Part shown: one piece after another, positions 1 through 64,000 of the stretch
Position numbering within the stretch: position 1 is the first letter of the stretch
How the letters are laid out: every line of letters begins with the position of its first letter
NCBI GenBank assembly: GCA_021782995.1
Contig: JAJXUI010000003.1
Coordinates: 1-64,000 of the forward strand
Length of the DNA stretch: 64,000 bases
Source: Pseudomonadota bacterium
GTDB lineage: Bacteria > Pseudomonadota > Gammaproteobacteria > Burkholderiales > Gallionellaceae
Reading direction: 5' to 3'
Notes under the pieces: generated by a model
Told to the model about the DNA's origin: nothing
The model's database searches: none
The model's input: only the letters and a program-made list of their open reading frames with translations
Translations under genes and position numbers: made by a program

Positions 1-1276
1 GATGCGCGTCAATGTAATCCTTGATCTCGACAATGGAAGGCACGGCCTCGCGCACCTCGCCGAAAAATTCCAGACACACGGTGCGCGTGAATTTGTGCGC
101 ACGATGCAGGATGAAACGTGCCGAGGTGATGATGCCGTCGCAGCCTTCCTTCTGGATGCCGGGCAGGCCGGACAGGAATTTGTCGGTGACATCCTTGCCC
201 AGCCCGGTCTTGCGGAATTTTCCGCCGGGGATTTTCAGGATCTCGGCTTCACCATGCGGTGTCTTGCCGTCCGCTTCAAAGCGGGAGACGCGGAAGGTGG
301 TCATCTCCACATCATGGATCTTGCCCAGGTTGTGGTCGAGGCGTTCCACGTCCATCCACAGGCCATCCGGTGTCACCATGCGCCACGAGGCCAGGTTGTC
401 GAGCGCAGTGCCCCACAGCACGGCCTTCTTGCCACCGGCATTCATCGCCACGTTGCCGCCGATGCAGGAGGCATCGGCAGAAGTCGGATCGACCGCAAAT
501 ACCAGATCGTTGTCGTCGGCGCGTTCCATCACGCGACGGGTGACCACACCGGCACCGCAATGCACGGTCGGCACGGGCTGGTCCACGCCGGGCAGCTGCA
601 GCATTTCCACGGCTGACAGGGCGTCGAGTTTTTCGGTGTTGATCACTGCGGAGTGTGCAACCAGCGGCACGGCGCCGCCGGTGTAACCGGTACCGCCGCC
701 ACGCGGCACGATGGTGAGGCCGAGCTCGATACAGGCACGCACCAGCGGCGCGATTTCGGCTTCGGTGTCCGGGGTCAGGACTACGAACGGGTATTCCACA
801 CGCCAGTCGGTGGCATCGGTGACATGCGATACGCGGGCGAGGCCATCGAACTGGATATTGTCACGGCGCGTGTGGCGGCTGAGCGAGCGGAGCGCCTTGC
901 TGCGCAATTTGAGTGTGGCTTCGAAATCTCGGGCAAAAATATTGACGGCTTCATGTCCCAGTTCGAGCAGATGCTTCACCTTGTCGTTTTGCTGGCGACG
1001 CGACTCGATTTCATTCAGCCGGTGGCGCAGCGCGCCGATCAGTGCAGCACGGCGCTTGCGGTTGCCGAGCAGGTCGTCCTGCAGGTAAGGGTTGCGGGTG
1101 ACCACCCAGATGTCGCCCAGCACTTCATACAGCATCCGTGCCGAACGGCCGGTGCGGCGCTCCGCACGCAGGTCATCGATGATTGCCCAGGCCTCATGGC
1201 CCAGCAGGCGGATGACGATCTCGCGATCGGAAAACGAGGTGTAGTTGTATGGGATTTCGCGTAAACGAACTGTCAT
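1..1276 (-). CDS. FAD-binding oxidoreductase with N-terminal DUF3683-like region (3' part cut by window edge)
   Basis: Absent from the ORF track because it is open at the window edge. The minus strand reads [76 protein letters not shown]...[41 protein letters not shown]; the [11 protein letters not shown] segment is an FAD-binding (type 4) PP-loop. Confidence 0.85.
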
Positions 1277-1368
1277 GATCTGCATCTGGGATGTTCAAGG
1301 ACGGCATTTTACCGTATTCAGGCACATCGCTCGACCCTCAAGGTAACAGGGGCGTGTAAACTTTTGCC

Positions 1369-1932
1369 ATGAACGGGACGGTCAAACCATCGCATTCGCG
1401 CATTTTCCTTGCGCTGTGGCCCAATGCTGCCGAGCAGGCGGCGCTGGCCGGCTGGCAGGCGTCATTGAAAGCGTCGTGCAAAGGCAGGCTGATGCGCCAG
1501 GCCAACCTGCATGCGACGCTGGCCTTTATCGGGGCTGCCCGGGCGCAGCAGGTGGCGGCTGCCATGGACGCGGCAAAGCAAGTGCGGGGGCAGGCATTTG
1601 TCGTGCACTGGGACACTTTGTGCTACTGGCCGCACAGCCACATTGTGCATGCGGCGCTGTCGCAAATACCGGCTGCGTTGATTGCGCTCGAGGCGCAATT
1701 GAGGTCACAACTGGCGATTCACGGGTTCGAGCTTGCGCAGCGGGATTTCTTGCCGCATGTCACGCTGGTGCGAAATGCACGCTGTGGCGAGCATGAGTTG
1801 CCAGAAGTTGTTGCGGTGGAATGGCGGGTGCTGGCGTTTTCGCTGATGCAGTCGGTGAATGACGGAGAGGGGACGCACTACATTGAGTTGCAGCGTTTTC
1901 CGCTGGCCGGTGAAAAATTTTTAACGTTATGA
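1369..1932 (+). CDS. thpR: RNA 2',3'-cyclic phosphodiesterase (2'-5' RNA ligase/LigT family)
   Basis: 187 aa with two HxT/HVTL motifs (LHATLAFIG, LPHVTLVRN) characteristic of the 2H phosphoesterase family. Confidence 0.85.
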   Translation: MNGTVKPSHSRIFLALWPNAAEQAALAGWQASLKASCKGRLMRQANLHATLAFIGAARAQQVAAAMDAAKQVRGQAFVVHWDTLCYWPHSHIVHAALSQIPAALIALEAQLRSQLAIHGFELAQRDFLPHVTLVRNARCGEHELPEVVAVEWRVLAFSLMQSVNDGEGTHYIELQRFPLAGEKFLTL

Positions 1933-2004
1933 ATATATTATGCTAATCGCCATATCCGGGCCTGCCGCCCGGCCCGGGAAGGCTCACCCGGATGGGTGCC
2001 CGGC

Positions 2005-2577
2005 TCAGGCAAACGCTCCCTGCGACTCGATATTGAAGGTACGCAAAATGCTGCTCAGTGCACGGTTGCCGGTCGCCTGGACTACGGCATCAAATATGTC
2101 CCGCTCTGTCCAGCCATGCGATTTCGCGGCCTGGATGTCCTGGTCGCTGACGTTTTCGGGTGCATTGACCGATTTGAGCGCGATATTCAGCAGTATTTTT
2201 TCCCTCGCCGAAACCGGAGCCAGCTCGGGGTTGTTGCGCGCGGCACGTATGTCATCGGGCTCGAGGCCCATGTGGGTCAGCATGCCTTCATTCATGTCGA
2301 TGCAGAAGGTGCATTTGGATTCCCATGACACCAGATAGCGGATCATCGCCATCAGCCTAGGGGCGATGCGTTCGCCGCTGTTGAAATAGGAAATGTTACC
2401 GACAAAATTTTCCAGCAGGGTAGGACTGAAACTGTAGATGCGCAGCGCATCCGGGATAAATCCCAGTCGCTGTTTCACGGCGCTGAAGACGGCATCGACG
2501 CGCGCCTCTTCGCCGGCGGGTGCGCGAGGGCTGAGCAGGGGTTTGTCATGCTGGATTGCGGTTTGGCTTTGCATCAT
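2005..2577 (-). CDS. Carboxymuconolactone decarboxylase/AhpD-like peroxidase-related protein
   Basis: 190 aa with the CxxC-type motif SKCTFCIDMN and AhpD-like flanking sequence. Confidence 0.8.
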   Translation of the reverse strand: MMQSQTAIQHDKPLLSPRAPAGEEARVDAVFSAVKQRLGFIPDALRIYSFSPTLLENFVGNISYFNSGERIAPRLMAMIRYLVSWESKCTFCIDMNEGMLTHMGLEPDDIRAARNNPELAPVSAREKILLNIALKSVNAPENVSDQDIQAAKSHGWTERDIFDAVVQATGNRALSSILRTFNIESQGAFA

Positions 2578-2612
2578 GTGTTTCTCCTATCGTCAGGGGC
2601 TGCGGTTAATAG

Positions 2613-2628
2613 TAGACCGGTCGGTAAA
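2613..2628. promoter_or_regulatory. Putative TetR-family operator upstream of the AhpD-like gene
   Basis: TAGACCGGTCGGTAAA, a partial palindrome around GACCGGTC; 12/16 identical to the site at 3293-3308 and resembling NemR-type TAGACC-N4-GGTCTA boxes. Confidence 0.55.
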
Positions 2629-2679
2629 CTATTTGGTTAAAAAAAACCAGTGCTGGTCACTGTTCTTTTGAAAATCCAA

Positions 2680-3279
2680 TCAGTTATTGTGTATGCGTAT
2701 GCTCGACATCGCGGGCAGCAGTTGCTTGATGACGTCGGTATTGTTCTGGTTTTTTGCCATCAGCATGACGCCTTCAAAGTATGCCAGCATGGCTTGCGCG
2801 GTTGCATCGGCATTGATGTGGTTCAGCGTACCCGAGTCGTTTGCTTCCTCAAGCGTATTGCGTATCAGTGTATGAAATTTTTTGAAAATCTGTTCCAGTC
2901 TTGCGCGTATGACTTCATCGTGGGTCGACACTTCATTGGCCAGGTTGCCAAAAGGACAGCCCAGTACCATGCCGGTTGTCTGGTGCAGTTGCAACTGGAA
3001 CTCGTAAGCCAGTTGGGTAAAGCGTTCCAGCCGGGCCAGCGGCGGCAGCTCGTCGATAAACGCCTTGTCGCCCAGCCTTTCCTTCATGTCGAGGTAAAAC
3101 GCATCCAGCATGGCCAGTACAAGTTCCTGTTTGCTCGGAAAAAAGTGGTAAAAACTGCCTTTCTTCACACCGGCATGGTCGCAAATCGCGGCTACGCCCA
3201 CTTCTGCATAGCTGTTGGCATAAATCAGATCCCGGGCTGAGTCGAGGATGCGCTGTCGGGTGTCGCATGTGTTTTCCAT
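2680..3279 (-). CDS. TetR/AcrR family transcriptional regulator (NemR/AcuR-like)
   Basis: N-terminal HTH TRQRILDSARDLIYANSYAEVGVAAICDHAGVKKGSFYHFFPSKQELVLAMLD. Confidence 0.9.
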   Translation of the reverse strand: MENTCDTRQRILDSARDLIYANSYAEVGVAAICDHAGVKKGSFYHFFPSKQELVLAMLDAFYLDMKERLGDKAFIDELPPLARLERFTQLAYEFQLQLHQTTGMVLGCPFGNLANEVSTHDEVIRARLEQIFKKFHTLIRNTLEEANDSGTLNHINADATAQAMLAYFEGVMLMAKNQNNTDVIKQLLPAMSSIRIHNN

Positions 3280-3292
3280 GAGCGGATTATAG

Positions 3293-3308
3293 TTGACTGA
3301 TCGGTCAA
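3293..3308. promoter_or_regulatory. Putative TetR-family autoregulatory operator
   Basis: TTGACTGATCGGTCAA, an inverted repeat (one mismatch between 8-bp arms) just upstream of the tetR start. Confidence 0.6.
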
Positions 3309-3438
3309 GTCAATAGGGTGCTTCGATCGTGCAAGGTTGAATTGCAAGCGGATTTACACTGGGAGGGCAGGGCGAAACAGTGGATTAAGGCGAAGCAGGA
3401 GGCAAGAGAAATATATAATATATTGATTATATTATATA

Positions 3439-3810
3439 TTATCTGCGAAATACATCCGGGCGTTCCGGCCGGTTGAATTGTGGGCGTTCCGGCCGATCGA
3501 TCTTGACTTGCGAGGGGCGATCTTCCATGCGGTTGCGCGACTGGAAATCGCGTCCATAGCTGCCTTCCGCCAGACCGGAATCGTCCTGTGGTTCGGCTGG
3601 TTTTTGTTCAACGACGGGTTGCTGCTTGTTATTTGCGGCAGGGGCGGTGCCACCAATGCGCTGGCGCATTTTCTGGCGGATGCTGGAGTATTCTTCATAG
3701 CTCATGCCGCGGCGTTGCGCAGGATCCGGTAGCACCAGGTCATATGCCAGCGCGGATCCTGCAAACATGCTCAATAGTGCACAGAGTGTTAATTGGCCGA
3801 GTTTAGTCAT
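3439..3810 (-). CDS. Small secreted protein with Arg/Pro-rich C-terminus
   Basis: Signal peptide MTKLGQLTLCALLSMFAGSALA; C-terminus RPERPQFNRPERPDVFRR. Confidence 0.65.
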   Translation of the reverse strand: MTKLGQLTLCALLSMFAGSALAYDLVLPDPAQRRGMSYEEYSSIRQKMRQRIGGTAPAANNKQQPVVEQKPAEPQDDSGLAEGSYGRDFQSRNRMEDRPSQVKIDRPERPQFNRPERPDVFRR

Positions 3811-3837
3811 TTCATGCTCCTAGCTGCTTTCCTGCCG

Positions 3838-4587
3838 CTACATCGTACCTGTAAACATCACATTGATGCCAACATCCGGGCTGCCATCGGAAAATCCTTT
3901 CAGCACTGCAAATTGCACTTTGCCGGTTTTGCTGGTTTTTTTCGAGTAGTAAACCGTGACATCCAGCGGACCCGCAGTCACATCGCTGCTGCTTTGTGCC
4001 GCGTTCAGCATCGCACCGGCAGAGGCTTCATCGTTGAGTTTCTGGCTGGCACCCAGCGTGCCGTAAAAAATGTTGTGCAGGCTGGTCCCGGCGGGAACGC
4101 CGATGACCTTGTATCCTGCAGTGGCAAACCAGGTCTGTTTGCCGGCTGTATAAAAACCATCCAGCTGTGCCGAGTAGTCATTTTCGCCCGTACCCAGACT
4201 TTGCCCTGCGTCCGCCGTGCCAAATTTGATATTCGCCACGGTATCCAGGGCGAAGGTATCATTTTCAAACACGGTATATCCAGCTGTTGCCACAATATCG
4301 CCCAACCCTGAGTTGGTAGTGATTTTTGTGGTAACTGTTTTCTTGACCGGCCCGATGCCGGCAACCACTCCGCCCACACTGGTCACGCTGATGTACGGTA
4401 TGGTGAGCTTGAAATAAGCATAGTCATAAAGCACTTTCAGGGTTACCGGCACATACAGGATGGTGGTCTCGGAATTGGTGCCATATTTGCCTGTGCTGTA
4501 ATCAAAGCCTGACGTCAGCGTGGTGAGGCTTTCCGCGCGTATGGAGGTTGAGGCCAGCAAAACAGCAGCAAATAATAATTTATACAT
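3838..4587 (-). CDS. Outer-membrane beta-barrel-like/transporter-like hypothetical protein
   Basis: Signal peptide MYKLLFAAVLLASTSIRA followed by alternating aromatic/hydrophobic strands; terminal residues ...INVMFTGTM. Confidence 0.65.
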   Translation of the reverse strand: MYKLLFAAVLLASTSIRAESLTTLTSGFDYSTGKYGTNSETTILYVPVTLKVLYDYAYFKLTIPYISVTSVGGVVAGIGPVKKTVTTKITTNSGLGDIVATAGYTVFENDTFALDTVANIKFGTADAGQSLGTGENDYSAQLDGFYTAGKQTWFATAGYKVIGVPAGTSLHNIFYGTLGASQKLNDEASAGAMLNAAQSSSDVTAGPLDVTVYYSKKTSKTGKVQFAVLKGFSDGSPDVGINVMFTGTM

Positions 4588-4648
4588 TCAAGACCTTAAC
4601 TGTTGGTTTCCGGCTTCGTATGGTGCCGGGAACCAACAGTTTACCGCA

Positions 4649-5143
4649 TTACCTGCCGGGGCGCTCTGGACGCTCCAGTGACGGTTGGCGTTCGATTTTG
4701 TCTGCCTGGCGCTCCAGGCGCTCGGCGCGGCGCTCCATGCGTTCGACACGATGCTGTTGCATTTCAGCCTTGGCTGCCTCTTTTTCCTCGGGTGTCATCA
4801 TGTCGAATTTCGCCTTTATTTCCGCGCGGAAAGCCTCACGTTCTTCCTTGGTCATGCCGGCGATGGGGGAGCGGATCAGGTCGATGACGGACTTGCGCTC
4901 TTCAGGGGTCATGGTGTCCCATTTGGCGCGGATATCGGCAAAGAAGGCTTTGCGCTGCTCCGGGGTCATGTTGGCAATTTTTGCGCGTACGGCTGTGCCA
5001 TACGATTCCTTCTGGGGGGGCGTCGTTGTCGTGGTGGTAGTTTCCTCAGCCAGTGCGATCCCTGCTGTGAGAACACTGGTTGCGAGAATTGCGCTGCTGA
5101 TCAGTTTGGCGAATTTCATTTTCTTCCCTTTCCGGTTGTACAT
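4649..5143 (-). CDS. Secreted helical repeat protein with four ~19-aa MTxEER units (CpxP/Spy-like in style)
   Basis: Signal peptide KFAKLISSAILATSVLTAGIALA; units MTPEQRKAFFADIRAKWDT / MTPEERKSVIDLIRSPIAG / MTKEEREAFRAEIKAKFDM / MTPEEKEAAKAEMQQHR. Confidence 0.7.
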   Translation of the reverse strand: MYNRKGKKMKFAKLISSAILATSVLTAGIALAEETTTTTTTPPQKESYGTAVRAKIANMTPEQRKAFFADIRAKWDTMTPEERKSVIDLIRSPIAGMTKEEREAFRAEIKAKFDMMTPEEKEAAKAEMQQHRVERMERRAERLERQADKIERQPSLERPERPGR

Positions 5144-5286
5144 GGCTCAGGAACAGCCAGGCTGGTCCATTCCTGATGGCGCTATGTTGAATGAATTGGG
5201 TTACATGATAATTTCCTGCCCGTAGCAAGTTGTAACAAATTGTTTCAGCGCCTGTGAGAATTGTGGTTTCGGGTATAGTGCAAACC

Positions 5287-6003
5287 ATGGAAACGAGAAA
5301 AATACTGGTTGTGGATGATGATCCAGGCCTGCGCGACTTGTTGAAGGAATATCTGGCTTCTCAAGGATTTGAAGTGGAGGCCGTGGCAGATGGAATCGCC
5401 ATGGAGGCCTCCATGAAACTCAATAGTCCGGACCTGGTGATTCTGGACCTGATGTTGCCGGGTGAAGATGGTTTGTCCCTGGCGCGCAAGCTGCATGCGC
5501 AAGGGAATGTCCACATCATCATGCTTTCCGCGCGTGGCGAAGACATGGACCGCATCGTGGGGCTGGAGGTGGGGGCAGATGACTATCTGGCAAAGCCCTT
5601 CAACCCGAGGGAGTTGCTGGCGCGCATCCGCGCCGTGATGCGCCGCAGCAACGAGATCGAAGATCCGCTGCTGAATGACTGGCAACCCCTGCAGCACAAA
5701 TTTGGCCAGTTTGTACTGGACTTGAATACCCGTTCCTTGCAGCGGAATGGGGAAGCGATAGAACTGACCGCGGGGGAATTCTACCTGTTGAGGATTTTTG
5801 TAGAACATCCCAACAGGGTATTAAGCCGCGACCAGATCATGGACAAGCTGAAAGGCTATGAGCGTTCTCCATTTGACCGCAGTATCGATGTGCGCATCAC
5901 GCGCATGCGGCGCAAGATAGAAGAGGATCCGGCGGCGCCGTCCTATATCCGTACCGTGTGGGGCGAAGGATACATGTTCACCCCCTCGGGCAAGCCTGCC
6001 TGA
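5287..6003 (+). CDS. OmpR-family response regulator
   Basis: METRKILVVDDDPGLRDLLKEY...LVILDLMLPGEDG...ADDYLAKPF plus winged-helix C-terminus. Start taken at the internal ATG of ORF 5254. Confidence 0.9.
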   Translation: METRKILVVDDDPGLRDLLKEYLASQGFEVEAVADGIAMEASMKLNSPDLVILDLMLPGEDGLSLARKLHAQGNVHIIMLSARGEDMDRIVGLEVGADDYLAKPFNPRELLARIRAVMRRSNEIEDPLLNDWQPLQHKFGQFVLDLNTRSLQRNGEAIELTAGEFYLLRIFVEHPNRVLSRDQIMDKLKGYERSPFDRSIDVRITRMRRKIEEDPAAPSYIRTVWGEGYMFTPSGKPA

Positions 6004-7325
6004 TGGCGTTGCAGCGCAGTCGTCCATCGCTGTTTCGCAGCACGGTGCTGACGGTGGCATTTGCGCTGCTGGTCATGCAGCTGGTGATATTTGCGGTCAG
6101 CGCCTATTACATCCTGCTGCCGATGATACGCCGTTCGACAGATGACCTGGCTGCATTGATGGTGCTGTCTGCGCAGACCTGGGCCGAGCTGCCACCGCAT
6201 ACGCGTCCGGACTTCGAGCTGGAGCTGGCGCGCCAGCACAACCTGTGGCTGCTGGACAGCGCAACCATACTGCCTGACGAAAACAATCATATTCCCTACC
6301 TGATGCTGCTGAAAAGTGCCTTGCAGGCCCGCACCGGCAAGCCCACGCACATGAAGAAAACCGAATTCGACAAGACCTGGTACTGGGTCGAGTTCAAGGG
6401 TGGCGACAAACCTATCAGCATCGGCTTTCCCGAAGATCGACTGGGCGTGCAATCACCGCTTGCCATTGCGCTGATCATGCTGGCGACTTTCGTGCTCTCC
6501 ATCCTGACCTCCATCATCCTGGCGAGACGCATCGTGCAGCCCTTGCAGAAGCTGGCTGCAGCGGCACGCCATGTGGGGGCGGGCACTACGCCGGAAAAAT
6601 TGCCGGAAGAAGGGGTGCAGGAGCTGGCGGAGCTTGCGCATACCTTCAATACGATGGCGCAACAGGTGCAGGCATTGCTGGCAAATAGAACCACCTTGCT
6701 GGCGGGCATTTCGCATGACCTGCGCACGCCGCTGGCGCGCATGCGGATTGCGGTGGAAATGCTGTCTGAGGATGCTGCGCCGAAACAGGTTGCGCGCATG
6801 CGCCAGGACATTGACGAAATGAACCGGCTGATCGGTGAGTTTCTCGCATTCAGCCGGGGGCTGGAAAAGGAGACGCCACAGGAAACGGATGTCCGCGAGT
6901 TGATGCAGACGCTGACAGACAATGTGCGCGCTGAAAATGCCGCGATCCTGTTGCAGGATTGCCCGGCATGCATATGCAAGGTGGGGCAGATGGCACTGCG
7001 CCGCATTGTTTCCAACTTGCTCAGCAACGCAATGCGCTATGGTGAGGGCAAGGAAATCGGACTGGCATGCCGCTGCGATGACGATGTGCTGGTGATCAGC
7101 GTGCTCGACCGTGGTCCCGGCATTCCGCCGGAGGAAGTGGAAAATGTGTTCCGTCCGTTTTACCGGCTGGAGTCGTCGCGCAGCATCACCACCGGGGGCA
7201 GCGGACTGGGGCTTGCCATTACCCGGCAGCTTGCGGATGTGAATGGCTGGTCGATCGAGTTGCTGCCGCGCGCAGGCGGCGGTACGGAAGCGCGTTTAAC
7301 CATACCATTGCTTCTTAAATTATAA
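6003..7325 (+). CDS. EnvZ-like membrane sensor histidine kinase
   Basis: Two TM segments, HAMP, H-box AGISHDLRTPLARMR, N-box LSNAMRYGEG, G-boxes DRGPGIP and GGSGLGLAI; start overlaps the regulator stop (TGATGG). Confidence 0.9.
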   Translation: MALQRSRPSLFRSTVLTVAFALLVMQLVIFAVSAYYILLPMIRRSTDDLAALMVLSAQTWAELPPHTRPDFELELARQHNLWLLDSATILPDENNHIPYLMLLKSALQARTGKPTHMKKTEFDKTWYWVEFKGGDKPISIGFPEDRLGVQSPLAIALIMLATFVLSILTSIILARRIVQPLQKLAAAARHVGAGTTPEKLPEEGVQELAELAHTFNTMAQQVQALLANRTTLLAGISHDLRTPLARMRIAVEMLSEDAAPKQVARMRQDIDEMNRLIGEFLAFSRGLEKETPQETDVRELMQTLTDNVRAENAAILLQDCPACICKVGQMALRRIVSNLLSNAMRYGEGKEIGLACRCDDDVLVISVLDRGPGIPPEEVENVFRPFYRLESSRSITTGGSGLGLAITRQLADVNGWSIELLPRAGGGTEARLTIPLLLKL

Positions 7326-7341
7326 TAATATAATCAACATA

Positions 7342-7899
7342 TTATTGCGAACCCATGGCGTTTGAATTGCGCCACTCAAGGTCCAGCCTGCCACAGTTTT
7401 CCAGCGCGTTGAACACCACTGTAGCCGGGTCTTCAACGGTCAGGGCCAGCGCGGCGATGATGGGATTTTCATGCGACACCGCGAGGATATGCCCTGCCGG
7501 AAATTGCTGCGCCAGTTCATCGAGAAAACGCTTCACCCGTGCCATTTGCTCCAGGAATGTTTCACCATGTGGCGTGCGATAGTGCAGCGGATTCAGCCTG
7601 ACCTGGTCGTTGAACAGGTGCACCGGCTGGCCATCGAGACCGGATTTCCTTTCATTCAGCCGTGCGTCTATCTGCAATTCAAGTGCGTGATGTTGCAGCA
7701 GGATGTGTGCAGTCTGCTGCGCGCGCGGAAATTGCGAGGCGAAGGCGTGCGTGAATTTTTCATCACGCAGCGCTTCTGCACGCGCAACAGCCTGTTCGCG
7801 CCCCTTGTCGGTGAGGCCTATCGGTTTGCCCGGATCGTCGCTGATGAAATTTCCGGCATTGGCCACGCTTTCACCATGGCGGATCAGGGTGATTTTCAT
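7342..7899 (-). CDS. Histidine phosphatase (phosphoglycerate mutase) superfamily protein
   Basis: N-terminal ITLIRHGESVANAG (RHG motif) and later HILAVSHENPI. Confidence 0.85.
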   Translation of the reverse strand: MKITLIRHGESVANAGNFISDDPGKPIGLTDKGREQAVARAEALRDEKFTHAFASQFPRAQQTAHILLQHHALELQIDARLNERKSGLDGQPVHLFNDQVRLNPLHYRTPHGETFLEQMARVKRFLDELAQQFPAGHILAVSHENPIIAALALTVEDPATVVFNALENCGRLDLEWRNSNAMGSQ

Positions 7900-7984
7900 G
7901 ATGCCTATTCTGGTTCAGGATGTCGCATTATGCCTGCCCGATGAAAAAAAGGTATGCTAGCCATACTGACAGGGAGAAAATAAA

Positions 7985-8515
7985 ATGGCTGAATTGAAAA
8001 AATACAATGGTGTGATGGTCGTGTTGCACTGGCTGCTGGCTGTCTTCATCCTGGGGGCGCTGTTCATGGGACTGGCGGTGCTGGACGAGATGCCGGCAGA
8101 TCACCCGCAGAAAATCTTCCTGCTGAAAACCCATGTCTTCGTCGGTATCGGCATCCTGTTGTTCACGCTGCTGCGGCTGGCCGTGCGGATTCTTTCAGCA
8201 CAGCCCGAACCTCTGCCCGGGGGCAGCCCCGTGCTGGACAGGGTGGCCAGGGGCGTGCACCTGCTGCTGTACCTGCTCACCCTGCTCAGTGCTGTGTCCG
8301 GCATTGCATTGGCGATTGCGGCCAGCCTGCCGGATATCCTGCTGAAGGGCCTGGGCACGCTGCCGCATGATTTCGAGGATTTTGCCGCACATGAGTTGCA
8401 CGGCCTGTTTGCCGACCTGTTGTTGCTGACCATCGCGTTGCATACGGCTGCCGCGCTGTATCACCATTTCATCCTGCGCGACGGCATTTTGTCGCGCATG
8501 TCGTTGAGGAAATAG
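7985..8515 (+). CDS. Cytochrome b561 family protein
   Basis: Four TM segments with conserved His (VVLHWLLA, KTHVFVGI, HELHGLFADLLLLTIALHTAAALYHHFILRDGIL). Confidence 0.8.
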   Translation: MAELKKYNGVMVVLHWLLAVFILGALFMGLAVLDEMPADHPQKIFLLKTHVFVGIGILLFTLLRLAVRILSAQPEPLPGGSPVLDRVARGVHLLLYLLTLLSAVSGIALAIAASLPDILLKGLGTLPHDFEDFAAHELHGLFADLLLLTIALHTAAALYHHFILRDGILSRMSLRK

Positions 8516-8886
8516 CCTGAGCCTGTGATTGCTGCATGCCTGTCATCATCAAGGCAGGCGTTCAGCGGCGATGCGGCGTGTCTGCGGGGTTGATGATCTG
8601 ACACTTGCGAGTGCGGCGTTGCCTTATCGCAGCGTTCCGCGAACCGGCAGCATGCTTGCATCTGTTTGATGCTTTAAAATTTCCGCTGTGCCTGCAGAAT
8701 GAGGCTGCGCGTGGCTGATGGTCAGCTGGCAAATCAATGCACGTGCGTGCTGGCCAGAGTCAGGCTTTCGGCAAGGTGAACCGGAATGCTTCCTTCGCCG
8801 GTTCATCTTTCATTCCATATGGTGGAGTTGCCGGATGCGTCATGGGGAGGGTTACCTGCCGGCAGTTGTTCGCGGGTTATCTGGGT

Positions 8887-10008
8887 TTATGCCTGGTGCG
8901 ATCGGGCAGTCCTGTTTTCTCCATCGTGTGCAATGCGGTCCAGTGCTTGCAGAACCTCCATGCTGGCGGCTTCCGTCTTTGCCATCAGCTCAAGCGCCAG
9001 GTCCATGTTGCCTTTTGCAAATGCATCCATCGCGCCACGCCCGGACTGATGCACTGACTTGTGAGGTGCATCCATCTCGCGAAAGCCATCCAGTTGTGAA
9101 TAAAGGCTCTGGCCATCACCATTGAAATACCATTTCCCCAGGCGGCATTCCGTGTGCGAGGCAAAACTTTCCGGTGTACGGGTGGATAGTCCCATCAATA
9201 CCTTGTACAGCTCGAATTTGTAAAGGATGTGGTCGATCTTGGCGACTTCTACAAAACTGCGCAGCGAAGATCCCGAGATGGTATTTTCCATGCGCGTGGA
9301 AAGGTCCAGCAGCTGACCCAGATTATTCATCACCATGCCGACTTCCTGGCTGAAGGCATCGGATTTGTGGGTCCATTTGTTCATTTGCTCGTGGGATTTT
9401 GTGGTGTCATCCTGAATGATGGCAACCAGGCCGGAAATGTCGTTGGTCGCAGTAGAGGTGCGCTCGGCAAGTTTGCGAACTTCGTCCGCCACCACGGCAA
9501 AGCCACGCCCCATTTCGCCGGCGCGGGCGGCTTCAATCGCGGCATTCAGCGCAAGGAGGTTGGTCTGGTCTGCCACTTCCTTGATGATCTGCAGGATACT
9601 GCCAATTTGTCCTACACGCTGGGCGAGATTCTGTACATGTTCGGCAGTCTGGCGGGTTTCCCGTGACAGGGATTCCAGGTTGCTGGCAATATTGGCCACT
9701 GCCGAGCGGTTCCGAGAAGAGATGCCGGCAGCTTCGCTGGCGTGATCCTTTTCTTCCTTCATGGCGTTGGCTACGCTGACCTGTGACTCCTGGATGGCAC
9801 TGAATGAATCGCCAAATGCCAGCATGCTCTGGTGCATGTTCCGGAAATTTTCCTGTTGATGTTCGGAGTCCTGCAGGGCCATCTGGGTGCTGGCCAGTTC
9901 ATCGCGCAGCTGGTCAATTTCCTCGATGAGCCGGCTGTTATCCTGTCGGGACTTGTCCAGTTCTGCTTGCAGGGTGGCAGATTGCGCCTTGTACCGATTG
10001 AAAAACAT
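8887..10008 (-). CDS. Methyl-accepting chemotaxis protein with C-terminal CZB zinc-binding domain
   Basis: MCP hairpin [46 protein letters not shown] signature [15 protein letters not shown]...[12 protein letters not shown]...[10 protein letters not shown]. Confidence 0.9.
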
Positions 10009-10220
10009 GATTCCTCCGGAAAATTATCGATTGCCTGTTTGGGTCACTGTTGCCAGATTGTTGCAGAGAGCGGTGTGCTTCTTCCTGATTTTCGACAACG
10101 CCTGCTGAATCTTGAGTCCATTTGTGAGAAAGTGCTGGTATTTATCTTAACTATTTGAATAAATTATATTATTTATCGCGCTGTCAAAAATCGAGTTTCG
10201 ATGTTCCAGGCAAGCGTCAA

Positions 10221-10961
10221 TCAGCCTTCAAGCAATGCCTTGATGACAGCGCCCGCCAACAGGTAACCAAATAGCGGTGGCATATAACTGATGGTGCCGT
10301 TCACGGCACGGGCGCGCCCCTGGCCCTCAACGGGTTCCGGGGGAAGTGGGTCTGCAGGGGCTTCATCGGAAAATACCGTCAGCACACCCTTGCGGATTTT
10401 GTGGTGACGCAACAGTCGCTTGCGCATTTGCCTCGCCAACGGACACATTTCGGTCTGGCTGATATCGGCCAGTTTCACGCGGGAGGGATCGAGCCGGTTG
10501 CCGGCACCCATGCTGCTCGCCACTCTCAGGCCGCGCTTGTAGCTTTCGGCCACCAGTGCCGCCTTGCAATTCAGTGAATCAATGCAATCGATCACATAGT
10601 CTGCGCTCGCAGGCACCAGATCATTCACGTTTTCAGCAGTGATGAAGGTGCGCGTGACGCTGGCATCGCAGGCGGGATTGATGTCGCGGATGCGTGCGAG
10701 CATCAGCTCGGCCTTGGGCTGGCCGATGCTGGAATGCAGCGCGAGCAGCTGGCGGTTGATATTGCTGGCCACCACCACATCGTGGTCGATCAGGGTGAGT
10801 TTGCCGATGCCGGCGCGCGCCAGGGCTTCCGTGCAATAGGAGCCTACACCGCCGAGCCCGGCGACGAAAACATGTTTGGCGGAAAGTTTTGCCAGACCCT
10901 CATCGCCGACGAGGATCTGCGTGCGGGTGAATTGCGGGGGAATATTGTGCATGGCGCGCAT
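10221..10961 (-). CDS. tcdA: tRNA threonylcarbamoyladenosine dehydratase (CsdL/YgdL)
   Basis: E1-like Rossmann motif VFVAGLGGVGSYCTEALARAGIGKLTLIDHDVVVASNINRQ. An alternative start lies at the internal MHNIPPQ. Confidence 0.9.
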   Translation of the reverse strand: MRAMHNIPPQFTRTQILVGDEGLAKLSAKHVFVAGLGGVGSYCTEALARAGIGKLTLIDHDVVVASNINRQLLALHSSIGQPKAELMLARIRDINPACDASVTRTFITAENVNDLVPASADYVIDCIDSLNCKAALVAESYKRGLRVASSMGAGNRLDPSRVKLADISQTEMCPLARQMRKRLLRHHKIRKGVLTVFSDEAPADPLPPEPVEGQGRARAVNGTISYMPPLFGYLLAGAVIKALLEG

Positions 10962-11761
10962 TATCGCGCAATTGTGGCGGGCGATAAACTTCCGGTGAGG
11001 CCGGGCAGCACGGCGATGGCATTGGCGCTGGTGGCGGCGGCAATTTCCGGCAGGGATATACAGCGCAATTCCGCCAGGGTGTGCGCGATGCGCGGCAGGT
11101 ATTCCGGTTTGTTGGGCATGCCACGCTCGAGAAAGGCCGGGGGAATGTCCGGCGCATCGGTTTCCAGTACGATGGCTTCCAGCGGCAGGGTCGCGGCGAG
11201 GTCGCGCAGGCGGTTGGCGCGGGTGTAGGTCATTGCGCCGCCGAAACCCAGCTTGAAGCCGAGTTTGATGAACTCGTCCGCCTGCTGGCGACTGCCATTG
11301 AATGCATGGGCAATGCCGCCGGGCACCCTGATCTGCCTCAGGTATTTGAGGATGGTGTCCACCGACTTGCGGACATGCAGCAGCACCGGCAGGTTGTATT
11401 TGCGCGCCAGCTTCAGTTGCGCGATGAAGAATTCTTCCTGACGTGGCTGGTCGTAATGTTCCACAAAGAAATCGAGGCCGATTTCACCGACGGCAATGAC
11501 AGTGCTGGCCTGCAGCAGCCGGTCCAGTGCGGCAAGATCGTCAGCTTTTGCATGCGCTACATACATGGGGTGGATGCCCAGTGCGGGCGCGCAACAGTCA
11601 TGCTGCCTGCCCAGATCAAGCACGGTCTGGAAATTGGCACGTTCCACCGCGGGCAGCACGATGCAATTTACGCCTGCATGTTGTGCCGCGGCAACCAGTG
11701 CTGCCTGTGTGTTGCCGAATTCGGCAGCGTCAAGATGGCAGTGGGTATCGATGAAGTGCAT
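10961..11761 (-). CDS. TatD family metal-dependent hydrolase
   Basis: MHFIDTHCHLDAAEFG...AVGEIGLDFF...VLHVRKS...HAFNGS...LETDAPDIPP. Confidence 0.9.
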   Translation of the reverse strand: MHFIDTHCHLDAAEFGNTQAALVAAAQHAGVNCIVLPAVERANFQTVLDLGRQHDCCAPALGIHPMYVAHAKADDLAALDRLLQASTVIAVGEIGLDFFVEHYDQPRQEEFFIAQLKLARKYNLPVLLHVRKSVDTILKYLRQIRVPGGIAHAFNGSRQQADEFIKLGFKLGFGGAMTYTRANRLRDLAATLPLEAIVLETDAPDIPPAFLERGMPNKPEYLPRIAHTLAELRCISLPEIAAATSANAIAVLPGLTGSLSPATIAR

Positions 11762-11768
11762 CTGAAAT

Positions 11769-12776
11769 TTACATTGTCAGAACAATCTTGCCGCTGACGC
11801 CACCTTGTTCCAGCAGGCGATGTGCCTCTGCCGATTTTGCCAGTGGCAGCGCATGGCTGACGACGGCTTGCAGTTTGCCGGCATCGACGAGCCGGCTTGC
11901 CTGATCCAGCAACTTGCGCTGGCGTGTACGCTCGTCATGCAGCTTCCATACCTGCGGTGTCAGCATCAATTCGAAACTCAATGTCAGGTTGCGCAACCTG
12001 GCCAGCTGGGTATCGGCCAGTGACATCGGCGTGGAGAGGATGCTCACCAGCTTGCCGCAATAGCGAACGGCATTGAGGGATTTGAGGAAGGTATCGCCTC
12101 CCACCGTGTCGAATACGACATCTGCGCCCTTGCCCTGAGTCCATGCCAGTGTTTCGGCGACAAAGTCCTGTTCCTTGTACAGGATGACTTTTTCCGCACC
12201 CAGTGTGCGACACAGCGCGGCTTTCTGTTCGTCACCCACGGTGACCGCCACACGTGCGCCCAGATGGCGCGCCAGCTGCACTGCAATATGGCCGACACCA
12301 CCGGCGCCCGCATGGATCAATACACTTTGTCCGGCCTGCAGGTTGACACGATCCACCAGGGATTCCCATGCGGTCAGCCACACCAGCGGCAAGGCGGCAG
12401 CGTGCTGCATGTCGATGCTGGCGGGTTTGGCGGCCGCATGATCTTCATGCACCGTCGTATATTCGGCATAGCAACCGGGCTCATCGCCCAGTCCGCCATT
12501 ACAGAAATAAACGGCGTCACCCGGCTTGAAGCGGGTCACAGCATCACCAGCGGACTCGACAATGCCGGCACCGTCACAGCCAAGTATTGCGGGCAACTTG
12601 TCCGGGTAATAGGCCGGTTTGCTGCGCAACTTCGTGTCCAGCGGGTTGAGGCCGGCAGCAGCCAGCCTGACCCGGATATGATTGTTGCCGGGCAGTGCGG
12701 GCAAGGGAATGTCATGCAGCTTGAGCACATCGGGTGTGCCTGCTGCGGTCATCAGGACGGCTGACATTTTCATCAT
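11769..12776 (-). CDS. Zinc-type alcohol dehydrogenase/quinone oxidoreductase
   Basis: MDR fold: LPAILGCDGAGIVESAG, VLIHAGAGGVGHIAVQLARHLGARV, VVFDTVGGDTF. Confidence 0.85.
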   Translation of the reverse strand: MMKMSAVLMTAAGTPDVLKLHDIPLPALPGNNHIRVRLAAAGLNPLDTKLRSKPAYYPDKLPAILGCDGAGIVESAGDAVTRFKPGDAVYFCNGGLGDEPGCYAEYTTVHEDHAAAKPASIDMQHAAALPLVWLTAWESLVDRVNLQAGQSVLIHAGAGGVGHIAVQLARHLGARVAVTVGDEQKAALCRTLGAEKVILYKEQDFVAETLAWTQGKGADVVFDTVGGDTFLKSLNAVRYCGKLVSILSTPMSLADTQLARLRNLTLSFELMLTPQVWKLHDERTRQRKLLDQASRLVDAGKLQAVVSHALPLAKSAEAHRLLEQGGVSGKIVLTM

Positions 12777-12892
12777 GTGAATTTATCCTCAAATTACGTG
12801 TGATCGTGTATGGGGGGGCAGCAGGCTGGCTGCAATCCAATCAGGAGTTGTCATGTGTTCAGTGCAAAACGTGGTGATTGAGTAGTATAGTC

Positions 12893-12985
12893 AAAACCGA
12901 ATTTAGCCAAAGCCGAATTTAATCCAGTCCGAATATATTCCAAACAGAATATACCGGGTTCGAATTTAAGCGGGTTCGAGAAAGG
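12893..12985. repeat. Degenerate short tandem array, ~16-bp period
   Basis: Unit anchor CGAATTTA/CGAATATA/AGAATATA/CGAG recurs at 12898, 12914, 12930, 12946, 12961 and 12977 (spacings 16,16,16,15,16). Confidence 0.75.
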
Positions 12986-13029
12986 CCATTTACCGTGCCT
13001 CCAGGAACCGGTAAGCAATCCTTAATAAT

Positions 13030-13959
13030 TTTTGCGGTAGATGATACTCCCGTGAACCTGATCAAGGATTTTCCTGCGGGTTCTGGTTATTCGGCCATTA
13101 TTGCAGAATGGTGAGGATGCCGTTGCCCGATTCATCCGTGATCGCCCGAACCTGATCCGGATGGATGTGCGGATGCCTGGGTTGAATGGCATCGATGCCA
13201 TATGCAGCATACGCAAGCCGGGCAGGGTAACCGGGTGCTTGTCATGCAGGTCAGCGCGTTGAACCGTCGTAACGATATTGTCTGGGGCTGAATGGGGAGT
13301 GATTACATCGGCAAGCCGCTGGATTCTGTGTTGCTGCCGGCAAAGGCAATGCGTTGCAGCGCATTGCCTTGCTGGAAGAAAACTGGCGCGGCAGCAATAT
13401 GCAGCTCGATGCTTATCGCGAGCGTTCACAAAAAGCGCTGTGCTTTGCTGCCGAGCTGATGCAGCCAATGCTGGCTGGCGCTTCCCGGACATTTCCAGGG
13501 CAGTCGGTTTCAGCAATGGTGGGTGAAATGAATGCCAGTTTCAGATGCCTGATTCCGGCTGGCCAGCTTGTCACGCTGGCCTTGATCGGCATTGACAGGC
13601 AGATCAAGGAACTGAAAGTGTGGAATGGCGGCAACCCCTCGCTATTGCTGAGTGACACGGATGGCAAGGTGGTCCGGCGCTTCGTTTTCCTGCATGTTGC
13701 CATTGGTATTTGCAATGCTGATGAATTTGATGGCACTGCGGAAACTTTCCTGTGTGCGGGTGCCTGCACGCTGACACTGTATTCGGATGGGTTGCTGAAG
13801 GTGGCGAATATTGCCGGAGCGTCGTTAGGCGAAGTGCGCAACATCCTGGCGTTGCAGGAAAAGGAAAGCCATGACGCGCTGAAAAACAGCCTGTTTCAGC
13901 ATCTGGCGGGCAGGGAGGTGCTGGATGATATTTCGCTGGCTACCATACGCCTGTCCTGA
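13030..13959 (+). pseudogene. Decayed response regulator receiver fused to SpoIIE/PP2C-type phosphatase domain
   Basis: Broken-frame receiver fragments (FAVDDTPVNLIK; GEDAVARFIRDRPNLIRMDVRMPGLNGIDAICSIRKPG; NRRNDIVWG; GSDYIGKPLDSVLL) run into ORF 13354-13959 with PP2C-like LKVWNGGNPSLLL...TLTLYSDGLLKV...LDDISLATIRLS. Confidence 0.75.
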
Positions 13960-14026
13960 AAGGCATGCGTAGCTGGGCGGTGTCCCGCTGTGCTAAAATG
14001 ACGCTGTTTTTTAAACAGGTTTTATC

Positions 14027-15127
14027 ATGTCCGGCAATTCAATAGGCAAGCTTTTCAGTGTCGCTTCATTCGGTGAATCCCATGGCCCAGCCATCGGGTG
14101 TGTGGTGGATGGCTGTCCGCCGGGCATGGAAATATCAGCTGAATATATCCAGCATGAACTGGACCGTCGCAAACCCGGTACCTCCAGGCATGTCACGCAG
14201 CGCCGTGAATCCGATACCGTGGAAATCCTGTCCGGCGTTTACGAAGGTAAAACGACAGGTACACCGATTGCCCTGCTGATTCGCAACGAGGATCAGCGCA
14301 GCAAGGATTACGGCAATATTGCCGAGACTTTCCGCCCGGGGCATGCCGATTACACCTACTGGCAGAAGTACGGCATCCGTGATCCGCGTGGCGGGGGCCG
14401 TTCTTCTGCGCGGGAAACCGCAGTACGCGTGGCAGCGGGTGCAATCGCGAAGAAATGGCTGGGTGAGCGTTATGGCATTGTGATCCGCGGATACATGACG
14501 CAACTGGGCGAGATCGAAGTGCCCTTCAAGAGCTGGGACATGGTGCGGGAGAATCCGTTCTTTGTTGCGGATGATGCCTATGTTGACAAGCTGGAAGCCT
14601 ATATGGACGCCTTGCGCAAATCGGGAGATTCGATCGGTGCAAAGCTGACGGTGGTTGCGGAAAATGTGCCGGTGGGCTGGGGCGAGCCGGTTTACGACCG
14701 GCTGGATGCGGATATTGCCTATGCGATGATGGGCATCAATGCGGTAAAGGGCGTGGAAATCGGTGCCGGTTTCGGCTGTGTCACGCAGCGCGGTAGTGAG
14801 CACGGCGATGAACTGACACCCGATGGCTTTCTTTCCAATCATGCGGGCGGAGTGCTGGGTGGCATTTCAACCGGTCAGGATGTCATTGCGCACATTGCGA
14901 TCAAGCCGACCTCCAGCATCCGCTTGCCGCGGCGCTCGATCAACAAGCAAGGCGAGCCGACCATCGTGGAAACGCACGGCCGTCATGATCCCTGCGTCGG
15001 CATTCGCGCCACACCCATTGCCGAAGCCATGCTGGCGCTGGTGCTGATCGACCATGCTTTGCGTCATCGTGCACAGAATGCCGATGTTCAGTGTCCTACC
15101 CCGAAAATCCCCGGTAGCGTGAAGTAA
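14027..15127 (+). CDS. aroC: Chorismate synthase
   Basis: [34 protein letters not shown]...[25 protein letters not shown]...[17 protein letters not shown]. Confidence 0.97.
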
Positions 15128-15133
15128 GTTTCA

Positions 15134-16816
15134 TTAGCCTGCATTAGCCTGCGGGGCAGATTTTGCAGGATCGGTCAGGTTGGTCGTATTGCGCTGGTAA
15201 AGGTAATACCGGTCTATTTTCTGTCCGCGGCGTCCGCCCACCCACACAATTTTCCAGTTGCCCTTATGCTGGTCTGATCTGGACAGGTTGCCTTGCGTCA
15301 GCAACAGGTCGCAGCGCAATTCGCCCCCCGGGATGGTGCGGACATTGCCAACATAATCCAGCATGGCCTTTTGCGCATCGCCCAGGTAACGGCTGGCGAT
15401 ACAACCATGCTGCTCGGGCAGGGCGGCAGACAGGGAAACCACCATCGAGCGGTAGCTTTTGTTCACATCCAGCCAGGGTAACCATAGCGACATGGTCAGT
15501 ACCCAGATCAGGGTGACACCGGTAGCCCAGTTGGTGACAGCACGGCGCATCGAACGGCCCACGCGCCACACAAAAACCAGCCACAGCAGGGTAGCCAATG
15601 CGGCAACCAGGAAGGATGCGGGGTGGAATACGGGCAGGTATTCGGCCTGGTAGTCCCGCAAGGCGCGTGCTGCGATCGTGTTGTTGCCTGCGATCAGGCC
15701 TTCCCAGCCCCACCACATGAGGAACGCAAGAAAGCCGAAGGTCATGATGCCGAAGCGATCCAGCGCATTCGCTGCGCCGCGGCGCAAGGAAGGCAGTGCC
15801 ATGGTCGCCAGCAGGACCAGCGGCAACAGCATCGGCATGGCAAACACCTCTTCACTGTAAGGCACGATGCTCAGGGCGACGAGCTGCGTCAGGAAGCTGA
15901 TGACCAGCAATTGTCCTTCACGTTGTTCCAGCAATTTCCTGCGCTGGTTCCAGACCAGCCATGATGCGATCGGCAGTGCAGGCCAGGCAAACCAGGGCAG
16001 CAGCTTGAGGTAGAACACCAGCGATGAACTGTTGGCATCATGGATGAAATCCAGCCAGTTTTCGACATTGTTCTGCCATAGCCAGACATGAAACAGATCC
16101 TGCGAGCGCTGGTAAAGCAGCCAGGGCCAGATCAACAGCCAGGGCAACGCAAACAGGATGGCCCTGAGCAGCACCATCAGGTAGTTTTTTGTGCGCCAGG
16201 GCCGGAACAGCAGGAGTGTCAGGCTGGTGGAAATGAAAATTGTCGGGGCAATAAAACCCTTGGTCATGAAACCCAGGCCAAGCCCGGTGCCAAGCAGGGC
16301 TGCTGCAAGCAATGGCCGGCGTGTGTGTATGGCATAGCCGCCCAGCATCATCGCAGTGCCCGCCAGAAATCCGAGGTCCGTGCTGAGCAGGTGGGCGTTG
16401 ATCAGCATGCCGAGGCAGCCTATGAAGATAATGATGGCGGCCCAGCCCATGTCCTTGCCGAACATCTGCTTTCCGGTAAAGCCGGTGAATAGCAGGGTCA
16501 GGCCGACATAGAAGCCCGTTGCCAGGCGGGCGCCATCATGTAATGGCAGAACAGGGCTGAACAGCTTGGCAAAAGCAGCCGCAGTCATGTAGAAAAATGG
16601 GGGCTTGTCGAGCCAGATTTCGCCGGCCATGGTGGGCACCAGCCAGTCGCCACTTTGCAGGATGTGGTAAACAATGCCGAATGAATAGGCTTCGTCAGGT
16701 TTCCAGGGATCGTGCCCGATCAATCCGGTCAGCAGCCAGGTGAGGCAGAGTGCAAGCAGGAATCTGGCCTTGGCGGGTGTGATGGCGGATTCTTTGTAAT
16801 AGGAAAAAGCGTGCAT
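15134..16816 (-). CDS. Family-39-type membrane glycosyltransferase (ArnT-like)
   Basis: Polytopic protein with early GHDPWKPDEAYSFGIVYH (acidic GT39-type motif) and WLDKPPFFY. Start assigned to internal MHAFSYYKES. Confidence 0.8.
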   Translation of the reverse strand: MHAFSYYKESAITPAKARFLLALCLTWLLTGLIGHDPWKPDEAYSFGIVYHILQSGDWLVPTMAGEIWLDKPPFFYMTAAAFAKLFSPVLPLHDGARLATGFYVGLTLLFTGFTGKQMFGKDMGWAAIIIFIGCLGMLINAHLLSTDLGFLAGTAMMLGGYAIHTRRPLLAAALLGTGLGLGFMTKGFIAPTIFISTSLTLLLFRPWRTKNYLMVLLRAILFALPWLLIWPWLLYQRSQDLFHVWLWQNNVENWLDFIHDANSSSLVFYLKLLPWFAWPALPIASWLVWNQRRKLLEQREGQLLVISFLTQLVALSIVPYSEEVFAMPMLLPLVLLATMALPSLRRGAANALDRFGIMTFGFLAFLMWWGWEGLIAGNNTIAARALRDYQAEYLPVFHPASFLVAALATLLWLVFVWRVGRSMRRAVTNWATGVTLIWVLTMSLWLPWLDVNKSYRSMVVSLSAALPEQHGCIASRYLGDAQKAMLDYVGNVRTIPGGELRCDLLLTQGNLSRSDQHKGNWKIVWVGGRRGQKIDRYYLYQRNTTNLTDPAKSAPQANAG

Positions 16817-16876
16817 AGGCGCGAAGTTTACCTGAATCAGCAAATTATCCCGTAAGCGGGAAAGCGTAATGCCATA

Positions 16877-16904
16877 AAAAAAGGCAGCCAAAGCTGCCTT
16901 TTTT
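16877..16904. terminator. Bidirectional rho-independent terminator after rpmE
   Basis: AAAAAAGGCAGC-CAAA-GCTGCCTTTTTT, 12-bp perfect stem. Confidence 0.9.
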
Positions 16905-16921
16905 CAGGAAGCAACAGAAAA

Positions 16922-17137
16922 TCAGGCTGCTTTGGATTTGCCGTATTTCTGGTTGAATTTCTCGATGCGGCCAGCGGTATCGACGATCTTCTGGGTGCCA
17001 GTGTAGAAAGGATGGCACTCCGAGCATACTTCAATATGCAGGGTAGGCTTGCCCAGTGTGGATTTGGTTTTGAAGGTGTTGCCGCAGCTGCAGGTCACTG
17101 CAACTTCGTCGTATTGTGGGTGAGCATCGGTTTTCAT
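16922..17137 (-). CDS. rpmE: 50S ribosomal protein L31 (zinc-ligand C+ type)
   Basis: [66 protein letters not shown]; four Zn-binding Cys. Confidence 0.95.
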
Positions 17138-17320
17138 GTAATTTTCCTTGTATTCAGTATTCGGTGCGGCAGATAGTACGCACGCATAAGGGGTGCGGAT
17201 TATCCATGAAAACGGGGGGTAATGCAAGTTATACAGACTTGCCCGGGGGCTGATGTGTGAAAGTAAAGTGATGTAGAATCATGAAGTTGTGGAAGACAAT
17301 ATCTATACAGGGGCACGGGG

Positions 17321-18580
17321 ATGGAAAAACTGACAGGGCGGGACTACAAAACGCTGGTGCTGGCTGCTTTGGGCGGCGCGCTGGAATTCTACGATTTCAT
17401 CATTTACGTTTTTTTTGCAGTTGCCATCGGCAAGCTGTTCTTCCCGGCCGATATGCCGGAATGGCTGAGCACCTTGCAGACCTATGGCATCTTTGCTGCA
17501 GGTTACCTGGCGCGCCCGCTGGGCGGGATCATCATGGCGCATTTTGGTGATCTTGCAGGGCGCAAGCGCATGTTCATGCTGAGTATTGTCCTGATGACAG
17601 TGCCTACGCTGGGAATCGGTTTGCTGCCTACTTACCAGACAGCCGGCATCCTTGCGCCGATCCTGCTTCTGGTGTTCCGCGTGCTGCAAGGCGCGGCTGT
17701 GGGCGGCGAGGTGCCGGGCGCCTGGGTGTTTGTTTCCGAACATGTGCCACAGAAGCATGTAGGGTTTGCCTGCGGTGTTTTGACTGCCGGCCTGACCTTC
17801 GGCATTCTGCTGGGCTCACTGGTGGCGCTGGGCATCAATCGCAGCTACACCCCGGAAGAGTTGCTGGCCGAAGGCTGGCGCGTGCCTTTCATCATCGGTG
17901 GCATCTTTGGTTTCATTGCTTTCTGGGTACGCCAGTGGCTGCATGAAACACCTGTTTTCAAGGAGATGCAGGCCAAGCAGACGCTGGCCAAGGAAATGCC
18001 GCTGAAAATGGTGCTGCGTGAACATGTGGGATCGATTTCCCTGACCATGCTGATGACCTGGCTGCTGTCGGCTGCGATCGTGGTGATGATCCTGATGACG
18101 CCGCCCTTGTTCCAGAAGCTGTACAAGGTGCCGGCCGATGTGACATTGCTGGCCAACAGCATCGCGATACTGACACTGAGCGCAGGCTGTATCGTGTTCG
18201 GCATGCTGGCTGACAAATACGGGCCCGGCCGCATGCTGGCGGCCGGCAGCGTGGTGCTGGGCATCAGTTCGCTGCTGCTGTATCAGCAGGTGTCGGTGTC
18301 CATCGAGAATATCAATGTCCTGTATGCCTTCTGCGGGTTCTTTGTTGGTGTAATCGGCATTGTGCCGAGCACCGCGGTCAAGTTGTTTCCGGCGGCGGTA
18401 CGCTTTTCCGGCCTGTCATTCAGTTATAACGTAGCCTATGCAATCTTCGGCGGGCTGACCCCGGTATTTGTCAGCACCATGCTGAAAAGCAATCCGATGG
18501 CAGCGCCGCAGTATGTTGCCGCGATGAGCGTGCTGGGTGTCCTGATTGGCCTCTACCTGTGGCTGGGTAAACGGCAGTGA
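17321..18580 (+). CDS. MFS transporter (metabolite:H+ symporter-like)
   Basis: 12-TM pattern, GALEFYDFIIYVFFA, HFGDLAGRKRMFMLSI, RVLQGAAVGGEVPGAWVFVSEH. Confidence 0.85.
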   Translation: MEKLTGRDYKTLVLAALGGALEFYDFIIYVFFAVAIGKLFFPADMPEWLSTLQTYGIFAAGYLARPLGGIIMAHFGDLAGRKRMFMLSIVLMTVPTLGIGLLPTYQTAGILAPILLLVFRVLQGAAVGGEVPGAWVFVSEHVPQKHVGFACGVLTAGLTFGILLGSLVALGINRSYTPEELLAEGWRVPFIIGGIFGFIAFWVRQWLHETPVFKEMQAKQTLAKEMPLKMVLREHVGSISLTMLMTWLLSAAIVVMILMTPPLFQKLYKVPADVTLLANSIAILTLSAGCIVFGMLADKYGPGRMLAAGSVVLGISSLLLYQQVSVSIENINVLYAFCGFFVGVIGIVPSTAVKLFPAAVRFSGLSFSYNVAYAIFGGLTPVFVSTMLKSNPMAAPQYVAAMSVLGVLIGLYLWLGKRQ

Positions 18581-18660
18581 TTTATGAGACAATGCGCGCC
18601 GTTATTCAAGCGCGGATAAGCGCATCTGCCTTGAGGAAATTTCAATCATCATGGTGTTGA

Positions 18661-19629
18661 GTGTCACAAGATAACCTGAAACAACTGATTGCGGCGGACA
18701 TGTCTGCCGTGGATCAGGTCATCCGCAACCGTCTGCATTCGGAAGTCGTGCTGGTCAGCCAGATTGGCGAATATATCGTCAACAGTGGCGGCAAGCGCTT
18801 GCGTCCGTCGCTGGTTGTGCTGTCTGCGCTCGCTTTCGGTTATCAGGGCAAACATCATCATGATCTCGCTGCGGTGGTGGAGTTCATCCACACCGCCACG
18901 CTGTTGCATGACGATGTGGTGGATGACTCCGATATGCGTCGTGGCCAGGCTTCGGCCAGCGCATTGTTCGGCAATTCCGCCAGTGTCCTGGTCGGCGATT
19001 TCCTGTATTCGCGTGCGTTCCAGATGATGGTGGAAGTGGGCGACATGCGCGTGATGCAGACGCTGGCGGATGCGACCAACATCATTGCCGAAGGCGAAGT
19101 GCTGCAGTTGCTGAATTGTCATGACGCGAGCGTGACTGCAGAAAATTACCTGCGGGTGATCTACTGCAAGACGGCCAAGCTGTTTGAGGCCGGCATGCGC
19201 CTGGGTGCGATCATCAGCAAGGCGGATGCCGCAGCCGAACAGGCCGTGGCGGAATATGGCGTGCATCTCGGCACGGCGTTCCAGCTGGTGGATGATGTGC
19301 TGGATTATTCCGGCGATGCCGAAGCCATCGGCAAGAACCTGGGTGACGACCTGGCAGAAGGCAAACCGACCTTGCCGCTGATTTATGCGATGCAGCACGG
19401 CAATGCAGAGCAGGCTGCGGTGATCCGTGTGGCGGTCGAGCAGGGCGACATCGGCAGGTTTGATGACGTCCTGAAAATCGTGAAGCAGACCGGTGCACTG
19501 GATTACACCCGCCAGCAGGCAAAGCGTGAAGCGGAGACGGCGATTGCCGCCATTGCCGGTCTGCCTGAATCCATCTACAAGACTGCGCTGGTACTGCTGG
19601 CGCAGTTCGCTGCCGAGCGCGAATTCTAA
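18661..19629 (+). CDS. ispB: Octaprenyl/polyprenyl diphosphate synthase
   Basis: GTG start; GGKRLRPSLVVLS, first Asp-rich motif LLHDDVVDDSDMRRG, second FQLVDDVLDYSGD. Confidence 0.92.
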   Translation: MSQDNLKQLIAADMSAVDQVIRNRLHSEVVLVSQIGEYIVNSGGKRLRPSLVVLSALAFGYQGKHHHDLAAVVEFIHTATLLHDDVVDDSDMRRGQASASALFGNSASVLVGDFLYSRAFQMMVEVGDMRVMQTLADATNIIAEGEVLQLLNCHDASVTAENYLRVIYCKTAKLFEAGMRLGAIISKADAAAEQAVAEYGVHLGTAFQLVDDVLDYSGDAEAIGKNLGDDLAEGKPTLPLIYAMQHGNAEQAAVIRVAVEQGDIGRFDDVLKIVKQTGALDYTRQQAKREAETAIAAIAGLPESIYKTALVLLAQFAAEREF

Positions 19630-19726
19630 AAATTTAATTAAATCAAATAATTACATTTCTGCTGACATCGATTGCTGATCACCCCTGCACGCGCGTCACC
19701 CAACCCTATAGAGATCAAGCAGCCTG

Positions 19727-20947
19727 TCATTTCACCAGCTGGTTCATGTCGATGATCGGCATCAGGATCGCCAGCACGATCATCAGGACGATTGCGCCCA
19801 TCAACAGGATCAGCACCGGCTCCAGCAGAGAAGTCAGCACTGAGGTATAGCCGCTGATTTCCTGTTCCTGCTGTTGCGCGGCACGCTCCAGCATGTTGTC
19901 CAGCTTGCCGCTGCTTTCGCCGCTGGCGATCAGATGAACGAGGATGGGAGGGAACATTTTCGAGGCACCCAGGGCGCGGCTCAGCGTCACGCCCTCACGC
20001 ACTTTCTTGGCCGCCTCTTCCAGTGCTTGCCGCATCGGCAGGTTGCTCACCACACCGGCAGCGGCCTGCAGTGAAAGCAGCAGCGGCACGCCGCTGCCGG
20101 CGAGGATGGCGAGCGTACTGGCCATCCTCGCCGTATTCAGGCCGCGGATCAGGCGGCCGACCAGCGGCATGCGCAGCAGCCGCTTGTGCCACTGGAAGCG
20201 GATTTCCTCGCGTTGCAGCAAAACGTGCACACTAAACCCGAAGGCGATGATCAGGCCCAGCAGGTAATACCAGGTGGCCTGCAGGAAATTGCTCAAGCCG
20301 ATCAGCAAGCGGGTGAGCAGAGGCAGGGCTTGGTGCGTTTGCTGGAATACGCCAACGACCTGAGGCACCACATAGATCAGCAGGCCTGTTACGACCAGGA
20401 TGGCGACGACGGTCACGATGGCGGGGTAGACAAACGCCAGCACCACTTTCTGCTTCAGCATCTGCCGCGACTCGGTGTATTCGGCGAGGCGCAGCATCAC
20501 ATGGCTCAATTCGCCCGAGGCTTCACCGGCCTTGATCAGTGCGCGGTAAATGTCGGGGAAAACTTTCTTGTACTGGCTCATTGCCTGCGCCAGGGTATGA
20601 CCAGCCAGCAGTTCGGAGCGCACGCCGGCGAGAATCTGGTGCAGCGATTCGTCTTCGGTTTGTTCTATCAGTGCGCTCAGCGCCTGCTCCAGCGGCAGGC
20701 TGGCTTCCAGCAGGGTGGCGAGCTGGCGCGTGATCATGCTGAGCTGCGAGCTGGAAATGCCGCGACGCAGCTGAAATTTGCGCGAGGATGCGGCATGCAG
20801 GCTATCTTCGCTGACCGCCCCGACACTGACCACGGTCAAGCCCAGTTCGCGCACGCGCAAGCGTGCCTGGCGCATGCCATCGGCTTCGACCACGCCACGA
20901 GTGGTGCGGCCTATATGATCCAGGGCTTCGTATCGGAAAGCGGCCAC
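19727..20947 (-). CDS. gspF: Type II secretion system inner-membrane protein GspF
   Basis: MAAFRYEALDHIGRTTRGVVEADGMRQAR...; GspF duplicated membrane domain (GEASGELSHVML.. and GESSGKLDNMLERAA). Confidence 0.95.
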   Translation of the reverse strand: MAAFRYEALDHIGRTTRGVVEADGMRQARLRVRELGLTVVSVGAVSEDSLHAASSRKFQLRRGISSSQLSMITRQLATLLEASLPLEQALSALIEQTEDESLHQILAGVRSELLAGHTLAQAMSQYKKVFPDIYRALIKAGEASGELSHVMLRLAEYTESRQMLKQKVVLAFVYPAIVTVVAILVVTGLLIYVVPQVVGVFQQTHQALPLLTRLLIGLSNFLQATWYYLLGLIIAFGFSVHVLLQREEIRFQWHKRLLRMPLVGRLIRGLNTARMASTLAILAGSGVPLLLSLQAAAGVVSNLPMRQALEEAAKKVREGVTLSRALGASKMFPPILVHLIASGESSGKLDNMLERAAQQQEQEISGYTSVLTSLLEPVLILLMGAIVLMIVLAILMPIIDMNQLVK

Positions 20948-20960
20948 GGTAATCTGCTTT

Positions 20961-22457
20961 CTAGTCGCGCGAGACGCGCAGGAGTTCTTCGAGCGAGGTG
21001 ATGCCGGTTACAACCAGGCGGATGCCATCTGCACGCAGGGTGTGCATGCCCTTGTGCAGGGCATGCTCGCGCAATGTCTGCTCGGGTGCCTGGTCGTGGA
21101 TCAGGCGGCGGGCCTCATCATCGACCTGCATCAGTTCGTATATGCCGGTACGTTTATGGTAACCGGTATTGCCGCAGGCAGCACAACCCGCCGGGCGATA
21201 CAGCACTTCCGGTTTCACCCCATCCAGCAAGGCAATCTCATGGGCATCGGGTGCATAGGCTACACGGCATTGCGTGCACAGGCGTCGCACCAGCCGTTGT
21301 GCGAGGATGCCGAGCATGCTGGAAGACAGCAGGAAGGGTTCCACGCCCATGTCGATCAGGCGGGTGACTGAACTGGCGGTGTCGTTGGTATGCAAGGTGG
21401 CCAGTACGAGGTGGCCGGTGAGGCTGGCCTGCACGGCAATCTGTGCGGTTTCCAGGTCGCGGATCTCACCGATCATGATCACGTCCGGGTCCTGGCGCAG
21501 GATGGCGCGCAAGGCGCGCGCAAAATTCATGTCGATGCGCGGATTGACCTGGGTCTGGCCAATGCCGTCGAGGTCGTACTCGATCGGGTCTTCCACCGTC
21601 ATCACATTGGTGGTGGTGGCATCGATGCGCGACAGGGCAGCATACAGCGTGGTGGTTTTGCCGGAACCCGTTGGCCCGGTGACCAGCACAATGCCATGCG
21701 GCTGGCGAATCAGGCTGTCGATCTGCTCCAGGGTGCGGCCATCCATGCCGAGCTTTTCCAGATCGAGGCGGCCGGCATCCTTGTCCAGCAGGCGCAGTAC
21801 CACACGCTCTCCATGCCCGGTGGGCAGGGTGGAAACGCGCACATCGACAGGCCGGCCGGCGAGGCGCAGGGTAATGCGGCCGTCCTGCGGCAGGCGCTTT
21901 TCGGCAATATCCAGTTCGGCCATGATCTTCAGGCGCGACACCATTGCTGCATGCAGTGCGCGATGCGGCTCCACCACATCCTTGAGTGTGCCGTCCACGC
22001 GGTAGCGCACCACGGAGCGGGTTTCAAATGGTTCGATATGGATGTCGGAGGCATTGTCGCGCACCGCCTGCGTCAGCAGCGCATTGATCATGCGGATCAC
22101 CGGCGCATCGTTTTCCGCATCCAGCAGGTCTTCGGTCTGCGGCAGGTCGTGCACCAGCTGGGATAAATCCATATCCTGCTCGACATCATCCACCATCGAG
22201 GCGGCACCATCGGATTGTGCGTAGGCCAGCGTCAGTGCCTTGTCGAATTCATCTGCGGTGATCAGTGTGGCATGCACAGGCACGCCGAGCACGCGCCGCA
22301 CTTCGGCGATGGTGATGGCATCTGCACCTGCGCGTACCGTGATTTCGGCGCGGGTGTCATCCAGTGAAGCCAGCAGCACCCCTTTCGCTTTCGCAAACGG
22401 ATAGGGGATGCGGCGGGTGATCTGGCGTTCGCTCAGGGCGGTGGCTTTCTGTTCCAT
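20961..22457 (-). CDS. gspE: Type II secretion ATPase GspE
   Basis: Walker [17 protein letters not shown], Asp/His boxes, [11 protein letters not shown]...[19 protein letters not shown]. The track ORF extends upstream; start set to [12 protein letters not shown]. Confidence 0.95.
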
Positions 22458-22462
22458 GATGC

Positions 22463-24613
22463 TTATGGTTGTGTGGACGCTGCCCCTGTCTGGCTGGCCA
22501 TGGCGGGGGCGTTGCTGCTTGCGCTGACGGGTTGCTCGCTTTGTGCTGCAGGGCCTGCAACGGGTTCGCCAGAATCTGCGGCGGGTGCAGCCGATGCTGA
22601 TGAGGATGTGCTGGCGGGTTCGGTGGCGGCTACGCCAGAGGCGGCACCTTGAGCCAGGTCGGGCAGCTTCGGTGCCTGCATGCTGGGCAGCATCAGGTGC
22701 CATGACAGTTGCGACAGATCCTGCTGATCTTGCAGATATTTATAACGGTCTTCGGTGAGGCCATTCGAGGCTTCGGCCGTACGCAATATTTTCGGTTTGA
22801 TGAAGATCATCAGGTTGGTCTTGCTGCTCTTGCGGGTCTCATAGCGGAACAGCCAGCCGATCAGGGGAATGTCGCCCAGCAGTGGCACTTTGTATTCACC
22901 CTTGTTGACCTGGTTCTGGATCAGGCCGCCGAGCACCAGGGTCTGGCCATCGTTGACCAGCACCGAGGTGTCCAGCGAGCGTTTGCTGGTGATGATGCCT
23001 GCGGGATTTGAGGTGTCGTCCACACTGGAGACTTCCTGGTAGATCACCATCTTCACGGTGCCGCTTTCCGAAATCTGCGGCTTGATTTTCAGCGTGAGGC
23101 CGACATCCTTGCGCTCTATGGTCTGGAACGGGTTGGGGTTGGCGGTGGTGCCCTGCTGCGAGCCGGTGATGAAAGGAACGTTCTTGCCGATAACGATCTT
23201 GGCCTCTTCGTTGTCCAGCATCATCAGGTTGGGCGTGGAAAGGATGTTGGCATTGGTATCGGTCTGCATGGTGCGGGCGATGGCGCCAATATTGTTGTTG
23301 CGCATGATGCCGATATTGAGGCCGTCACCCAGGGTGGCCGTGCCCGCATTGATGGCGGCCGCGGTGGTATTGAGGCTGGGGTTGGCGGCAGAGAAATTGG
23401 TGGCGCCGCCATATTGTGTACCATGCCCGTCCGCTGCGCCTGCCATCCATTGCACGCCAAAGTCGGCGGACTTGTCTGCATTCACTTCAGCGATCAGCGC
23501 TTCGACGAATATCTGCGCGCGCCGCACATCCAGTTTTTCGATCACTGCGCGCAGATTGTTATAGACATTGGGCGGGGCCGTGATGATCAGCGAATTGGTG
23601 GCATTATCGGCCTGTATCATGCCGCCACCGGAGGGAGTGGCGGCGGTGGAGTGCGTGGCGGTTGTGGCGGGAGATTGCGGGGTGGCAGGCGCGCTGCTGG
23701 AAGCAGCTGCAGCGCTGTCGCCAGAGAGGATGGAGCGCAATGTCTGCGCGAGTTTTGCTGCCTCGGCATTCTTCAGGTAGACCACATGCATATTGCCCAG
23801 CGTCCCGGTTTCCACATCCAGTTTCTGCACCAGCTCCTGGATGCGGGCAAGTTTCTCAGGGTTGTCGGTACGCAACAGCAGGCTGTTGGTGCGCGGATCG
23901 GCCAGCAGGATGAAGCGCTGGCTGGTGTCCGCGCCGCCTGCCGGCGCGCCAGCGATGGAGCCCTCCAGCATGAGGCGATTGATGGTCTGCGCCAGTTCGA
24001 CTGCGGAGGCCAGCTTGACCGGGATGATGACCGGATCAAATTTTCCAGGCTGGTCTATGGTGTTGACGATCTGTTCGATGCGCCGCATGTTGCTCGCATA
24101 GTCGGTGACCACCAGCGTGTTGTTGTTGGGATAGGCAACCACGATGTTGTTGGGCGGAATCAGTGGCCGCAATACTGGCACCAGTTGCGATGCAGACTCA
24201 TATTGCAGCACAAACACACGGGTGATCAGTTTTTCGCCGCTCACTTTTCCATGCACATTGGATACATACAGCTTGGCGTCAGCTTCAGGCAGGATTTTGG
24301 TAATGCCGCCAGACTCGACTGCGGCAAAACCCTGCATGCGCAGCGTGGAAAGGAGGATGTCGTAGGCCAGCGGGGCGGCAACCGGTGTGGCGGAAATGAT
24401 GTTGATGTTGCCTTTTACCCTGGGGTCAACCACGAAGTTCCTGCCGGTGATATGCGAGATGGCCTTGATGACCTCTTCAATATCCGCATTCACAAAATTC
24501 AGCGAAACCTTTTCCTCGGCGGCATAAGTCGCGGTCATCGGCATGAGGGTTGTTGCGGCAAATGCAAGCATCAGCAGTGACAAGGCGAGCAGGCGGTGTG
24601 ATCTATCTAGCAT
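22463..24613 (-). CDS. gspD: Type II secretion secretin GspD
   Basis: [38 protein letters not shown]; repeated N-domains; [15 protein letters not shown] secretin motif. Confidence 0.97.
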
Positions 24614-24671
24614 ATTGATTATATTATACTAATTATGTATATCATCAGTTTTCGGTTGGTTGCCGGGCGCA

Positions 24672-25388
24672 TTACCTGTCGGGAGGAGGATGACTTCCCC
24701 TGAATTGCGGTCCGGGATACGCGCCAGGAGGAATGGATCCCGGCTGATTGACGCCAGGTGGCAGCCTGGGCGGGGTAAATTGTGGAACGCCACGTGGAAA
24801 TGCATTATTGTTTGCAGTGCTCGCTGCGGCGCCAAAGGCGGGCAACCTGGCCTGTTCCGAATTGGCAGGGGATTGTTGAATGGTTGTCATGACCGCGCCA
24901 TTGCCCGGGACATACTGGTTTTCCAGATTCACTTTTTGCTGGATACCGTTGCGCTCGAGCACGACGTGGGTGCTTTTGATTGCCACTAGCTTTACCCCTT
25001 GGGCAACCTCCTCTCCAATGCCTGCGCCTACCTGACGACCACTTTCCAGTTTCAGGATGGCAAAGCCCGGTTTATAAGCACTTGCGGCGAACACGCCGAT
25101 CAGCTTGGCATTTGGCAGGGCAACTCCCTGCGAGGTGTCCTTGTTGTTGATCGCCTGGCCAAACAGGCGTTCAGCTTCCTCTGCTGCGGGCCGCTCGGGA
25201 AGGGCAGAGGTATAAATGGGCTGTGGGGCAAACAGGATCCAGACCCAGCGCGCAAACAAAGCGCCCAGAACAATTGCACTCAATCCTTTCCAGGAAAGCG
25301 GCCAGTAGCGCGCAACAAAGGTCAGGAATGTAGACAGCACATCGCCTGCGGTATTGAAAATTCCCGTATTGAATCTGAACGCAGCCAT
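24672..25388 (-). CDS. gspC: Type II secretion protein GspC
   Basis: Single N-terminal TM and HR domain (AKLIGVFAASAYKPGFAILKLESGRQVGAGIGEEVAQGVKLVAIKSTHVVLERNG), adjacent to gspD. Start taken at MAAFRFN. Confidence 0.88.
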   Translation of the reverse strand: MAAFRFNTGIFNTAGDVLSTFLTFVARYWPLSWKGLSAIVLGALFARWVWILFAPQPIYTSALPERPAAEEAERLFGQAINNKDTSQGVALPNAKLIGVFAASAYKPGFAILKLESGRQVGAGIGEEVAQGVKLVAIKSTHVVLERNGIQQKVNLENQYVPGNGAVMTTIQQSPANSEQARLPAFGAAASTANNNAFPRGVPQFTPPRLPPGVNQPGSIPPGAYPGPQFRGSHPPPDR

Positions 25389-25635
25389 TAATTCTCCAGA
25401 GCAGGGTACGGAGTATACATCGATAACGGGAGGATTTCCTTGATCATTTTGTGAAATCCCTGACACAAAATGAGGGGGCGGGGCATTTTTTCCTGCGAGG
25501 GCGGAATGACGGCAATCAGTCGCGTTACCCGCGATCGCGATTGCTGCAGCCATGGGTGCTGGAATGGACTAGTTGCAGGACATGCAGAAATCCTGCGTTG
25601 GAGCCGCCGGATAGCGGGAGGCTTGAAATCCAGGC

Positions 25636-25666
25636 GAAAAAAAAGCGCAGGAATGACCTGCGCTTT
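25636..25666 (-). terminator. Rho-independent terminator after the 331-aa lipoprotein gene
   Basis: AAAGCGCAGG-AATGA-CCTGCGCTTT, 10-bp perfect stem with T-tract on the minus strand. Confidence 0.85.
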
Positions 25667-25685
25667 GCGCTCTGGTTAAATCAGA

Positions 25686-26681
25686 TCAGAGCTGATCCCA
25701 GGTAAGCTGCTTGGTGGTTTTTGTGGTGCCGTCATAAATCTCGATATCGGCATGCACGCCATCTGCATTGGCAGTAATGATGATGTATGTGCCATTTGCA
25801 CCTTCAATCTTCATCTGGCCTGAGGTCGGGTTGCCACCTTTTGCGCCGCTGAAAGCGGTTGGGGTGGAAATATTGATGGTGCCTTCTGTGCCGCCTGTTG
25901 GGGTTACCTTGATCGTCAGGTCAACAGAGCTGGTCCATGTCGTGGCATTCACGCTGCCCTTGAAGCTGAAATTGGAGAAGGTAACAGAACCGGCATTGAC
26001 TGAAGACACCGTATAAGAACTGCCACTCAAGCTGGCAGAAACTGTTGTACCGTCATAGGTGAAGCTCAGGGTCATGTCGCCGTTGAAGGTGACAGTATCC
26101 TTGGCGGTGGCAACCGACAGGTTATTGTATGTCAGGGTGGCTGAGACGCTTTCGGGATTGCTGGAAGTCGGCACAGAGGGCGAACTGTAGCTGTTGACTT
26201 TCAGGCTGAAACTGCCTTTGGTGGTCACAGTGCCGGCAACGCAGTCTGTATAGGTATAGACCGCGGAATCGCCAACGGTAAAGGTGCCGGAATTGTCTGC
26301 ATCAGTAATATCAACCTGATAGGTTCCGCTGGTCGAGCAGTTGTAGGTTTTAGGATAGCCGGAAACCGCTTTGGTGGTGTTCGATGCCGGGAATGTCAGG
26401 TTCTGCGTTTCAAAAAAACGATTGATGGCAAAGTTCATCGCACTTTGCGGATTGCTGCCATCGGCCACCATGCCGGCCGCTTTGGCGGTATTTGCTGTCG
26501 TGGTGCCGGTTTGCGCGCTGCTGTTTGCAGTCATCGCGCTTTTGGCAACCTGGTCGGCATTGCTGGCGGTGATTGAAACGGTCGCTGCTGGTTTGCTGGA
26601 TCCTGAACTGGAACCGCCGCCGCCACAGGCGGAAAGCAAAGCGGCAACGAGAATGGATACGGCAAGGCTGAGGTATTTCAT
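25686..26681 (-). CDS. Ser/Thr-rich predicted lipoprotein
   Basis: Lipobox LLSACGGGGSSSGSS; 331 aa of beta-rich low-complexity sequence. Confidence 0.75.
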   Translation of the reverse strand: MKYLSLAVSILVAALLSACGGGGSSSGSSKPAATVSITASNADQVAKSAMTANSSAQTGTTTANTAKAAGMVADGSNPQSAMNFAINRFFETQNLTFPASNTTKAVSGYPKTYNCSTSGTYQVDITDADNSGTFTVGDSAVYTYTDCVAGTVTTKGSFSLKVNSYSSPSVPTSSNPESVSATLTYNNLSVATAKDTVTFNGDMTLSFTYDGTTVSASLSGSSYTVSSVNAGSVTFSNFSFKGSVNATTWTSSVDLTIKVTPTGGTEGTINISTPTAFSGAKGGNPTSGQMKIEGANGTYIIITANADGVHADIEIYDGTTKTTKQLTWDQL

Positions 26682-26836
26682 GGGTGTCTCCCTGAATGCT
26701 TGATTGGTAATCTCCCGCTTTATTGGCTGATTTTTGAACTCTGAGCGGGGTTGTCCTCCTAATCGTTAATTGTATGTAAATTTATCATTAATTGGTATGG
26801 GGTGTTGCAAAAATGTAACCGTTGCAACGTGCAGAA

Positions 26837-27592
26837 TTAATTTAATATAATCAACTTATTACGGTTGCTGGTGAAGAAAAATTCACGTTTGTGTACTGAG
26901 GTATTTTGCGTGGCATGCATCAGTTGTTCAATCTGATGCTGGTAAGGCAGGATGACTTCCTTCAATTCAGGCGTATCACAACGCAGGGTTTGCTCTGCTG
27001 TGCCCTGAGCGGCGGCATAAATGCAATGCCCAGCAATGCCCGGATGGCTTGCAGCAAATTGGTGCAATAGCGACTCAAGCTGCCTGAGTTTGATTTGTGC
27101 TTCAATTTCCTGTTGGGGCCTGTCGCTATTTCGTGGTTGAAGTTGTTGCTGCCTGTCGCGTGCTTGCATTTCGGCATGATGCTGGCTAAAAAATGCATCG
27201 CCTTCGACCGTAAGGTTTGAAAAGGGGGTGGGTGCGGGTCCTGGGAATGCGATACCTGTGATGGGTTCCTTGTCGTTATTTGGATCGGTAGCCTGATCGG
27301 GTGGTACTGCAGCTGGCTCAGGTTTGTCATTTACAGGTTCTGATGCCAGAACCGGTGAAGGTTTTTGTATGGTCAGCAGTTTTTTTTCAGGTTTTATCGG
27401 GGGCAATACCTTCTGTCTGGGGATCAGTGAAACTTGAAGCGGGCCGAATGGAGGCGTTTGAGGTTGCTGCTGGTGCTGGAAGGCAAGATATAACTGCAAT
27501 GCGGCCAACAAGATGCCATGAATCAGCAAGGATATAAATGCGCTTGCCGTCATTCTGGAGCCGGGTTGAAGACTGAAGTTAAGGGCGTACAT
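26837..27592 (-). CDS. TonB-like membrane-anchored hypothetical protein
   Basis: N-terminal TM (ASAFISLLIHGILLAALQLYLAF), Pro/Lys-rich linker (PPIKPEKKLLTIQKPSP...), C-terminal region with two Cys (GHCIYAAAQGTAEQTLRCDTPEL). Confidence 0.65.
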   Translation of the reverse strand: MYALNFSLQPGSRMTASAFISLLIHGILLAALQLYLAFQHQQQPQTPPFGPLQVSLIPRQKVLPPIKPEKKLLTIQKPSPVLASEPVNDKPEPAAVPPDQATDPNNDKEPITGIAFPGPAPTPFSNLTVEGDAFFSQHHAEMQARDRQQQLQPRNSDRPQQEIEAQIKLRQLESLLHQFAASHPGIAGHCIYAAAQGTAEQTLRCDTPELKEVILPYQHQIEQLMHATQNTSVHKREFFFTSNRNKLIILN

Positions 27593-27602
27593 GTTCAGGG
27601 GT

Positions 27603-27629
27603 AAAAAAAGGGGCGCTTGTGCGCCCCTT
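27603..27629 (-). terminator. Rho-independent terminator after the 915-aa secreted protein gene
   Basis: AAGGGGCGC-TTGT-GCGCCCCTT, 9-bp perfect stem with A7 on plus (T7 on minus). Confidence 0.88.
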
Positions 27630-27658
27630 ATTCTATTGCAGTTTACTTGGGATCAGGA

Positions 27659-30406
27659 TCAGTACTGTTTTACCCCGCTAATCACGCGTGGTGCTGGCAG
27701 AGGGTCAAGTACCGGTTTGGAACCCGCATTGTCTGAAGGATTTTTCCAGTCACTGTCTGAAGGTAGTTTGGAGACGGTGATATTGGTACCCAAGCCCTGT
27801 GTGGTGCAGATGCTGAGCAGGTCATTCAGCAATCGATCCTCTTTTTCCAATGATTTAACCAGGTATTGAGTTCCGGGTGCAACATATGCAGGGTCATTGG
27901 AATTGTCGCCGTTATAACTTGAAGTCACAACGCCGTAGGTTGTATCAAAGGGAATGCTGAACGCTGCAGTCCAGTATTGTCTGTCCGGTGGTGTAATGAC
28001 AGTAGACTTGGTGTAGTCGTAGGTGCCGGCGTTGCTGTTATAGCTGGCATCATAGTAAACACAGTCGCCATTGTTTCTCAGGTCTACACATTTGTATGGG
28101 ATGCCCCACAGGCTGCCATAATCGCCATATTGCAAATACCAGGTAGTGCTGCGATATATGCCGTACATGGATGCATTCGGAACGTCGTATTTTACGTTCA
28201 ATGGCGGATAGAGCTTGACAGGATTGCCGCTGCTGTCAACCAGGTATGCGAGATGGCTCCACTGGTCCGGTCCCGTGCTCCAGTTATAGTAGCTGTAGCC
28301 GGTACTGCCTGGCTTGTTGGCCAGCAGCTCGATGTCGCTATCGGCGATGGTGCCACTGCAGGTACTGGGATAGTTGCTGCATTTTTGCGAAACGATGTAA
28401 TCGAAATCGCTCTTGGAGATATATCTTCCATTGCCATACAGGCTTTCCGGGTAAGTATAAGGCGCATCACCTCTCAGGTTTGTCTGAGACTGAATGACAT
28501 CCCCCGTTGCATCAGCCAGGTTGCCGGTAGAGGCATTAAGCGTATAGGCGTAGTTGCTTAGGGGATAAGCGGTTGTCGAGGAAGTTGCTGTCGGACCCGT
28601 GGAAGTCGATGTGCCTGTGCTGTATACATAACTGTAGGTATAGGCGGTTGAATCATCTTTCAGCGAGGTCACGCTGCCGTTTGAAGATAATGTATAGGTA
28701 TGATAACTGTATGAATTTGATGAATCATAGGTTGTCGGGTTGTAAGTATAAGTGTATGCATAGCTGGGGCGTGTCAGATACGCATAGCTGTATGTATTTT
28801 TGTTGAAGCTGGCGTTATAGCTGTTGATGTTGGCACGTGTCATGCAATCCGTGATGCAATACAACCCGCCGGCAGTATTCACTGCAGCAAATGCGGATGG
28901 ATACATGGTTTCGTAACTGTATGTGATTACCCTTGTTGTATTTCCGGTGCTTGCGAGATTATTGAACGATGCTGAGTCAATATTGAAGCTGCCGAAGGAG
29001 TTGGACCACGCAGATAAACCGTATGGACTTGAGGTTACGAGGGTTGTTGTATCCAGTGCCACGGCAGGATCATATTTGACATCCTGGGAGTTGCCGGAAA
29101 CGGGATCTACTATCTGATAGCTGTATGCATAGAACTTGCCGGCATCTTTATCCCAGTAGATTTGGTAGTTATTGTATGCAGTCAGCTGGGCAGTGGTCGT
29201 GCCATCCTTGTAAACATTGCTGTAGGGATAGAAGTAGAAGGGCAGCTTGTGGTAATCCGCCAGTGTTTTGAAGATGGTGGAATATTTGTAAAGAATGCCG
29301 CCCGCTTGCTTCAGGGTATAGTTGGTTGAGGTGCCAGTATCAATATCCTTGCGTGTAACCGTTGCATTATTTTCCAGGGTGACCGGCATGGATAGTCCCC
29401 AGTAACTGATATAGCCGTAATAGGTATCACCGACTGTGCCGGTGCCGCTGGTATTGGCGCTGGTATATGTGTAAGAAATCGGGAAACCGGAATCACGGCT
29501 CAGGCGGCTTCCATCGGTGTTGTATAAACCATAGCGCCATACCGATTCCTGAGCCTTGCTTTCGGCACGGTTAAAGCATTTCTTATTGGTGCCATCATCG
29601 CGGTAGAAGTAGTTGTCACTGTTCGCAAATACGACAGCGGTCGTCGAGGGGGTGCCTGTAGAATTATTGGTATTCGATTTGATGATGATACCGCTACCAT
29701 TGCTGGTTGAGGAACTGGCAGTGAGCTGCAGGGAAAATTCATCATAGTACTCGCCATAATCTCCGGTTTTGATGTCCTTGGTATAGAAAGACAAGCCGGT
29801 TTTGGAGGCATCTACATAACCGATATGCTTGGTGCATGTAGTGTCGGATGTATCACTCAAGTCTTGCCGGCAATAGTCCATACGGAATACGCCATAAGGC
29901 ACAAACTTGCTGGGTGCCTGTGTGGCGGAAGCATACATGCGGATTTTGGATTTATTCGAGTTTGCTGACGAATCTGAAAAATCATCAATCCAAACTTTGG
30001 TAATCATCGGTTTTGTATTGGATTCCCGGGTTGCGTTGACTTCAAAGGTCTGATATTTGACCTGTTTCTGGCTGCCGCCGCCGCCGCCGCCGCCACCGCC
30101 ACCGCCACCGCCACCGCCACCGCCACCGCCACCGCCACTTTGTGTGTTAGGTTTGCAGGAATTGGTATCGACCATCGCAAGGTATGGGCCAAGGTTGATC
30201 ATCTGGTCTGGAGCCATGGCGGTTACCATGCACAGGAAGCTATTGAGTCCTTCCATGTCTTTGGATACCTGGTCTTGAACATAGCTGGTTGCTTTGTCGG
30301 TGTAATAGGGTGTAGTGGAAGCAGGTGCTGTGACTGCGGCTGCACCAATTGGCATGGTTATGCTGAGTGCAGTGAAGAGCAGGGATTTGAAGTGTCGAGC
30401 TTTCAT
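27659..30406 (-). CDS. Large secreted poly-Gly/Tyr/Ser/Thr-rich protein, candidate T2SS cargo
   Basis: 915 aa; signal-like MKARHFKSLLFTALSITMPIGAAAV; 21 consecutive Gly; Tyr-alternating segment (TYSYAYLTRPSYAYTYTYNPTTYDSSNSYSYHTYT). Confidence 0.75.
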   Translation of the reverse strand: MKARHFKSLLFTALSITMPIGAAAVTAPASTTPYYTDKATSYVQDQVSKDMEGLNSFLCMVTAMAPDQMINLGPYLAMVDTNSCKPNTQSGGGGGGGGGGGGGGGGGGGGGSQKQVKYQTFEVNATRESNTKPMITKVWIDDFSDSSANSNKSKIRMYASATQAPSKFVPYGVFRMDYCRQDLSDTSDTTCTKHIGYVDASKTGLSFYTKDIKTGDYGEYYDEFSLQLTASSSTSNGSGIIIKSNTNNSTGTPSTTAVVFANSDNYFYRDDGTNKKCFNRAESKAQESVWRYGLYNTDGSRLSRDSGFPISYTYTSANTSGTGTVGDTYYGYISYWGLSMPVTLENNATVTRKDIDTGTSTNYTLKQAGGILYKYSTIFKTLADYHKLPFYFYPYSNVYKDGTTTAQLTAYNNYQIYWDKDAGKFYAYSYQIVDPVSGNSQDVKYDPAVALDTTTLVTSSPYGLSAWSNSFGSFNIDSASFNNLASTGNTTRVITYSYETMYPSAFAAVNTAGGLYCITDCMTRANINSYNASFNKNTYSYAYLTRPSYAYTYTYNPTTYDSSNSYSYHTYTLSSNGSVTSLKDDSTAYTYSYVYSTGTSTSTGPTATSSTTAYPLSNYAYTLNASTGNLADATGDVIQSQTNLRGDAPYTYPESLYGNGRYISKSDFDYIVSQKCSNYPSTCSGTIADSDIELLANKPGSTGYSYYNWSTGPDQWSHLAYLVDSSGNPVKLYPPLNVKYDVPNASMYGIYRSTTWYLQYGDYGSLWGIPYKCVDLRNNGDCVYYDASYNSNAGTYDYTKSTVITPPDRQYWTAAFSIPFDTTYGVVTSSYNGDNSNDPAYVAPGTQYLVKSLEKEDRLLNDLLSICTTQGLGTNITVSKLPSDSDWKNPSDNAGSKPVLDPLPAPRVISGVKQY
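30074..30136 (-). repeat. In-frame trinucleotide/hexanucleotide microsatellite encoding 21 Gly
   Basis: Plus strand (GCC)n grading into (GCCACC)n repeats between Ser codons at 30071-30073 and 30137-30139. Confidence 0.9.
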
Positions 30407-30448
30407 GATTTGCCTCGATGAGTGATCTTGAAGGGTATTGGGAAAGGA

Positions 30449-30604
30449 TCAGTTCGTATTGACAACGGAAACCTTGGAGGGGGTGGAAACGCCCGTTACC
30501 CCGCCACCGCTGCTGGATGTGCTGCCGCCACTGCATCCCTGCACTGAGATTGCGAGTATTGCGGCGCTCAAAATATATACAATTGTGCTGGAAATGTTTT
30601 TCAT
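30449..30604 (-). CDS. 51-aa putative lipoprotein
   Basis: Minus-strand MKNISSTIVYILSAAILAISVQGCSGGSTSSSGGGVTGVSTPSKVSVVNTN*; signal peptide plus lipobox VQGC. Absent from the ORF track. Confidence 0.7.
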   Translation of the reverse strand: MKNISSTIVYILSAAILAISVQGCSGGSTSSSGGGVTGVSTPSKVSVVNTN

Positions 30605-31195
30605 GTTGACCTCTGTCGAAAGTGCTGATTTTGCGGAATATGCCGTATGAATAACGGGCTATTCGCCTATGCTACGAACGTACTGCAATCAGGTGGGGTT
30701 GTCAATAATACATAAGTACCAGGCCATTTATTTTTCAGCGACTTAAATGCACTGCCGGTGCTTGGCCCAGATTGGGCAGGAGCACTTCAGGCTGCATGAT
30801 GGTTTCTGCCGGGTGCATCCTATACCAGAAAATTCGTGCAGCTCGTCTCATGGATTTGAAATTACGCTTGTGGTGTGAGTGATGCAAAAGCAAACTGACT
30901 GATTGCATTTATTGATGCATCAATGGCGGAATTCCGATTGTGTAGGGTGAATATTCGTATCTATTTGAATATATTGATATTTTATAAATAAAGGCCTGCT
31001 CGTTGCTTATGTATTGATATAGATGGAAAGTGTGGATTGAGTGGAGCAGATACGGGGTGTGGCGGGTTTCCGGGCAGGGAATCGATAATAACTTTGCCAT
31101 TTCTCCCCGGCTGTTTCATGCTGACTTGCGTGCAAAAACGCTGGGCTATAATTGTAAGGATATCAGGCTAAATTTATTCAGGAGACGAGGCAGAC

Positions 31196-31636
31196 ATGCA
31201 AGGTGTTAACAATATAAATCATTCGCGCGGTTTTACCTTGATCGAGATCATGATCGTGGTGGTCATCATCGGCATCCTGGGGGCGTTTATCGTGCCCAAG
31301 ATCATGGGTCGTCCGGATGAGGCGCGCATCATTGCGGCAAAACAGGATATTGCCACCATTTCGCAGGCACTGAAATTGTACAAGCTGGACAACATGCGCT
31401 ATCCAACCACCGAACAAGGCTTGCAGGCGTTGGTGAAAAAGCCGGTGATCGACCCGATTCCGCCCAACTGGAAAGGCAATGGTTATCTGGAGCGTTTGCC
31501 GGCCGACCCCTGGAAAAATGCCTATCAATACCTGCAACCTGGCCTGCATGGCGAATTTGATGTGATGAGTCTGGGCGCAGATGGCGCGCAGGGTGGTGAC
31601 GGAAATGATGCGGATATCGGCAACTGGGAGCTGTGA
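31196..31636 (+). CDS. gspG: Type II secretion major pseudopilin GspG
   Basis: GFTLIEIMIVVVIIGILGAFIVPKIMGRPDEA; ...TTEQGLQALV...WGN-type C-terminus DADIGNWEL. Confidence 0.97.
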   Translation: MQGVNNINHSRGFTLIEIMIVVVIIGILGAFIVPKIMGRPDEARIIAAKQDIATISQALKLYKLDNMRYPTTEQGLQALVKKPVIDPIPPNWKGNGYLERLPADPWKNAYQYLQPGLHGEFDVMSLGADGAQGGDGNDADIGNWEL

Positions 31637-31687
31637 TCGATTGGCGTCATATTGCACGCCGCGTGATATGAACGCCTCTTTTTTCTT

Positions 31688-32203
31688 GTGAATTATCAAA
31701 CTGCATACCGTCACGCCGGATTTACGCTGATTGAGCTGCTGGTCGTGATCGTGGTCATGGGCATCGCCCTGGGCATGGTTGTGTTGCAATTGATGCCCGA
31801 CCGCCTGGCCAGCCTGCGGGAAGAATCGGCCAGGCTTTCCCTGTTGCTGGAAAACGCAGGGATGGAAGCGCGTGCCAGCGGTCGCGCGATCGCCTGGATG
31901 GGCGAGCGTGGCAGTTACCGTTTCTTCCACAAGAATGATTATGGCGACTGGGTGCCTATCGATGATGATGCAATGTTTCGTTCTCGTACCCTCCCTGAGG
32001 GCGTGAACATCAATGAGGTCACAGTTGAATCGCAGCCGCTCAAGCCCGGGGAATATGTGATTTTCAGTGCCAATACTTATGCCGTTCCCTTCCGCATCCG
32101 GTTGGCCAATGAGGCGGGAAGCGCTGCGGTAACTGGCCGGAGTACAGGTGATGTGAGCTATGCGCTTGAGGGCGGGCAAACAGTGGCGGTGGGCGGGACA
32201 TGA
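31688..32203 (+). CDS. gspH: Type II secretion pseudopilin GspH
   Basis: Prepilin motif GFTLIELLVVIVVMGIALGMVVL in a gsp operon position. Confidence 0.9.
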   Translation: MNYQTAYRHAGFTLIELLVVIVVMGIALGMVVLQLMPDRLASLREESARLSLLLENAGMEARASGRAIAWMGERGSYRFFHKNDYGDWVPIDDDAMFRSRTLPEGVNINEVTVESQPLKPGEYVIFSANTYAVPFRIRLANEAGSAAVTGRSTGDVSYALEGGQTVAVGGT

Positions 32204-32580
32204 ATGCAGTGCGCCGGGATGCCGGGTTTACCCTGCTGGAAACGCTGGTTGCGCTGGCAATTCTGGCCATTGCAATGGCTGCCGTAATGCGTGCCAGCGG
32301 GGGCGGCATCAATCATGCCGATGCGATGCGCCTGCGCGTGCTGGCGGACTGGGTCGCGCAGGATCGTCTGGCTGAGCATGCGGCCCGCGGCGACTATCTT
32401 GCAGTCGGCGTGCAGAATGGCGAGGTGACCGAGGCAGGGGTGCATTTGATGTGGAAGGAAGAAATCAGTGCCACACCGAATCCAGCCTTTCGCCGTATCC
32501 AGGTCAGCGTCTATACGCCGGAAGATCCTTCCTACGCGTTACGCCAGCTAACCGGCTTCCTCACGCAACAACGCCGCTGA
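32200..32580 (+). CDS. gspI: Type II secretion pseudopilin GspI
   Basis: GFTLLETLVALAILAIAMAAVMRA; ATGA overlap with gspH. Confidence 0.93.
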   Translation: MNAVRRDAGFTLLETLVALAILAIAMAAVMRASGGGINHADAMRLRVLADWVAQDRLAEHAARGDYLAVGVQNGEVTEAGVHLMWKEEISATPNPAFRRIQVSVYTPEDPSYALRQLTGFLTQQRR

Positions 32581-33182
32581 TGAAAAATACATTGCGCGGT
32601 TTCACCCTGATCGAGCTGCTGGTGGCGCTGGTGGTGCTTTCCATCATTGCAATTGCAGGTTACCGCGGACTGGATGCGGTGCTGCAGACACGGGAAAAAG
32701 TGGCTGCAGAAACGCGCAAATGGCAGCATGCGGCATTTTTCTTTTCGCGCATGAGCCAGGATATTGCACAGGCCATAGCGCGTCCGGTGCGCAATGCAGA
32801 TGGCAACCCGAACATTCCGGCGATGATCGGCAATGCGGTGACGGTTGGTGAAAATGATGCGGAGCTGATCTTCAGTCGTGCCGGGATTCCGGATGCGGGC
32901 GGCGCATTGCAGCCGCCGCAGCGCATAGGCTACCGCTTTGACCACGGCAATATCGTGCTGCTGCGCTGGCCTGCGCTGGATCAGGCAGCGAATACCGTGC
33001 CGGTGCGATATGCCTTGCTGGAAGGCGTGCGAGACTTTTCGCTGCGTTATCTGGATGACCAGGGCGTGCTGCAGTTCCAGTGGCAGGTGCAGTCCCAGCC
33101 TGACAAGTTGCCGCGGGCAATTGAAGTGACATTGACGCTGGCCAGTGGCGAGACTATACGTCGCCTGTTTGCATTGCAGTAG
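32580..33182 (+). CDS. gspJ: Type II secretion pseudopilin GspJ
   Basis: GFTLIELLVALVVLSIIAIAGYRGLDAVLQTRE; start overlaps gspI stop (TGATG). The track ORF starts upstream at 32451. Confidence 0.93.
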   Translation: MKNTLRGFTLIELLVALVVLSIIAIAGYRGLDAVLQTREKVAAETRKWQHAAFFFSRMSQDIAQAIARPVRNADGNPNIPAMIGNAVTVGENDAELIFSRAGIPDAGGALQPPQRIGYRFDHGNIVLLRWPALDQAANTVPVRYALLEGVRDFSLRYLDDQGVLQFQWQVQSQPDKLPRAIEVTLTLASGETIRRLFALQ

Positions 33183-33192
33183 GCGAATCGCG

Positions 33193-34098
33193 ATGGTAGA
33201 GATAAAAATAAAATATAATCAAGGCGTTGCGATAATTCTGGTGATGCTGGTGGTGACCCTCGCGACCACGCTGGCAATATATATCGCCAACCAGCAGACC
33301 CTGTGGCAGCGCCAGGTGGAAAGCCAGTTTGAGCGCGCACAGGCGCGGCAACTGGGAATGGCCGGCATCAATTGGGCGCGTGCCGTGCTGGCTGAAGACC
33401 AGCGCACCACGACGATAGACAGCGACAAGGAAATCTGGGCGTTGCGGTTGCCGGCGATCCCGGTTGAGGGGGGCGAAGTCATCGGTGCGATAGAAGACCG
33501 GCAGGGTTTGTATAATCTGAACAATGTTGCCTCCAACGTGGCACAATTCCAGAGATTGCTGAATGTGCTGGGCTTGCCGGAAGAGCTGGCGGCGACGCTC
33601 GCGGACTGGGAGGATGCGGACAGCGATACGCTGCCGGGTGGTGCAGAGGATAATTATTATCTGGGACTTGCACAGCCATACCGGGCGGCCAACAGAAGCC
33701 TGGCGGAAATTGGAGAGTTGATAAAAGTAAAGGGATACGACAGCAAGACGATCGATACTTTACGGCCATTTGTAACGGTGCTGCCAGCAACACGTACTGC
33801 AATCAATGTGAATTTTGCGCCAGCTGAAGTGCTGGTGGCAGTGGTTGAAGGGCTGAGCCTTTCGGATGCGCGTGCGCTGGTACAGATGCGGCAAAATGAG
33901 CCGTTCAGGGACAAGGTGTCTTTCAAGCAGTTGCTGCCGCAGGCGGGGAAAAATGTAATGGATGATCAGGTAGACGTGAAAAGCGATTTCTTCTGGGTGA
34001 CCGGGCGGGCGACGGTAGGCAAGTCGCAGGTGCTCACCCAGGCACTGCTGCAGCGCGCGGTCAATTGGCCCTCTGTCGTCTGGCAAAGCGTGCAATGA
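33193..34098 (+). CDS. gspK: Type II secretion pseudopilin GspK
   Basis: GVAIILVMLVVTLATTLAIYIANQQ; DRQGLYNLNNV..., INVNFAPAEVL. Start at internal ATG. Confidence 0.92.
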   Translation: MVEIKIKYNQGVAIILVMLVVTLATTLAIYIANQQTLWQRQVESQFERAQARQLGMAGINWARAVLAEDQRTTTIDSDKEIWALRLPAIPVEGGEVIGAIEDRQGLYNLNNVASNVAQFQRLLNVLGLPEELAATLADWEDADSDTLPGGAEDNYYLGLAQPYRAANRSLAEIGELIKVKGYDSKTIDTLRPFVTVLPATRTAINVNFAPAEVLVAVVEGLSLSDARALVQMRQNEPFRDKVSFKQLLPQAGKNVMDDQVDVKSDFFWVTGRATVGKSQVLTQALLQRAVNWPSVVWQSVQ

Positions 34099-35324
34099 GC
34101 GAGCTGAGGGTATACATCACTTCTGCCTGGCGTGATGCCGACAGCATCTGCCCGTGGGCGGTGCTGGATGATCAGGGCGCGCTGCAGCAATATGGTGAAG
34201 CAACATTTGCACACATGCCCAAAGGCTATGATTGTCATGTGGTTGTTGCCGCAGACCGCGTGTTGAGTGTGGCGGCTGCGTTGCCGCCGGGAGGACGCGG
34301 CCGCTGGCAGAAAATCCTGCCATTTGTGGTGGAGGAGTTTTCGCTCGCCGATCCAGAAGACAATCATGTGGTACCCGGCGCTGTCCTCGCGGATGGCAGG
34401 CACCAGCTGTATGTGATGGATAGGACATGGCTGAAGCGGATTGTGAGTGCGGCGCAGCAGGCAGGCATTTCCTTGCGTAGCCTGGTGTCGGAAACTTTCC
34501 TGCTGCAAACTGATGAAAAGCACTGGACTGTGGTGTGGGATGGCGCGGGCGGCTTTGTTGCTACTGGCGATAACCGGGGGGTTGCGCTGGATGCCGGAGA
34601 GGCAACGGCTGCGCCGCTGGCATTAAAGCTGGCGCTGGCCAATGCACCCCAGATGCCGCAAAACATACAGCTTAGAGGTATGCAGGATGCGACGGGCAAG
34701 CCGCAGGCATTACCGCAATGGCAGGACATGCAAGTGCCAGTGCTGGAAGGGGCAGTATGGGACTGGCGCAGGCAACCGAGGCCGGCTGCTGCCCTGAACA
34801 TGTTGTGGGGGGAGTTCACGCCGCGCGCCAAGATCAGGGGGTGGTGGCCCGGCATTCGCCCTGCCATCATGCTGTTGCTGGCAATTTTTGTGCTGGAAGT
34901 TGCGGGCAGCAATTTGCAATGGGTGCGGCTCCTGATTCAGCAGAACGGGCTGAACCTTGAAATGCAGAAGACATTTCGGAGAACTTTCGGGGATGATGTG
35001 ACACTGGTCAATGCGCCTTTGCAGATGCAACGTAATCTCGCCAGCTTGCGGCATGCCGCGGGTGTGCCGGATGCCGGTGATTTCCTGCCATTGCTGAACC
35101 GTGCTTCGCCCGTGCTTTCGGTACTGCCGGCCGGCAGTCTGGCCGGCATGCATTATGAAAGTGGCAGGCTGGATTTTGATGTCCGGTTACCGCGCAGGGA
35201 CGGGTTGGCTATTTTGAAACAGGGATTGCAGGAAAGCGGGCTGGCAGTACGCCAGGGCGAATTGCATGACTTGGGAAATGGCATTGCAGCCAGGATAACC
35301 GTGATGCCGGAGGGAATGCAATGA
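34095..35324 (+). CDS. gspL: Type II secretion protein GspL
   Basis: GspL architecture: cytoplasmic actin-like part (WQKILPFVVEEFSLADPEDNHVV), single TM, ferredoxin-like C-terminus. Confidence 0.9.
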   Translation: MSELRVYITSAWRDADSICPWAVLDDQGALQQYGEATFAHMPKGYDCHVVVAADRVLSVAAALPPGGRGRWQKILPFVVEEFSLADPEDNHVVPGAVLADGRHQLYVMDRTWLKRIVSAAQQAGISLRSLVSETFLLQTDEKHWTVVWDGAGGFVATGDNRGVALDAGEATAAPLALKLALANAPQMPQNIQLRGMQDATGKPQALPQWQDMQVPVLEGAVWDWRRQPRPAAALNMLWGEFTPRAKIRGWWPGIRPAIMLLLAIFVLEVAGSNLQWVRLLIQQNGLNLEMQKTFRRTFGDDVTLVNAPLQMQRNLASLRHAAGVPDAGDFLPLLNRASPVLSVLPAGSLAGMHYESGRLDFDVRLPRRDGLAILKQGLQESGLAVRQGELHDLGNGIAARITVMPEGMQ

Positions 35325-35833
35325 AGGGTGTGCTGCAGTCCGTGCGCAAGCGGTACTGGGATAACCGTGCGCCAGAAGAGCAGCGTTTGCTCAGGTGGAT
35401 GGGCTGGCTGATGCTGCCCTTGCTGGGATATTTTGTATTGTGGATGCCGGCGCATCAGGCGGTGAGCAAACTGCAGGCAAAAACCCAGCTCATGGCCCTG
35501 CAGGCTGAACGCCTGCACGCTCAGGCGGATGAAGTGGAAATGTTGCGTCATCGTCCCAGGCCGGCCGCGCTGGATGCCGTTGCACTGAAGGCCGCGCTTG
35601 AAGAATCGGCAACGCGCCATGGTTTGCGCGACGCCGTTACCGCGATGGACCTGCAGCAGCCCAATGCTGTACGAATTGCTTTTGGAGCGGTTGCATTCGA
35701 GCAATGGCTGCGCTGGTTGCGTGCATTACAGCAGGAGCAGCATGTGCGTGCCGACTCGTTGAGCATATCGATATTGCCCCAGCCCGGCATGGTGAAAGTC
35801 AGCGCAACCCTGATCAATGGCGGGGACCAATGA
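35321..35833 (+). CDS. gspM: Type II secretion protein GspM
   Basis: N-terminal TM near residue 30 and operon position after gspL. Confidence 0.85.
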   Translation: MKGVLQSVRKRYWDNRAPEEQRLLRWMGWLMLPLLGYFVLWMPAHQAVSKLQAKTQLMALQAERLHAQADEVEMLRHRPRPAALDAVALKAALEESATRHGLRDAVTAMDLQQPNAVRIAFGAVAFEQWLRWLRALQQEQHVRADSLSISILPQPGMVKVSATLINGGDQ

Positions 35834-36588
35834 GAAAACAGGGCTGGCGTTTATCATGGCTGTTTTTGGCGGTTTTTTGCATTGTCCTGATTGCAACAGC
35901 ACCAGCAACACTGCTTTCGTCAGCAGTATCCGCCGCCAGCAAAGGGCAGTTTGTGCTTGCAAATGCAGAGGGCAGCATCTGGCGCGGAAGTGCGACACCA
36001 GCCTTGCGCCAGCATAACGGCAACCTGCTGGTGCTGGAAAAGCTGCACTGGGACATGGCCTTGCTGCGTTTTTTTACAGGCAAGCTGGTCATTGATCTGC
36101 AGTGGAGCCATGTTGAGCAGGCACAGCCGATGATTGTGACGGTGACGGTTAACCAGATCGAGTTGCGTAATGCCGTGCTGCCGCTGTATGCCGGCCTGTT
36201 CGGCGAAGTAGTGCCGATGATGAAGCCGATACAGCTGAGTGGGCCATTGCTGATCCGCAGTCCGCTGTTTACGCTGACCCGCCAGGGCGTGAACGGGACA
36301 GCAACGGCGGTCTGGAGCAATGCTTCTTCCGTGTTGAGTGCAGTGCAGCCGCTTGGTCAGTATCATATCGATCTGCAGGGAGCGGGTAGCCGACTCGATG
36401 TGGCGTTACGTACCGAAAGTGGCATGTTGTTGCTGGAGGGAAATGGGAGTTTTACTCCCGCCGATGGTTTCCGCTTTCATGGTACGGCGCGGGCCGCGAC
36501 GGAAAGCAAGGGACGTCTGGATGAGCTGCTTGGGAATTTCGGGCCGGAATCTGCGCCCGGAGTGCATGTGCTGAATGTAATGCAGTGA
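35830..36588 (+). CDS. gspN: Type II secretion protein GspN
   Basis: N-terminal TM, LANAEGSIWRGSA motif typical of GspN, operon position. Confidence 0.88.
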   Translation: MRKQGWRLSWLFLAVFCIVLIATAPATLLSSAVSAASKGQFVLANAEGSIWRGSATPALRQHNGNLLVLEKLHWDMALLRFFTGKLVIDLQWSHVEQAQPMIVTVTVNQIELRNAVLPLYAGLFGEVVPMMKPIQLSGPLLIRSPLFTLTRQGVNGTATAVWSNASSVLSAVQPLGQYHIDLQGAGSRLDVALRTESGMLLLEGNGSFTPADGFRFHGTARAATESKGRLDELLGNFGPESAPGVHVLNVMQ

Positions 36589-36610
36589 TTGTTTACTGGA
36601 GTATGTCTGT

Positions 36611-36829
36611 ATGAGTCGTTTGTTGTTTATCCTGATCATTGTGGCCTTCATCTTCTGGTTGTTGAAGTCCAAGCGCCGTGAACCGCCCAGCACTAATCAC
36701 CAAACCCCTGCCGCTCAGGACATGGTGCGTTGCAGCTATTGCGGGGTGCATTTGCCGCGCAATGAGGCCATCCTGAAAGGCGGGAAGATTTATTGCTGCA
36801 CTGCCCATAGCGAAGGCAGGCAAGCGTAA
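36611..36829 (+). CDS. PP0621-family small membrane/Zn-ribbon-like protein
   Basis: N-terminal TM then MVRCSYCGVHLPRNEAILKGGKIYCCTAH; precedes pilSR. Confidence 0.8.
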   Translation: MSRLLFILIIVAFIFWLLKSKRREPPSTNHQTPAAQDMVRCSYCGVHLPRNEAILKGGKIYCCTAHSEGRQA

Positions 36830-36868
36830 CGGGGCCTGGCACTGTCACGTTGTGCTACAAGTTAAACC

Positions 36869-38506
36869 TTGAGGAACAGAATCTTGGAAGGAACGCAACC
36901 CTGGCCGGTATTCAAGGCGCGTAACCAGGAGGTCGGCAATTCGGATGAATTGTGGAGATCCCTTTTCCTGTTCAGCATTTACCGGGTATTGCTGGGTATC
37001 CTGCTGTTGATGCTGGCTGTATTGCTGGGCAAAAACCTGGTATTCGGCCAGGGTAATTACACACTGTTTTACCAGGCCAACATCGCCTACATCGCATTGA
37101 GCCTGCTGGCATTGCCACTGGTCAAGCTGCGCAGGGTTCCATTCAACGCCATGCTGGGAGCGCAAATCGGTATCGACATCGTTTGCATCGTGACCATGTC
37201 GCATGCCAGTGGTGGCTTTGCCAGCAACCTGAATGTATTGCTGCTGGTATCGCTGGCCTCAGCCGGACTGATATGTCGTGGCAGGATCACCCTGTTCTTT
37301 GCGGCCTTGGCCAGCATTGCTGTTCTGCTGGAACATTCCTACTCTTTGCTGACACAGGATGATGCACAGGTCGCCCAGTACATGCAGGCCGGTTTGTTGA
37401 GTATCGCGTATTTCGCGGTGGCGTGGGTCGCTCACCGCCTGTCACGTTATGCAGTTGCCAGCGAGAAGCTTGCCAAATTGCGTGGTGACGATATTTCCTA
37501 CCTGGCTGAGGCCAACCGGCTGGTAATCCAGGAAATGCCGGATGGTGTAATGCTGGTGGATGAACGTGGGGTGATCCGCCAGTCCAATCCGGGGGCTGCC
37601 AGGCTGCTCGGTTACCGATTCGCGGAGGACAACAAGGAGTTGCTGGGCGAGTGTTCTCCCTTGCTGGACGCGTTATATGGTGTATGGCGGCAAAGCCGCA
37701 TCAATCGTGATGAGGTATTGAACTTGCCGGAAACCCACAGTGAAGTGCGTGTTCGTTTCCTGCCTGTGCAGCGCGAAGGATTTGCTGGCGCTGTGGTGGT
37801 GCTGGAGGATATGCGCCGAGCCCAGCAGCAGGCGCAACAGGTCAAGCTTGCGGCGCTTGGGCGGCTGACGGCGAATATCGCGCACGAAGTGCGCAATCCC
37901 TTGTCCTCGATCAGTTATGCCGCGGAGCTGCTTGGGGAAGGGGAAAAGCTGGATGGGCAGGACAGGCTGGTCAACATCATCCTGGAGAATGCAGCGCGCC
38001 TGAACAATATCGTACTGGATGTGCTGCAGATCAACCGTCGCGACCGGGTGCAGAAGGAGGCCTTCAATCTGGCAGAACATTTGCCGCATTTTATCGAGAA
38101 CCTGCAGCATTCCGAGAGTTTCAATCCGGCCATATTCGCCATTGATGTTGCGACGACGTGCGTCGTGCATTTTGATCGTGGTCACTTTGACCAGGTGTTG
38201 TGGAACTTGTGCCGTAATGCCCTGCGATACAGCCTGCGTCAGCCCGGTAGTGTGAAAATTTCTGCAAAATGTGCTGATGAAGGCAGGACCGTGCTTGAAA
38301 TTGCCAATGACGGTGCAGTCATTTCGGATGAGCTGGCACAACGCCTGTTCGAGCCTTTCTTTACGACTTCAACTGGCGGCACCGGGCTCGGCCTCTATAT
38401 AGCACGTGAACTCTGCGAGGCCAATGGCTCCATCCTGGAGTACCGGCCGGGCAGTGATGGCATGACGAATTTCCGTGTCATTTTCGGAGGTGCAGATGCG
38501 GACTGA
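36869..38506 (+). CDS. pilS: NtrB-type sensor kinase PilS
   Basis: N-terminal multi-TM, PAS, H-box TANIAHEVRNPLSSISYAAELL, G-box GGTGLGLYIARELCEANGS; followed by pilR. Non-ATG start possible. Confidence 0.9.
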   Translation: MRNRILEGTQPWPVFKARNQEVGNSDELWRSLFLFSIYRVLLGILLLMLAVLLGKNLVFGQGNYTLFYQANIAYIALSLLALPLVKLRRVPFNAMLGAQIGIDIVCIVTMSHASGGFASNLNVLLLVSLASAGLICRGRITLFFAALASIAVLLEHSYSLLTQDDAQVAQYMQAGLLSIAYFAVAWVAHRLSRYAVASEKLAKLRGDDISYLAEANRLVIQEMPDGVMLVDERGVIRQSNPGAARLLGYRFAEDNKELLGECSPLLDALYGVWRQSRINRDEVLNLPETHSEVRVRFLPVQREGFAGAVVVLEDMRRAQQQAQQVKLAALGRLTANIAHEVRNPLSSISYAAELLGEGEKLDGQDRLVNIILENAARLNNIVLDVLQINRRDRVQKEAFNLAEHLPHFIENLQHSESFNPAIFAIDVATTCVVHFDRGHFDQVLWNLCRNALRYSLRQPGSVKISAKCADEGRTVLEIANDGAVISDELAQRLFEPFFTTSTGGTGLGLYIARELCEANGSILEYRPGSDGMTNFRVIFGGADAD

Positions 38507-39878
38507 AGGCAATCCTGGATCACGCCTCGCACCCCGCGTGCTGGTGGTGGATGATGAACCGGACATCCTTGAGCTGCTTGAGCTCACACTGTTGCGCATG
38601 GGTCTGGAAGTGGATCGTGCGCACAATGTGCAGGAGGCCATCCATAAAATTTCCGGGCAGCAATACCAGTTGTGCCTGACTGACATGCGTATGCCGGATG
38701 GCGAAGGACTGGACGTTGTCAGGCACATCACAGCCAATAACCTGGATATTCCGGTGGCAGTGATAACAGCCCACGGTAATCTTGATAATGCGGTGGCAGC
38801 ACTCAAGGCAGGAGCCTTTGATTATTTGTCCAAACCGGTATCGCTGGATCAGCTCAGAGCATTGATCCATGCAGCCATCAGTTTGCCGGCCGCAGCAGCA
38901 AGCAACAAAAAAGGGGCGCGTGAACTGCTGGGGAAATCTCACGCCATGCAGCAGGTGCGCGAGTTGATCGGCCGTGTCGCACGCAGTCAGGCGCCGGTGC
39001 ATATCAGTGGTGAGTCGGGCAGTGGCAAGGAGCTGGCGGCAAGGCTGATCGTTGAACAGAGTGGACGTGCGGATCAGCCCTTGATTGCGGTGAATTGTGG
39101 TGCGATTCCGGAAAATCTGATGGAAAGCGAATTTTTCGGCTATCGCAAAGGGGCTTTTACTGGCGCAGAACAAGATCGGGAGGGTTTCTTCCAGGCGGCC
39201 AATAAAGGAACGCTGTTTCTCGATGAGGTGGCAGATTTGCCGCTGAACATGCAGGTCAAGCTGCTGCGTGCGATCCAGGAGCGGAAAGTGCGCAAAGTCG
39301 GTGCGACCGAAGAGGAGGCTGTTGATGTGCGTATCCTGAGTGCCACGCATCACAACCTGGCGGAGCTGGTGAGGCAGGGGAAATTCCGGCAGGACCTTTT
39401 TTATCGCTTGAACGTGATCACCCTGCCGATGCCGGCCTTGCGCGAGATGCGGGAGGATATTCCGGAGATTGCCCGGCAGATCCTGAACCGCTTGCGCAGC
39501 AATGCGGCGGTTGAATTGTCACCGGAAGCACTCCTGGCTTTAAGCAACTATGATTTTCCTGGCAATGTACGTGAGCTGGAAAACGTGATCGAGCGTGGCC
39601 TGGCGTTGTGCATGGATAACCGGATAGACGTCCAGGACCTGCAGATTTTGCCGAACGAAACCGATTCCGCACATTCAGGACAGGGAATTCAGGGTAAGTA
39701 TCCGTTGACCGATTATCTGGATCGCATCGAGCGCGAAGCCATTCTGGAGGCTTTGGGGCAAACAGGCTTCAACCGAACAGCCGCGGCGAAAATCCTGGGG
39801 GTGACTTTCCGGGCATTGCGTTACCGTATGGCGCGCCTGGAAATCAGCGCACCTGCCGATGGCGAGTGTGATAAATAA
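38496..39878 (+). CDS. pilR: Sigma-54-dependent response regulator PilR
   Basis: Receiver, AAA+ motifs GESGSGKELAARLI, GAFTGAEQDREGFFQAANKGTLFLDEV, Fis-type HTH C-terminus. Confidence 0.93.
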   Translation: MRTEGNPGSRLAPRVLVVDDEPDILELLELTLLRMGLEVDRAHNVQEAIHKISGQQYQLCLTDMRMPDGEGLDVVRHITANNLDIPVAVITAHGNLDNAVAALKAGAFDYLSKPVSLDQLRALIHAAISLPAAAASNKKGARELLGKSHAMQQVRELIGRVARSQAPVHISGESGSGKELAARLIVEQSGRADQPLIAVNCGAIPENLMESEFFGYRKGAFTGAEQDREGFFQAANKGTLFLDEVADLPLNMQVKLLRAIQERKVRKVGATEEEAVDVRILSATHHNLAELVRQGKFRQDLFYRLNVITLPMPALREMREDIPEIARQILNRLRSNAAVELSPEALLALSNYDFPGNVRELENVIERGLALCMDNRIDVQDLQILPNETDSAHSGQGIQGKYPLTDYLDRIEREAILEALGQTGFNRTAAAKILGVTFRALRYRMARLEISAPADGECDK

Positions 39879-39890
39879 TATAATATAATC

Positions 39891-40436
39891 ATGAAGATAA
39901 GTGAATGTGGCTGGCTGAGTGGCGTACGCAGGCTGGCCTCGCCAAATTTCGACCCTCGTCCTGCCGGCTCCCGCATCGACATGCTGGTGATCCATAACAT
40001 CAGCTTGCCACCAGAACAGTTTGGTGGTGCGGAGATTGAAGATTTCTTTACCAACCGGCTGGATCATGATGCACATCCCTATTTTGCGCAGCTGAAGGGG
40101 GTGCGGGTGTCATCGCATTTCCTGCTCCGGCGTAACGGGGGGATTGTCCAGTTTGTGCCCTGTTCCCGGCGTGCCTGGCATGCGGGGGTTTCGGCATGGC
40201 AAGGCCGGACGCGCTGTAATGATTTTTCGATCGGCATCGAAATGGAAGGCAGTGATTTCATTGCGTTTACCGATGCACAATATGTCTCTCTGGCAAGACT
40301 GAGCCGCTTGCTGCTGCGCAAATACCCTTTGCGTCACCTGGTTGGTCATTCTGATATTGCGCCTGGACGCAAGACGGATCCCGGTCCGTATTTTGACTGG
40401 CAGCGCTATCTCTCCAGCATACAATTATCACGCTGA
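39891..40436 (+). CDS. ampD: 1,6-anhydro-N-acetylmuramyl-L-alanine amidase AmpD
   Basis: Amidase_2 motifs: LVIHNISLPPEQFGG, VSSHFLLRRNGGIVQFVP, FSIGIEMEGSDF, LVGHSDIAPGRKTDPGPYFDW. Confidence 0.95.
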   Translation: MKISECGWLSGVRRLASPNFDPRPAGSRIDMLVIHNISLPPEQFGGAEIEDFFTNRLDHDAHPYFAQLKGVRVSSHFLLRRNGGIVQFVPCSRRAWHAGVSAWQGRTRCNDFSIGIEMEGSDFIAFTDAQYVSLARLSRLLLRKYPLRHLVGHSDIAPGRKTDPGPYFDWQRYLSSIQLSR

Positions 40437-40518
40437 CCGTTTGTAACAGGTCGGGTGTAACACGTCCAGTTCCCCTCAATTCCGGAAATCATACTCTGCT
40501 CAATGAGTTGCTTTTTCA

Positions 40519-40540
40519 GCAAATGATAATATTCATTTGC
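40519..40540. promoter_or_regulatory. Putative Fur-like operator upstream of nrdA
   Basis: GCAAATGA-TAATAT-TCATTTGC, perfect 8-bp arms; contains TGATAATATTCA resembling Fur boxes; ~190 bp upstream of the nrdA ATG. Confidence 0.5.
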
Positions 40541-40728
40541 AAGCAAGTTTTTTCTTGCGTAGAAAAACAACAATACACTAGAATTAGCGAAAATTTATTA
40601 CAAGAAACACTATAGGTTGTGGTTTTGAGTTTCAGGGGAAATTTCTGGTTTCCTCTCCGGTTCGGCCAGATCCAGGGGGATTTTGTAGTCTCGTTGTCAA
40701 TAATAAATACACTAAAGGGGCTGTATAT

Positions 40729-43608
40729 ATGCAAATCAGTGGTGAAAGCGTTTCCTCTACATCTTCCATGTCGGCCATGCAGGCTGAAAATTTCACAAGC
40801 CCGTCTGAGGGCTCTTCGATCCAGCTCGATCAGTTCAAGGTAGTGCGTCGTAACGGCTCGGTCGTTTCGTTTGAGCCCTCCAAGATATCCATTGCGATGA
40901 CCAAGGCGTTTATCGCGGTTAATGGTGGCCAGGGAGCGGCCTCCGCGCGCGTGCGCGAGCTGGTCGAACACCTGACTGCCTCGGTAGTGGCGGCACTGGT
41001 GCGCCGTCAACCGCATGGCGGCACCGTGCATATCGAAGACATCCAGGACCAGGTTGAGCTGGCACTGATGCGTTCCAGCGAACACGATGTGGCGCGCAGT
41101 TATGTGCTGTACCGTGAAGACCGCAATCGTGAGCGGGCAAAACAGAAGAAGGAAAACGAACCGTCGATCACGCTGAATGTGAACGTCAATGGCAACCTGC
41201 ATCCGCTGGATATAGCCGGATTGACTGCCCAGATCAAGGCGGCCTGTGCCGGACTTGACCATGTGGATGCCGGCCAGATCCTGAATCTGACCCTGAAAGA
41301 CCTGTATGACGGCGTGCCGGCGGAAGAAGTACGCAAGTGCACCATCCTGTCTGCGCGTTCGCTGATCGAAAAGGAACCTGAATACAGCTATGTCACTGCC
41401 CGCCTGCTGCTCAACAACATCTGCAGCGAAATTCTTGGCGAGGAAGTGACCCAGGCCGATATGGCCACCCGCTATGCGGAGAATTTCCCCAAATACATCA
41501 GGCAGGGTATCGAAGCCGAGTTGCTGGACAAGGATCTGGCGCAATTCGACCTGGTGCGTCTGGGCCGCGAACTGGATGCCAGCCGCGACCTGCAGTTCAC
41601 CTATCTGGGCCTGCAGACCTTGTATGACCGCTATTTCCTGCATGTGGACGGCAAGCGCATCGAGCTGCCGCAGGCCTTCTTCATGCGCGTGGCGATGGGT
41701 CTGGCACTGCGCGAGATCGACCGCGACAGCCGTGCAATCGAATTCTACCGCCTGTTGTCCAGCTTTGACTTCATGAGCTCTACGCCGACATTGTTCAATT
41801 CCGGCACGCAACGCTCGCAACTCTCGTCCTGCTACCTGACGACCGTATCCGATGATCTGGATGGCATTTATGAGGCGCTGAAGGAAAATGCGCTGCTGTC
41901 CAAATTTGCCGGCGGATTGGGCAACGACTGGACGCCAGTACGTGCGTTGGGTAGCCATATCAAGGGGACCAATGGCAAATCGCAGGGTGTGGTGCCTTTC
42001 CTCAAGGTGGTGAACGACACTGCGGTGGCGGTAAACCAGGGCGGCAAGCGCAAGGGCGCGGTGTGCGCGTACCTGGAAACCTGGCATCTGGATATCGAAG
42101 AGTTTCTTGAATTGCGCAAGAACACCGGTGACGATCGTCGCCGCACACACGACATGAACACTGCGAACTGGATTCCTGACCTGTTCATGAAGCGAGTGAT
42201 GGAAAACGGCGAATGGACACTGTTTACGCCTTCTACCTGCCCGGACCTGCATGACAAGTTTGGTGCGGAGTTCGAGCAGGCTTACCTGGCCTACGAGGCC
42301 AAGGCGGCAGCCGGCGAGATCAAGCTGTTCAAGAAAGTGCAGGCTACCAGCCTGTGGCGAAAAATGCTGACCATGCTGTTCGAAACCGGTCATCCATGGA
42401 TAACCTTCAAGGATCCGTGCAACATCCGTTCACCGCAGCAGCATAATGGCGTGGTGCACAGCTCCAACCTGTGTACCGAGATTACGCTGAATACCTCAGA
42501 CAGCGAAATCGCCGTGTGCAACCTGGGCTCGGTGAACCTGCGCGCGCACCTGTACCCGCAGGGTCACGAGAAATTCGGCCAGCTGGATCTGGACAAGTTG
42601 CGCAAGACCGTTTCCACTGCGATGCGCATGCTGGATAACGTGATCGACATCAATTATTACGCCGTTGCCAAGGCGCGCAACTCCAACCTGAAGCACCGAC
42701 CGGTGGGCCTGGGCATCATGGGATTCCAGGATTGCCTGCATGAAATGCGCGTGCCCTATGCTTCCGAGCCGGCAGTGGAATTTGCTGACCGTTCAATGGA
42801 GGCAGTGTGCTATTACGCATACATGGCTTCAACTGAGCTGGCAGAAGAGCGCGGCCGCTATGCCAGCTACCGTGGGAGCCTGTGGGACCAGGGCAAGCTG
42901 CCGCAGGACACGCTCAACATGCTGCGCGACCAGCGCGGCGGATATGTTGAAGTGGATAGTTCCAGCACATTGGACTGGGAAGCATTGCGTTCCCGCATCA
43001 AGCAGTACGGCATGCGCAATTCCAACTGCGTGGCGATCGCCCCGACTGCAACAATTTCCAACATCATCGGCGTGTCGGCCTGCATCGAACCGACATACCA
43101 GAACCTGTTCGTGAAATCCAACCTGTCCGGTGAATTCACCATCATCAACGACTACCTGGTGCGTGACTTGAAGCGCCTTGGCCTGTGGGATGAGGTGATG
43201 ATAGCCGATCTCAAGTATTTCGACGGCAGCGTGTCCAGGATAGACCGTATTCCGCCCGAATTGCGCGAGTTGTATGCCACCGCGTTCGAGTTCGAGCCGA
43301 AGTGGCTGATTGAAGCCGCTTCCCGCCGTCAGAAGTGGATAGACCAGGCGCAATCGCTGAACATCTATATGTCAGGCGTGTCTGGCCGCAAGCTGGATGA
43401 AACCTACAAGCTGGCATGGCTGCGTGGCCTGAAAACCACTTATTACCTGCGTACGATGGGTGCGACTTCTGCTGAAAAATCCACCTCGCGTATCGGAGCG
43501 TTGAACGCAGTTTCAAGCGGGGGCGGAGAGGGCGGAATGGTGGCTGCGGCGGCTGAAGAATCCAAGTTCTGCTCGATTGACAACCCAGAATGCGAGGCCT
43601 GCCAGTGA
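40729..43608 (+). CDS. nrdA: Class Ia ribonucleotide reductase alpha subunit
   Basis: N-terminal ATP-cone (VVRRNGSVVSFEPSKISIAMTKAF), NLCTEITLN, GLGIMGFQDCL, C-terminal CSIDNPECEACQ. Confidence 0.96.
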   Translation: MQISGESVSSTSSMSAMQAENFTSPSEGSSIQLDQFKVVRRNGSVVSFEPSKISIAMTKAFIAVNGGQGAASARVRELVEHLTASVVAALVRRQPHGGTVHIEDIQDQVELALMRSSEHDVARSYVLYREDRNRERAKQKKENEPSITLNVNVNGNLHPLDIAGLTAQIKAACAGLDHVDAGQILNLTLKDLYDGVPAEEVRKCTILSARSLIEKEPEYSYVTARLLLNNICSEILGEEVTQADMATRYAENFPKYIRQGIEAELLDKDLAQFDLVRLGRELDASRDLQFTYLGLQTLYDRYFLHVDGKRIELPQAFFMRVAMGLALREIDRDSRAIEFYRLLSSFDFMSSTPTLFNSGTQRSQLSSCYLTTVSDDLDGIYEALKENALLSKFAGGLGNDWTPVRALGSHIKGTNGKSQGVVPFLKVVNDTAVAVNQGGKRKGAVCAYLETWHLDIEEFLELRKNTGDDRRRTHDMNTANWIPDLFMKRVMENGEWTLFTPSTCPDLHDKFGAEFEQAYLAYEAKAAAGEIKLFKKVQATSLWRKMLTMLFETGHPWITFKDPCNIRSPQQHNGVVHSSNLCTEITLNTSDSEIAVCNLGSVNLRAHLYPQGHEKFGQLDLDKLRKTVSTAMRMLDNVIDINYYAVAKARNSNLKHRPVGLGIMGFQDCLHEMRVPYASEPAVEFADRSMEAVCYYAYMASTELAEERGRYASYRGSLWDQGKLPQDTLNMLRDQRGGYVEVDSSSTLDWEALRSRIKQYGMRNSNCVAIAPTATISNIIGVSACIEPTYQNLFVKSNLSGEFTIINDYLVRDLKRLGLWDEVMIADLKYFDGSVSRIDRIPPELRELYATAFEFEPKWLIEAASRRQKWIDQAQSLNIYMSGVSGRKLDETYKLAWLRGLKTTYYLRTMGATSAEKSTSRIGALNAVSSGGGEGGMVAAAAEESKFCSIDNPECEACQ

Positions 43609-43639
43609 GGCAAGCCTGCATTCTGGGGTGCGGCGGAGA

Positions 43640-43805
43640 CTAACTCTTTCCTCGTAAAGAGGAGCCCGTATCTGTAAGCAGATAAATCTGCAACAGCTAC
43701 ACTCAGGTTATGTCGGAGTCGCAATCCGGAAGAGTGCGAAGGCTCTCGTGCCCTTTAAGGTGAACTTGCGTAGCAAGTTAGCGCCACTGGCGCGGCCAGT
43801 GCCAC
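43640..43805 (+). other. Hairpin-dense nrdA-nrdB intergenic region (candidate structured RNA)
   Basis: CTCTTT-cctcgt-AAAGAG (43644-43661), GCAGAT-aa-ATCTGC (43678-43691), AACTTGC-gta-GCAAGTT (43763-43779), CACTGG-cgcgg-CCAGTG (43785-43801). Confidence 0.5.
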
Positions 43806-43896
43806 AAGCCCGAGTATGAAGCGTGTCAGTAACAAACTGCGCACACGATAATATATATTATTTAATGAAATCAAATAGATAAGAGGGAGCTGGAAA

Positions 43897-45045
43897 ATGT
43901 TGTCTTTCGAAGACGAATCCGTGCCAGAAAATAGAACAATGGGGTTGAATCCGGTTGCTGCAAGTGCCAATCCGGCACAGCACACTGAGTCCGCCAAACG
44001 CGCCTATACGATGGCAGCGGAAAGCAACAACCGCATCCGCGTGGAAGACAAGAGCGTCATTAACTGCAAGGCCGACGTCAATCAGCTGGTGCCGTTCAAA
44101 TACAAATGGGCGTGGGAGAAATACCTGGCTGGTTGCGCCAACCACTGGATGCCGCAGGAAATCAACATGAGCGCGGATATCGCGCTATGGAAAAACCCGA
44201 ACGGCCTGACCGCGGACGAGCGCTTGCTGATCAAGCGCAACCTAGGATTCTTCAGTACGGCAGACAGCCTCGCCGCCAACAATATCGTGCTGGGTACCTA
44301 TCGCCACATTACCAACCCCGAGTGTCGCCAGTACCTGTTGCGCCAGGCATTCGAGGAAGCGATTCATACCCATGCCTACCAGTACATCATCGAGAGCCTG
44401 GGGCTGGATGACGGCGAAATCTTCAATATGTATCACGAAGTATCCTGCATCCGTGACAAGGACGAGTTCCTGCTGCCTTACATCGACACGCTGACCAACC
44501 CTGAATTCCAAACGGGCACCGTGGAAGCCGACCAGCAGCTGCTGAAAAGCCTGATTGTGTTTGCCTGCATCATGGAAGGCATGTTCTTCTATGTCGGCTT
44601 TGTGCAGATCCTGGCGCTGGGACGCCAGAACAAGATGACCGGTGCTGCCGAGCAATACCAGTACATCATGCGTGATGAATCCATGCACCTGAACTTCGGG
44701 GTGGACCTGATCAACCAGATCAAACTGGAAAATCCGCACCTGTGGACCCCGGCCTTCCGTGAGGAAATCCGAGGCCTGTTGCAGAAAGGCGTGGAGCTGG
44801 AATACCGCTATGCGGAAGACACCATGCCGCGCGGCATCCTTGGCCTGAATGCAGGTATGTTCAAGGAATATCTGCGCTTTATTGCCAATCGCCGCTGCCA
44901 GCAGATCGGCGTGGATATTCTGTATCAGGGCGCAACGAACCCGTTCCCGTGGATGGCGGAGATGATCGACCTGAAGAAAGAGAAGAATTTCTTTGAGACC
45001 CGCGTCACTGAATATCAGACAGGCGGGGCACTTTCCTGGGACTGA
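43897..45045 (+). CDS. nrdB: Class Ia ribonucleotide reductase beta subunit
   Basis: [34 protein letters not shown] iron-ligand motifs. Confidence 0.96.
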
Positions 45046-45070
45046 TACCTTTAAAAGCATTCGCAGATTA

Positions 45071-45100
45071 AAAAATGCACCTTTAGAGGTGCATTTTTTT
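45071..45100 (+). terminator. Rho-independent terminator after nrdB
   Basis: AAAAATGCACCT-TTAG-AGGTGCATTTTTTT. Confidence 0.9.
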
Positions 45101-45440
45101 GTCTGTTGAACGACGAAATTGCATATGAAATTTCGGCTCATGTACATTGGCCGAGTAATTTCTGTGCTGTGAAGATTCTTGCATTGCTAATGCTGGCAAT
45201 CATTTTGCTGCATATTTTTTAGGCAAAAATGATACGGGCGGTTTAAAAAAATTCACTTTTGTCAACAAAAAAATAGTTTTTTTTTAAAAAGTATGATAAG
45301 TTGCTGACTATTAATGAGAGCTCGGCATTTTTTGAGTGAACGAACGTTCGATTGCGTCATAAATAGGCGTTGCGGGTGTAAGGGGTAGTTGTTGTTTTTA
45401 TTGATGTTTTAATTTTCACCATTGACTAAGGAGAAAAAAA

Positions 45441-45947
45441 ATGGCAGCAGCAAAGAAAGCAAAACCAGCAGCAAAGAAGGCAGCAACGGCTAAAAAGCCT
45501 GCTGCCAAAAAAGCAACAGCAACGAAAAAGCCAGTAGCCAAGAAAGCCGCAGCGAAAAAGCCAGCAGCCAAGAAAGCCGTAGCGAAAAAACCAGCAGCCA
45601 AAAAAGTTGCAGCCAAAAAAGTTGCAGCCAAAAAAGTTGCAGCCAAAAAGCCAGCAGCCAAGAAAGTTGCAGCGAAAAAGCCAGCAGCCAAGAAAGCCGT
45701 AGCGAAAAAGCCAGCAGCCAAGAAAGCCGCAGCGAAAAAGCCAGCAGCCAAGAAAGCCGCTGCTGCGAAGATGCCTGCCGCGAAGAAGCCTGTTGCGAAA
45801 AAAGCCGCTGCTCCAAAAAAACCAGCTGCTCCAGCCGCAGCACCAGCAGCACCGGCCAGCTCTTCCGTGTCTCCATCGGCACAGGCTCCTGTCCGCCCAG
45901 CCGCTACATGGCCATTCCCGACATTGGGTATCGGCAAGCCTAACTGA
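45441..45947 (+). CDS. Histone H1-like Ala/Lys/Pro-rich nucleoid protein
   Basis: Repeated (A)AKKPAAKK pentads across ~120 aa, then [11 protein letters not shown] linker and unique tail [15 protein letters not shown]. Confidence 0.85.
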
Positions 45948-46167
45948 TGGGGCGCCACTGCTGCATGGTTCTACTGATTTGTATTACAGAGCATTAACCC
46001 CGTGTAGCAGTGAAGTTGGCATCTGACAGGCGTGCTCGAAAGTGTGCGCCTTTTTCTTTTTAAACCCGGACTAAGTTCGGGGTTGAATGTCTTCCTCATT
46101 TAGCAAGAACATGACGGCTGCATGCCGCTTGCCTGACCTGGCAGGGAGAGTGTGTATCCAGACTGAT

Positions 46168-46737
46168 TCAGCGAGTAAGCCTTATGCTATATTGCGTTAT
46201 GGGCGCTGCACTGTTTTTGTCGAATGCGATGCCGGCTTCCACGCCTGCCATGGCAATATCCTTGGCATCTGCTACTCTGGAATAGGCATATTGCATGGCG
46301 CCCAACGCAAATTCATGTCCTGAGCCTATCGCCCAATATTGAGTATATTCAAATACTTCACGCATCGAAAAGATGGCATATAAACCACTGGAGTTGATGA
46401 TCAGTGCGGTAATCTGGCTGGATTCATAGGGATCTTCTTCGTCTTCCTTGGGGTTCAGGAAGCACTCTTCCTTCAATACGGGATGAAGTTTGCGAAACGT
46501 TTCAAAAATGGCGGCCTTTCCGTGCAAATGCATATCCGGTGTTTTGGCGAGCAGGTTGGCAAGTACCAGGTGATGCGCGGCGCTGCCGCATACACCAACG
46601 AAACTGTCGCCGATTTGCAGGATTTTGTCATGCGAGCTGTCCATCGCAGCGGGCAAGCGGGTGTTGCCAAAAGTTGTCAATGTGTCGGCGGCAATGGTTA
46701 CAATGCCATTCTTTCTGGCTGCTACGATGGTGGTCAT
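46168..46737 (-). CDS. HslV/20S-related proteasome homologue of the betaproteobacterial (BPH) type
   Basis: MTTIVAARKNGIVTIAADTLTTFGNTRLPA: N-terminal Thr after Met and Ntn-hydrolase Asp/Lys positions; YWAIGSGHEFALGAMQYAY; distinct from canonical HslV. Confidence 0.82.
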   Translation of the reverse strand: MTTIVAARKNGIVTIAADTLTTFGNTRLPAAMDSSHDKILQIGDSFVGVCGSAAHHLVLANLLAKTPDMHLHGKAAIFETFRKLHPVLKEECFLNPKEDEEDPYESSQITALIINSSGLYAIFSMREVFEYTQYWAIGSGHEFALGAMQYAYSRVADAKDIAMAGVEAGIAFDKNSAAPITQYSIRLTR

Positions 46738-46777
46738 TTCTGATGTTCCTCTTTTATGTTGACTGATTTTAGCACTG

Positions 46778-48160
46778 ATGTTGCAAAGAACAGCGCTTCC
46801 TTACTTAGCTGATGTCGCCAGGTATTTTATGGCGATTGCAGATTTGCCATGGGCCATGTGGCTGGATAGTGGCGGGCGTGCACGCTATGACATCATCGTG
46901 GCACACCCTGCTGTGACCCTGGTGACGCAGGATGGGCAGACGCAGATCGAGTATCAGGGAAAGACCTCATTTTCAGACCTGCAGCCGTTGCAGTTGATCA
47001 GGCAGTATCTGGGCGAGTACAGCGAGACTCCGCCGGATATCCGTTTTGCCGGGGGGGCGCTGGGATATTGGTCCTATGATTTTGCGCGTTTACTGCATCC
47101 CTTGCCGAACATGGCGAAGGATGCAGAGCAACTGCCGGAAATGGCTGTAGGTATTTATGACTGGGCATTACAGGTCGATCATCAGGAAAAGCGGGCTGAG
47201 CTGATTTCAATGTTCAGGTTTCCCCAGACTGAAAGTCATTTCGGGCAGGTGCTTGACAGGCTGCAGAACCCAGGCGGGGCTCAGCAAGCGGGTTGCTTTA
47301 GCGTTGTGGGTCAAATCAGTTCGAATTTTGAGCGGCATGTGTACGCCCAGAAATTTGAAAGGATCAAGCATTTCCTTGCGGAAGGGGATTGCTACCAGGT
47401 CAATCTGGCGCAGCGCTTCAGTGCGCATGCGGAAGGAAATGCCTTGCCTGCCTACTTGGCATTACGTGAATTGAGTCCGGCACCGTATGCGGCTTTCATG
47501 AATTTTCCTTTTGTGCAGATACTCTGCGCTTCACCCGAGCAATTCCTGCAGCTGGATGCGGGCAGTGTGACAACACGTCCGATCAAGGGAACGCGACCGG
47601 TCAGGGCGGATGCAGAGGAAAATGCGGCGATGGTCAGTGAGCTGCAAAAAAGCAGCAAGGACCGGGCCGAAAACCTGATGATCGTGGATTTGTTACGCAA
47701 TGACCTGGGCAAGCACTGCAAAGCCGGCTCGGTGAAGGTGCCCGAACTTTTTAAAGTGGAGAGTTTCCGTACGGTGCACCATCTGGTCAGCACGGTTACG
47801 GGATCCTTGTCGCCTGACAGCGATGCACTGACCTTGCTTGCGGATTGTCTGCCGGGAGGTTCCATAACAGGAGCGCCCAAGCAACGTGCTATGGAAATTA
47901 TCGAGCTGCTGGAGCCGGATCGCAGGGGAGTGTATTGCGGGGCGATTGGTTATATCGGATTTGATGGCAGAATGGACACCAATATCGCCATACGCACGAT
48001 GGTGTATGGAAACGGAGAGATTCGATTATGGGCCGGGGGCGGGATCGTGGCTGATTCAGATGCGGCGTCCGAGTTTCAGGAAACGCTGGATAAAGCCGCA
48101 GCTATGCTTCAGGTCTTGTATCATTTCGGCGCCAGAAGAAAAATAGATGGAGATATATAA
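46778..48160 (+). CDS. pabB: Aminodeoxychorismate synthase component I
   Basis: Chorismate-binding motifs YAAFMNFPFVQILCASPEQFLQL, TRPIKGTRPV, DLLRNDLGKHCKAGSV, LPGGSITGAPKQRAMEIIELLEP. Confidence 0.93.
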   Translation: MLQRTALPYLADVARYFMAIADLPWAMWLDSGGRARYDIIVAHPAVTLVTQDGQTQIEYQGKTSFSDLQPLQLIRQYLGEYSETPPDIRFAGGALGYWSYDFARLLHPLPNMAKDAEQLPEMAVGIYDWALQVDHQEKRAELISMFRFPQTESHFGQVLDRLQNPGGAQQAGCFSVVGQISSNFERHVYAQKFERIKHFLAEGDCYQVNLAQRFSAHAEGNALPAYLALRELSPAPYAAFMNFPFVQILCASPEQFLQLDAGSVTTRPIKGTRPVRADAEENAAMVSELQKSSKDRAENLMIVDLLRNDLGKHCKAGSVKVPELFKVESFRTVHHLVSTVTGSLSPDSDALTLLADCLPGGSITGAPKQRAMEIIELLEPDRRGVYCGAIGYIGFDGRMDTNIAIRTMVYGNGEIRLWAGGGIVADSDAASEFQETLDKAAAMLQVLYHFGARRKIDGDI

Positions 48161-48164
48161 TATT

Positions 48165-48863
48165 ATGATTATTTTAAGAAAATCAACCGATCGAGGACGT
48201 GCTGAACATGGCTGGCTGGATAGTTGGCACAGTTTCTCGTTTGCCGATTATCACGATCCGGCACATGTCAATTTTTCCGTCTTGCGTGTGATCAATGAAG
48301 ACAGGGTGGCCGCAGGTCAGGGGTTTGCCACGCACGGTCATCGTGATATGGAAATCCTCAGTTATGTTCTGAGCGGTTCCCTGCAACACAGGGACAGTAT
48401 GGGGAATGGCAAGGTAATGACGTGGGGTGAGGTGCAGCTGATGAGTGCCGGCACCGGCGTCATGCATAGTGAATTCAATCCGTCAGTCACGGAAGGGGTG
48501 CATTTTCTGCAGATCTGGATTGTGCCAAACCAGCAAGGCGTTACACCTGGCTATCAGCAAAAACATTTCAGTGCAGAAGAAAAGCGCGGGCGCTGGTGCT
48601 TGCTGATTTCACCCGATGGCAATTCCGGTTCCTTGAAGGTGCATCAGGCTGCAAATGTCTATGCGGCACTTGTAAATGGTGATGAGACGCTGTCGTTTGC
48701 AATTCCGCCGGGCAGGAATGTGTATCTGCATCTGGCAAGAGGTGCGGTGAGGTGTGGTGAGTATGCGCTTGCCGCTGGTGATGCACTGATGTTCAGCGGG
48801 GAGCATGCCTTGCAGCTGGAGCAAGGCAAGGAAGCAGAATTATTGTTGTTTGACCTGCCCTGA
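48165..48863 (+). CDS. Pirin family protein (YhhW-like)
   Basis: RGRAEHGWLDSWHSFSFADYHDPAHVNFSVLRVINEDRV...GFATHGHRDMEILSYVLSG. Confidence 0.93.
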   Translation: MIILRKSTDRGRAEHGWLDSWHSFSFADYHDPAHVNFSVLRVINEDRVAAGQGFATHGHRDMEILSYVLSGSLQHRDSMGNGKVMTWGEVQLMSAGTGVMHSEFNPSVTEGVHFLQIWIVPNQQGVTPGYQQKHFSAEEKRGRWCLLISPDGNSGSLKVHQAANVYAALVNGDETLSFAIPPGRNVYLHLARGAVRCGEYALAAGDALMFSGEHALQLEQGKEAELLLFDLP

Positions 48864-50981
48864 GGGGGGGGCATTTTTCACCCGCGTGATGCGGGTGACT
48901 TCAGGAATCAGGCGCAGGTTGCGCATCACATTGGCCAGATGGATTCGGTTGTTGACTTGCAGGGTGAAGTACAGTGCGGTGTAATCGCCCTCGCTGCTGA
49001 AATTGACATTTTCAATATTGGAATCTGCTTCGGCAATGGCAGTTGCCACCTTGGCCAGTACGCCGCGCTGATTGGCGACAATCAATTTGATATTAACCTC
49101 AAACAGCTTGTTGATGTTTTTGTCCCAGGCTACATCCAGCCAGTCATCGGAAGTGGTCTTGCCCTTGCGCAGTGTCTGGCAATCGTGGGTATGCACCACC
49201 AGTCCCTGGCCGCTCTTGATCACGCCGATGATGGGGTCTCCCGGTATCGGCATGCAGCATTTGCCGAATTGAACGGCCATACCCTCGGTGCCAAGGATGG
49301 TGATGATGCCTTTGCTGGCGGCAGCCTGCAGGCTGGAGTCCTCTGTCACCATCGCCAGCTTGCGGGCGATCACGGTATTCAGGCTGCGTCCGAGCCCGAT
49401 GTCGGTAAATATTTCCTGGCGGGATTTTGCGCTGGATTCGCGGATCAGCTTGTCCCAGCTTGCGTCGTCTATTTCTGCAAGCTTCTTGCCCAGTGCTTGC
49501 AGGGCCTGGTTAAGCAGGCGCTCACCCAGCGCGGCAGACTCTTCCTGATGCATCGTTTTCAGTGTATGTCGAATCTGGCTGCGCGCCTTGCTGGTGACGA
49601 CAAAACTCAACCATGCCGGATTGGGGTGGGCGTGGGGTGCGGTAATGATCTCGACCCGGTCGCCGTTGTTCAGTTCGGTGCGGAGCGGGACCAGTTCAAA
49701 ATTCACCTTGGCAGCCACGCAGCGGTTGCCGATGTCGGTATGCACACTGTAGGCAAAATCAACTGTGGTTGCACCGCGTGGTAAAGACAGGATCTTGCCT
49801 TGCGGGGTAAACACATAGACCTCGTCCGGGAACAGGTCAATTTTCAGGTGTTCCAGAAACTCCACAGAGTCGCCGCTCTGGCTCAGGCTTTCGAGCAGGC
49901 TTTGCAGCCATTGGTGGGTTTTTACATGCAGTTCGTTGATCTGCGTTTCGCCAGTCTTGTACAGCCAGTGAGAAGCCACGCCCGCATCGGCAACGCGTGC
50001 CATTTCTTCAGTGCGTATCTGCACTTCGATGGGGGTCCCATAGGGACCAAACAGGGTGGTGTGCAGCGACTGATAGCCATTGGCTTTGGGGATGGCAATG
50101 TAGTCCTTGAATTTTCCCGGGATGGGTTTGTACAGGCCATGCAGCAAACCCAGCGCGATATAGCAGGCGTTGACGTCCTTTACCAGCACGCGGAAACCAT
50201 AAATATCCAGTACCTGGGAAAAGGTCAGCGACTTTGCCTGCATCTTCAGGTAAATGCCATACAGATGCTTTTCACGTCCCTTTACTTCGGCCTGGATGTG
50301 GTTTTCGGCAAGGCGCAGGCGGATGGCGTCCTGAATTTTGCCGATCACTTCAGGTCGGTTGCCACGAGCGGCCTTGAGCGCCTTGGCCAGTACGTTGTAG
50401 CGATTGGGATGCAGGTACCTGAAACTGAGATCTTCCAGTTCGTGGAAAATATCGTTCAACCCAAGCCGGTTGGCGATAGGGGCATAGATTTCCAGCGTTT
50501 CCTTGGCAATACGCGCAGATTTGGCTGGTGGAACCGAGCCCAGCGTACGCATATTGTGTAGCCGGTCAGCCAGTTTGATCAGGATAACCCGCACATCACG
50601 GGCCATCGCCAGCAGCATTTTGCGGAAGTTTTCAGCCTGGGCATCTGCTACGGTTTCGAACTTGAGCTTGTCGATCTTGCTGAGGCCTTCCACCACATCA
50701 GCCACCGGCTTGCCGAATTGTGATGCAATGTCTGTTGCAGTGATTTCCGTATCTTCCACGACATCATGCAACAGCGCTGCAATGATGGCCTGGGTATCGA
50801 GATGCAGCTGGGTGAGAATGCGGGCGACAGCGATGGGGTGGGTAACGTAGGCTTCGCCAGACTGGCGGAACTGACCCTGATGTGCGGTCTTGCTGAGCTC
50901 GACAGCGCGCTGGATGTGTTCTACATCCTCGGGTTTCAGGTAGCCTGAAACCTCCTGAATGAGCTCTTCAACCTCAGACAT
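48840..50981 (-). CDS. spoT: Bifunctional (p)ppGpp synthase/hydrolase
   Basis: HD motif ALLHDVVEDTEIT, synthase region YGFRVLVKDVNACYIALGLLHGLYKPIPGKFKDYIAIPKANGYQSLHTTL, TGS and ACT; upstream rpoZ-gmk. Confidence 0.95.
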   Translation of the reverse strand: MSEVEELIQEVSGYLKPEDVEHIQRAVELSKTAHQGQFRQSGEAYVTHPIAVARILTQLHLDTQAIIAALLHDVVEDTEITATDIASQFGKPVADVVEGLSKIDKLKFETVADAQAENFRKMLLAMARDVRVILIKLADRLHNMRTLGSVPPAKSARIAKETLEIYAPIANRLGLNDIFHELEDLSFRYLHPNRYNVLAKALKAARGNRPEVIGKIQDAIRLRLAENHIQAEVKGREKHLYGIYLKMQAKSLTFSQVLDIYGFRVLVKDVNACYIALGLLHGLYKPIPGKFKDYIAIPKANGYQSLHTTLFGPYGTPIEVQIRTEEMARVADAGVASHWLYKTGETQINELHVKTHQWLQSLLESLSQSGDSVEFLEHLKIDLFPDEVYVFTPQGKILSLPRGATTVDFAYSVHTDIGNRCVAAKVNFELVPLRTELNNGDRVEIITAPHAHPNPAWLSFVVTSKARSQIRHTLKTMHQEESAALGERLLNQALQALGKKLAEIDDASWDKLIRESSAKSRQEIFTDIGLGRSLNTVIARKLAMVTEDSSLQAAASKGIITILGTEGMAVQFGKCCMPIPGDPIIGVIKSGQGLVVHTHDCQTLRKGKTTSDDWLDVAWDKNINKLFEVNIKLIVANQRGVLAKVATAIAEADSNIENVNFSSEGDYTALYFTLQVNNRIHLANVMRNLRLIPEVTRITRVKNAPPSGQVKQQ

Positions 50982-51000
50982 AGGGTGGCAGGGTGAATCA

Positions 51001-51207
51001 TCAGGCCATGCCGCGATTCAGGATCTCAAGGCCAACCTTGCCTTCACTGATTTCTCGCAGCGCGATCACGGTGGGTTTGTCATTGCTTTCGGAAACCATG
51101 AAGTTCGAGCCATTTGCAATCTGGCGAGCGCGGTAGGCGGCAGCGAGTGTCAGCTCAAAACGGTTTGGGATGTGGTGCAAGCAATCTTCAACTGTAATAC
51201 GTGCCAT
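51001..51207 (-). CDS. rpoZ: DNA-directed RNA polymerase omega subunit
   Basis: [34 protein letters not shown]. Confidence 0.95.
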
Positions 51208-51210
51208 TTT

Positions 51211-51831
51211 TCATTTCTCCTGCTTCTGCAATTGGTTGATCAAGTCGGCGTGGCGTGCCAGCTGGCGTTCACGGCCCAGGGCAGACGCCACGGTGATGGC
51301 ATTGAGCTGCAGCAGCGCAACGTCCAGAATGTCGTTAATAATAACATAGTCGAACTCGGCTACATGACCGATATCCTCTTGCGCAGCCTGCAAACGGCGC
51401 GAGATGATATCGGCGCTGTCCTGCTTGCGGCCTGTCAGTCGAGTTTCAAGTGCGGTCAGTGAAGGGGGAAGTATGTAAATTGAAATGCTATCCGGGAATT
51501 TCTTGCGAACTTGCGCGGCACCTTGCCAGTCAATTTCCAGCAGGATGTCCCTTCCTGCGGCCATTTCCTTGCTGATCCACGATTGCGAAGTGCCATACAG
51601 GTTGCCGTAAACCTCGGCACTTTCGACAAAATCGCCATGTTTTGCCATTTCAAGGAATTGTTCCTTGCTGATAAAGTGGTAGTCCTTGCCATCAGTTTCG
51701 CCCGGACGGGCAGGTCTTGTTGTATAGGAGACTGATAGATCGATATTTTTATTGATGCCCAGCAGTGCATTGACCAGGCTGGTTTTCCCTGCACCGGATG
51801 GGGCGCTGACGACAAACAGATTGCCTTTCAT
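51211..51831 (-). CDS. gmk: Guanylate kinase
   Basis: MKGNLFVVSAPSGAGKTSLVNALL...VSYTTRPARPGETDGKDYHFIS. Start at internal ATG of the track ORF. Confidence 0.95.
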   Translation of the reverse strand: MKGNLFVVSAPSGAGKTSLVNALLGINKNIDLSVSYTTRPARPGETDGKDYHFISKEQFLEMAKHGDFVESAEVYGNLYGTSQSWISKEMAAGRDILLEIDWQGAAQVRKKFPDSISIYILPPSLTALETRLTGRKQDSADIISRRLQAAQEDIGHVAEFDYVIINDILDVALLQLNAITVASALGRERQLARHADLINQLQKQEK

Positions 51832-52287
51832 GAATACTCCGTGGTGTAAGTTATGGAGCTGCCTGGTCAGCATAAAGGCCAAAAGAATGCCTTGGCGCTA
51901 ATGCAGGTGTCCAGAAAGCCGTGATGGATTTGGAAGGCATGAATTATGCCTTATGTAACGGCTTTATTGCATGATCGTACAGGCTGTATTTCTGAATGTT
52001 AAGTATTGCAGTACTGAATTTCAGCTTGGGTGTTGTTCGGTTCGGCTCCGGCATGCCGTGGTGTCGAGTCGGCTGATAACAGATTATTGATCCGCAGCCA
52101 GCCAAGGCTTCGGCGGTTTTCTGGATTGATGCGTGAATTTTCAAATATTTCATCAGGATACAGGTGATTTTGAATGGATTTGGCAGGCGAATGTTGACTT
52201 GCCTCGCAGGGAGTATTTGACAGTCGGGCAATGTATCTTTAAAATCCGCGCCCTTCGAAGTTTACTCATTACCGTATTGGAAGTGCC

Positions 52288-52725
52288 ATGAAAACATTTT
52301 CCGCAAAAGCACATGAAGTTCAGCATGACTGGCTGCTGGTCGATGCATCTGACAAAGTTCTGGGCCGTCTGGCTAGCCAGATTGCAGCTCGTCTGCGCGG
52401 CAAGCACAAGGCTATCTATACGCCGCACACAGACACCGGCGATTTCGTTGTCGTGGTGAATGCTGACAAGATTCGCGTAACCGGTACCAAGGCCAAGGAC
52501 AAAATGTACTACCGTCACTCTACTTATCCGGGCGGTATTTACGAAACCAATTTCACCAAGCTGTTGAACCGTCATCCGCACCGTGTGCTGCACAAGGCTG
52601 TGCGCGGAATGATGCCCAAGGGCCCGCTGGGTTATGCAATGCTGCGCAAACTGAAGGTTTATGCAGGCGCAGAGCATCCGCATAGCGCACAGCAGCCAAA
52701 ACCTGTTGATCTGTTGAAGGCATAA
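52288..52725 (+). CDS. rplM: 50S ribosomal protein L13
   Basis: [41 protein letters not shown]. Confidence 0.97.
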
Positions 52726-52727
52726 TC

Positions 52728-53120
52728 ATGAGCGTAAATTACAACTACGGCACAGGCCGTCGCAAAAATGCGGTAGCCCGCGTTTTCATCAAGCCAGGCA
52801 AAGGCGACATCATCGTTAACGATAAGCCGCTTGATGTTTACTTCTCCCGCGAAACTGGCCGCATGGTCGTACGTCAGCCACTGGAGCTGACAGACAATGT
52901 TGGCAAGTTCGACATCATGGTGAATGTACAAGGTGGTGGTGAGTCCGGCCAGGCAGGCGCAGTACGCCATGGCATTAGCCGCGCACTCGTAGATTTTGAT
53001 GAGTCACTGCGCTCCGCCTTGCGTGTGGCTGGTTTGCTGACCCGTGACGCGCGTGAAGTAGAACGTAAGAAAATGGGTTTGCGCAAAGCCCGCAAGCGCA
53101 AGCAATATTCCAAGCGCTAA
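52728..53120 (+). CDS. rpsI: 30S ribosomal protein S9
   Basis: [27 protein letters not shown]...[18 protein letters not shown]. Confidence 0.97.
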
Positions 53121-53136
53121 TTGCTGCAAAACATGG

Positions 53137-53161
53137 AAAAACCGCCTTATGGCGGTTTTTT
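53137..53161 (+). terminator. Rho-independent terminator after rpsI
   Basis: AAAAACCGCC-TTAT-GGCGGTTTTTT. Confidence 0.9.
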
Positions 53162-53362
53162 CATTTAACATTCCGAAATTATCTGCATGGGTTGCAAAAC
53201 TTTTTGAGCTGAATTGTGCCAAACCTTGATATCGGTACAGGATGTATGATGTTTTGGCTGAGCATTTGCCGATGCATAGGAAAAGCTGGATCAGAAAAAC
53301 TGATCATGTTGGTTTCGCAGATTTGACTGGGATCTATTTCTTTCCGAAATTACCTTGCTAGT

Positions 53363-54115
53363 ATGAGATTAAAAAGACATATAGAACGCAGATTCAGCAT
53401 TTCAGCGCAAAGGCTGGCAGTAAAGCCGCATATCCCCTGGTATATCCGCTGGGCAATAGCCATACCACTGATAGCGGTGTTAAGCAGTTTGGTCTGGTGG
53501 GCTTACGATTCGGGACTGGAGCTGGCCGGATTTCATCGTGGAGAGGCTGCTCGCGAGCTTTCCGATTTACATGAAAAAGTCAGCATGTTGCAGGATGAAA
53601 ATGCAAAATTAAGTAGCAGGGCAGCCTCATTTGAGCGGCAGGCGCAGATGGAGCACGCGGCAAATGAGGAAATCGTTAATCAAATCAAAAACCTCAGTGA
53701 GGAGAATGTCCGTCTCAAGGATAATCTGTCGTTTTTCCAGACTTTGCCTTTGACCCAGACGGATGTGGAAAGTGATCTGTCCATCTTGAAGCTGAAGGTT
53801 GAACATGACTCGTTGCCGGGTGAATATTTCTGCCGCATGATACTGGTGCAGTCAGTGAAGCAGCGTAACAAGGCTTTTCAGGGGAATATGCAGCTGATCG
53901 TAAATGCGGTTCAGAATGGCAAAAAAGTAGTGATACAATTCCCGTCAGCAAATGCAGAAGAACAATCTGCATATCAGTTGAATTTCAAGTATTATCAAGT
54001 GATTGACCGCGGTTTCAAGGTTTCTCCCGATATCTCCATTCAGAATGTCCAGGTTAGGGTTTATGAACGAGGAACCAAGGAGCCCAAAGTGATTGAAAGC
54101 GCGAGCTTGATATAA
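53363..54115 (+). CDS. DUF6776-like membrane/coiled-coil protein
   Basis: Single TM (WAIAIPLIAVLSSLVWWAYDSGLEL) then coiled coil; precedes bactofilin. Confidence 0.75.
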   Translation: MRLKRHIERRFSISAQRLAVKPHIPWYIRWAIAIPLIAVLSSLVWWAYDSGLELAGFHRGEAARELSDLHEKVSMLQDENAKLSSRAASFERQAQMEHAANEEIVNQIKNLSEENVRLKDNLSFFQTLPLTQTDVESDLSILKLKVEHDSLPGEYFCRMILVQSVKQRNKAFQGNMQLIVNAVQNGKKVVIQFPSANAEEQSAYQLNFKYYQVIDRGFKVSPDISIQNVQVRVYERGTKEPKVIESASLI

Positions 54116-54137
54116 GTTGTTAACTTCAGGAGGTTAA

Positions 54138-54548
54138 ATGTTTGGTTCAGGAAACAGCAAGCCGCAAAATCGTATTGATTCCCTGATTGGCGCAGGAACC
54201 AGGATAGTCGGCGATGTTCATTTTACCGGCGGATTGCGCGTAGACGGCGAAATTGATGGCAGTATCATTGCAACTCCGGGCAAACCCAGCACACTGGTAT
54301 TGAGCGAGCATGCGCGTGTGAATGGTGAAGTGAATGTAACCCACCTGGTCGTGAATGGTGAAGTGACAGGGCCGGTAAGTGTGGCAGAATATCTGGAACT
54401 GCAAAGCAAGGCCAAGGTCACAGGAGATGTGCATTACAAGACCCTGGAAATCCAGCTGGGTGCAGTCGTGGAAGGCAAGCTGATTCATTTGGCAGATGCG
54501 GCAGAAAAAGTTGTGGCTTTCAAATTGGGTAATTCTGAACCTGCCTGA
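54138..54548 (+). CDS. Bactofilin (polymer-forming cytoskeletal protein)
   Basis: IDSLIGAGTRIVGDVHFTGGLRVDGEIDGSIIA...; regular beta-helix repeats. Confidence 0.92.
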   Translation: MFGSGNSKPQNRIDSLIGAGTRIVGDVHFTGGLRVDGEIDGSIIATPGKPSTLVLSEHARVNGEVNVTHLVVNGEVTGPVSVAEYLELQSKAKVTGDVHYKTLEIQLGAVVEGKLIHLADAAEKVVAFKLGNSEPA

Positions 54549-54601
54549 TGGAATTCTGAATTTATTTCATATAATCATATAGTTATGCAAAGGAGATGGT
54601 C

Positions 54602-54952
54602 ATGAACGCAGTGACTGAAATGCAGGATCCCCTGCTGTTTACCGATAGTGCTGCAAACAAGGTAAAACAGCTGATAGATGAGGAAGGCAATACTGACCTG
54701 AAATTGCGGGTATTTGTTACGGGTGGTGGATGTTCCGGTTTCCAGTACGGATTTACCTTTGATGAGGTGATCAACGATGATGACACCGTCATGATGAAAA
54801 ACGGTGTGCAATTGCTGGTTGACCCCATGAGCTTCCAGTATCTGGTTGGTGCAGAAATCGATTATCAGGAAGGTCTGGAGGGCGCTCAGTTTGTGATCAA
54901 GAACCCGAACGCCGTCACGACCTGCGGTTGCGGTTCTTCATTCTCTGCCTGA
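54602..54952 (+). CDS. erpA: Iron-sulfur cluster insertion protein ErpA
   Basis: [18 protein letters not shown]...[17 protein letters not shown]...[16 protein letters not shown]. Confidence 0.95.
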
Positions 54953-54972
54953 TCAAGGCGAAGCGGCAAGCG

Positions 54973-55006
54973 AAAGCGAGGGTGCTCAGCCCCCTCGCTT
55001 TTTTCA
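54973..55006 (+). terminator. Rho-independent terminator after erpA
   Basis: AAAGCGAGGG-tgctcagcc-CCCTCGCTTTTTT. Confidence 0.88.
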
Positions 55007-55034
55007 TGCCTGAATTTCAGTGAATGGGGGACGC

Positions 55035-56132
55035 TCAAGCCTGATGGATCGCGCCCAGGATGCATGGATGCCGGGCGCCAGTTACTTCGGGCAGGTTGGC
55101 AGGGTGTCGATCCAGTGTCTGTTTCGCCAGCCATGCAAAAGCAATGGCCTCCAGCCAGTCAGCGTTGATGCCGAGATCATCGGTGAGTCTGATCAATGCC
55201 TCAGGCAACATTGCCTGCAGGCGACTGATCAGCGCTGCATTATGCGCGCCGCCGCCGCACAAATAAATTTCCTGAGCACCTTCACAGTGCCGGATAATGG
55301 ATGTGGCGATACAGGTGCAGGTCAATTCAAGCAATGTGGCCTGTACATCTGCCACGGATTCATTGCCTTTCAGCTTGCTGGAAAGCCAGTGCAAATTGAA
55401 CAGGTCGCGTCCACAGCTTTTGGGTGGGGGCATGCTGAAATAGGATTCCTGCAACAGGTTTTCCAGCAGGGATTTCAGTACAGCTCCGCTTGCCGCAAGG
55501 GCGCCATTCTTGTCGTAAGTCTGGCCGGTATGATGCTGCATCCAGGCGTCCATCAGCAGGTTGCCTGGGCCGCAGTCGAAGCCGCACGCGGGTTTTCCTG
55601 GAGCAAGATCAGTCAGATTGCTGATGCCGCCTATATTCACAATGACGCGATGTGTTTCTGGATGGCGCAATAACTGTTGATGGAAAGCCGGCACAAGTGG
55701 CGCACCTTGTCCGCCTGCGGCGATATCACGACTGCGGAAGTCGTTGATCGTGGTAATGCCGCTGATTTCGGCGAGCATGGCGCCATTGCCAAGCTGGATG
55801 GTATATCCATGCTCCGGACGGTGACGTATGGTCTGTCCATGGCAGCCGATCGCGCGGATTTCGGCGGGGCTTGCATCCGACTTTTCCAGTAATTTGCTGA
55901 CCGCGTCCGCATACAAGGTTGCCAGTGTGTTCGCAATCAGGCTTGCACGTTGCAGCTCGTCGCCGGCAGGCGTGTGCAAGGCCAGCAAAGATTGGCGTAA
56001 TGCTTCCTGATAGGGTTCGTAGTGGGTGGCGATCAGTTTCGGTGCGCGACCGGAAAAATCCAGCAGGGCGACATCAATGCCATCGAGACTGGTCCCGGAC
56101 ATGATGCCTATATAAAGTTCCGGGTTTTCCAT
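55035..56132 (-). CDS. anmK: Anhydro-N-acetylmuramic acid kinase
   Basis: YIGIMSGTSLDGIDVALLDFSG...CHGQTIRHRPE...VNIGGISNLTDL...CGGGAHNAAL. Confidence 0.96.
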   Translation of the reverse strand: MENPELYIGIMSGTSLDGIDVALLDFSGRAPKLIATHYEPYQEALRQSLLALHTPAGDELQRASLIANTLATLYADAVSKLLEKSDASPAEIRAIGCHGQTIRHRPEHGYTIQLGNGAMLAEISGITTINDFRSRDIAAGGQGAPLVPAFHQQLLRHPETHRVIVNIGGISNLTDLAPGKPACGFDCGPGNLLMDAWMQHHTGQTYDKNGALAASGAVLKSLLENLLQESYFSMPPPKSCGRDLFNLHWLSSKLKGNESVADVQATLLELTCTCIATSIIRHCEGAQEIYLCGGGAHNAALISRLQAMLPEALIRLTDDLGINADWLEAIAFAWLAKQTLDRHPANLPEVTGARHPCILGAIHQA

Positions 56133-56153
56133 GCTGTCTGCCGATGTGACGTA

Positions 56154-57455
56154 TCAGTTGGCAGCGGCGAGTTGCTTGCTATCGAGCAGGTTGAGTTGCT
56201 CCTTCAATGCTGACGTACTGGCGAGGAACTGGCGCTTTTGTGCCGGATTGATCGGTTTGGCATCGGGTAATGCGACATTCAGCGGGTTATGGTGCACGCC
56301 GTTGATCTTGAATTCATAGTGCAGGTGTGGGCCGGTCGCCAGGCCGGTCTGGCCGACATAGCCGATGATATCGCCTTGCTGCACGCGCTGCCCCTTATGC
56401 AGGCCGGTAGCAAAGCGTGACAGATGGCCGTATGCAGTAGAGTATGGGCTCTGGTGGTTGATCATGATCACATTGCCGTAGCCGCCCATATTGCCTACAA
56501 AGCTCACGACGCCATCTGCAGTGGCCTTCACCTTGGTGCCTATGGATGCGGCGTAGTCTACGCCTTTGTGCGCGCGCCATTTGTTGAGGATGGGGTGAAA
56601 ACGCGAAAGGCTAAAGCCGGAACTGACGCGAGTGAATTCCAGCGGGGAGCGCAGGAAGGCTTTATGCATGCTGTGGCCGTCAGGACTGTAATAATTGCCG
56701 TGCCCTGGAGATGATTCAAAATATAGCGCCTGATAGGCGTGGCCCTGGTTGATGAACTCTGCAGCGAGTATCTTGCCGGTGGAAACCGGTTCGCCATTGC
56801 TGTAATTCATTTCATAAATCACCGAGAAATGATCTCCTTTACGCAGGTCTCGGTGGAAATCGATATCACCACTGAAAATGTCCGCGAGTTGTACTGCTGC
56901 GGAGTCGGAAATGCCTGCCTGGTCGGTTGCAGCAAACAGCGTGCTGCTGATCCTGCCTGTGCGCACGAGGATGCGCTTTTCTGACTGCAGCTCGGCTTCA
57001 CGGGTTTCAAATCTGCCCTGCCTGTTTTCAGTTATGACTTGCTTGCCCGCGCTATTGATGTATCGCAGGGAAACCAGGCTGCCATCAGCCAGGGTTTCAG
57101 CCTGTACATTTTTGCCAACCGGCAGGTGTTGCAGCGAATCCGGATTTTTTGCGTTACGCAAATACTGGCTTGCTGCAGGATCGTCTACATTCAGCCTGCG
57201 CAGCAGCTCATCTACAGTATCGCCGCGCTGGACACGTTCAGAACGCCAGAATGTGCCGGTCGCAACACTGTCATGCGCGTGAGTGGGCAGGACAAGGTTC
57301 TCTACCACTTTCTGGTTAAGGTCAAAGGGGATTTCACTTTGCGGGATGATGCCGAAAGCGGATACCACTGCAAGTAAGGGGATGGTAGAAATCGCAGTAA
57401 ACCAGCGTAGTTTCAGTTTATGCTCGTGTAACAGGGATTTTTTTTGGTTTAGCAT
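56154..57455 (-). CDS. M23 family metallopeptidase (MepM-like)
   Basis: N-terminal TM, OapA/LysM-like region, HKGVDYAASIGTKVKATADGVVSFVGNMGGYGNVIMINH...TGLATGPHLHYEF. Confidence 0.92.
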   Translation of the reverse strand: MLNQKKSLLHEHKLKLRWFTAISTIPLLAVVSAFGIIPQSEIPFDLNQKVVENLVLPTHAHDSVATGTFWRSERVQRGDTVDELLRRLNVDDPAASQYLRNAKNPDSLQHLPVGKNVQAETLADGSLVSLRYINSAGKQVITENRQGRFETREAELQSEKRILVRTGRISSTLFAATDQAGISDSAAVQLADIFSGDIDFHRDLRKGDHFSVIYEMNYSNGEPVSTGKILAAEFINQGHAYQALYFESSPGHGNYYSPDGHSMHKAFLRSPLEFTRVSSGFSLSRFHPILNKWRAHKGVDYAASIGTKVKATADGVVSFVGNMGGYGNVIMINHQSPYSTAYGHLSRFATGLHKGQRVQQGDIIGYVGQTGLATGPHLHYEFKINGVHHNPLNVALPDAKPINPAQKRQFLASTSALKEQLNLLDSKQLAAAN

Positions 57456-57584
57456 TTAAAATTCGGGTCTTGAATGGATTTTGCCAATCGGTCGATTTGT
57501 TATGATCGGCCTGTCTCAATTGCCAAGCATCTTAGCAGAAATGCATGTATGCTCAAAATTTAAATAAATACATAAAGTTATAGT

Positions 57585-58787
57585 TTGGGTATGGAACAGC
57601 GCGAAGTTATTGAAATCATTAAACGAGGATCCAGTGAATTATTGCTGGAAGCTGAATTGAAACAGAAGCTGGCTCAGGGACGACCGCTGCGTATCAAGGC
57701 CGGATTTGACCCTACTGCACCAGACCTGCATCTGGGACATACTGTTTTGATTAATAAATTGAAGCAGTTGCAGGATCTTGGGCATCAGATATTGTTTCTG
57801 ATCGGAGATTTCACCGGCATGATTGGTGACCCTACCGGAAAAAATGCCGCACGCCCGCCCCTGTCACGTGAACAGGTGAAGGCGAATGCAGATACTTATC
57901 AGGAACAGGTTTTCAAGATACTGGATCCGGCAAAGACCGAAGTGGTATTCAATTCCACCTGGATGGATAAGTTCAGCGCAGTGGACCTGATACGCCTTGC
58001 CTCTACCCATACGGTTGCACAGATGCTGGAGCGGGATGATTTTTCCAAGCGCTATGCCGGCAATCTGCCAATCGCAATTCATGAATTCATCTATCCGCTG
58101 GTGCAGGGGTATGACTCTGTTGCCCTCAAGGCGGACATCGAGCTGGGCGGCACTGACCAGAAATTCAATTTGCTGATGGGGCGCGAGTTGCAGAAGCATT
58201 TCGGCCAGCCGTCGCAATGTATCCTGATGATGCCCTTGCTGGAAGGGACGGATGGCATTAACAAGATGTCCAAATCGATGGGCAACTATATTGGCATTAC
58301 CGATACGCCGCAGGATATGTTCGGCAAACTGATGTCTATCTCGGATGAACTGATGTGGCGCTATCTGGAGCTGTTGTCATTCGAGAGCATGTCAACCATC
58401 AAGGGCTGGCAAGAAGAAGTGAACCGGGGCAGGAATCCGCGGGACATCAAGGTGATGCTGGCGCAGGAGTTGGTGGCGCGTTTCCATAGCCGCAAGGCTG
58501 CCGAAGATGCGCTGGCAGAATTCGAGGCGCGCTTCAGGCAAGGTGTATTGCCTGACGACATGCCCGAAGTTATGGTCAGTTCCAGTGACGGAGGCATAGG
58601 GATAACGCACCTGCTGAAACAGGCTGGCCTGGTGGATAGCACATCAGATGCGATACGCATGATTGCCCAGTCTGCGGTCAAGCTGGATGGCGAGCGGGTG
58701 AGTGACAAGACGTTGCAGATCAAGGCAGGCGCCATCGTTGTGGCGCAGGTAGGCAAACGGAAATTTGCGAGGATTACTGTCAGTTGA
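57585..58787 (+). CDS. tyrS: Tyrosyl-tRNA synthetase
   Basis: [37 protein letters not shown]-terminal S4 domain. Confidence 0.96.
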
Positions 58788-58915
58788 TTTGTTTGGCGGG
58801 TAATTGTTACAACGACAATTAATATAATATAAACATATACTTATATAATTTACTGCAGAGAGAAGGCGCAATGCCAGCGGGCTTATGCCTGGGAAGCTTC
58901 AGCCTGATCCGGCCA

Positions 58916-58942
58916 TAAAGTTTCGACAATGCTTGCCGATAA
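58916..58942 (+). promoter_or_regulatory. Sigma-28 (FliA) promoter
   Basis: TAAAGTTT-N11(CGACAATGCTT)-GCCGATAA: exact match to the canonical FliA -35/-10 consensus and spacing. Confidence 0.82.
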
Positions 58943-59359
58943 GCCTAAATAACTGGCACAAGAGTCAATATCGGGCGTGAATTATCGGCAGACAGAAGCT
59001 CAATGGAAATACTCAACCAGTACCAAGCTGACGTGAATAAACTGAACCCATTTCGAAATACGTAGCGGGTTTTGACTGCAACATGCAGGATCGAATGGAA
59101 AGTTAAGTCTACTGACGAAATGGATGATTAATGTCTGCCAAGATGTAGCTCTGCATTTCCATTTGACTATTCCAACCTGGGGCCGGACGTGATAATTGAA
59201 GTGCAAATGCACTGAAGCGTGAGCTGCAGCGAGCGGCAATTGATGCGATACTTGGCCAGAGGCATTGTTTTCAGGCTGGTGCATTGCGAGGGCTGTAAGG
59301 CACAGTTACCTTGTGCGGGCTATATTTATGACAGAAGTGGCGGACGATACGGCATACGC

Positions 59360-60559
59360 ATGAAAACAGAATACATTGCAAAACATGCTTGGCAGGCTGT
59401 AACACTGGTTGCGGGTGAAGTGCTGCTTTTTGCATTTGGCGAGCCTATGCTTGCAATGCTGGTATACGCAGTGCCTGTGATTCTATGGAGCCTGCTGGGG
59501 ACTGCCGGCAGCATCAGGGAGGAAGCCGAAAGCGAATCTGTAAATGAGTCTCAAGCGGGCCGGCCAGAACAATCCAGGGTGGCGCTGCTGCAAGACGGAT
59601 TTGCCTCTTTGAGGCAGGAGGTCATGGATTTGATTGATGAAGTCGGCTCTGATCTGTCTCAGCAGCGCAGTGTCCAGTCAGACGCGGTCAGGCGCCTGAT
59701 TGCAAGTTTCCAGAGCATTGAATCGCTGATCAGGGAGCAGACCAGGCTGTCGACGGGCGTTATCAATATTGTTAGCCACAAGCAAGCTGATACGGATATT
59801 TCGGAAACCAGCCACTTTGATGAAATTGTCGGGATTGTGCACCGCATGGCTGACAGCATATCAAGCAACGGACAATCCAGTGTGGAAATGGTGCAAGTGT
59901 TTGCCTCTCTGAAAGGGCGTATTGAAGCGGTGACGCAATTGCTGGGAGAAATGGAAAGCATCAGCAAGCAGACCAATCTTCTGGCCCTGAATGCGGCAAT
60001 TGAGGCGGCTCGCGCAGGAGAATTCGGCAGGGGATTTGCTGTAGTGGCCGATGAGGTCAGGTCGCTATCGGCCCGGAGTGGCGATTTTTCCAGCCAGATT
60101 GAGGCTGAGACATCGGGAATGCGGCAGATCATGGGCAAGGCTGCTGCCATCATTGCAGACCTTGCTTCAAAAGATTTAAACTTGGCCTTGGACACGCAGG
60201 GGCGTGTGCAGCAGATACTGGATGAGGCCGAGAAAAATTCTAGCATGGTTGCCATGCAGCTTGAGCAGATGTCCGCAATTACCGGCAAGGTCGGTATCGA
60301 GGTGGATGCCGCAATCCGTTCTTTGCAGTTTGAAGATCTCTTGCGTCAATTGAATGAAAGAATCGATGGCCGTGTCCAGGCACTGGAAGAGGGATTTGAT
60401 ACATTATTTGATACTGCGGAACAGGGAATCATGAATAACAGTGCTGAAAAAATTGCCGGCCAACTGGAATCTGCGCGTCTCAAAATGCACCAGGCAGCAA
60501 CACATCGCGTGAGTGTACATCAGGAAAACATGGATGGCGGCGATGTTGAGCTTTTCTGA
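59360..60559 (+). CDS. Methyl-accepting chemotaxis-type protein with a minimal N-terminal membrane module
   Basis: Two N-terminal hydrophobic segments, then MCP hairpin [42 protein letters not shown]. Start chosen at internal ATG. Confidence 0.82.
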
Positions 60560-60580
60560 TTTTTACGCGGGATGAATGGC

Positions 60581-60952
60581 ATGAAAAGGCTGCTGGTGGT
60601 GGATGATGAGCAACCCATTCGTTCAATGCTCAATGACCTGTTGGGTGATGACTACGAAGTCATGCTGGCTGCAAATGGCCAGGAGGCGTTTGCATTGCTG
60701 AACAGCCATTCATTTGACCTGATCATCACTGATCTGGTCATGCCTGAAATGAATGGCATCGATCTGATCACTTCAATACAGAAAATCAGTCCTGATCTCA
60801 AAATTATCGCCATTTCTGGCGGTGGCGGTCTCAATGGCAGGTTTGACTACTTGCCGGTGGCTGAGCTTTTGGGTGCAGAAAAGATATTCCGCAAACCTTT
60901 CGAGCTGAGCAAGCTGAAGAAAACCGTGGATGCCATGCTGGGCCAGCATTGA
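60581..60952 (+). CDS. Single-domain response regulator (CheY-like)
   Basis: MKRLLVVDDEQPIRSMLNDLLGDDYEVMLA...LIITDLVMPEMNGIDL...IFRKPFELSKL. Confidence 0.92.
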   Translation: MKRLLVVDDEQPIRSMLNDLLGDDYEVMLAANGQEAFALLNSHSFDLIITDLVMPEMNGIDLITSIQKISPDLKIIAISGGGGLNGRFDYLPVAELLGAEKIFRKPFELSKLKKTVDAMLGQH

Positions 60953-61041
60953 AGGGCCAGTGCGCGCATATTTTTATAAACAGGCCGGGCGCATTGCACC
61001 GGATACCGTATTTTGGATAAGCAGCAGGGTGACAAGCGCGC

Positions 61042-64000
61042 ATGAGCGAACAACCTGACTTGAGCGGTAAACAGGCATTTGCAGAACGTTTGAGCGTCAT
61101 GCGTTCCGAGTATGTCCGGAATTTGCCTGGCAAACTGTCCAGCATGCAATATGCCTGGGATGCAATTCAGCATAAAACAGCTTCTTCTGAAACAATAGAC
61201 TCCCTTTACTGGGCAGCCCACAACCTTTCCGGGTCTGGCGGCACATTCGGTTTTCCGGACATTACAGCGACCTCAAGATCCTTATTGGCAGCCCTGATGG
61301 ATTTCAAGCATGCGGGCTACCGGCTTGATGTCGAGTCAGCTGCTCAAATTGGCAAAGCACTGAATGCCCTCGGCATCGCAATCAGGCGTGAAGTCGTGAA
61401 TGGCAACCTGCAGGCAGTTACACTGATTGATGACTCTGGCAACGAGCGGGGACATGAAATGCGGCGGCAGGTGTATCTGGTTGACTCCGACAGTGAGTTT
61501 GCATACAGGATTGCAGAGAAGTTGCAGAACTATGGCTATGCAGTCAGAATCTTCGAAGGCACTGCAGAATTCGAGGTGATGGTGGCGTCCGGACGGCCAG
61601 ATGCCATCCTGATGGAAATGTCGCTTCCATCAGGAGCGTTTGCGGGAGCAGACTGCATATTGAGGCACAAGGAAAGTCTTGACGGCATTCCAGTCATTTT
61701 TCTCAGCAGGCGTGATGACCTGGAATCAAGATTACATGCAGCACGCGCAGGTTCCTATCATTATTTTGTCAAGCCGGTTGATATGCCTCTGTTACACCAG
61801 AAACTGGATTGGGTGACCAAATTCTGGGGAAAACCGGAATACAAGGTGTTGCTGGTAGATGATGATGAATACCTGACCGGGGTATATAAGTCGATATTTG
61901 AAGCTGCGGGCATAACGGTCAGTTTGCTGAATGACCCAGCACTGGTCATCGGGAAAATGCAGCAGGACATGCCGGACCTGATCCTGCTTGATGTCAATAT
62001 GCCGGGAATCAATGGGCTCGAGCTTGGGTCAGTCATCAGGCAGTTCGAAGCCTTCATGCACATTCCGATCGTTTTCCTCACCGCAGATGTAAATATGGAC
62101 AAGCGTCTTGCGGCGATGCATCTGGGGGGGGATGATTTTCTTGGAAAGGGCGTTGCCCCTGCATTCCTGATTGAGGTGGTCCGTACCCGAATTGAAAAAT
62201 CCCGCAACCTGAAATCCGGCGAGCAGCAAATCAAGAAACTGATCCATGAGTATGAGAACCTGCGAAAAGCACAGGATAACCACTCCATGATTTGCACGAT
62301 TGATCCTGCGGGAAATATGACGGACGTGAATGACAGGATGTGCAGTAGTACGGGTTATACAAGAGCAGAGTTGCTGAATAAATCCTTCAGAATGCTGGGT
62401 TCCGAAGTGAACCCGGCGTCATTTTATGACAGGATGTGGGACATACTGTGCCAAGGCAAGGTGTGGCAAGGCCAGATCCAGAAGAGAACGAAAAGCGGAC
62501 AGCCATTATGGCTGGATGTCACGACAACGCCTATACAGGATGGGTTCGGAACTATCGAGAAATTCATTTCGATAAGAACCGACATTACAAAACTGAAAGC
62601 GCTGGAGCTGGGTCTGCGCGAAGAACGGGAGCGTCTGACGCTGGCTATGGAAGCAACCAACACGGGATTGTGGGAGTGGAACATTGCCGAGAACGCAACT
62701 TATTACAGTGAGCGATGCAGGAAATTGCTGAATATGTCACCGGAAGTCGACATTTCCTGGCCAGAGCTTATTCATCCTGATGATTTTGATGTTGCAGTGG
62801 AACAGTTGGTGCGCCACATCATTGGAGAGGTCGGGATGTATACCTCCGAGCACAGGAAAATAAATGCTGACGGCGGTTGGGATTGGGTGCTGGAGAGTGG
62901 AAAAGTGGTAGAAACCGATGAGCAGGGTGAAATCGTGCGCATGATAGGCACCATGCAAATCATCAATGCGCGTAAAGCGCTTGAGGCAATACAGGAGCAG
63001 CTCAGCAGGCAGCTATTGCAGTCTTCCAAAATGGAAGCCATTGGCCAATTGACCAGTGGTGTTGCACATGACTTCAATAATATCCTTGGCGGAATGCTTG
63101 GATATGTTGAGTTGTCGACGGGTTTGCTGGGGCGTGACAATCCGAATCTGGACAAGTTGCAGCGGTATCTTGGTGAAATCCAGAGTGCAGGTACGCGGGC
63201 AAAGGAGCTTGTTGAACAGATGCTGGTTTTCTCCAGGCTGTTGCCCGAAGCTGAAGAGCAGGCCCAGCCCGTTACCCGGGTTCTGCCTGTGGTCAAGGAA
63301 GTCATCAATCTCCTGATATCAACGATCCCTGCAACTATCAAATTGAGTTTTCATTTGCCTGAAGAGGATCTCAGGACGGCGATACAGCCAGTTCATCTGC
63401 ACCAGATACTGCTGAATCTCGGAATCAATGCGAGGGATGCCATAGGTAAGTATGGCGAGATTGATATCAAGGTGGGCAAGTCCGAAATTTCCGGGCTGGA
63501 ATGCGCATCCTGTCATCAGCGATTCACAGGAAAATTCATTGAATTGATCGTCAAAGACAATGGTTCCGGCATACCGCCGGAAATTCTGAACAAGATCTTC
63601 GATCCTTTCTTTACGACCAAAAGCGCTGATAAGGGTACAGGCATGGGGCTGGCGGTTGTGAGCAGTGTGGTACACCCCCTCGGCGGGCATATTCGGGTGG
63701 AAACGGAACCGGGCCGGGGATCAATGTTCAGGATATACCTGCTTGAGGCGGAGGGAGGGCTGGGCGAAAGCCTGCAGGGAAGTGGCGAATCGGAAATGGA
63801 GGTGCCGGGGCTCACCGGAGTGCGCATATTGCTGGTCGATGATGAACATACCATGGCTGCAATGCTCAAGGAATTGTTGAGCATCAATGGCGCAGAAGTT
63901 TCTGCTTTTACTGATTCAGGGGCGGCTCTCAGGGAATATTTGCTCAGGCCGGATGAATTTGACCTGGTCATTACGGATGAAACCATGCCGGAGCTTACCG
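61042..64000 (+). CDS. Hybrid histidine kinase: Hpt - pseudo-REC - REC - PAS - PAS - HisKA/HATPase - REC (truncated by window end)
   Basis: Manual translation from ATG 61042 stays open to the edge: Hpt WAAHNLSGSGGTFGF; REC1 VYLVDSDSE...AILMEMSLP; REC2 VLLVDDDEY...LILLDVNMPG; H-box TSGVAHDFNNILGGMLGYVELS; KDNGSGIPPEI; terminal ILLVDDEHTM. Confidence 0.88.
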   Translation, partial: MSEQPDLSGKQAFAERLSVMRSEYVRNLPGKLSSMQYAWDAIQHKTASSETIDSLYWAAHNLSGSGGTFGFPDITATSRSLLAALMDFKHAGYRLDVESAAQIGKALNALGIAIRREVVNGNLQAVTLIDDSGNERGHEMRRQVYLVDSDSEFAYRIAEKLQNYGYAVRIFEGTAEFEVMVASGRPDAILMEMSLPSGAFAGADCILRHKESLDGIPVIFLSRRDDLESRLHAARAGSYHYFVKPVDMPLLHQKLDWVTKFWGKPEYKVLLVDDDEYLTGVYKSIFEAAGITVSLLNDPALVIGKMQQDMPDLILLDVNMPGINGLELGSVIRQFEAFMHIPIVFLTADVNMDKRLAAMHLGGDDFLGKGVAPAFLIEVVRTRIEKSRNLKSGEQQIKKLIHEYENLRKAQDNHSMICTIDPAGNMTDVNDRMCSSTGYTRAELLNKSFRMLGSEVNPASFYDRMWDILCQGKVWQGQIQKRTKSGQPLWLDVTTTPIQDGFGTIEKFISIRTDITKLKALELGLREERERLTLAMEATNTGLWEWNIAENATYYSERCRKLLNMSPEVDISWPELIHPDDFDVAVEQLVRHIIGEVGMYTSEHRKINADGGWDWVLESGKVVETDEQGEIVRMIGTMQIINARKALEAIQEQLSRQLLQSSKMEAIGQLTSGVAHDFNNILGGMLGYVELSTGLLGRDNPNLDKLQRYLGEIQSAGTRAKELVEQMLVFSRLLPEAEEQAQPVTRVLPVVKEVINLLISTIPATIKLSFHLPEEDLRTAIQPVHLHQILLNLGINARDAIGKYGEIDIKVGKSEISGLECASCHQRFTGKFIELIVKDNGSGIPPEILNKIFDPFFTTKSADKGTGMGLAVVSSVVHPLGGHIRVETEPGRGSMFRIYLLEAEGGLGESLQGSGESEMEVPGLTGVRILLVDDEHTMAAMLKELLSINGAEVSAFTDSGAALREYLLRPDEFDLVITDETMPELT

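Follow-up and report, generated by a model that had tools for sequence, protein, structure and literature searches.

Does a FliA (sigma-28) promoter bring a sensory gene cassette lodged among housekeeping genes into the flagellar late regulon? This question is raised by a locus in the 64,000-nucleotide stretch of DNA analyzed here (hereafter the window), which comes from contig C73 of a 2.75-Mb assembly that is 85% complete. Among the closest known systems is the FliA regulon of Escherichia coli. Its members include tar-tap-cheRBYZ, tsr, trg, aer, and, for c-di-GMP, yhjH and ycgR (PMC4183435, PMC2859248), and tar-tap-cheRBYZ is driven there by a site that fits the consensus at each of its 16 positions (PMC4183435).

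Results

The first-pass annotation had claimed a perfect FliA promoter between tyrS and an MCP-type gene, and a pattern scan bears this out. Scored against the published consensus TAAAGTTT-n11-GCCGATAA (PMC2859248), the sequence TAAAGTTT-N11-GCCGATAA, in full TAAAGTTTCGACAATGCTTGCCGATAA, agrees at 16/16 positions and in spacing, with 0 mismatches, and transcription would be predicted to start near 58949-58951 (~58950). There is no second sigma-28 match in the window even when up to three mismatches are tolerated, a laxity at which 0.27 would be expected. From base composition, perfect matches are expected by chance 1.6e-5 times per 64-kb window and 7e-4 times per 2.75-Mb assembly. One arm of an exact 9-nt inverted repeat (TGCCGATAA/TTATCGGCA, 58934-58942 and 58982-58990) overlaps the −10 element; we dropped its reading as an operator, as it is one of six weak repeats and TTATCGGCA is absent from the aligned stretch of the congener G004 described below.

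Downstream of the site lie genes for an MCP-type receptor, a stand-alone receiver, and a large hybrid kinase (Table 1), and a membrane MASE3 hybrid kinase past the window end is the fourth gene of the cassette. Gaps of 13-90 bp between the genes allow a single operon without proving it. These neighbors are largely those of the first-pass annotation—tyrS, the MCP-type gene, and the large hybrid kinase are all in place—except that its "CheY-like" regulator should not be named CheY, because it is a receiver-only protein that shares just 34% identity with the CheY of this genome. The receptor has a hydrophobic N-terminal hairpin (hydrophobic segments are confined to residues 13-52) and a signaling domain with hairpin tip (PF00015, 83.9 bits), the tip agreeing with those of receptors that use CheA/CheW. 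There is no periplasmic domain: Pfam gives the signaling domain only, and thus no extracytoplasmic ligand-binding domain, which is usual in MCPs but not obligatory. Gene order parallels the MCP-cheY-cheA stretch of the same genome (C73:92499-96213), in which a short-type MCP (34% identical to that of the cassette over 281 aa) likewise precedes one receiver gene and then a kinase gene. However, the kinase there is CheA, whereas in the cassette it has the architecture HPt-REC-REC-PAS-PAS-HisKA-REC, and the two receivers differ to the extent given above.

Table 1. Features of the tyrS-cassette region (window coordinates)
Feature	Coordinates	Strand	Basis or remarks
tyrS, upstream boundary of cassette	57585..58787	+	PF00579, 2.6e-83
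Putative FliA (sigma-28) promoter	58916..58942	+	−35 TAAAGTTT, 11-nt spacer, −10 GCCGATAA; 16/16 match here and in G004
5' leader, ~410 nt	58943..59359	+	No Rfam match; folding not unusual; + strand free of terminator-like sites
MCP-type receptor, 399 aa	59360..60559	+	PF00015, 1.6e-23, 83.9 bits; 48% identity to G004 MCP
Stand-alone receiver, start 60572 or 60581	60572..60952	+	PF00072, 5e-23; 78% identity to G004 gene
Hybrid kinase, HPt-REC-REC-PAS-PAS-HisKA-HATPase-REC	61042..64000 (ends 64245, past window)	+	Pfam; 51% identity to G004 over 1045 aa

A FliA homologue is encoded at C73:113799 (273 bits, above the curated cut-off), on the same contig as the site, and this contig also carries flhD, flhC, motA, motB, two cheV, cheZ, cheA, an MCP gene, and cheY, together with a second cheA, cheW, cheR, cheD, cheB, flhB, flhA, and flhF, all assigned from sequence; cheZ was verified by Pfam (PF04344, 256 bits). 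Genome-wide, FliA-like sites with at most two mismatches number 13, against 1 for a reversed control pattern. They include sites upstream of fliC (flagellin, one mismatch), flgM (two mismatches), and MCP-like genes (at most two), these genes being named by eye. Strictness of the match matters, because the contrast is far weaker at up to three mismatches (36 versus 25 for the reversed control). A search of 37 genomes of the lineage gave five exact matches to the pattern and none to its reversed control: two of the five sites head the cassette, another two are located in front of flhDC in other genera, and one precedes an outer-membrane protein gene.

Comparison with four other members of the genus reveals that one of them, G004, has the cassette in the same slot (tyrS ... 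rpsU-yqeY-dnaG-rpoD). Its site, 8 nt past the tyrS stop codon, is also 16/16, so that the 16 motif bases are identical in the two carriers, whereas the spacers agree at a single position out of 11 and the flanks give a poor alignment. No other evidence speaks as strongly for selection on the site as this retention of the motif beside a diverged spacer. Gene order in G004 is tyrS, the perfect site, an RR-HD-GYP gene, the MCP gene, the receiver gene, and the HPt-REC-REC-PAS-PAS-HisKA-HATPase-REC kinase gene, with the identities listed in Table 1; the MASE3 hybrid kinase is 51% and 43% identical to its counterpart over two stretches. The cassette contig of G004 stops inside another kinase gene. 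Its final 60 bases are found again close to the end of contig C58, where genes for a MASE3-type hybrid kinase and one more kinase come next, and then rpsU, yqeY, dnaG, and rpoD. The cassette of our genome extends to C73:67525, and rpsU, yqeY, dnaG, and rpoD come after it. Because these four genes follow the cassette in each carrier, the slot appears to be identical in both, in G004 by way of this presumed contig join. The three congeners that lack the cassette pass from tyrS to rpsU within about 80-145 bp, and none of the three has a FliA-like site after tyrS, a gene that in congeners is 82-83% identical to ours. No close orthologue of the MCP, receiver, or kinase was found in the other genomes among 159 of the family; the carriers are thus two genomes, each less than 90% complete.

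The receptor has a further feature in its C-terminal part, where the stretch LQFEDLLRQ (60323-60349) contains the motif DxxxQ within an FxDxxxQ region (60320-60349, residues 321-330). Short MCPs of che clusters form a family, to which the cassette MCP and its paralogues belong, with the near-invariant form LQF[QEH]D[MLI]xxQ on the C-terminal arm 112-113 residues past the tip; the motif is absent from all inspected complete MCPs of other types. In the catalytic region of CheZ, AXXFQ adjoins the phosphatase motif DXXXQ (PMC7750401), and the matching stretch of the genome's own CheZ reads AQDFQDLTGQ. The CheZ profile PF04344 has no match on the MCP even at E = 10, and the FxDxxxQ motif alone is common to both; because of this lack of a profile match, the likeness is one of motif only.

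Discussion

The reading that we favor, with a probability of about 85%, is that the site acts as a class III promoter through which FliA controls the sensory cassette, with transcription and signaling of the cassette along the lines set out here. That the site itself is a working FliA promoter is very probable. Because a perfect FliA site precedes the cassette and the same site stands before the same genes in a related bacterium, the cassette is probably switched on with the flagellum. After completion of the hook-basal body and export of FlgM, FliA-RNA polymerase would initiate near 58950, and the transcript would cover four genes: those for the MCP-type receptor, the receiver-only regulator, the cytoplasmic HPt-REC-REC-PAS-PAS hybrid kinase, which is without a hydrophobic stretch, and the membrane MASE3 hybrid kinase. 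The MCP would most likely enter the main CheA/CheW array, whose genes lie at a distance of about 30 kb, and the kinases and small receiver may form a phosphorelay that tunes flagellar behavior. The earlier proposal that the cluster belongs to the flagellar late regulon thus gains support from the presence of FliA and a set of FliA-type promoters in the genome, from the site kept in G004, and from its absence at cassette-free tyrS loci.

There are similarities with the E. coli regulon, in which perfect or near-perfect TAAAGTTT-N11-GCCGATAA sites also drive receptor genes that are not among the structural flagellar genes and which also includes c-di-GMP genes, much as the first gene of the G004 cassette is RR-HD-GYP. 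The differences are that here one receiver-only protein and two large hybrid kinases come after the receptor, and that the cassette lies between tyrS and rpsU-dnaG-rpoD. Since receptors under FliA control are textbook knowledge, the surprise is modest and the cassette would be a sound if rather ordinary extension of a known control system. What would be added to the late regulon, in a betaproteobacterium-like lineage, is a multi-kinase sensory cassette beside housekeeping genes with a FliA promoter of its own, whose hitherto unassigned kinases and receiver thereby gain a testable role in motility.

The main weakness of the promoter reading is the distance of 417 nt between the −10 element and the MCP start codon (ATG 59360). 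Most intragenic FliA sites of E. coli that are separated from a start codon by over 300 nt give no detectable transcript (PMC4183435); unlike these, the present site is intergenic. The start codon was chosen by homology, and an N-terminal extension from GTG 59219 was rejected in its favor, being absent from the G004 homologue. A leader of this length would also suit a quite improbable alternative, in which the FliA-driven product is a short leader-derived RNA rather than the cassette mRNA, as in E. coli, where four sigma-28-dependent small RNAs are taken from UTRs (PMC10578931). Against it, the leader has no Rfam match, no terminator-like site on the + strand by terminator scan, and a fold no better than those of shuffled sequences (z = 0.29); the Rfam and folding results also led us to reject a riboswitch. 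Nor is the leader conserved: that of G004 is ~140 nt long and leads into the RR-HD-GYP gene, and our leader has no similarity to the G004 region or to this gene, of which it is not a recognizable relic (tblastn gave no match). Transcription of the cassette by other means, the match being due to chance or decayed and unused, seems very unlikely. One weak sigma-70-like site does lie upstream (58812-58841, 9/12) and tyrS has no clear terminator after it, which could permit read-through. However, this must be set against the chance expectation for the window, against a G004 site that is perfect despite its diverged spacer, and against the co-occurrence of site and cassette.

A different question is whether the cassette, rather than feeding the main array, forms an independent chemosensory system that is merely timed with flagella and in which its own kinase replaces CheA. 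This is compatible with a FliA promoter but on balance unlikely. In its favor, the hybrid kinase adjoins the MCP and receiver in both carriers, and its N-terminal HPt resembles that of CheA ("AHNLSGSGGTFGF" against "AHSIKGGAGTFGF", 32% identity over 50 aa). This HPt, with its His codon at 61219-61221, is weak here (21.4 bits, below the cut-off) compared with G004 (32.9 bits, above it), and by alignment the acceptor position of REC1 is Glu (61615-61617) rather than the Asp of the G004 orthologue. Searched for the combination of HPt and CheW-like P5 that marks a CheA-type kinase, the protein proves to have no CheA P3/P5 or CheW domain, which argues against the replacement of CheA, as does an MCP tip like those of CheA/CheW-using receptors. 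Moreover, the HPt-REC-REC module recurs in other genomes of the order (about 27-38% identical), where it is attached to GGDEF at all nine other loci inspected, none with an MCP beside it, whereas the output of the cassette protein is PAS-PAS-histidine kinase-REC. Entry of the MCP into the main CheA/CheW array remains our preferred scheme.

Whether the CheZ-like motif has a function is a separate matter. That the short che-cluster MCPs, including that of the cassette, would themselves dephosphorylate a response regulator through it is doubtful. If they did, the FliA-driven cassette would unite a receptor that is also a phosphatase with a receiver and kinase of its own, a finding more novel than the promoter; we found no chemoreceptor with a CheZ-like motif in the literature titles and abstracts screened, which does not prove that none exists.

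Several FliA-like sites elsewhere merit mention. The same genome has a second perfect site (G000:C7:52864-52890, minus strand), which lies 64 nt before the second gene of a tandem pair encoding related outer-membrane-type proteins. It also has two sites with two mismatches (G000:C37:21969-22791) before two adjacent genes for small outer-membrane beta-barrel-like proteins. In two other genera (G022 and G017), perfect sites lie upstream of flhC, probably with flhD in between, which suggests possible FliA feedback on the flagellar master operon.
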